Of a stretch of DNA of 32,825 nucleotides, positions 1 to 32,825 are shown piece after piece. The first letter of the stretch is position 1. Every line of letters begins with the position of its first letter. The notes below the pieces were generated by a model, which was given only the letters and a program-made list of their open reading frames with translations, was not told the DNA's origin and did not search any database. The translations under genes were made by a program, and so were the position numbers. Origin of the DNA: a virus; the IMG/VR virus record IMGVR_UViG_3300032265_001461, positions 1 through 32,825 of that record. One strand, given 5' to 3'.

Positions 1-36
1 AACGGAAATGGCTGGTTTCAAAGGAAGGCACATTAA
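1..36 (+). CDS. C-terminal tail of an upstream gene (partial, possibly tail tube gp19)
   Basis: Frame 1 is open from the left edge for eleven codons, reading NGNGWFQRKAH, and ends at TAA 34-36, just before the portal start at 40. The 3-nt gap to the next start fits the tight packing of the other genes. In T4 the gene before the portal is the tail tube gene 19, so this may be its end, but eleven residues are too few to recognise a family. The identity rests on synteny only, and a chance open stretch of this length is possible. Confidence 0.4.
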   Translation, partial: NGNGWFQRKAH

Positions 37-39
37 TAT

Positions 40-1779
40 ATGGCTTGGCGTAGATACTTCACCCCTGTAGCAACTAGCGGACAGCTGAGTCCCATCAGCG
101 GCAGCATGGGCGGAGGAGCTCACGCTAGCCGTACTAATTACTCTAGCTACCTGCCAGATGTCTATGCTGGTCACCCCAATCGCCTAGAGCGTTACGGTCA
201 ATACGACACCATGGACAGCGACAGTGAAGTCAATGCCGCTCTAGATATCTTAGCGGAGTTCTGCACACAGAGCAACATGGAAAATGCCACACCATTCCAG
301 GTCTTCTTCAAAGAGCAGGCTACTAATGCTGAAATCACTATTATTAAAAAGTATCTACAGCAGTGGACCAAGCAGAACAAGTTCGACACTCGCATATTCA
401 AGATCGTGCGCAACGCCTTCAAATACGGTGACGTGTTCTTCGTGCGCGACCCAGAAACACAGAGCTGGATGTATATTGATCCAGCCAAGGTAGACAAGAT
501 CATAGTAAACGAAAGTGAAGGTAAAAAACCTGAGCAGTATCACATCCGTGATTTCAACCCTAATCTAGAAACACTGGCCACTACGGCTATCAATCCCAGC
601 AACATGCAGGGCGGTGGCAGCCAATTTGGTGGCGGTTATGGCGACAGTGGTGGAGGTGCCGGTGGAGCACGCGGTATGGTAGGATCTTTCCCTACCACAG
701 CCAACTCCAGTAGATTTTCACAGAATCAAAATCAATATGCTATTGACGCTCGCCATGTGATCCATATCAGCTTGAGTGAAGGACTAGACAACAACTTCCC
801 ATTTGGCAACAGTCTGATGGAAAGCATATTCAAGGTATTCAAACAGAAAGAACTGCTAGAAGATAGTATTATTATCTACCGCGTGCAACGTGCACCGGAA
901 CGCCGTGTATTCTACATTGATACAGGTAATATGCCCAGTCACCTAGCCATGAGTTTCGTAGAACGGGTTAAAAACGAAGTTAATCAGCGCCGTATTCCCA
1001 GTGTCACTGGCGGCAGCCAGAGTGTTATAGACGCCAGCTACAATCCGCTATCGATCAATGAGGATTACTTCTTCCCGCAGACAGCAGAAGGTAGGGGTAG
1101 TAAGGTAGAAATCCTACAAGGTGGGCAGAATCTAGGAGAAATAGATGATCTCAAGTATTTTACTAATAAGCTGTTTCGTGCTCTACGTATTCCTAGCAGT
1201 TACTTACCTACTGGCTCAGATGATGGTGGTAGTAATTTCAATGATGGAAGGGTGGGAACTGCCTATATACAAGAACTGAGATTCAACAAGTACTGCGAAA
1301 GACTCCAGAGCCTGATAAACGGACCATTTGATTCTGAGTTCAAACTGTACCTACACAACAAAGGTATCAATGTAGATAGCAATATTTTCGACCTTAAATT
1401 CAATCCGCCGCAGAATTTCGCGTCATATCGCCAGGCTGAAATGGACACAGCTCGTGTCAACACCTTTGGTACCATGGTGGCTATACCCATGATGAGCAAG
1501 AGATTCGCCCTGAAGCGTTTCCTAGGACTCACATCAGAAGAGATAGCAGAAAACGAACGTCTGTGGAAAGAAGAAAACATCGATGTTGATAATAAACTGT
1601 CAGCATCAGCTGAACTGCGTAGCCAAGGTATAACTGCCAATGGTATGAGCGCAGATTTATCCAGCCTAAGCGGTGCAGGCGCTCCTCCATTACCCGGAGA
1701 AGCTGGTACAGAAGCTGGCGGACTACCGGGTAGTATGCCAGAACCCGGTGGTGCATCACCGGTTCCTCCGCCAGCATAA
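40..1779 (+). CDS. 20: Portal vertex protein (T4 gp20-like)
   Basis: This 579-aa protein is the likely dodecameric portal, which nucleates prohead assembly and forms the DNA channel at one capsid vertex. It is recognised by overall resemblance to T4-type gp20: an N-terminal part with NRLERYGQYDTMDSDSEV and ALDILAEF, a central RRVFYIDTGNMP segment, and the stretch LKYFTNKLFRALRIPSSYLP near residues 365-385. It is the first gene of the portal-protease-scaffold-capsid order. T4 gp20 is about 524 aa. The extra length here lies in a Gly-rich insertion (residues about 188-217) and a Gly/Pro-rich C-terminal tail (about 535-579). The start at 40 is supported by AAGGAAGG at 21-28, an 11-nt spacing. 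Confidence 0.93.
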   Translation: MAWRRYFTPVATSGQLSPISGSMGGGAHASRTNYSSYLPDVYAGHPNRLERYGQYDTMDSDSEVNAALDILAEFCTQSNMENATPFQVFFKEQATNAEITIIKKYLQQWTKQNKFDTRIFKIVRNAFKYGDVFFVRDPETQSWMYIDPAKVDKIIVNESEGKKPEQYHIRDFNPNLETLATTAINPSNMQGGGSQFGGGYGDSGGGAGGARGMVGSFPTTANSSRFSQNQNQYAIDARHVIHISLSEGLDNNFPFGNSLMESIFKVFKQKELLEDSIIIYRVQRAPERRVFYIDTGNMPSHLAMSFVERVKNEVNQRRIPSVTGGSQSVIDASYNPLSINEDYFFPQTAEGRGSKVEILQGGQNLGEIDDLKYFTNKLFRALRIPSSYLPTGSDDGGSNFNDGRVGTAYIQELRFNKYCERLQSLINGPFDSEFKLYLHNKGINVDSNIFDLKFNPPQNFASYRQAEMDTARVNTFGTMVAIPMMSKRFALKRFLGLTSEEIAENERLWKEENIDVDNKLSASAELRSQGITANGMSADLSSLSGAGAPPLPGEAGTEAGGLPGSMPEPGGASPVPPPA

Positions 1780-1781
1780 TT

Positions 1782-1789
1782 GGTAAATA
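1782..1789 (+). promoter_or_regulatory. Late-promoter-like box GGTAAATA
   Basis: GGTAAATA followed by C sits in the short gap after the portal stop. It matches the T4/cyanophage late -10 octamer (TATAAATA/NATAAATA) at the TAAATA core. The start codon at 1797 is only 7 nt past the box, about where T4-type late transcription would begin. Similar boxes occur before other genes in this window. Confidence 0.5.
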
Positions 1790-1796
1790 CACTACT

Positions 1797-2045
1797 ATGT
1801 TATTAAGAGAGTTCCTTAGTTTTGATCGCGAGCATCCAGATCCGGTTGACGATGACCGTTACCTGAGCCAACACGATACCAGCATACTGCGTAAAGAAGA
1901 CCTCCGCAAAACACGTCTTACACTAGAGATGTTGAACAGTCTACGCAAGGCGGGAGACGCCCGTGAGAAGGAAAAAACAGAGGAATTGGGACTGATACGC
2001 ACCATGTATGCCACCCCTCCCGAAGAAGGCCAGCCTCCAGTATAG
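1797..2045 (+). CDS. Small conserved-type protein in the gene 67 position
   Basis: The 82-aa product is charged and probably helical, with no signal peptide or membrane segment. The middle, with LRKEDLRKTRLTLEMLNSLRK (residues about 31-51), looks like an amphipathic helix, and the C-terminus is Pro-rich. It occupies the place of T4 gene 67 (prohead core, 80 aa) but lacks the very acidic tail of T4 gp67, so I do not assign that symbol. Its N-terminus, LLREFLSFD, closely resembles the N-terminus of the prohead protease in this window. No Shine-Dalgarno sequence is visible. The start follows a late-promoter-like box by 7 nt. Confidence 0.75.
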   Translation: MLLREFLSFDREHPDPVDDDRYLSQHDTSILRKEDLRKTRLTLEMLNSLRKAGDAREKEKTEELGLIRTMYATPPEEGQPPV

Positions 2046-2050
2046 TCTAG

Positions 2051-2911
2051 ATGTCGAGCCTACTCTTAATAGGTGATTCGGGCACCTTAGACCTAAGAAA
2101 CCTAGCTCCGGAATTTGTCTATACAGGAGTTTCTACAGCACTCGATTACATAAAACTAGTAGGACAACCGCATTCAGCACTTTCTAGATTCCTAAAGAGT
2201 CATCAAAATAAAGCTCGATATGTAGTTATGTCTTTGGGTGGACTAGACATACGGGCACACTGGTGGAAACACATACCCGAAAATACCGTATCTCCAGAAG
2301 CCTACATACAAAAACGTGCGGAAGACTTCTATCGGGCCTTGAAAACAACAGCAGATCTATATGGATTAGAAAAGATAGTCGTCTGGGGTGCACCGCCTGC
2401 TATACACGATGTTCAATTTGTTCCCCAATATCCCTATTATGGCAGTGCGATCACCCGAAATATGATCAAACATATATTTTCTCGAGCTTTCATTGACTGT
2501 GTAGATCGGGATATTGGAGAAACCCGCATAGGGCATGCTACCAGATTCTACGATTATGTCCTGCCTGATTACCAAGCCACATCTGCTGTGCCTCTAGGCG
2601 ATGGAGTACACTACAGTCATACGGTCACAGACCTATTATGGGATACCATAAATCCTGTGATTTTTGGTGATCTCAAGAACTATACAGGGTCCTTGTTTGA
2701 TTCTATGCGGGAAGATCAGTTCGAAATACAAACCGCGACCGTGGATAGAACGATCCTATATAATACCTGGGTGCTGGCCGCGCATATCAAAAACCCGCAT
2801 AGATATACAAGGAAAGTATCCTTATCGGGCGCAGATTACCATCTATTAAACAACACCGATACCAAAGACGCTGTGCCTAGATACACTGAATTATGCCTTG
2901 GCATTATGTAG
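2051..2911 (+). CDS. SGNH/GDSL-hydrolase-like protein inside the capsid operon
   Basis: The 286-aa product shows the landmarks of an SGNH hydrolase fold. Block I is LLLIGDSGT, with the putative nucleophile Ser10. Block III, SLGGLDIRAHWW (residues 61-72), resembles the FGEIDxR form seen in some glycan-related members rather than the classical GxND. Block V is GDGVHYS, with Asp184 and His187 as the putative catalytic pair. Family members usually cleave esters or acetyl groups on sugars or lipids, but the substrate here is unknown. There is no signal peptide. It starts 5 nt after the previous stop without a clear Shine-Dalgarno, which suggests translational coupling. T4 has no such gene between 20 and 21, so this is an accessory insertion. 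A catalytically inactive structural relative is possible. Confidence 0.7.
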   Translation: MSSLLLIGDSGTLDLRNLAPEFVYTGVSTALDYIKLVGQPHSALSRFLKSHQNKARYVVMSLGGLDIRAHWWKHIPENTVSPEAYIQKRAEDFYRALKTTADLYGLEKIVVWGAPPAIHDVQFVPQYPYYGSAITRNMIKHIFSRAFIDCVDRDIGETRIGHATRFYDYVLPDYQATSAVPLGDGVHYSHTVTDLLWDTINPVIFGDLKNYTGSLFDSMREDQFEIQTATVDRTILYNTWVLAAHIKNPHRYTRKVSLSGADYHLLNNTDTKDAVPRYTELCLGIM

Positions 2912-2934
2912 TCAGTTAAAATATCTGCCTAAAA

Positions 2935-2942
2935 ACTAAATA
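2935..2942 (+). promoter_or_regulatory. Late-promoter-like box ACTAAATA
   Basis: ACTAAATA followed by T-rich sequence lies 24 nt after the SGNH gene stop, at the head of a 176-nt AT-rich gap before the acidic core gene. It matches the TAAATA core of T4-type late promoters. A second candidate lies at 3040-3047, and either could serve the gene at 3088. Confidence 0.35.
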
Positions 2943-2955
2943 TTTTTAACAAAAA

Positions 2956-2982
2956 CTCGAAAAACCGATTTGATTTTTCGAG
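2956..2982 (+). other. Hairpin in the 176-nt leader before the core-protein gene
   Basis: CTCGAAAAA (2956-2964) and TTTTTCGAG (2974-2982) form a perfect 9-bp stem around a 9-nt loop. It lacks a T-tract immediately downstream on the + strand, so it is not a clean terminator. It could end or attenuate upstream transcription, or protect an mRNA end. The function is unassigned. Confidence 0.5.
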
Positions 2983-3039
2983 CAGATCAAACAAAAAGGC
3001 TCGTTTTAGGCCTATTTCGCACACCTATATACATATATC

Positions 3040-3047
3040 TGTAAATA
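3040..3047 (+). promoter_or_regulatory. Late-promoter-like box TGTAAATA
   Basis: TGTAAATA lies 40 nt upstream of the ATG at 3088, leaving room for a normal leader that includes the AAGGAG at 3074-3079. This makes it the better placed of the two boxes in this gap for the acidic core gene. Confidence 0.5.
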
Positions 3048-3087
3048 TAATACAGCCTTGCCGCTACCAATTAAGGAGAATTTTACA

Positions 3088-4110
3088 ATGTCAACAAAGT
3101 TTGAACAGTTACTAGACTATCTAGTCAATGAAGAAATGGATAAAGCCAACGAACTCTTCCACGAGATCGTTGTAGAAAAATCACGAAGCATCTATGAAAA
3201 CCTTATCGCTGAAGAAGATGATGAGGAAATGGACGAAGCCGCAGAAGACGAAGAAATGGACGAAGCTCGCGAAGAAGACGACGAAGAAATGGACGAGTCT
3301 ATGGAAGACGAAGAAATGGACGAGTCTGAAGAAGATCTAGAAGATTCATACATGATGGACGCCGAAGATGACGGATTTGGCGGTGGCGAAGAAGGTGATG
3401 CCACTGACGAACTTGGTATGGAAATCGGTGCTGACCATGACGAAGAGGGTGGAGAAGGCGACGAAGATTCTGCTATGATGGATATCAAGAACGCCATCGA
3501 AGAACTAGAAGCTGCCTTTGCTGAACTAGAGCAGGCACAGGGTTCAGAGAATGGTGACATGGACATGGATTCAGAGTTCGGCGACGAAGAAGATGGTGAA
3601 GATGACGAGATGGAAATGATGGGCATGGGTAATATGCCTATGGAAAATCGCCGTATCACACGCGAGTATCGTGAAAAGGTTGGCAACGACTGGGACAAGA
3701 ACTCACAAAAGACACAAGGTCAAGCACTTGGCGCAAATACAGGCGAGAGTTTTCCTTCCCCAACTGAAGGCAAGAGTCCTATCAGTTCAGGAAGCGGTAA
3801 ACCAACTACTGGCGCAAACGCTAAGAACCTAAATCAAGGCAGTGTAGAAGGTCAAAGCAACACAGGTACACGCCCTAACAAAGTTACAAAAGGTATCAAC
3901 CCAGAAAGCGGTGAGCAGTACACCAAAGGTGTTGAAAAGAACATCTCCGGTAGCTCAACAGCTAAGATGATGGACGGTGCAAAACTAAACAAACAAGGCA
4001 GTGGTTATCCCGGCAACAACAAGGCTCCTAAGCCAGTTGGCAGCGGAACAGGTGAACTAGCAGGTCAAACTTCTATAAGTTCTGACAAGCCTTTCTTGAA
4101 AAAGCTATAA
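3088..4110 (+). CDS. Acidic prohead core-like protein (gp68 position), bipartite
   Basis: I chose the ATG at 3088 because AAGGAG (3074-3079) lies 8 nt before it. A TTG at 3058 would only add ten residues. The 340-aa product has three parts. A helical N-terminus (about 1-40) carries DYLVNEEMDKANELF. A highly acidic stretch (about 41-195) contains repeated EEMDE(A/S) units and Met/Asp/Glu/Gly-rich sequence. The C-terminal part (about 196-340) is low-complexity, rich in Gly, Ser, Thr, Asn and Lys, and ends in FLKKL. Acidic composition and position between portal and protease match the T4 prohead core proteins gp67/gp68, which are scaffold components digested by gp21. T4 gp68 is only 141 aa, so this would be a much enlarged version. 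The assignment is by position and composition. Confidence 0.65.
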   Translation: MSTKFEQLLDYLVNEEMDKANELFHEIVVEKSRSIYENLIAEEDDEEMDEAAEDEEMDEAREEDDEEMDESMEDEEMDESEEDLEDSYMMDAEDDGFGGGEEGDATDELGMEIGADHDEEGGEGDEDSAMMDIKNAIEELEAAFAELEQAQGSENGDMDMDSEFGDEEDGEDDEMEMMGMGNMPMENRRITREYREKVGNDWDKNSQKTQGQALGANTGESFPSPTEGKSPISSGSGKPTTGANAKNLNQGSVEGQSNTGTRPNKVTKGINPESGEQYTKGVEKNISGSSTAKMMDGAKLNKQGSGYPGNNKAPKPVGSGTGELAGQTSISSDKPFLKKL

Positions 4111-4123
4111 TTAGAGAACCCGG

Positions 4124-4753
4124 ATGCAATTAAGCTACCTACGTGAACACCTAAGTTTCGATCAAGCTGGAGTCATACTCGAGAGTGACGACAAGGATGG
4201 AAAGAGCCTGTATCTAAAAGGCATCGCCATCCAAGGTGGGATCCGTAACGCAAATCAACGTGTCTACCCTGTAGATGAAATTGAACGTGCGGTAAAAACT
4301 CTGAATGACCAGATACAGAATGGTTATTCAGTGCTAGGTGAAGTTGATCATCCAGATGATCTAAAAGTAAACTTGGATCGTGTGTCCCATATGATAACAC
4401 AGATGTGGATGGAAGGTCCAAACGGTTATGGAAAGATGAAGATCCTTCCAACGCCAATGGGTAACTTGGTTCGTACTATGCTGGAAAGCGGAGTAAAACT
4501 TGGCGTAAGCAGTCGTGGTAGTGGCAATGTCAACGACATGAACGGCCATGTATCTGATTTCGAGATAATCACAGTAGACGTAGTTGCTCAACCCAGTGCA
4601 CCTGGTGCGTATCCTACTCCTGTCTACGAGCATCTAATGAATGCTCGCGGCGGAGCAAGAGCGTTTAAGGTTGCACAAGAAGTAAAAGAAGATCCAAAGG
4701 CCCAGAAATACTTGAAAGAAGCAGTACTTCAAGTTATCAAAGGTCTAAAATAA
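4124..4753 (+). CDS. 21: Prohead core protease (T4 gp21-like)
   Basis: The 209-aa protein matches the prohead serine protease family (herpesvirus-assemblin-like fold, peptidase family S80). The sequence shows YLKGIAIQGG, NQRVYP, the GEVDHP motif with putative catalytic His76, and GVSSRGSG with the putative nucleophile Ser129 or Ser130, followed by DFEIITVDVVAQPSAPGA. In T4 this enzyme sits in the prohead core, digests gp22 and other core proteins, trims gp23 after (L/I)xE sites and then destroys itself. Length agrees with T4 gp21 (212 aa). AGAG at 4113-4116 is a weak Shine-Dalgarno 7 nt before the ATG. It lies directly between the core-like gene and the scaffold gene, as in T4. Confidence 0.93.
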   Translation: MQLSYLREHLSFDQAGVILESDDKDGKSLYLKGIAIQGGIRNANQRVYPVDEIERAVKTLNDQIQNGYSVLGEVDHPDDLKVNLDRVSHMITQMWMEGPNGYGKMKILPTPMGNLVRTMLESGVKLGVSSRGSGNVNDMNGHVSDFEIITVDVVAQPSAPGAYPTPVYEHLMNARGGARAFKVAQEVKEDPKAQKYLKEAVLQVIKGLK

Positions 4754-4769
4754 GCCCGAGGAGAAATAT

Positions 4770-5855
4770 ATGTTGGACGCATTCAAACAGTTAGTAGAGT
4801 CAGGTGTGATGACAGAAGATACACGTTCTGTTATCGAGTCTGCCTTTGCTGAAAAGATTCAAGAGAATCGCGACCAAGTCACAGCAGAACTTCGTGAAGA
4901 ATTCGCGCAGAAGTACAGTCATGATAAACAGGTCATGGTTGAGGCGATCGACAAGATGTTAAGCGACAGACTAGCCGCAGAAATCAGTGAACTGCATGAA
5001 GACAAGACCGCTCTAGCCCAAGCAAAGACTCGTTATCAAGAAAAGATGACCAGCGATGCTCGTGTACTAGAAGGTTTCGTTGTCAAACAGTTGCACAAAG
5101 AACTAGCAGAATTCCAAGGAGACCGTCAAAAAGTCGCTGAGAATTTCGCCAAGCTGGAGAACTTCATAGTACATGCTCTAGCAAAAGAAATCCGTGAGTT
5201 TGCCATTGACAAACAGGATCTAGCCGAAACCAAAGTCAAGCTGGTCCGTGAAGCCAAGAGCAAGTTTGAAGATATCAAAAATCGCTTCGTCAAGCGTGCA
5301 AGCCAGGTCGTAGAACAGGCAGTTACCAGCAAGTTGACATCTGAAATCCAGCAGTTGAAAGAAGATATCGACTCAGCTCGTACCAATGACTTTGGTCGTC
5401 GTCTATATGAAGCATTCGCACAGGAGTATTCTAGTTCTTATCTAAACGAGAAATCCGAAACAAGTAAACTGTTGAAGATCATCGCGAAGAAAGATCAAGA
5501 ATTAGCCGAAGCAAAAACCGTTGTAGCAGAAAAATCACAAATCGTCGAATCCAAAGAGCGTGAAATACGCATCACCAAGGATTTAATGGAGCGTAAAAAT
5601 GCTATGGCAGAATTACTAGCGCCGTTGGATGCTAGCAAGCGTGAAATCATGAAGGAGCTTTTAGAGTCTGTACAGACACCAAAACTCGCTAGTGCTTTCG
5701 AGAAATACCTACCAGCTGTAATGGAAGGCGAAGCCCGTCGTACTACTAAGGTTGCACTCACAGAGTCAACCGCAGTGACAGGTGATCGTGGAGCCAAGCC
5801 ACAGGTAGGCTTAGACAATATTTTGGATATCCGCAAACTAGCGGGTCTGAAATAA
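4770..5855 (+). CDS. 22: Prohead scaffold core protein (T4 gp22-like)
   Basis: The 361-aa product is almost wholly charged and helical, rich in Glu, Lys, Ala, Gln and Arg with heptad-like Leu/Val spacing, so long coiled coils are expected through about residue 310. There are no Cys or membrane segments. Position between protease and major capsid protein and the composition match T4 gp22, the main internal scaffold around which gp23 assembles and which gp21 degrades. It contains (L/I)xE tripeptides such as LRE, the kind of site T4 gp21 uses. It is longer than T4 gp22 (269 aa). GAGGAG at 4758-4763 gives a good Shine-Dalgarno 6 nt before the ATG. The C-terminus is DNILDIRKLAGLK. Confidence 0.88.
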   Translation: MLDAFKQLVESGVMTEDTRSVIESAFAEKIQENRDQVTAELREEFAQKYSHDKQVMVEAIDKMLSDRLAAEISELHEDKTALAQAKTRYQEKMTSDARVLEGFVVKQLHKELAEFQGDRQKVAENFAKLENFIVHALAKEIREFAIDKQDLAETKVKLVREAKSKFEDIKNRFVKRASQVVEQAVTSKLTSEIQQLKEDIDSARTNDFGRRLYEAFAQEYSSSYLNEKSETSKLLKIIAKKDQELAEAKTVVAEKSQIVESKEREIRITKDLMERKNAMAELLAPLDASKREIMKELLESVQTPKLASAFEKYLPAVMEGEARRTTKVALTESTAVTGDRGAKPQVGLDNILDIRKLAGLK

Positions 5856-5874
5856 TTTATTCAAGGAGACATAA

Positions 5875-7050
5875 ATGTCACAGTTATTAAATGAAAGATG
5901 GTCAGAGACCAAAGAAGCTCTGCTTGAAGGCCTACAGGGTAACCGTCGTGCTTCCATGGCAGTATGCTTAGAAAACACCCGTCGTAGCTTGTCAGAGAGC
6001 GCAACAGCAGGTGCAACATCCGCTGGTAACGTAGCAACACTTAACCGTGTTATTCTGCCTGTTATCCGTCGTGTGATGCCTACTGTAATCGCTAACGAAA
6101 TCATCGGCGTACAGCCAATGACAGGCCCAGTTGGTCAGATCCATACTCTACGTGTACGTTATGCTGACTCAGGCGACAACGTCAACGCAGGTGATGAAGC
6201 ATTGAGCCCATTCAAGATCGCGGCTGCATACTCTGGTAACAACACAGATGCTTATCCTAAGGCCAATTCAACAGCGGCTCTAGAAGGCACACCTGGTAAG
6301 CGTATGAGCATCCAGATTTTGAAGAGCCCAGTCGAAGCTAAGAGCCGTAAACTAAGCGCACGCTGGACATTCGAGGCAGCACAAGATGCACAGGCACAGC
6401 AGGGTATTGACATCGAAGCAGAAATCATGGCCGCACTGGCACAAGAAATCACAGCTGAGATCGATCAAGAGATCCTAGCTAGCCTACGTGCTCTAGCATC
6501 TGTAGAAGAAACATATGACCAGTCATTAGTTTCTGGTACAGCAACATTCGTTGGTGACGAGCATGCCGCACTGGCTATCCAGATCAACCGTGTAAGCAAC
6601 TTGATTGCTCAGCGTACACGTCGTGGTGCTGGTAACTGGGCTGTTGTAAGTAACCAAGCTCTAACGATCCTACAAAGTGCTACTACAAGCGCATTTGCTC
6701 GTACAACAGAAGGTACATTCGAAGCTCCTACAAACACTAAGTTTGTTGGTACATTGAATGGCGCTATGAGAATCTATGTTGACGCATACAAGAGCGATAC
6801 AGATGACAACAACCAAGTTCTTATCGGTTACAAAGGTTCTAGCGAGGCAGATGCTGCCGCGTTCTATTGCCCATACATTCCGTTGATGAGCTCTGGGGTT
6901 GTACTTGATCCGGCTACTTTTGAACCAGTAGTTGGTTTCTTAACTCGCTACGGGTACGTCGAATTATCTAACACCGCCAGCAGTCTGGGGAATGCCGCAG
7001 ATTATCTAGGAAAAGTGGCCATCACAAGTGCAAACGTTTCTTTCAAGTAA
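5875..7050 (+). CDS. 23: Major capsid protein (T4 gp23-like)
   Basis: The 391-aa HK97-fold capsid subunit is recognised by VLPVIRRVMP-like sequence in the form NRVILPVIRRVMPTVIANE, the gp23 signature QPMTGPVGQI, and the later YKGSSEADAAAFYCPYIPL and DPATFEPVVGFLTRYGY segments. It assembles on the gp22 core and is expected to be trimmed by gp21. Candidate (L/I)xE sites near the N-terminus include Leu39-Ser40-Glu41, but the actual cut is not visible from sequence. It is shorter than T4 gp23 (521 aa), as in many environmental T4-like phages. AAGGAG at 5863-5868 is a strong Shine-Dalgarno 6 nt before the ATG. A strong terminator follows, consistent with heavy expression. Confidence 0.96.
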   Translation: MSQLLNERWSETKEALLEGLQGNRRASMAVCLENTRRSLSESATAGATSAGNVATLNRVILPVIRRVMPTVIANEIIGVQPMTGPVGQIHTLRVRYADSGDNVNAGDEALSPFKIAAAYSGNNTDAYPKANSTAALEGTPGKRMSIQILKSPVEAKSRKLSARWTFEAAQDAQAQQGIDIEAEIMAALAQEITAEIDQEILASLRALASVEETYDQSLVSGTATFVGDEHAALAIQINRVSNLIAQRTRRGAGNWAVVSNQALTILQSATTSAFARTTEGTFEAPTNTKFVGTLNGAMRIYVDAYKSDTDDNNQVLIGYKGSSEADAAAFYCPYIPLMSSGVVLDPATFEPVVGFLTRYGYVELSNTASSLGNAADYLGKVAITSANVSFK

Positions 7051-7073
7051 TCCAAAGCAATACAGCAACAAAC

Positions 7074-7098
7074 AAAAAGCACCTTCGGGTGCTTTTTT
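7074..7098 (+). terminator. Intrinsic terminator after the major capsid gene
   Basis: A stem of GCACC paired with GGTGC closes a TTCG tetraloop (7084-7087) and extends through A-T pairs into a run of six T (7093-7098). The C(UUCG)G loop and T-run are the classical form of a strong rho-independent terminator. It isolates the capsid gene from the endonuclease gene. Confidence 0.92.
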
Positions 7099-7135
7099 GT
7101 TGGCTTAAATTTCTACCTCGGTAATGTCGCAATCA

Positions 7136-7143
7136 TATAAATA
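7136..7143 (+). promoter_or_regulatory. T4-type late promoter TATAAATA
   Basis: This is a perfect match to the T4 late consensus TATAAATA, between the capsid terminator and the endonuclease gene. The ATG at 7149 begins 6 nt beyond the box, so a T4-like transcript would start at or very near the start codon. Confidence 0.65.
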
Positions 7144-7148
7144 CTATT

Positions 7149-7865
7149 ATGAATACATATCAAGCATACACATATCTAATAAAATTCAAACCTACCGGTA
7201 AAGTTTATTACGGGGTAAGATTTAAGAACATAAGACTAAAACGGACTCCTGAAGAAGATTTCATAGTAATGTATAAAACAAGTAGCCAACAGATTAAAGA
7301 TTTAATAAAAGAATACGGGATAGAATCTTTTGAATGGGAAATACGTAAAACATTTGATACTCCGGAGCAGGCAATAGCTTGGGAAACAAAAGTATTGCGT
7401 AGATGTAATGTATTAAAGCGACAAGATATTTGGTACAATGCTAATGTATCTGGGTATAAAGTCACTACACCTAGAGGACGATTATCAATTAGTAATCGAC
7501 ATAAAGGAGTTCCTAAAACAGAAGAACATCGTAATAAAATGAAACTTATTATGATTGGAAAAAATAAAGGTCGTAAGCAAACAGACGAGCATCGACGTAA
7601 AAACTCCGAAGCTAATTCTAAAGAAAAACACCACCGTTGGGGTAAAACTCTTTCCGCAGAAGAACGTGCTAAATGCGGAGAAAAAAATAAAGGCAAGACT
7701 GCCCATAATAAAGGTAAGCCGATGAGCCAAGAACAAAAAAATCTAATATCGATTAGAAATAAAGGACAAAAACGTGAACGCCTCACCTGTCCCCACTGCA
7801 CAAAAGATATAGCTGTGAATACCTATGCGCTGTGGCACGGTAACCGTTGCAAGCTGGCTAAATAG
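7149..7865 (+). CDS. Free-standing GIY-YIG homing endonuclease with NUMOD3 repeats
   Basis: The 238-aa product has a GIY-YIG-like N-terminal domain (about 1-95): YLIKF (residues 9-13) and VYYGVRF (19-25) stand for the GIY and YIG elements, with Arg24 as the candidate catalytic Arg, Glu79 in AWETKVL as the candidate metal ligand, and WYNAN closing the domain. Residues about 110-220 are NUMOD3-type DNA-binding repeats, seen as successive GKNKGRKQTDEHRRK, GKTLSAEERAKCG, NKGKPMSQEQKNL units. The C-terminus carries a C-x2-C-x12-H-x3-C zinc-finger-like motif. The gene is A-rich, unlike its neighbours, and sits alone between a terminator and the next structural gene, as mobile homing genes do. It has no visible Shine-Dalgarno. 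Confidence 0.85.
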   Translation: MNTYQAYTYLIKFKPTGKVYYGVRFKNIRLKRTPEEDFIVMYKTSSQQIKDLIKEYGIESFEWEIRKTFDTPEQAIAWETKVLRRCNVLKRQDIWYNANVSGYKVTTPRGRLSISNRHKGVPKTEEHRNKMKLIMIGKNKGRKQTDEHRRKNSEANSKEKHHRWGKTLSAEERAKCGEKNKGKTAHNKGKPMSQEQKNLISIRNKGQKRERLTCPHCTKDIAVNTYALWHGNRCKLAK

Positions 7866-7942
7866 TCATGTTCGCTCTTCCAGAGAGTTTATGCGGAAAC
7901 CCACCGCGTAGGCCTAGAACGCTAAAATAAAGGAGAAACAAA

Positions 7943-9205
7943 ATGGGACGTCCATTAGGCAAAAAGTATTTCGGTAACTTCAATATCGGAACAAACGGTT
8001 ACACACCAGCACCGGGTGGTAACACAGGCGGTGATGACGGCATCGGAGGCGAAGGCATCGCCAACTTTGCAGTGACAGCACCTGGTAACTATATCAATCG
8101 TCTACCAACTATCGCTACATTCGGCGCACCCGCAATTCCCGGTGGTGTGCAGGCTGCGGGAGTAGTTCACTCTCTAGCCCAGAGCGCCGGTCCGGCTGCT
8201 GACGGCATCAACTACTGGGTCGGTGATATTATCACTGACGCCAATGGTTCAACATGGCGTGTTACAGAATTGGAAGTATACACAGCCACGCTGGATCCAA
8301 GCCACCAAGGCACTGGCTACGGTGGCAACGATACGATTCCCTACGCCTATGGTATCAATATCAACCTAGACGGTGTCAACGGCAGCGGTGTACCAAGTGG
8401 TGCCTACAATTTCACAGAAGGTGGCGCAAGTCGTGGTTCATGGACCACGACAGGCGCGGCTCCGGCAGCTACAGGTGCTCAAAGCCCTTCAGGACTAGGC
8501 GGACACGGCGCACAGTGGAACCTAGTATGGCGTATCAAAACATTGGCGCAACCTCCAGGTACTCCAGTTGACTATGCCTATGGTACAACATACTTATATG
8601 GTGCATCTAACGTAACAACAGACGGACATGGTACAGGTGCCGCATTGAACGTTGGTTTCTCTCCAGATCACCTGGCTGTGACACAGAAGGGTTCGGGCTA
8701 TATCGGCACTGAAACCATCGTGTTTACATCAACATCGGGCGGTGCCGAAGTTACAGCAACTGGTACATTGGTCAGGACTACAGACTCAGGTAGTCGTCAA
8801 GCTGGTACTAACCTCAACGTTGCTAGCAATCAGGACAATGCCATCATCATACATGCTAACACCACAGGTGCAGGCACTAAGATCGGTGACATCCAGAAGC
8901 AGACAGGTTCACATCGTTACAAGACACGCACAGCTGATGGCGTCGCTGTCTGCAAGTTGGTCAAGACAGACTCGCCGGCGGTCAAGCAGGCCTATATCAC
9001 TGCAACAGATCAAAGTGGTGCTCACTACTGGGTAACCAAACTTACTTCTCGCAGAGCTGTAATATGGCCTAAAGGTGACGGTACTCCGCAGTATCCGTTG
9101 ATCAACGGTACAGAGCCACATCGCGTTGGTTGGACATTTGGAGACGCAGTTGCTCCGGGTAATCCAAATCATCAGTTGGGACTGGTCAAGATCGAAAACG
9201 CCTAA
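7943..9205 (+). CDS. Virion-type structural protein (function unassigned)
   Basis: The 420-aa Gly/Thr-rich product begins MGRPLGKKYFGN, an N-terminus I associate with structural proteins near gp23 in environmental T4-like phages (from memory, not checked). A Gly-rich linker (about 15-45) follows. The middle has two GxGY units (GTGYGGNDTI and GSGYIGTETI), a type common in phage surface proteins. The last 130 residues contain YWVTKLTSRRAVIWPKGDG and a WTFGDA segment near the C-terminus. A capsid-decoration or fibre-associated role is possible but not shown. T4 has the vertex gene 24 here, and I see no gp24 relative. AAGGAG at 7930-7935 gives a clear start, and a terminator follows the stop. Confidence 0.8.
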   Translation: MGRPLGKKYFGNFNIGTNGYTPAPGGNTGGDDGIGGEGIANFAVTAPGNYINRLPTIATFGAPAIPGGVQAAGVVHSLAQSAGPAADGINYWVGDIITDANGSTWRVTELEVYTATLDPSHQGTGYGGNDTIPYAYGININLDGVNGSGVPSGAYNFTEGGASRGSWTTTGAAPAATGAQSPSGLGGHGAQWNLVWRIKTLAQPPGTPVDYAYGTTYLYGASNVTTDGHGTGAALNVGFSPDHLAVTQKGSGYIGTETIVFTSTSGGAEVTATGTLVRTTDSGSRQAGTNLNVASNQDNAIIIHANTTGAGTKIGDIQKQTGSHRYKTRTADGVAVCKLVKTDSPAVKQAYITATDQSGAHYWVTKLTSRRAVIWPKGDGTPQYPLINGTEPHRVGWTFGDAVAPGNPNHQLGLVKIENA

Positions 9206-9224
9206 CAGCATTGAGTCTTATGAT

Positions 9225-9249
9225 AAAAGGACACTGCGGTGTCCTTTTT
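9225..9249 (+). terminator. Intrinsic terminator after the 420-aa gene
   Basis: AAAAGGACAC (9225-9234) pairs perfectly with GTGTCCTTTT (9239-9248) around a TGCG loop, giving a 10-bp stem that ends in a run of five T. A late-promoter-like box begins 8 nt downstream, so this is a transcription-unit boundary. Confidence 0.9.
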
Positions 9250-9256
9250 CATTTAA

Positions 9257-9264
9257 GGTAAATA
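9257..9264 (+). promoter_or_regulatory. Late-promoter-like box GGTAAATA
   Basis: GGTAAATA followed by C is identical to the box at 1782-1789. It lies just after a terminator and 5 nt before the ATG at 9270, so a T4-like start site would fall on the start codon. Confidence 0.6.
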
Positions 9265-9269
9265 CTGGT

Positions 9270-9767
9270 ATGACCACCCCATGGACACCCCCAAGATCTA
9301 TCACTCAATATGCAGAACCCGGAGCTGAAGCGGCGCACGTCGCTTGGCTGTCACCCGAATCGTTTCCTACGAAAACGCATCGAGACCTACTGCACATAGC
9401 ACGCAGTCCCAAGATAGACGACACAGATCGCACCTGGTATTTGAATCTTACAGATTTCCGTTTTGTTGGATTACCTGATGTTGTAACGGGAATAGCTCTA
9501 CGTGTCGCGGCCAATCGTCGCGGTAGGATCACAGACGAAACTCTACAGCTATGTCTAGCTGGGGAGCCTATAGGAAAAAATCGTGCAGATATGGACCTCA
9601 GTCCCATCAAGATCTATGGCGGAGAAGGGGACCTTTGGAACACAGAGCTCACAGTGAGTGATCTACGAGATCCCGGATTTGGAATCTTACTGCGTTTCCA
9701 AAGCCATCCACATTGGCCTCACAAGGATTCGGCTATACTGGACAGGGTGGAACTGCAAATCTACTAG
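9270..9767 (+). CDS. Small beta-sandwich-type phage structural protein
   Basis: I place the start at ATG 9270, after the terminator and the late box. An upstream in-frame ATG at 9126 would run through the previous gene and the hairpin, so it is rejected. The 165-aa product shows a pattern I recognise from many phage structural proteins: TWYLNLTDFRF, then DVVTGIALRVAANRRGRITDE, then AGEPIGKNRA, then YGGEGDLWNTELTVSDLRDPGFGI, ending in an ILDRVELQIY strand. This arrangement suggests a beta-sandwich (jelly-roll-like) domain, often attached to fibres or used as a binding module. AAGG at 9255-9258 is a poorly spaced Shine-Dalgarno. The biochemical role is unknown. Confidence 0.78.
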   Translation: MTTPWTPPRSITQYAEPGAEAAHVAWLSPESFPTKTHRDLLHIARSPKIDDTDRTWYLNLTDFRFVGLPDVVTGIALRVAANRRGRITDETLQLCLAGEPIGKNRADMDLSPIKIYGGEGDLWNTELTVSDLRDPGFGILLRFQSHPHWPHKDSAILDRVELQIY

Positions 9768-9770
9768 TTC

Positions 9771-9778
9771 GATAAATA
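9771..9778 (+). promoter_or_regulatory. Late-promoter-like box GATAAATA
   Basis: GATAAATA followed by C lies 16 nt upstream of the ATG at 9795, with AAAGGA (9783-9788) between them. Unlike the boxes at 1782, 7136 and 9257, this one leaves room for a Shine-Dalgarno, although a T4-like start would fall inside or next to it. Confidence 0.55.
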
Positions 9779-9794
9779 CTCTAAAGGATTCAAC

Positions 9795-12700
9795 ATGACC
9801 CAACGCATTACCGGAACCAAGAACATAACACCCAGTGGTGATCAGACCATATCGGCTCCCGGTGGTAGCATCAATCTCATCACCACTGCCAGTGGTCAGA
9901 TATTTGCCAACAGCGGAGCCAACGTGGGCAATCCCAATAATATCCCCTACGATCCCAATGATATTTTTGATACTGCCGCTGACAGAAAAGAGGGTGCGGC
10001 CTATTTCACCGGCGGTGTGGGCATTGAAAAAGATCTCAACGTGGGCGGATTTATCTATGGTCGACTGGCTTCTCAAAACACCTCTACCCAATCTATCATC
10101 ACCGCAACCAACGCGGACAGGTATTTTTATCCAACATTTACCGATACGTTAGGGCCCAACGGCGGATATCTATACGGAGACAATCAATCAGACTATGCTT
10201 CCAGTGGTCTAAGATATAACCCTGCCACTGGAAAATTATTGGTTGATCAGCTCAGTGTAGCCAGCACAGCTTCCAGTAGCTCGCCAGTCACAGGTGCTTT
10301 TACAGTCACCGGAGGTGCTGGTATACTAGGTGATGTATGGATCGGTGGCAGCGAATACGTAGATACGCTCTATACTAAATTCATACGCAGCCAACAGGGT
10401 CCGGTAAGCATACAGCCAGCGTCTGGTCTTACAGAAATCCTAGGCGACATACGTGTGCTTGGGGTCAACCCCATAGGAACAGCACCAGAAGTCACCAACG
10501 TGTTATATGTCACAGTGGACGGGGACGATACCAACGATGGTCGTGCGCAGGATGCCAGCCGTGCCTGCCGTACCATAGGCGGTGCTCTTAAATCACCTTA
10601 CTATCAGCCAGGCACACAGATACAGGTATCTGCTGGACGCTACTTAGAAAACAATCCTCTACTGTTAAAACCCTATACCAGTGTCAAGGGCAGTGACATC
10701 CGTACCACATTCATCGAACCCATAAACAAGACGCAGGATCTATTCCACGTGCAGAGCGGTTGCTATCTAAACTACATGACCTTCCTCAATGGTCGCAGTG
10801 GACTCTTACCCGGTCAATATGCTCCAGGCTACAACAGAGGAGCCTATGCCACGGCATTTCCTCCACAGACAGGTGCGGATCGCATAGATCTATTCCACAG
10901 CCCCTATGTACAGAACGTCACTAATCAAAGCGGTCCCTGGTTGGTTGATGGAACCATGTTCGTGCCCGATCAGACGGTACAGATACCCGCAGCCGTGGGA
11001 CTAGGAACCTGGGATGTCAACACCACCAGCATAGTGATCTCAGTCACTACTGGCACTGTATCACTAGGACAGAGCATCAACGCTGGACAGCACAATCAAG
11101 GATTTTTCAATGCTCGCACCTTGTTATTGGCCAACAAACCATTCCTACAGGCACAGGTGGTGGCCTATGTCAACGCTACCTTTCCTGGGTTTGACTATAA
11201 TCAACAGCTCTGCTACAGAGACACAGGCATCTTGGTAGAAAACATGGCCTATGACATGGCCTTTGGTGGAAACGAAAAATCAATAGAAAGCGGACGGGCC
11301 TACTACCGTGGAGTGACCAGCGTGATAGCTGGACAGGAAGCTCAGACCGTAGCAGCCGTCAATTATCTCAGCACACTGAGCCAGAAGGTCGTGACTAACT
11401 CTCTGTGTACAGTTCTAGCACCTCCGGCCAGCATACCCTCTGCGTCACAGGTCGTCAACACTGTGTTGACTGGTGGGTCGATCAGCACGGCCAGTGTGCG
11501 TAAATTATTTGACATAACCACAGGTATCATATTAAATGGCCCTGATTCTGCACCACAGCTCTATAACAGTGCTGGACCAGATTCGGCATTCGTCAGTGCT
11601 GAAATACTCATGCAGGCCAACAGAGCCTTCATACAGGAAAACGTGGTCAACTATATCAATTACAATCTCTGTGTGCCTCCAAAGACCCTGCCCTACAATC
11701 AGATCAAATGCCGTAGAGATACTGGAATCATCATCGACAGCGTGGCCAGCGACCTCTTGTTTTCAACGTCGAGCCAGAGTACCTTTGCAGGGCTACAGTA
11801 TTACAGCCAAAACACCTATACAGGTTCTATACCAGCTGAGATAACAGCCACCATAGCTGCCATCAGCTATCTAAAAGACCTCAGTCTCAAAGTGGTGCAG
11901 AATATCACCACAGCCACCGATGCCCTGGTTGGAATCTCTAGATATACCAGCGGCGTGCAAACCACTGCCAGCAATCATGCCACGTCAGCTGAAGTCAGCA
12001 TCATTGGTACAGAATTTGATCTCATACTGAGCATACTGCGAGGCAACACCGCAGGACTAACAGACATGGTCATACCCAACGGCAGTGCCAGCAACCTTCC
12101 AAGCGTGAGAAACACAGTCAATCTACTGTTGGCCAACACGGGATATCTGGCTACAGAAGTGGTAGCCAGTGTACAGAACAACTTTCCGGATCTGTCGTTT
12201 GACTCGGCCAAATGTGCTCGAGATGTTGGCTATATAGTAGAAAGTGTGGCCTTCGATCTGCTCTATGGCGGAAATAGACAGGCCATACAGAGCGGTCTCA
12301 GTTACTATGCCAACACCAATAACGACACTGTGATTCCTAACGAAATACCAGCCACAGTTGACGCATTTACCTTCATAGGTGGGGTGGCTCGTGCCCTGAT
12401 ACAGGGAAATGACTATCAACCTCTACAGGGATCGATTAAACCAGTGCTTGGACTACCAGTAGGAGCAGGTGCGGATGCCGACATGGTGGTAGGTTATCTG
12501 GATATAATAACCAACATCATCGGCAATGGTCCTGGAGTAGCCGGGCCTTTGAGTCCTATGCCTATCACACCTAGCTCGTTGGCATCTACAGTCAACGCTT
12601 GGAATATACTCAAAGCCAATCGAGAGTTTATCGCGGCTGAAGTGATCGCTCATCTAGACCAGACTTATAATCCAGGATCGTTCAACTACAATCAAGACAA

Positions 12701-15023
12701 GTGTTATAGAGACACAGGTCTGATCATCGATGCGGTCAGCCAAGATATACTACTAGGTGGAAATCAAAAGAGTCTAGAAGCAGGCAACAGTTATTGGAAT
12801 GCTGGTTACAACTACATAGCAGGTCAAGAAAGCACCACCACACAGGCACTAAACTACGCTAGAGACATAGCTCTGCAGATCATAGCTAACACGCCTGTTA
12901 CACCGGTCACCGGCACAGTGGCTACACAGGTAATAAATCCTTTCTTCTCAGGCGGTAGAGCCTACATGCCTCAAGAAGCTGTACAGCGTAATTTCAAGAT
13001 CATCACAGATATCATAACCTACGGACCTGAACAGGCACCTCCTCCCTATGCTGGTGGTGGATTATTCAGCCTCACGGGATTGAACGGTAGTGATGTGAAA
13101 ATAGCTCCCACAGTGACAGCTATCAATGACAATATGGATGGAACCATAACAGTGGGACTCAGCACTGCCACGGTGGGATTTGGAACCAATGCCACCTTGT
13201 ATTTTGGCGATACTTATATTTTCCCTCTACAGGATGGTCAAGTAGAAGAACTCAGTTATCAGTATACAGGAAGTAGAAAAACCTGGGATCAACGCAAGGT
13301 AGACAAGTTAGGCAGTATGGGCGGCAGTCTAGTAGACGGTGCCGTGATATCTGACAGATCACCAATACAGTCTTTCGTCTATGATGCCTATACACAGGTT
13401 AACCAAGGCGGTTATGGTGTACATATCACCAACAACGGCTACGCACAGTTGGTTAGTGTGTTTACCATCTTCTGTTCAGTTGGTGTACAATGCGACAATG
13501 GCGGCAAGGCCAGTATCGTCAACAGCAACGCCAACTTTGGAGATCTCTGTCTAGTGGCCAAAGGCTACGGACCTAGAGACTTCAGTGGTACGGTCTTCAA
13601 TCCTATCAATCGTGCCTATCCCTTCAATGCAGAACTAGACCCATATTATCCCAATGGTTATTTTCCAGGAACTGGCGGCCTAGTAGAAGTATTCGTGCCC
13701 GACACAGGCAATCGTCCGCATATCGGGCAGGTCATGGAGATCATCCCTCCGGAGAGCTATGTCAACAATCAGGGATTTAGTGGGTTCTTGAACACACAGC
13801 CCAGCACCAGCACATTGACCACAGGAACTATAGAGCTGGTCAACATAGATACCACAGATGTCTATATAGGCAACACAGTCTACATACGAGATCAATATGG
13901 TAGTGAAAAAGACGCCAACGGAATATATTACGTTCCCCCAGGAACCACGGTAAGTGATGTTAACTATAACTCAATCAGTCTAACCCAGGCCTTGACCAGT
14001 GGTGGCGGCGACCCAACCAACAGCACATATTTTACCCTGTATTTCTGCGGAAATGCCTACTACACAGTCCAGACCAGCAACATAGCACAACAACCATATG
14101 CTCCTAGTTTGAACATACTCAGCGCCAACAGTGATCCGCGGTATCAAGGTCCCAGTGTCAATCAGATTTCAGCACACATCGCCAGCATCGAATACTTGAA
14201 AATAGCGGTAAATGCGGTGATCGCCAATACTGCGCCCCTAGGAGGTTGGATAACACAATCCAATGGTCAGACCATATTGCCGGCCGTGAAAGGAGGTCAT
14301 GGAGCGCAGGCCTTTGTAGATCTTAGATTTGGCTACATGACCAGCATAATTGGTGCTGCCAATCTCGCGGCCGCACAGACTGTGGTGCCTAGTGGACTGA
14401 TAACAACATCAGGAACCATACCCACGGGAGCTGGATCAGCCGTAACCCTGATAACAGCCAATTTAGATTTCTTGGCCAACGAAATAGTCGCCTATGTCAA
14501 TCAAAACTATGCCGGCCAGTTGGCAGGAAGCATGACCGATAACCAGACTGCGAAATGTGCTCGAGATGTCAAGTTGATACTTCAACAGTTGCTCTATGAT
14601 CTAGAATCTGGCGGTAATTATAATTCTGTCTACAGTGGACTCAGCTACTGGAGCCGCCCTGGAACCTATCATGTAGTAGAACTAGGCGAAGCTGTGACAG
14701 ACACCAGCCTATTCCCAGATGGCAGTACTGTAAACTTCTATGAGCGCAGTTATATATCAGCCAGCGGATACGTGTTTGAATATGTAGGCGCTGGCAGCAA
14801 CTACGGAGCTCTGCCACAGAGAGGAATAGCAGATCCTATACAGGGTCGAGAAACGATATCGTTAAATAGTGGTAAGGTGTTCTTCACATCAACCGACCAA
14901 AACGGTGATTTCCGTATTGGTACTGGTCTGGTTATCAGCCAAGCTACGGGAGTATTGAGCGGAAGGACATTCGTACAGAGTTTATATGCCAACATGACAC
15001 CGTTCATATTGGCTATCGAATAA
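9795..15023 (+). CDS. Large beta-helix structural protein with five CRD repeats (fibre or baseplate-associated)
   Basis: The 1742-aa product opens with a TGAL-type module (about 155-185, VTGAFTVTGGAGILGDVWIGG-like). Residues 236-336 (YVTVDGDDTNDG, then ACRTIGGAL and PYTSVKGSD) resemble the start of a pectate-lyase-like right-handed beta-helix. Five repeats follow with the pattern hydrophobic-helix, YNQxxCxRDxGxIxxxxxxDLLxGG, near residues 449-512, 609-679, 781-846, 939-1006 and 1556-1622. Helix-like strands resume at about 1179-1282 with YGVHITNNGYAQLVSVF. The C-terminus has FFTSTDQNGDFRIGTGL. Large proteins of this layout occur as virion proteins in cyanophages. No enzymatic residues are evident. 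AAAGGA precedes the start by 6 nt. The long length and repeats suggest an extended trimeric fibre or tail appendage. Confidence 0.85.
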   Translation: MTQRITGTKNITPSGDQTISAPGGSINLITTASGQIFANSGANVGNPNNIPYDPNDIFDTAADRKEGAAYFTGGVGIEKDLNVGGFIYGRLASQNTSTQSIITATNADRYFYPTFTDTLGPNGGYLYGDNQSDYASSGLRYNPATGKLLVDQLSVASTASSSSPVTGAFTVTGGAGILGDVWIGGSEYVDTLYTKFIRSQQGPVSIQPASGLTEILGDIRVLGVNPIGTAPEVTNVLYVTVDGDDTNDGRAQDASRACRTIGGALKSPYYQPGTQIQVSAGRYLENNPLLLKPYTSVKGSDIRTTFIEPINKTQDLFHVQSGCYLNYMTFLNGRSGLLPGQYAPGYNRGAYATAFPPQTGADRIDLFHSPYVQNVTNQSGPWLVDGTMFVPDQTVQIPAAVGLGTWDVNTTSIVISVTTGTVSLGQSINAGQHNQGFFNARTLLLANKPFLQAQVVAYVNATFPGFDYNQQLCYRDTGILVENMAYDMAFGGNEKSIESGRAYYRGVTSVIAGQEAQTVAAVNYLSTLSQKVVTNSLCTVLAPPASIPSASQVVNTVLTGGSISTASVRKLFDITTGIILNGPDSAPQLYNSAGPDSAFVSAEILMQANRAFIQENVVNYINYNLCVPPKTLPYNQIKCRRDTGIIIDSVASDLLFSTSSQSTFAGLQYYSQNTYTGSIPAEITATIAAISYLKDLSLKVVQNITTATDALVGISRYTSGVQTTASNHATSAEVSIIGTEFDLILSILRGNTAGLTDMVIPNGSASNLPSVRNTVNLLLANTGYLATEVVASVQNNFPDLSFDSAKCARDVGYIVESVAFDLLYGGNRQAIQSGLSYYANTNNDTVIPNEIPATVDAFTFIGGVARALIQGNDYQPLQGSIKPVLGLPVGAGADADMVVGYLDIITNIIGNGPGVAGPLSPMPITPSSLASTVNAWNILKANREFIAAEVIAHLDQTYNPGSFNYNQDKCYRDTGLIIDAVSQDILLGGNQKSLEAGNSYWNAGYNYIAGQESTTTQALNYARDIALQIIANTPVTPVTGTVATQVINPFFSGGRAYMPQEAVQRNFKIITDIITYGPEQAPPPYAGGGLFSLTGLNGSDVKIAPTVTAINDNMDGTITVGLSTATVGFGTNATLYFGDTYIFPLQDGQVEELSYQYTGSRKTWDQRKVDKLGSMGGSLVDGAVISDRSPIQSFVYDAYTQVNQGGYGVHITNNGYAQLVSVFTIFCSVGVQCDNGGKASIVNSNANFGDLCLVAKGYGPRDFSGTVFNPINRAYPFNAELDPYYPNGYFPGTGGLVEVFVPDTGNRPHIGQVMEIIPPESYVNNQGFSGFLNTQPSTSTLTTGTIELVNIDTTDVYIGNTVYIRDQYGSEKDANGIYYVPPGTTVSDVNYNSISLTQALTSGGGDPTNSTYFTLYFCGNAYYTVQTSNIAQQPYAPSLNILSANSDPRYQGPSVNQISAHIASIEYLKIAVNAVIANTAPLGGWITQSNGQTILPAVKGGHGAQAFVDLRFGYMTSIIGAANLAAAQTVVPSGLITTSGTIPTGAGSAVTLITANLDFLANEIVAYVNQNYAGQLAGSMTDNQTAKCARDVKLILQQLLYDLESGGNYNSVYSGLSYWSRPGTYHVVELGEAVTDTSLFPDGSTVNFYERSYISASGYVFEYVGAGSNYGALPQRGIADPIQGRETISLNSGKVFFTSTDQNGDFRIGTGLVISQATGVLSGRTFVQSLYANMTPFILAIE
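11140..14660 (+). repeat. Five coding repeats with the CxRD...DLLxGG signature
   Basis: Five diverged copies of a roughly 65-residue unit begin near 11140, 11620, 12135, 12610 and 14460. Each starts with a helix of the form FLAxEVVAYVN, then CYRDTG or CARDV, then a D(L/I/M)LxGG-like element and a SxxSGLSYY-like tail. Copies 1-4 are spaced about 480-515 nt apart. The fifth is separated by the second beta-helix segment. The conserved Cys may be a metal or structural residue, but this is inference. Confidence 0.8.
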
Positions 15024-15035
15024 TAAGGAAAAGAT

Positions 15036-15419
15036 ATGGCACAGTTACCATTAAACAAATTTTTAACCAAGACTTCGGTGTTGACAACCAATACCACGGC
15101 CACGGTTTATACAGCGCCGATCGGAACCACAGCCATCATATTGATGGCACAGATTTCTAATCTGGCCACAGATACGCACTATGTCAGTTTCAGTCACTAT
15201 AGGAACAGACCCATCCTAGCAGATGCACAGGGCAACGGAGGTCAACCGGGAAATACCTACAGTCCTTTAGTGGTTGATTATGCTATTCCATCTAGCGATG
15301 CAGGCACACCTATGACTGGTAAATTGGTAGTAGAAGAATTAGATAAGATAGTGGCCTATGCAGATCAAGAGCACAAGCTACAGTTGGTCATGAGTATTTT
15401 ACAGACTGCTAATCAATGA
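15036..15419 (+). CDS. Small structural protein between fibre genes
   Basis: The 127-aa product is predicted mostly beta: NTTATVYTAPIGTTAIILMAQISNL looks like paired strands, followed by THYVSFSHYRN and a C-terminal LVVEELDKIVAYADQEHKL segment ending in a short helix. Similar small proteins appear beside fibre genes in T4-like environmental phages (recollection, not checked). It has no signal peptide or membrane span. AAGGAA (15025-15030) sits 5 nt before the ATG, and it lies 12 nt after the previous stop, so it is co-translated with the large upstream gene. It could be an attachment collar or chaperone-like component. The function is unknown. Confidence 0.75.
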   Translation: MAQLPLNKFLTKTSVLTTNTTATVYTAPIGTTAIILMAQISNLATDTHYVSFSHYRNRPILADAQGNGGQPGNTYSPLVVDYAIPSSDAGTPMTGKLVVEELDKIVAYADQEHKLQLVMSILQTANQ

Positions 15420-15431
15420 TAGGATAAAATA

Positions 15432-17162
15432 ATGCCAGGTTTATTAAGCGGGTCGTTACTGAGATCGGGAGGAAGTGGGCAGTTTATCAAACTGGCCAAT
15501 GCCCAGCCACAGTTACCTCCTACACCTACGACCAGCACCGGTTACACAGTCGTAACTGATAGCAAGTTGATCACGACTTATCGTAGCAGTCTTGGAAATT
15601 TAGAAATGAATTCTGGAACTATATATTCTAGTACTCCGGATCAGTCTATTAAATTACTAGGCACAGGTACAGGTACAGTTATCGTCTTGGGTGGTGCGTT
15701 AAGCACCAGCACAAACACAGGAGCTCTACAGGTCGTAGGTGGTATAGCCACCACGCAGGATATTTTTGTCAACGGTCTAACCATTGGACAGGGATTCCAA
15801 GGCTCCAACAACCTAGTGATTCGAGGTACAGCCAGTCCAGTGGCCAGCGACGCCAACAATGGACAAGAAAGCATTGCCATAGGATACAGTGTACTGGGAG
15901 GTATCGCCAGCACAAACAACTCTATAGGCATAGGGTATCTAGCACTTTCCAGCGGAACCAATCTAGCCGGCGAGTTAGCCATAGGTCAGAGCTCACTACA
16001 AAACCTAGGAAATCTAACTACTTGGCCAGTGGGATCAATTACCAATATATCCAGCTCTTCGACTGCTGTGGTCACCGTGGTCGGCCATGGGTTAACTTCA
16101 GGAACTGTGGTCCATATACTGGGACTAACACAGGGTCCTGTGGCCTTGAACGGTGTAGATTATTGGATCAACGTGTTAACTTCCAACACATTTGCCATAT
16201 ACGCAGATAATATTTTAAGTTCTCCTGTAGATACAAGAAGTTTACCAGCCTATGTCAACAGCGGCACAGTAGGACGAGTATTATACTACGATGAGAATAC
16301 AGCTATCGGAGCCTTTACTGGACAGAATCTCTTAGACGGAAGGCAGAATTTCTTCCTAGGACCTCGTGCTGGTCAGTTCTTGACCACAGGTAGCTATAAC
16401 GTCATCGTTGGGCATGATGCTGCCTATAATCTAACCTCAGGGTCTGGCAACATCATCATCAATGGTGACTACTATGTCAACGGCAGAGACAATCAGACCA
16501 GCATAGGTGCCAGCTACTATTATGACGGTTCAAATCACATTAGTCTAACCGGCAATGCCACAGTGGGTCTAGGACTCCAGAGCTATGGAACCACCACAGG
16601 AGCACTGGTGGTCTCGGGCGGAGTTGGCATTTCAAAAGATCTTTGGGTTGGCGGAACTATTCATGGAAATTTTGACGGGGCTAGTCTAGCTAGTTCACTA
16701 TCAGGATTCAGCGTAATGGCCAGTACAGCTACCCAGGCTGACAACATATTAGTACACGACACAACCTCGACCATGACCTATTATCTGGCCATGGTAGAGT
16801 CTAGACATGGAACTTATAGTCCTGTAGATGCTGATGCTAAGGTCTTCTACACTAGTAGTGCAACTCTACTGTCGGTACCTAAGATCTCAGTGACCAGCGG
16901 AACAGTCAGTACCAGTACTGTCACAGGAGACATTGTTGTAGCGGGCGGTATTGGTATAGGCGGTAGCGTCTACAGCGCCGACGGCAACCCTGCATTGAAT
17001 GGCCTGCTCTACACACCCCGGGTCTTGGTGGGAGATTTTAACGTGCTCACAGGCATCACTCCGAATCCGGGAGATTTCTGGATAGATATCTTGAGCCAGG
17101 CACAGTATCAATACATCAACGACGGCAGCCAGAGCTACTGGCTCCAGATAGCGATATTATAG
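15432..17162 (+). CDS. Tail-fibre-like protein with AIG beta-roll repeats
   Basis: The 576-aa product carries TGAL-type modules at about residues 93-118, 387-410 and 495-520. Between them are short repeats of the form SIAIGYSVLGG, SIGIGYLALSS, ELAIGQSSL, NTAIGAFTGQNL and NFFLGPRAGQFLTTGSYNVIVG. These resemble the left-handed beta-roll head repeats of YadA-type trimeric adhesins and many phage fibres. The C-terminus (about 536-576) has NPGDFWIDILSQAQYQYINDGSQSYW, a small domain seen at fibre ends. The expected role is a trimeric tail-fibre or adhesin subunit. AGGA at 15421-15424 lies 7 nt before the ATG. Confidence 0.83.
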   Translation: MPGLLSGSLLRSGGSGQFIKLANAQPQLPPTPTTSTGYTVVTDSKLITTYRSSLGNLEMNSGTIYSSTPDQSIKLLGTGTGTVIVLGGALSTSTNTGALQVVGGIATTQDIFVNGLTIGQGFQGSNNLVIRGTASPVASDANNGQESIAIGYSVLGGIASTNNSIGIGYLALSSGTNLAGELAIGQSSLQNLGNLTTWPVGSITNISSSSTAVVTVVGHGLTSGTVVHILGLTQGPVALNGVDYWINVLTSNTFAIYADNILSSPVDTRSLPAYVNSGTVGRVLYYDENTAIGAFTGQNLLDGRQNFFLGPRAGQFLTTGSYNVIVGHDAAYNLTSGSGNIIINGDYYVNGRDNQTSIGASYYYDGSNHISLTGNATVGLGLQSYGTTTGALVVSGGVGISKDLWVGGTIHGNFDGASLASSLSGFSVMASTATQADNILVHDTTSTMTYYLAMVESRHGTYSPVDADAKVFYTSSATLLSVPKISVTSGTVSTSTVTGDIVVAGGIGIGGSVYSADGNPALNGLLYTPRVLVGDFNVLTGITPNPGDFWIDILSQAQYQYINDGSQSYWLQIAIL

Positions 17163-17172
17163 AGAGAACAAC

Positions 17173-18153
17173 ATGGCACTAGGATTCCCAACTAACCCCT
17201 ACATTGGAGAAACATACGCATTTGGAACCAAGGTCTACATATGGAATGGTCACGGTTGGGCTATAAGCAATACACAGGGAACCACTGTGGGCAGTTTTAC
17301 TGCTACGCAGGCCGCTTCGATCACTACATCTACTAATAGTACCAGTACCAATTCTGGAGCATTAACCGTGACAGGCGGAGTAGGTGTTGGAGGAAATACC
17401 AACATCGGTGGCAGCCTAAATGTAGGCAGTTCTACCGCCACAGTAGGAGGTGCACAGATCATCACCACGGGCACTATAGGACAGATCATACAAGCAGGAA
17501 CAGATACCGCGATAATAACCGGTACTAACAGTGTAATCGTATCAAATACTTCAACACTACAGTCTATCACTGGTCGTGGTGGCAGTACTACTAATCCAAT
17601 CAGTTTCCTAAATACTAGTACCAGTTCTGTAACAGTCGCGGGAGGATTCGTTGCGCAAGGGGGAATCTCTGCTCAATCCCCTATCAGTGTGACTAGCACA
17701 GCATCCAGCACATCAACCACTACAGGCGCATTGACCGTAGCTGGCGGAGTTGGTATCAGTGGAGATACCAATATCGGTGGAACAGTAACAGCACAGCAGT
17801 TGAAAATTGCTGATGCTATACTAGATTCTACGTTGGTTTTGGTAAATACAACAGCAACAACTGTTATCGATACGTATCTGATCACTCAGTACAGAAGTTC
17901 TAAATATTTGGTACAGATCGAAGAAGTTGGGATAGGAGCATTAGCAAAATTCCAGGTTATCGAAATCCTATTATTATTAGATAATTCCGGAACAGTATAT
18001 GCTACAGAGTATGGAACGCTGACTTCGAACGGTATAATGGGAGATTTTTCAGCAGGTCTAGACATAACAGATAGCACTGTAAAATTGTATTTTACTCCAT
18101 ACGAAGCAACAAACAAAGAAATAGTAGTATTAAGAACAGCACTAGCGATGTAG
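17173..18153 (+). CDS. Fibre-like protein with two TGAL modules and a shared C-terminal domain
   Basis: The 326-aa product begins with a small domain, FPTNPYIGETYAFG then YIWNGHGW (residues 5-31), of a kind common in phage fibres. TGAL-type modules follow at about residues 60-82 and 185-207. Between them, residues about 108-150 hold an AGTDTA...NTSTLQSITGRG unit that recurs in the giant gene downstream. The C-terminal 90 residues (KYLVQIEEVG through LYFTPYEATNKEIVVLRTA) match the C-terminal domain of the next gene product, so the two are paralogous at that end. AGAGAG (17161-17166) is the Shine-Dalgarno. It is probably a fibre or adhesin component. No catalytic motif is seen. Confidence 0.82.
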   Translation: MALGFPTNPYIGETYAFGTKVYIWNGHGWAISNTQGTTVGSFTATQAASITTSTNSTSTNSGALTVTGGVGVGGNTNIGGSLNVGSSTATVGGAQIITTGTIGQIIQAGTDTAIITGTNSVIVSNTSTLQSITGRGGSTTNPISFLNTSTSSVTVAGGFVAQGGISAQSPISVTSTASSTSTTTGALTVAGGVGISGDTNIGGTVTAQQLKIADAILDSTLVLVNTTATTVIDTYLITQYRSSKYLVQIEEVGIGALAKFQVIEILLLLDNSGTVYATEYGTLTSNGIMGDFSAGLDITDSTVKLYFTPYEATNKEIVVLRTALAM

Positions 18154-18197
18154 TACAGCAGTAAAAAGACACTAACAGGTAACTTGGAGAATACAAC

Positions 18198-21100
18198 GTG
18201 GCGATGACTTCGATAACACAGGATTTTGTAGTAGCATCTGGACTCGTAGTCCAAGGTACAGCAATAGTTTCAACCAGCACAGCAGCCGCAGGAACGCTGA
18301 GTGTTAGAGGCGGAGCGGCTGTAGCCAAAAATATCAACATTGGTAGCACTGCTACTATATTTGGTCCCAGCTATCTGCACAGCACCATCAACGTAGATGG
18401 AGCCAGTATCCTAAGCTCAACACTGTATGTTGGCGGTGATGCAGGCGTACAAGGCGCACTGAACTCAACAGGCACATTCAGTGTCAATACTAACAAATTC
18501 ACAGTAGACAGCGCCACAGGTAATGTATTCTCTCAAGGCACTGGTTATTTTGGCGGAGCAGTGGGCGTCCAAGGCGCACTGAACTCAACAGGTACTTTAA
18601 GTGTCAACACTAACAAATTCACAGTTGATGCCGCCACAGGTAATGTATACTCTGCAGGTAATGCAGGCATACAGGGAACACTACATTCAACCGGCAGTTT
18701 TAGTGTTAACAATAACCTATTCTCAGTAGATGGGGCTACTGGTAATGTATATTCTGCAGGTAATGCAGGCATACAGGGTTCATTTAATTCAACAGGCACC
18801 CTAAGTGTCAACACCAATAAATTTACAGCAGATGCCAGTGGTAATGTTGTTACTAGTGGTACAGTAACAGTCAACGATCTAACCGCCGCAACTACAAGTG
18901 GAGCCGGTGCTCTAAAAGTAGCAGGTGGCGAGTATATTGGTAAAAATTTAGTCATCAACGGTACAGATTCTAACACAGGTACATTAACTGCAAACGCACT
19001 ATATGTTGCAGGCGGTGTTGGTATCAACAATGGACTAGTGGTACAGGGAACATCAGTATTCCAAAATGACGTATACTTCAACGGTCAAACCACTTACGTT
19101 TACAGTACAAACACAGTATATACAGACAACCTAATCGAGCTACATTCTACTAGTACTGGTGTTAGTGGTGTCTGGACATTTGATGACCAGAAAGACATAG
19201 GACTACGTTTCCATTACTATCAAAATAGTATTGGTGACCTCAATGCTGCCTTTGTCTGGGCCGCTGATAGCCACAATTTTGAATTTTACAGAAACGGTAC
19301 AGAAACTAACGGTTCATTTGTTAGCCACGATTATGCCGGCATCAAAGCAGCCACATTAAATCTAGTTGGCGGAACCACAGCCACTGACACAACCACAGGT
19401 GATCTAGTTGTCACAGGTGGTGTTGGTATCGGTGGTAAGTTATATGTAGGTGGCGGTATCAATGCCACCGTAACAACAGCTACAAACATAGCCGGTGGCG
19501 CACAGGGTTATATTCCAATCCAATCTGCTAGTGGTAATACAGCATTCATACCAGCAGGGTCTGAAGATGGCTCATTATTAACTTGGAATAACGCAAATAG
19601 CACAGCAACTTGGGTAAGTGCTAGTTCTTCAGTTCCAAACTTTGCTCGTTATGCAGGTACAGCAACAAATATAGCTGGCGGTGCGGCACATGATATTCCA
19701 TTCCAGTCTGCTACAAGCACAACTTCATTTGATACCGGTCTATTCCAATACGATAGCTCACTTAAAACATTAAAAGTCGATAATGTTACTATCTATGGTA
19801 AGGGTGATGTACAAGCAACCTATACAACAAATAACGCGATTGTGTCAGCAAACGGCACACATATTGGTGTATGGAGTGATACCGCTGTTAATCTAAACTA
19901 TAACAACACCAATATTATCCAAGTTGATAGTAATGGCGCCACATTGGGAGTTGGGGCAGGTGGACTATACACATTAGTATTAGGCACCACGGGTAATTTA
20001 ACGTTAGGTGGCACAACAGGTGGTGGTACATTTACAGCTCCTTATGTTGATCCAGCTAACTTAACTAGTGGATATGTTACATTTTATAACGGGTCGACAT
20101 TAGTTGATGATTCGGGATTAACCTATGCTTCCGCTAATCAAGAACTAACAGCTAATCAATTATATGTCACTACCACTGCTTCATCAGATACGATAATAGT
20201 ACGTAACTCACTTCAAAGCACAAGCACAACTGCAAGCAACGCATTATATGTACAAGGCGGAATAGGAGTTGAGGGTTACAGTTATTTTGGTAAATCCATA
20301 CGAGTTGGTGAGAATCTTGTTGCTACTAACCGGGTTAGCGGTATTGCCGGTGTATTCTTTGGTGATGTTAATGGATTTGGTGCTCTGTATGCAGGAACTA
20401 CAAATTATTCTCCATTACCTTCTACTGTACTACAAACAACAGCATTTATAAACGACTATGCTCAAAATAATTTCCAAAATACCAGCACAGGTGTTAAAGC
20501 GTCGACTGATTGGGTAGCCACAGCCGGCGACGGTACCGATACTGAGAATTATATTGATATGGGTATCGTTACAGCCAACTGGGATGGCACGCAGAGCAAC
20601 AGTCTCGGAACAGCAGTGGGCGGTAACGACGGTTACTTATACGTACAAGGTGGCACCGGTATAGGCGGAAATCTAGTAGTAGGAGCAAGCTCTACCGGTA
20701 CAACTGTTAAGATTGTTGCAGGCGGAGCAGATGCAAGTTACACCGCCGCTATATTTAGAGCACCTAACATTGATGCAACATCTACCTCTACAGGCACGTT
20801 GTCTATAGCAGGCGGAGTTGGCATTGGCACAAGTTTATACGTTGGTACTACAGCCACAGTTAATGGAGATTTATTTGTTGACGGTACGATCTATGTCAAA
20901 GGTGCAAGCCTAACTGGTGTAGACAAGATCACTGGTTCTACAGGTACGTTCCAAGATATAGTGTCAACAGGTACTATCTATGCCAACAACATCACGGCTA
21001 CCAACGCAACATTTACCGGTACTGTATATGTTGGCGGTGCAAACATCAAGAATGCACTCAGTGCCAGCACTGGTAATTTTGGTGATATCACAGCACACAA

Positions 21101-21740
21101 TATACTGTCAACGGGCACAACTACAGCAACTAACCTCATAGTCCAAACCAAGTTGAATGTAACTGGTGATACATATCTAGCTGGTACAACAGCTTCCGGT
21201 ATCTTATATGTTTCCAACACAACAGATAACGGTGTAGGATTTGGTAAAGGAAATTACAACGGTAACTGGTCAATATTTACCGAAGGTGGTATTGGCGCTG
21301 CCAAGAATATCACAGCAGGTGGTGTTGTTTCAGCTGGTGATAGGACTGTAACAAGTTCCGGAAATGATACTGGATCAGTTGACGCCTTCTACGCTGTCAA
21401 TAATATGCAGGCAGCTAGGACGATCAAGGCTGTTACAGGCACTACCAAAGTCACTATCGATATATGGGATAAGACTGTATATACAACTGCCAAGTATTTG
21501 GTGCAGTTAGTAGATACTGGCGTTGTACACACAGAAGAAATCATGTTGGTACAAGATGGCACTAACATCTATATCGCTGAATATGGTATCGTCTACACCA
21601 CGGGAGTAGCGTTGGGAACATTCGATGCAAACTACAGCGGTAATAATGTTGAACTGACATTTACACCAGCTGGGGCTACTAGTATGATCATACAGGTAGT
21701 TCGTCAGAGCGTATTAACAGCCGAAGAAGGTTTCTGCTAA
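18198..21740 (+). CDS. Long modular fibre-like protein (1180 aa)
   Basis: GTG 18198 is preferred because GGAG (18186-18189) lies 8 nt before it; ATG 18204 is the alternative. The N-terminus TSITQDFVVASGLVV is like that of the 178-aa protein at 21858. In order: a TGAL-like module; four tandem 34-40-aa repeats (residues about 82-216); more modules; a conserved unit at about 301-393 with VYTDNLIELHS and DIGLRFHYYQ, which recurs in the giant gene; repeated AGGVGIG and VQGGxGIGG modules; and a C-terminal domain (about 1095-1180, KYLVQLVDTG through VELTFTPAGA) shared with the gene upstream. The composition is Thr/Gly/Ala/Ser-rich, fitting extended beta-structured fibres. It is followed by a hairpin and a new late box. 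Confidence 0.85.
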   Translation: MAMTSITQDFVVASGLVVQGTAIVSTSTAAAGTLSVRGGAAVAKNINIGSTATIFGPSYLHSTINVDGASILSSTLYVGGDAGVQGALNSTGTFSVNTNKFTVDSATGNVFSQGTGYFGGAVGVQGALNSTGTLSVNTNKFTVDAATGNVYSAGNAGIQGTLHSTGSFSVNNNLFSVDGATGNVYSAGNAGIQGSFNSTGTLSVNTNKFTADASGNVVTSGTVTVNDLTAATTSGAGALKVAGGEYIGKNLVINGTDSNTGTLTANALYVAGGVGINNGLVVQGTSVFQNDVYFNGQTTYVYSTNTVYTDNLIELHSTSTGVSGVWTFDDQKDIGLRFHYYQNSIGDLNAAFVWAADSHNFEFYRNGTETNGSFVSHDYAGIKAATLNLVGGTTATDTTTGDLVVTGGVGIGGKLYVGGGINATVTTATNIAGGAQGYIPIQSASGNTAFIPAGSEDGSLLTWNNANSTATWVSASSSVPNFARYAGTATNIAGGAAHDIPFQSATSTTSFDTGLFQYDSSLKTLKVDNVTIYGKGDVQATYTTNNAIVSANGTHIGVWSDTAVNLNYNNTNIIQVDSNGATLGVGAGGLYTLVLGTTGNLTLGGTTGGGTFTAPYVDPANLTSGYVTFYNGSTLVDDSGLTYASANQELTANQLYVTTTASSDTIIVRNSLQSTSTTASNALYVQGGIGVEGYSYFGKSIRVGENLVATNRVSGIAGVFFGDVNGFGALYAGTTNYSPLPSTVLQTTAFINDYAQNNFQNTSTGVKASTDWVATAGDGTDTENYIDMGIVTANWDGTQSNSLGTAVGGNDGYLYVQGGTGIGGNLVVGASSTGTTVKIVAGGADASYTAAIFRAPNIDATSTSTGTLSIAGGVGIGTSLYVGTTATVNGDLFVDGTIYVKGASLTGVDKITGSTGTFQDIVSTGTIYANNITATNATFTGTVYVGGANIKNALSASTGNFGDITAHNILSTGTTTATNLIVQTKLNVTGDTYLAGTTASGILYVSNTTDNGVGFGKGNYNGNWSIFTEGGIGAAKNITAGGVVSAGDRTVTSSGNDTGSVDAFYAVNNMQAARTIKAVTGTTKVTIDIWDKTVYTTAKYLVQLVDTGVVHTEEIMLVQDGTNIYIAEYGIVYTTGVALGTFDANYSGNNVELTFTPAGATSMIIQVVRQSVLTAEEGFC
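18441..18845 (+). repeat. Four tandem coding repeats of 34-40 residues
   Basis: Copies start at 18441, 18561, 18663 and 18765, that is at intervals of 120, 102 and 102 nt. Each encodes (A/V)G(V/I)QG followed by LNSTGTLSVNTNKFTVD-like sequence and an ATGNVYSAG tail. The last copy has a shortened tail (ADASGNV). Intervals are multiples of three, so unit gain or loss keeps the frame. Confidence 0.88.
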
Positions 21741-21760
21741 TATAAAAAGCAGTTGCACTA

Positions 21761-21790
21761 CTACAGGGTCTCCGGACCCTGTAGTCTTCT
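21761..21790 (+). terminator. Probable terminator hairpin after the 1180-aa gene
   Basis: CTACAGGGTC (21761-21770) pairs perfectly with GACCCTGTAG (21775-21784) around a TCCG loop. The following TCTTCT is only partly T-rich. A second small inverted repeat, CCGTA (21795-21799) and TACGG (21808-21812), encloses a T-run just before the next late box. Together they mark a transcription-unit boundary. Confidence 0.7.
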
Positions 21791-21811
21791 ATACCCGTAT
21801 TTTTTGTTACG

Positions 21812-21819
21812 GATAAATA
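21812..21819 (+). promoter_or_regulatory. Late-promoter-like box GATAAATA
   Basis: GATAAATA followed by CTCT is the same form as the box at 9771-9778. It lies 38 nt before the ATG at 21858 and after two hairpins, so it probably drives the 178-aa and giant adhesin genes as a unit. Confidence 0.6.
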
Positions 21820-21857
21820 CTCTTAATATCGTTTAGTGGAAAGGGAAACTAGCGAGC

Positions 21858-22394
21858 ATGTCAGCAATCTCAAAAGACTTTTTAGTCAAACACGGCCTTG
21901 TGGTTTCAACCACGGCTACAGTACTGTCAGACAGCAATGCCTATTCTACTGCCACCGGTGCTTTGACAGTTGCCGGTGGAGCGGGGATTGGTCAGGATCT
22001 CTGGGTCGGTGGAAATATCCATGGCCTAGGCACTTTCAATCTATCTGGTCTACAGATAGGTCCAGCAGAAGCCTATCCTATAAGTCTCAGCTCAGATGGC
22101 ACTACAACCTACTACACCGCTACTAATACTGCCAGCATCATCTTCGCAGATGGAACCATACAGGAAACCAGGGCCCCTATAGCATGGACCAATGCCTTGT
22201 TCATTTCCGCAGCTACCTATCTCAATATAGATCCGGGTGTGGCCTTTGGCCCCATCGTATCGGGAGGATTAGTGGCCACGGGAGACACCTACTTCGATGA
22301 CGGATCTTTTGGAGGAGAAGGTGGACACATCTATATAATGACCGATCAGGGCAGTGGCGTAGTACAATTTCTTGATATAACACGGGCCGCATAA
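21858..22394 (+). CDS. Short fibre-like protein with one TGAL module
   Basis: The 178-aa product begins MSAISKDFLVKHGLVVSTTA, similar to the N-terminus of the 1180-aa protein, and carries one module (about residues 34-57, TATGALTVAGGAGIGQDLWVGG-like, ending in NIHG). The rest is Gly/Thr/Ser-rich with IIFADGTIQETRAPIAW at about 93-110 and a C-terminal YFDDGSFGGEGGHIYIM segment. It may be a short fibre or a base for the giant adhesin encoded 3 nt downstream. AAGGGA at 21841-21846 is the only upstream purine-rich element, 11 nt before the ATG. Confidence 0.78.
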   Translation: MSAISKDFLVKHGLVVSTTATVLSDSNAYSTATGALTVAGGAGIGQDLWVGGNIHGLGTFNLSGLQIGPAEAYPISLSSDGTTTYYTATNTASIIFADGTIQETRAPIAWTNALFISAATYLNIDPGVAFGPIVSGGLVATGDTYFDDGSFGGEGGHIYIMTDQGSGVVQFLDITRAA

Positions 22395-22397
22395 CAC

Positions 22398-25300
22398 ATG
22401 GCGATTTATTACTATCCCAATCCCAGTACTACTCCCAGTACTACCTTAAAACAGTACTCCACGGCTACTAACGACATAGTGGTCAGCGGCGCCAGTGCTG
22501 TTGTTAAACTAACCAAAACTCTAGGACTAGTATGGAGTGCATATTCTCCCAGCGCCAGTGACAAAGGCGCCACTATACCTTTTATACCAGGCACTGCCAG
22601 CGGCCAAGCACCTGTTGTCCCTAGCCTAGTTGCTACTGTACTGGTAGCTAACCAGACTATCACGTCAGGACAGGCGGCTAGTTTTACTCCTGTCAGCATC
22701 TACGGTGGTTCTGCAGTAGCCACCAGCTATCAGACTTCGGGAACATTCGTAGGCTACAACATATCTATATCACCGAGTCTACCAGCGGGCCTTGCGCTGT
22801 CTTCAACATTCGCTACTCTAAACCAGTTAAATCCTACCAATGCTACCTATTATCTCTACAACAGCGCATCGGTAAAAATCAATGGAACCCCCACGTCAGC
22901 CAGTGCAAGTCAGACCTATACCATAACTTTTTCAGATGCCAGTGGACTCACAGCCAATGCCAGTTTTACCCTGGCAGTGCTCAGTAATCAGAATCCCTTA
23001 ACCGTTACGGGACTGCTAACCACCAACCAACTGCTGACACAAGGGGTAGCGGTTAACAATCTAGCCACGGTTAGTTCTCAAGGTGGTAGCGGAACTCTCA
23101 ATTACTCAATATCGCCAACGCTGCCAACTGGGCTGACATTTAGCTCTACTACCGGTGCGATCAACGGGACTCCTACGGTCAGCGCCTCGGTAGCTACCTA
23201 TACCGTCACGGTAACTGATCAAAGCTCACCTGCACAGACAGCCAGCGCCACATTTAATCTCCTGGTCAATGCCAATCTTCCTACAGCAACATTGGCAGTA
23301 CCTAATAAATCACTAACACAGGGAGTCAGCTTTACTGCCTTCACTCCGGTCACAGGCAGTGGAGGCACTGCACCTCTGCATTATACCATATCATCTAGCC
23401 TGCCCGGTGGATTGACATTTACTACCAGTACAGGTAGTATCAGTGGCATACCCAGCTCTCCTCTGGCAGCGACTAATTTTATCATATCAGTAGTTGATAG
23501 CCTAAATCAATCAGCGAGCCAGACATTTAATTTAAGTATTAATTCTTTACCATTACTATCGGCCCTACAGACCCAGGCCAATTATAATCTCTTTAGATCT
23601 ACAGCGGTTACTGCCTTTACTCCTATACAGGCCAATGGCGGATACGGAACAGTTACCTATTCTATATCTCCTACACTGCCTAGTGGATTGAGCTACAACA
23701 CTGCCAGTGGCCAAGTAACAGGGACTCCTACCTCTACCAGTACCACAGCAACCTATACAGTATCTTTAGCAGATCAAGGTGGACAAACAGCATCTGGTAA
23801 CTTTGCCTTAAATGTCAGCAGTATTCCAATTTCAGTAACACAGCAGATAGCCAGCACCTTGTTAACTCGCAATGTTACCTTTAATACGTTTATTCCGGTA
23901 TTGGCCAGCGGTGGATACACTCCTTATACCTATAGTGTAACACCTGGACTGCCTAGTGGCCTGTCATTCTCAACCAGTAGTGGATACATATCAGGCACAG
24001 CCACTACCAGCAGTGTTGCTACCAACTATACTGTAGCAGTTACAGACTCGGCCAGTCAATCAGGAACCAGCTCTTTTAGCCTAACTGTATTAAATCCAAC
24101 CGCCATCAGTCTAACACAGACAGTTAGCAATCTAACTTTAACACAAAATGTAGCTGCCACAGCATTTACGCCTATATCAGCCACTGGTGGATATGGAACG
24201 TTAACCTACGCCATTAGTCCTACATTGCCCGCAGGATTATCTTTTGACACCACCACTGGACGAATCAGTGGAACTCCTACAGCATACTTGATAAATGCCA
24301 CTTCATTCACTGTTACAGTAACAGATCAAGCGTCACAAACAGCTACAGGCAGCTTTAATCTTACTGTAGTGACTCCTAATTTTTCAGTATCAGTAGCAGT
24401 ACCGTCGACCAACTTGATCAAAGGAGTCAGTGCTTCTTCCTTCCAACCAGTCACTGCACAAGGAGGAGCAACACCCTATAGATATAGTATAACTCCTAGT
24501 ATATCCGCAGGATTGACATTCAACACGGCCACTGGATCCATATCGGGTACACCTACGGTAACCAATACTACCAGCTACTCTGTTACAATCACAGACGCAC
24601 CAGGACATACTGGAACAGGAACATTTTCGATTAGCGTTGTTAATCCTACTCCACTGACCCTAACAACATTAGTCACAAGTACCAGTTTGATAAAATCTGT
24701 CGACACAGCAAACTTTACACCTGTACAGGCCTCGGGCGGTTATGGTAGTATATCATTGAGTGTTACTCCCAGTCTACCAGCGGGATTGAATTTTTCAACG
24801 ATTGGTAAGATAACAGGTACTCCTACACAGGCCAGCAGTCAAACAGCTTATCAGGTATTGGGGATTGACAGTATTGGACAGATAGGGTCCAGCACCTTTT
24901 ATCTAACAGTATCAAATCCTCAGCTAACATCAACCAGTGTGATCAATGCAGTTACCTTGACACAATATGTATCTGTCACACCGTTTAGTCCTGTTACCTA
25001 TATTGGCGGAAATCCTCCTGTAGTATTTTCTGTTGCACCAACGTTGGGCACAGGATTAAGTCTAAATTCTAGTACAGGAGTTATATCAGGAACTCCCACA
25101 GCAACGACAGCTCCAACCAGTTATGCCATCACCATCACTGATTCCAGTAATTCTACAACTAGCCAATCTTTAAGTTTACAGGTTGTAGCTCCACCAGCGT
25201 TGGTCGCTACCACGGTAAATGGATCTATTACCGCTTATGCCAATCTCTATCTGTCGCCAATAGCTCCAGTTACTGCGTCAGGCGGATATGGGGCCTATAG

Positions 25301-28300
25301 TTACAGCATAGCACCGGGAGTACCTAGTGGATTGGTTTTCAATTCAACCAATGGACAGCTCAACGGAACACCCAGCACTACCGCTACTGTCGCCTCCTAT
25401 ACGATCACCGTAACTGATCCAATCAGCCAGACCACCAGCAGTCAGTTTAGTCTAACTGTGGCCCCGCAGGCGGTGGTAGCATCAGTTGCTATACCCAGCA
25501 CTACACTGTTAGTATATCAGCTGGCCAATCCTTTTACTCCCGTAACAGCGTCGGGCGGCTACGGATCATTGGCCTATAGCCTGTCTACCAGTCTGCCCTC
25601 TGGCCTCAGTTTTAACAGTGGTACTGGACAGATAACAGGAACTCCTACTGCGGTCAGTGACACCAGTACCTATACAGTAACGATAACTGATTCTATCAAT
25701 CAGTCAAATACTGGTAGTTTTGCTCTCAGCGTTTATCCCACAGCTCCGTCACCCCTAAGTGTTACGATCAGCAACGGCAACGTCAGCTTGGTACAGAATC
25801 AAACCGTTAGTTTTAATCCAGTACAGGTCCTAGGTGGTGTCAGCCCCTATTCATATAGTATAACTCCTGCATTACCAACAGGACTGGTATATTCCAGCAG
25901 TACAGGAGTGATCAGCGGAACTCCAGCCAATGTTTCTTCGGCTACATCATTTAATATCACGGTAACTGACGGGCAACCACAGACCATTACCAAGACCTTC
26001 AGCATCACTGTAACCGGTGGCAGTGTAAATGCCAGCGGCAATCAGACACAGATCAATAACAATGCCGCCTCAACCGGTACCAGTAGCGGTGCATTGATAG
26101 TCGCAGGCGGCGTTGGCGTTGGTGGAGACTTAAATGTCGGCGGATCTTTAGTAATTTCTGGAGGTGGTACCAGCACTCATTTAACTGTGACTTCTTCCGA
26201 TAATAGTACCAGCACAACCACAGGCGCATTAACTGTATCAGGTGGAGTTGGTATTGGCAAAGATCTAATTGTAGGTGGTAACTTAACTGTATTGGGCTCA
26301 TTGGCCATTACTACCGGTAGTATTAGTCAATATGCGGCAACCAGCATAACAGCCGGAACTGACACAGCGGTTAGTACAGCCACAGGCTCTGTAATCATAT
26401 GGAATACAAGTACTCTACAGACCGTGACAGGTCGTGGACACACGACTACCAATGCCATTAATATCACTAATACTACCGATACGGCTGGTACCAATACCGG
26501 TGCTTTGACAGTTGCCGGTGGCGTGGGAATTGGCAAAGATCTCTGGGTCGGCGGCACGATCTATGGTACCATCGGCGGCGCCAATGTTTCCAGTATTGTC
26601 AGCAGTGCTACCAATGCAGAAAACATCACCATCAACAATGTGATACCTGCTCAGACATATTATGTAACATTGGCAGAACAAAAAGATGGTAACTATTCAG
26701 CACTAGACGCGGATACCAACTTAACCTATGACAGCAGTTTACAGACGTTAACCATTGGTAGCTCTGCTGTTAGTACAAGTACAAACACCGGTGCATTGGT
26801 TGTCAGTGGCGGGGTTGGTATCGGTGGAGATCTATATATAGGTGGAGAATTATTTGTAAACAAGGCAAATATCATCACCACATCCAGCGGAGTTGAATTT
26901 ATACAGGCCGCATTACAGGCTGGCCCAGGAATAAGTCTAACCACTAGCACAAATTACACACGAATAACCAATATTGGCGTTACCGCTACCATAGCAGGTA
27001 CAGATATTTCAGTCAGCGGCAATACAGGGTCGGTAACAATCAACAACGTCAGTACACTACAGAGTGTAACCAGCAGAGGTAGTTCAACTAATCAGTTGAT
27101 CACTATAACAAATGGCACGAATTCAATTAATTCCACAACAGGTGCTCTACAGGTCACGGGTGGTGTTGGCATAGGTGGCAACTTAAATGTTGGCGGCACT
27201 ATGCAGGTCTGGGGCCCAGTGACATTCAGCAGTCCTGTGACGTTTAGCGGCACTGCTACCTATTCATTGAGTTCTAACACCTATTATACAGACAACATCC
27301 TAGAAGTACACGTTCCTCCTGGTGGTGTATACGGTTCTTGGCCTTCAGACGATGGCAAAGATGTAGGACTGCGTTTCCACTATTACAGTAGGACCTTAAG
27401 CACAGACAGCAACGCGGCATTGGTATTAGCTGACAATAGCCAATATTTAGAATGGTATAACACCGGTGCTGAAAGTTCAACAGGCACATTTATCGGTGCG
27501 GGCTATGGTACATTCAAGACCGGTAACATCATATTGGCCAGCACAGCATCTAGCTCAGACGTCAATTCCGGAGCATTAACAGTAGCCGGAGGAGTTGGTG
27601 TAGGTGGTGCGGTATATATCAACACAACATCATACATTGCCGGCGCTATAATAGTCACAACAGCCACTATAGCTCAATGGGCCTATCTGGGACCTCAAGG
27701 TTACACAGGATCAACAGGATATACTGGTAGCATTGGCTACACAGGATCAACAGGTACACAGGGTGTTATCGGTTATGTTGGTAGCATTGGCTACACAGGA
27801 TCAACAGGTACACAGGGTGTTATCGGTTATGTTGGTAGCATTGGCTACACCGGTAGCATCGGCTACACAGGATCAACAGGTACACAGGGATCGATAGGTT
27901 ATGTTGGTAGTCAAGGAATTCCTGGTTACGTAGGATCACAAGGTGTTATCGGTTATGCTGGTAGCATCGGTTACACAGGTTCAACAGGTACTCAGGGATC
28001 GATAGGTTATACTGGTAGCATCGGTTACACAGGTTCAACAGGTACTCAGGGATCGATAGGTTATACTGGTAGCATCGGTTACACAGGTTCAACAGGTACA
28101 CAGGGAGTTATTGGATACACTGGTAGCATAGGTTATACTGGTTCAACAGGTACTCAGGGTGAGATTGGTTACACAGGTAGCATCGGTTACACAGGTTCAA
28201 CAGGTACTCAGGGTGAGATTGGTTACACAGGTAGCATCGGTTATACTGGCTCAACAGGTACTCAAGGTCTTACTGGTTACACAGGTAGCATAGGTTATAC

Positions 28301-31300
28301 TGGTTCAACAGGTACTCAGGGTCTTACTGGTTACACAGGTAGCATCGGTTACACAGGTTCAACAGGTACTCAAGGTCTTACTGGTTACACAGGTAGCATC
28401 GGTTATACTGGTAGCATCGGTTATACTGGTTCAACAGGTACTCAGGGATCGATAGGTTATACTGGTAGCATCGGTTATACAGGTTCAACAGGTACTCAAG
28501 GTCTTACTGGTTACACAGGTAGCATAGGTTATACTGGTTCAACAGGTACTCAAGGTCTTACTGGTTACACAGGTAGCATCGGTTACACAGGTTCAACAGG
28601 TACTCAGGGTGAGATTGGATACACAGGTAGTGTAGGCTATACAGGTTCAACTGGTTATGTGGGATCACAAGGATCATTTACTGGAACTACGAGTCTTCAA
28701 ATAATCACAACAAATTCTACTAGTGCTACTAGCACAAATACAGGAGCCCTACAGGTCACAGGTGGCGCCGGGATCGGTGGAGATCTGTATGTTGGTGGTG
28801 AAATCGTAGCACAAAAACTCACTATCCAATATACCACAGTAACAACTACATTAGTTAAAACAGATGATGTAATACAGACATACAATACAACTCCAGCAGT
28901 TGATTCAACATCAGGAGCATTAACCGTTGCTGGCGGTGTTGGTATCGGCGGCGATCTCTATGCAGGAGGATCATTAAATGCGTCATCATTAGTCATAACA
29001 GAAAATGGCACTGGTAATCAATACGCATTAACCCTGAAAGGCTCAGGATCGGGAGATCAATGGGCATTTACAGTAGGAAGTACTGCTGGAAATAACAATA
29101 TAACCAGCCTTAACAATGCTGGAAATGCCTATGCACCATTTACTGTAAACGGATCTTCATTTAATGTAGGTACGATAGGCGCAGGTGCTACATCTAGCCT
29201 TACCGTTGATAATGCTGGACAGGTTAAGATTATAGCAACAATCGCCTCAACCTCAACTACTTCGGGAGCATTAGTTGTCGCAGGAGGAGTTGGTATAGGT
29301 GGCGCACTGTATGTTAACACAACCAGTTTCGTGGCCGGCGCCCAAATAGTTACCACTGCTACTTTATTTGGATTTGGTGGTATTGGCTATACAGGATCGA
29401 TAGGTTATACCGGCAGCGTTGGATTCACTGGTTCAACAGGTACACAGGGATCGATAGGTTATACTGGTAGCATTGGTTATACAGGTTCAACAGGTACTCA
29501 AGGATCGATAGGTTATACTGGTTCAACAGGTACACAGGGTGTCATAGGTTATACTGGTAGCATTGGTTATACAGGTTCAACAGGTACACAAGGTGTCATA
29601 GGTTATACTGGATCAACAGGTACACAGGGATCGATAGGTTATACTGGTAGCATTGGTTATACAGGTTCAACAGGTACACAGGGTGTCATAGGTTATACCG
29701 GATCAACTGGTACACAAGGTAGCATAGGTTATACAGGTTCAACAGGTACACAGGGATCGATAGGTTATACTGGTAGTATTGGATACGTTGGATCACAGGG
29801 ATCATTTACCGGAACCACAAATCTTCAAATCATTACCACAAATGCAACTGCCTCTACCAGCACCAATACAGGTGCTTTACAGGTCACTGGCGGTGCTGGT
29901 ATAGGCAAAGATCTATGGGTTGGTGGCAATATCAATGTCGCTGGCTCGATTAATTTAACAGCCAGTTCAAGTTTTACTGATTTTACTGCTACTACAGGAA
30001 CATTCCAGACTGTTGTAATAACCAGTTCTACAATCAGCACCTCTACTACGACCGGAGCATTGACAGTAGCAGGTGGTGTCGGCATAGGTGGTGCAGTATG
30101 GATTGGTAACACTTCATATATTGCCGGTGCACAGATCGTTACTACTGCTACTATTGGCAACTACACAGCCTCTAGTTCTAGTTTTGCTACAACAGCTAGT
30201 AACATTGCGGTAACCACTGCTAACCTTAATCAGCCCTATTATATAACATTTATTTCAACTACGTCGGGCAATATCAATGTTGTCAGCGATGCAGGAAGTA
30301 AACTTACTTACAATCCTGCTACCGGAGTATTAACCAATGCAGGTACTGCATCAAGTATATCAACCACGACAGGTGCACTGATAGTCACAGGTGGTGTTGG
30401 TGTAGGCGGAAACTTAAATGTTGGTGGCATATTAACAGCCACAAGTTTATCAGTAGGAGGATCGGGCGGAGACATTACCGGTGTTGTTAATATTGTTGGC
30501 GTTGGTACATTCACAGCCGGATCATTTACTGCCACGTCTACAACACCAGCAACATCTACCGCAACAGGTGCTTTACAGGTAGCAGGTGGAGTTGGGATTG
30601 GTGGAGATCTCTACGTTGGTGGACAGATCGTAGCACAAAAACTCACTATTGAATATACTACTGTCACAACTACATTAATTAAAACTGATGACATAATACA
30701 AACATACAATACCACTGTATCTTCTTCAACTACTACTGGCGCTCTAGTAGTAGCAGGTGGAGTTGGCATAGGTGGTGCTGTTTATATTAACACAACATCA
30801 TTCATCGCCGGAGCTCAGATTGTCACCACTGCTACATTATTCAATTTTGGTGGTATAGGTTATACTGGTAGTGTTGGTTACACTGGTAGCATCGGCTACA
30901 CAGGATCGACAGGTACTCAGGGATCGATAGGTTATACAGGTTCAACAGGTACACAGGGATCGATAGGTTATACAGGTTCAACAGGTTATACTGGTAGCAT
31001 TGGTTATACTGGATCAACTGGTACACAAGGTAGCATAGGTTATACTGGTTCAACAGGTACTCAGGGCGTTATTGGTTACACAGGATCTACAGGTACACAG
31101 GGGTCGATAGGTTATACAGGATCTACAGGTACACAGGGCGTTATCGGTTATACTGGTAGTATAGGTTATGTAGGTTCTCAGGGAGCATCATTCACTGGCA
31201 CAACGACATCTACGGTAATTATAAACAATACCACCAGTGTCTATTCAACTAATTCAGGTGCTCTACAGGTCACAGGAGGAGTTGGAGTTGGTGGTGGCAT

Positions 31301-32825
31301 TTTTGCAGGTGGAGTGGTTACAGCTACCAGTATCAATGTCACAGGTGGCGGTGGTAATATCAGCGGAGCCAACAACATTACCGGTGTAGGTACATTTACA
31401 GCCGGATCATTCACTGCTACAAGTGGCATTGCCTCTACCTCAACTACAACAGGCGCTGTAGTAGTACAGGGCGGTGTTGGCATCAGCGGTAGTGTCTATA
31501 TAGGAACAACCAGCTATATTGCTGGAGCACAGATCGTCACAACAGCTACACTAGTCCAATACGGAGGAGTAGGTTATACAGGCAGCATAGGTTACACAGG
31601 TAGCATCGGTTATACCGGATCAACTGGTACACAGGGATCGATAGGTTATACAGGTTCAACTGGTACACAGGGATCGATAGGTTATACAGGATCGACAGGT
31701 ACACAGGGAGTCATTGGTTATACAGGTTCAACAGGTACACAGGGTGTCATTGGTTATACTGGATCGGCCGGAATCAGTACTACAGCTAGTTATGCTACCA
31801 CAGCGACTACATCTAGCTATGCTACCACAGCCAGCAATATATTGGTATCTACAGTTAATACTAATCAGCCCTACTATATAACATTTATTTCAACTACCAC
31901 AGGTACTATCAATGTGGTCAGCGATGCGGGATCTAAACTAACTTACAATCCCGGTACCGGAGTATTAATTAATGCTGGTACAGCAGGTACAGCAGGCACC
32001 ACAACAGGTGCTTTGGTAGTCTCGGGCGGTGTAGGTATAGGCGGAGGATTATACGTAGGCGGAGTCGTAACAGCCACCAGTTTCTATACAGCAGGTGGTA
32101 TACAGGTAGATGCCGGCTCAACATTTACCAATCTAGTCGTAACTGGCACAAACATAACCACAAGTACCACGACCGGTGCACTAACTGTCGCAGGTGGAGT
32201 AGGCGTGGGTGGAAATCTAGCCATAGGTGGCGGCATATATGCCAGTGGATCAACAGGAACCAACGGACAATATCTACAGTCAACCGGCGCAGGCATTCAA
32301 TGGGTATCATTATCTAGTACCTTTACCGGCGGCGCTGTAGCCAATGCTACGCAGTTTAATAATACAACGTCAAGCACTTCAACAACTACAGGTGCTGTGA
32401 CCATAGCAGGCGGACTAGGTGTACAGGGCAATATCAATTTTGGTGGTAACCTATACCAAAACGGTGTCTTATTCACTGGCGGTGGTAGTGGCAGTGCTTC
32501 TATCACAGTCAGCGATACTCCTCCTACAACAACAACCAACGGTGCTCTATGGTGGGACAGCCAGGTTGGTAATCTAGCTATCTATTATTCTGCAGCCGGT
32601 GCTTGGGTTGATGCTGTAACTCAGTATCAATTCTCAGGTGGTATAGTCACAGGTGCTACACAGTTTACCAATACTGCGTCAACCACTTCGACTACCACAG
32701 GTGCTCTAGTAGTCACAGGTGGGGTAGGTATAGGTGGTGGACTGTTCGTTGGTGGTAATGTAACCGCAACTAACTTCTATATCTCGGGTGGTATACAGGT
32801 AGATGCTGGTTCAACACTGACTAAT
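22398..32825 (+). CDS. Giant modular adhesin: Ig-like, TGAL and collagen-like repeats (3' end outside window)
   Basis: I read this frame codon by codon from ATG 22398 to the right edge and found no stop: at least 3476 residues. It starts MAIYYYPNPSTTPS, 3 nt after the previous stop and without a Shine-Dalgarno, suggesting translational coupling. Residues about 68-1208 are about twelve He_PIG-type Ig-like repeats. Residues about 1228 onward hold some twenty TGAL/GGVGIGG modules, a unit at about 1628-1705 shared with the 1180-aa protein, and four Gly-X-Y tracts (residues 1765-2094, 2327-2470, 2818-2931, 3056-3127). Near 3370-3408 lies an ALWWDSQVGNLAIYY unit of the kind seen in phage fibres. 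Such proteins typically bind surface glycans or other virion parts, so a long surface adhesin or fibre is the best guess. No enzyme motif is seen. Confidence 0.88.
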   Translation, partial: MAIYYYPNPSTTPSTTLKQYSTATNDIVVSGASAVVKLTKTLGLVWSAYSPSASDKGATIPFIPGTASGQAPVVPSLVATVLVANQTITSGQAASFTPVSIYGGSAVATSYQTSGTFVGYNISISPSLPAGLALSSTFATLNQLNPTNATYYLYNSASVKINGTPTSASASQTYTITFSDASGLTANASFTLAVLSNQNPLTVTGLLTTNQLLTQGVAVNNLATVSSQGGSGTLNYSISPTLPTGLTFSSTTGAINGTPTVSASVATYTVTVTDQSSPAQTASATFNLLVNANLPTATLAVPNKSLTQGVSFTAFTPVTGSGGTAPLHYTISSSLPGGLTFTTSTGSISGIPSSPLAATNFIISVVDSLNQSASQTFNLSINSLPLLSALQTQANYNLFRSTAVTAFTPIQANGGYGTVTYSISPTLPSGLSYNTASGQVTGTPTSTSTTATYTVSLADQGGQTASGNFALNVSSIPISVTQQIASTLLTRNVTFNTFIPVLASGGYTPYTYSVTPGLPSGLSFSTSSGYISGTATTSSVATNYTVAVTDSASQSGTSSFSLTVLNPTAISLTQTVSNLTLTQNVAATAFTPISATGGYGTLTYAISPTLPAGLSFDTTTGRISGTPTAYLINATSFTVTVTDQASQTATGSFNLTVVTPNFSVSVAVPSTNLIKGVSASSFQPVTAQGGATPYRYSITPSISAGLTFNTATGSISGTPTVTNTTSYSVTITDAPGHTGTGTFSISVVNPTPLTLTTLVTSTSLIKSVDTANFTPVQASGGYGSISLSVTPSLPAGLNFSTIGKITGTPTQASSQTAYQVLGIDSIGQIGSSTFYLTVSNPQLTSTSVINAVTLTQYVSVTPFSPVTYIGGNPPVVFSVAPTLGTGLSLNSSTGVISGTPTATTAPTSYAITITDSSNSTTSQSLSLQVVAPPALVATTVNGSITAYANLYLSPIAPVTASGGYGAYSYSIAPGVPSGLVFNSTNGQLNGTPSTTATVASYTITVTDPISQTTSSQFSLTVAPQAVVASVAIPSTTLLVYQLANPFTPVTASGGYGSLAYSLSTSLPSGLSFNSGTGQITGTPTAVSDTSTYTVTITDSINQSNTGSFALSVYPTAPSPLSVTISNGNVSLVQNQTVSFNPVQVLGGVSPYSYSITPALPTGLVYSSSTGVISGTPANVSSATSFNITVTDGQPQTITKTFSITVTGGSVNASGNQTQINNNAASTGTSSGALIVAGGVGVGGDLNVGGSLVISGGGTSTHLTVTSSDNSTSTTTGALTVSGGVGIGKDLIVGGNLTVLGSLAITTGSISQYAATSITAGTDTAVSTATGSVIIWNTSTLQTVTGRGHTTTNAINITNTTDTAGTNTGALTVAGGVGIGKDLWVGGTIYGTIGGANVSSIVSSATNAENITINNVIPAQTYYVTLAEQKDGNYSALDADTNLTYDSSLQTLTIGSSAVSTSTNTGALVVSGGVGIGGDLYIGGELFVNKANIITTSSGVEFIQAALQAGPGISLTTSTNYTRITNIGVTATIAGTDISVSGNTGSVTINNVSTLQSVTSRGSSTNQLITITNGTNSINSTTGALQVTGGVGIGGNLNVGGTMQVWGPVTFSSPVTFSGTATYSLSSNTYYTDNILEVHVPPGGVYGSWPSDDGKDVGLRFHYYSRTLSTDSNAALVLADNSQYLEWYNTGAESSTGTFIGAGYGTFKTGNIILASTASSSDVNSGALTVAGGVGVGGAVYINTTSYIAGAIIVTTATIAQWAYLGPQGYTGSTGYTGSIGYTGSTGTQGVIGYVGSIGYTGSTGTQGVIGYVGSIGYTGSIGYTGSTGTQGSIGYVGSQGIPGYVGSQGVIGYAGSIGYTGSTGTQGSIGYTGSIGYTGSTGTQGSIGYTGSIGYTGSTGTQGVIGYTGSIGYTGSTGTQGEIGYTGSIGYTGSTGTQGEIGYTGSIGYTGSTGTQGLTGYTGSIGYTGSTGTQGLTGYTGSIGYTGSTGTQGLTGYTGSIGYTGSIGYTGSTGTQGSIGYTGSIGYTGSTGTQGLTGYTGSIGYTGSTGTQGLTGYTGSIGYTGSTGTQGEIGYTGSVGYTGSTGYVGSQGSFTGTTSLQIITTNSTSATSTNTGALQVTGGAGIGGDLYVGGEIVAQKLTIQYTTVTTTLVKTDDVIQTYNTTPAVDSTSGALTVAGGVGIGGDLYAGGSLNASSLVITENGTGNQYALTLKGSGSGDQWAFTVGSTAGNNNITSLNNAGNAYAPFTVNGSSFNVGTIGAGATSSLTVDNAGQVKIIATIASTSTTSGALVVAGGVGIGGALYVNTTSFVAGAQIVTTATLFGFGGIGYTGSIGYTGSVGFTGSTGTQGSIGYTGSIGYTGSTGTQGSIGYTGSTGTQGVIGYTGSIGYTGSTGTQGVIGYTGSTGTQGSIGYTGSIGYTGSTGTQGVIGYTGSTGTQGSIGYTGSTGTQGSIGYTGSIGYVGSQGSFTGTTNLQIITTNATASTSTNTGALQVTGGAGIGKDLWVGGNINVAGSINLTASSSFTDFTATTGTFQTVVITSSTISTSTTTGALTVAGGVGIGGAVWIGNTSYIAGAQIVTTATIGNYTASSSSFATTASNIAVTTANLNQPYYITFISTTSGNINVVSDAGSKLTYNPATGVLTNAGTASSISTTTGALIVTGGVGVGGNLNVGGILTATSLSVGGSGGDITGVVNIVGVGTFTAGSFTATSTTPATSTATGALQVAGGVGIGGDLYVGGQIVAQKLTIEYTTVTTTLIKTDDIIQTYNTTVSSSTTTGALVVAGGVGIGGAVYINTTSFIAGAQIVTTATLFNFGGIGYTGSVGYTGSIGYTGSTGTQGSIGYTGSTGTQGSIGYTGSTGYTGSIGYTGSTGTQGSIGYTGSTGTQGVIGYTGSTGTQGSIGYTGSTGTQGVIGYTGSIGYVGSQGASFTGTTTSTVIINNTTSVYSTNSGALQVTGGVGVGGGIFAGGVVTATSINVTGGGGNISGANNITGVGTFTAGSFTATSGIASTSTTTGAVVVQGGVGISGSVYIGTTSYIAGAQIVTTATLVQYGGVGYTGSIGYTGSIGYTGSTGTQGSIGYTGSTGTQGSIGYTGSTGTQGVIGYTGSTGTQGVIGYTGSAGISTTASYATTATTSSYATTASNILVSTVNTNQPYYITFISTTTGTINVVSDAGSKLTYNPGTGVLINAGTAGTAGTTTGALVVSGGVGIGGGLYVGGVVTATSFYTAGGIQVDAGSTFTNLVVTGTNITTSTTTGALTVAGGVGVGGNLAIGGGIYASGSTGTNGQYLQSTGAGIQWVSLSSTFTGGAVANATQFNNTTSSTSTTTGAVTIAGGLGVQGNINFGGNLYQNGVLFTGGGSGSASITVSDTPPTTTTNGALWWDSQVGNLAIYYSAAGAWVDAVTQYQFSGGIVTGATQFTNTASTTSTTTGALVVTGGVGIGGGLFVGGNVTATNFYISGGIQVDAGSTLTN
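22600..26020 (+). repeat. About twelve tandem He_PIG-type Ig-like domain repeats
   Basis: Units of about 90-93 residues (270-280 nt) each carry ISPTLPxGLxFxxxTGxIxGTPT followed by a YTVTVTD strand and a linker to the next unit. Core motifs occur near 22775, 23110, 23390, 23660, 23940, 24210, 24485, 24760, 25035, 25305, 25580 and 25860. The first copy is the most diverged, with an extended loop before GTPT. Putative Ig domains of this family make rigid rod-like stalks in bacterial and phage adhesins. Confidence 0.87.
27690..28679 (+). repeat. Collagen-like tract 1: 110 uninterrupted Gly-X-Y triplets
   Basis: Every third codon is Gly across 990 nt. The main units are GYT, GSI, GST and GTQ, with GVI, GYV, GLT, GEI and GSQ as alternates. 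Proline appears only in GPQ at the start and GIP near 27916. Nearly identical 36-63-nt DNA units recur, so slippage or recombination is likely. Confidence 0.95.
29376..29807 (+). repeat. Collagen-like tract 2: 48 Gly-X-Y triplets
   Basis: The tract runs from GGI through a GSV/GFT variant into GYT-GST-GTQ-GSI/GVI units and ends GYV-GSQ-GSF. That end matches the end of tract 1, where the Thr-Gly-Thr-Thr sequence after it is also similar. No proline or charged residue is present. Confidence 0.95.
30849..31190 (+). repeat. Collagen-like tract 3: 38 Gly-X-Y triplets
   Basis: It begins GGI-GYT-GSV, continues with GYT-GST-GTQ-GSI and GVI units, and ends GYV-GSQ-GAS before FTGTTTS. The flanks match tract 2: an LFNFGGIGYTG-like entry and a GYVGSQG exit. 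Confidence 0.95.
31563..31778 (+). repeat. Collagen-like tract 4: 24 Gly-X-Y triplets
   Basis: It begins GGV-GYT-GSI-GYT-GSI and continues with GST-GTQ-GSI/GVI units, ending GYT-GSA-GIS before a Ser/Thr/Ala-rich linker. It is the shortest tract and lacks the GYVGSQG exit of tracts 1-3. Confidence 0.95.

Follow-up and report, generated by a model that had tools for sequence, protein, structure and literature searches.

The 32,825-nt window analysed here, which is the entire IMG/VR record IMGVR_UViG_3300032265_001461, ends within a giant ORF whose product we consider, with somewhat better than even confidence, to be a homotrimeric long extension arm, docked via a partner protein, that belongs to the tail-fibre apparatus of an uncultured T4-like, probably jumbo, myophage. 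The data establish the ORF and its domains, a gene pair and a gene slot that are both conserved, and the homology of the terminal domain; trimerisation, physical docking, the position on the virion and a role towards the receptor are inferred from these.

The window and its relatives

The presence of gp20, gp21, gp22 and gp23 among the head genes of the window identifies the source as a T4-like myophage. Its capsid protein is nearest (68-71%) to those of the jumbo phages Phosso, Vibrio 2.275.O and the GAP32/CBB group, and the genome is probably of jumbo size. The fibre-locus genes, unlike the capsid protein, resemble cyanophage genes. No fibre gene comparable to the giant was found beside the head genes of Phosso and Vibrio phage 2.275.O, the isolate relatives by capsid protein, and no relatives were found among host-linked genome contigs. 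The close relative used below, IMGVR_UViG_3300025389_000014 (loci L013, L062 and L092), comes from another assembly and is about 85-91% identical to the window at the nucleotide level around the head and first fibre genes.

Three other genes deserve mention. Behind gp23 the window carries a homing endonuclease (7149-7865; SegE-type GIY-YIG plus NUMOD3), in place of which the relative has a different gene (L093:13271-14095), endonuclease-like by eye. Between the portal and prohead-protease genes lies that of a 286-aa protein (2051-2911), conserved in the relative, which had no Pfam or PHROG match and, judged by eye, may resemble an SGNH-type hydrolase. Finally, the repeated segments encoded by a 1,742-aa tail-fibre gene (9795-15023) look helical, one of them matching Pfam Phycobilisome above cut-off (E 2.9e-8).

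Domain organisation of the fibre

The features of the giant ORF and its upstream neighbour are as follows.

21858-22394, plus strand: partner gene, 178 aa, with an FLVKHGLVV-type N-terminus, directly upstream of the giant ORF
22137-22391, plus strand: conserved C-terminal docking domain of the partner (profile, locus comparison)
22398-32825, plus strand: giant fibre ORF, ATG start, 3,476 codons, 3' open (complete homologue 4,301 aa)
22398-22628, plus strand: N-terminal anchor, residues 1-77 (~77), conserved in the Ig-fibre family
22629-22991, plus strand: Ig1, residues 78-198, an enlarged Ig-like domain (AlphaFold/Foldseek)
22992-26027, plus strand: eleven He_PIG domains, residues 199-1210, period about 92 aa (Pfam, pattern counts)
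26028-27689, plus strand: module region A, 6 TGALxVxGGVGIGG modules (pattern counts)
27690-28679, plus strand: collagen-like tract 1, 110 triplets (Pfam, pattern counts)
28680-29375, plus strand: module region B, 3 modules (pattern counts)
29376-29807, plus strand: collagen-like tract 2, 48 triplets (pattern counts)
29808-30848, plus strand: module region C, 5 modules (pattern counts)
30849-31190, plus strand: collagen-like tract 3, 38 triplets (pattern counts)
31191-31562, plus strand: module region D, 2 modules (pattern counts)
31563-31778, plus strand: collagen-like tract 4, 24 triplets (pattern counts)
31779-32825, plus strand: module region E, 4 modules, truncated where the contig stops (pattern counts)

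The initial annotation had counted a dozen Ig-like domains, about twenty short modules and four collagen-like tracts, and these figures were borne out. He_PIG (PF05345) was found above the Pfam cut-off in 12 stretches (E 1.6e-62), while the confident AlphaFold model of Ig1 retrieved Ig-type domains with Foldseek, bacterial adhesins among them. Family match for the stack and predicted fold for Ig1 mark these as He_PIG/Ig-like adhesin domains. Pattern counts gave 20 GGVG modules and four Gly-X-Y tracts comprising 220 triplets. These tracts, which include the GYTGSIGYTGSTGTQG tract, are uninterrupted and match the collagen family PF01391, found by Pfam in 12 stretches (E 5.6e-79). The anchor yielded no resolved structure on AlphaFold prediction, and homology to the FPxNPxxGxxY heads of neighbouring fibres was rejected (hhalign probability below 1%).

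The composition of the 660 collagen-like residues is unusual, with only 2 Pro, no Lys or Arg, 3 acidic residues and 11% Tyr/Phe. For Gly-X-Y tracts so nearly free of Pro, a triple helix is a candidate structure. Between window and relative the anchor, Ig stack and module region A are colinear at 72-86% identity; the collagen triplets number 220 in the window, where the ORF is 3'-open, versus 297 in the relative, and the later modules vary too, as expected of a shaft changing through gain and loss of repeats. The TGALxVxGGVGIGG-type module is present in six genes of the fibre locus (9795-32825), a distribution that would favour recombination among them.

The upstream partner gene

The anchored Ig fibres of 18 loci (about 15 distinct) all come immediately after a gene that ends, over its last ~65 residues, in one conserved domain. 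A profile of this docking domain, built from 13 partner C-termini with L133 and L012 left out, was run against the 4,197 ORFs of the collected loci: every match was a gene immediately preceding an Ig fibre, and the two omitted partners were recovered. The partner is present upstream of all 14 distinct anchored fibres, at a gap of 2-35 nt. A new scan with the docking domain alone brought in three more contigs, two of which (L275 and L277) show an anchored fibre next and the third of which ends where the fibre would follow. Around this constant inner pair of domains there are at least six types of partner N-terminus and at least four types of fibre C-end. In other phages the anchor and Ig stack are likewise joined to quite different distal parts and neighbours, complete members of the family ranging from 1,540 to 4,301 aa. 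Anchor distances correlate with docking-domain distances at r 0.755, versus 0.58 for the partner N-terminus. Neither anchor nor docking domain had a homologue in isolate phages, even at E 1 (about 50,700 phage records).

These observations suggest that the docking domain and anchor form a docking pair that is transferred as a unit spanning the gene boundary, and the simplest reason for their staying together would be that they bind one another. The main rival explanation holds that they co-occur, without contact, through linkage or a recombination site at the gene boundary. Fibre genes often have recombination hot spots between them, the two domains are just 2-35 nt apart, and linkage alone can produce both conserved adjacency and correlated distances. 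It leaves unexplained, however, why, in 4,197 ORFs, the docking domain is never seen apart from the anchor, and why the pair is conserved at the protein level despite differing flanks. We regard linkage as a serious, if rather unlikely, alternative to docking.

Literal insertion of a cassette into a single fibre gene may have produced this arrangement; an exchange of parts across the junction of two neighbouring fibre slots fits equally well. One contig, IMGVR_UViG_3300002092_001237 (L122/L133), carries two docking-partner/Ig-fibre pairs close together in a single phage.

The far end and its gene slot

The C-terminal end of the relative's protein, which lies beyond the end of the window, consists of a small jellyroll and a helix. 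Annotated tail fibres from cyanophages and from Roseobacter and Bradyrhizobium phages share this terminal domain, which is also present in at least 371 IMG/VR stretches. Among 92 jellyroll matches in the fetched loci, 37 start within the first 120 residues, 12 are C-terminal and 43 lie elsewhere. The AlphaFold model of the relative's terminal domain has a core pLDDT of about 95, and Foldseek matched it to podophage tail/fibre chains, CBA120 TSP4 and a T4 baseplate chain. Whole-alignment scores for the ~60-residue jellyroll, modelled for the relative only, were, for CBA120 TSP4, 1.4 Å over 61 columns (7rej_A) and E 8.5e-4 (7rfv), and E 0.037 for 5iv5 (T4 baseplate). The predicted fold of the jellyroll appears similar to XD2/XD3, the domains through which trimers dock in T4 gp10 and CBA120 TSP4. 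Since these domains mediate trimer-trimer docking in TSP4 and gp10 (PMC8825819), the far end of the fibre may carry another protein.

Pattern matching at eight loci showed that the genes directly preceding the phrog_5838 structural gene share an ending (about AFxxAMxxAxG) in every case, although their bodies range from 183 to 4,301 aa and their N-termini are unrelated. The giant thus appears to fill a recurring fibre slot with a version that bears Ig domains.

Place on the virion

That the giant protein belongs to the tail-fibre/adsorption apparatus we consider likely. The initial annotation had read it as a fibre of no obvious role, whether tail fibre, capsid fibre or whisker; the fibre reading stands, and the role is now narrowed by the neighbourhoods of the relatives and by the terminal domain, which favour the first of these. 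In one locus (G003) the homologue is preceded by baseplate genes of the gp6 and gp7/gp8 types together with fibre genes, and the gene after it matches a 'baseplate wedge tail fiber protein connector' family; at other loci an Mtd_N-type tail-fibre gene follows. By sequence, the modular body, the end domain known from tail fibres and the tail/fibre gene neighbourhood place the protein in the predicted tail-fibre class. Its own PHROG tail-fibre matches rest on the collagen-like tracts and modules, and no Pfam family of the T4 gp34-gp37 shaft or tip was found in the ORF. A fibre diversified by a DGR was rejected, reverse transcriptase PF00078 being found in none of ten related records (possibly fragments).

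An alternative position is the neck or tail sheath, where the protein would form a whisker, a hair- or collar-like filament comparable to T4 fibritin or the CBB tail hairs, rather than a baseplate fibre. In Synechococcus phage S-CAM1 the phrog_5838 gene directly precedes the neck genes gp13-gp15, the place of wac in T4, and CBB, whose capsid protein is 68% identical, bears 119-nm tail hairs. Yet the relatives lie behind baseplate gp6/gp8 genes and beside the tail-fibre-connector-like gene, the terminal domain is common to tail fibres, and fibritin/wac matches were absent (from Pfam and PHROG searches of the window protein and from a Pfam search of the relative's terminal 876 aa), so that a whisker is improbable.

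Still less probable, and in our view only a slight chance, is a capsid fibre or head decoration with Ig domains, like T4 Hoc. The gene does share a locus with gp20-gp23, and short parts of it match the PHROG families 'head decoration' and 'structural protein', but these matches correspond to the 35-50 residue GGVG module of six locus genes, and the homologues in other phages are not beside head genes. In PHROGs some of the module matches are classed with head proteins, the modules themselves being common to most genes of the locus.

Integrity of the open reading frame

As first annotated, the frame runs from its ATG at 22398 to 32825 without a stop and is still open where the contig breaks off within a repeat; since the window is the whole record, the absent stop is simply the contig end. 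At the window's base composition a stop-free run of 3,476 codons (10.4 kb) has a chance probability of ln P about -196, and over the entire length GC by codon position keeps its periodicity in a single frame; a chance origin is excluded. The stop, which the initial annotation proposed to seek by extension, is reached in the related contig IMGVR_UViG_3300025389_000014, where the gene is complete in a single frame of 12,906 nt (L092:871-13776, minus strand), encoding 4,301 aa plus stop. The end of the window aligns with L062 at 10576, or one repeat on at 10744, leaving the window ORF short by about 500-550 residues before the stop. A third contig, L063, starts in the same repeat and has the same 3' end; it was rejected as a direct continuation of the window, there being no exact overlap and an identity of only 77-92%.

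The collagen-like and GGVG repeats are alike at the DNA level and two contigs terminate within them, so that an assembly joining repeats of different genes, a threat already raised in the initial annotation, had to be weighed. Over residues 1-1764, however, the independent contig, from a distinct phage population and another assembly, keeps the identical order from the anchor to the first collagen tract with one gapped residue in total and 72-86% identity, and the relative has one open frame through to its stop. In the Ig stack dN is about 0.19 and dS above 1.7, indicating purifying selection. Colinearity together with dN far below dS thus points to one intact, selected gene; the artefact is refuted for residues 1-1764 and, for the ORF as a whole, extremely improbable.

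Proposed assembly and its significance

In the arrangement we propose, the N-terminal anchor would dock as a trimer on the conserved C-terminal domain of the partner (21858-22394); this small protein would itself attach to the virion through its own N-terminus. The twelve Ig-like domains, beta modules and collagen-like rods would hold the far end off the particle: about 190 nm of reach would come from the collagen-like tracts alone, if normal triple helices form, and the Ig domains would add about 50 nm. At the tip, outside the window, the XD2/XD3-like jellyroll and helix would either connect to another structural or spike protein or form the fibre's end.

The docking domain and the anchor/Ig block may further constitute one cassette that spans the gene boundary, moves between phages and extends different pre-existing fibres, having been joined in this phage to the fibre slot preceding the phrog_5838 structural gene. 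The broader proposal, that such a mobile docking cassette adds to various tail fibres a very long arm whose far end bears a second docking jellyroll, is put forward tentatively, at rather less than even confidence. If true, a single recombination would change the length and reach of a fibre while leaving its virion-attachment and receptor-binding parts untouched, and fibre exchange shapes phage host range. A two-domain joint that stays constant amid changing surroundings would suit fibre parts as a natural plug and socket. The origin of unusually long fibres would be explained by the addition of whole arms, and the docking domain with its anchor would provide a sequence handle for spotting such arms in uncultured phages.

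Comparison with known systems

The initial annotation judged the protein very large even for a phage fibre. This holds against typical fibres, but size as such is not new, S-CREM2 gp85 (OR473000) being a single-chain precedent: this 4,971-aa long tail fibre yielded 286 unique peptides by mass spectrometry of purified virions (PMC10665884). Like the window protein it is the single-chain giant fibre of a T4-like phage with a small gene directly upstream, called 'tail fibre attachment' there and the partner here. Unlike the window fibre, gp85 has no Ig or collagen-like content, nor was any sequence homology to the window proteins detectable. Giant proteins also occur directly behind gp6 at L141:4910-17350 (4,146 aa) and L139:3623-14254 (3,543 aa), the former having a T4 baseplate wedge subunit-like start followed by 17 He_PIG and 5 laminin-G-like domains.

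Multi-protein fibres joined through docking domains are likewise already known: CBA120 TSP1-4 (PMC8825819) and Alcyoneusvirus RaK2 (PMC10253068) form branched complexes in which several trimeric fibre proteins are joined in this way. The relative's terminal domain appears to resemble the TSP4 XD2/XD3 domains in predicted fold, although these are N-terminal on a carrier spike in TSP4 and C-terminal on a very long arm here. Unlike the CBA120 and RaK2 systems, the docking/anchor pair at the near end matches no isolate phage. Searches of about 50,700 phage records gave no match to an Ig plus collagen architecture with a conserved partner domain, nor was one found in the literature searched. The contigs of two Ig-fibre homologues carry tryptophan halogenase genes (PF04820; L090:3269-4639, minus strand, and L101:478-2037; E 4e-77 and 6e-90).

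Pectobacterium phage CBB (PMC5259590) has long surface filaments and a major capsid protein 68% identical to that of the window; searches for the anchor gave no homologue in isolates. Parallels by position are S-CAM1 SXBG_00215 (380 aa) and the L064 fibre (2,502 aa). Unlike the giant, both are without anchor, Ig stack and docking partner, but they occupy the same phrog_5838 slot and end in the same C-terminal motif, and the L064 fibre, like the giant, has GGVG modules.
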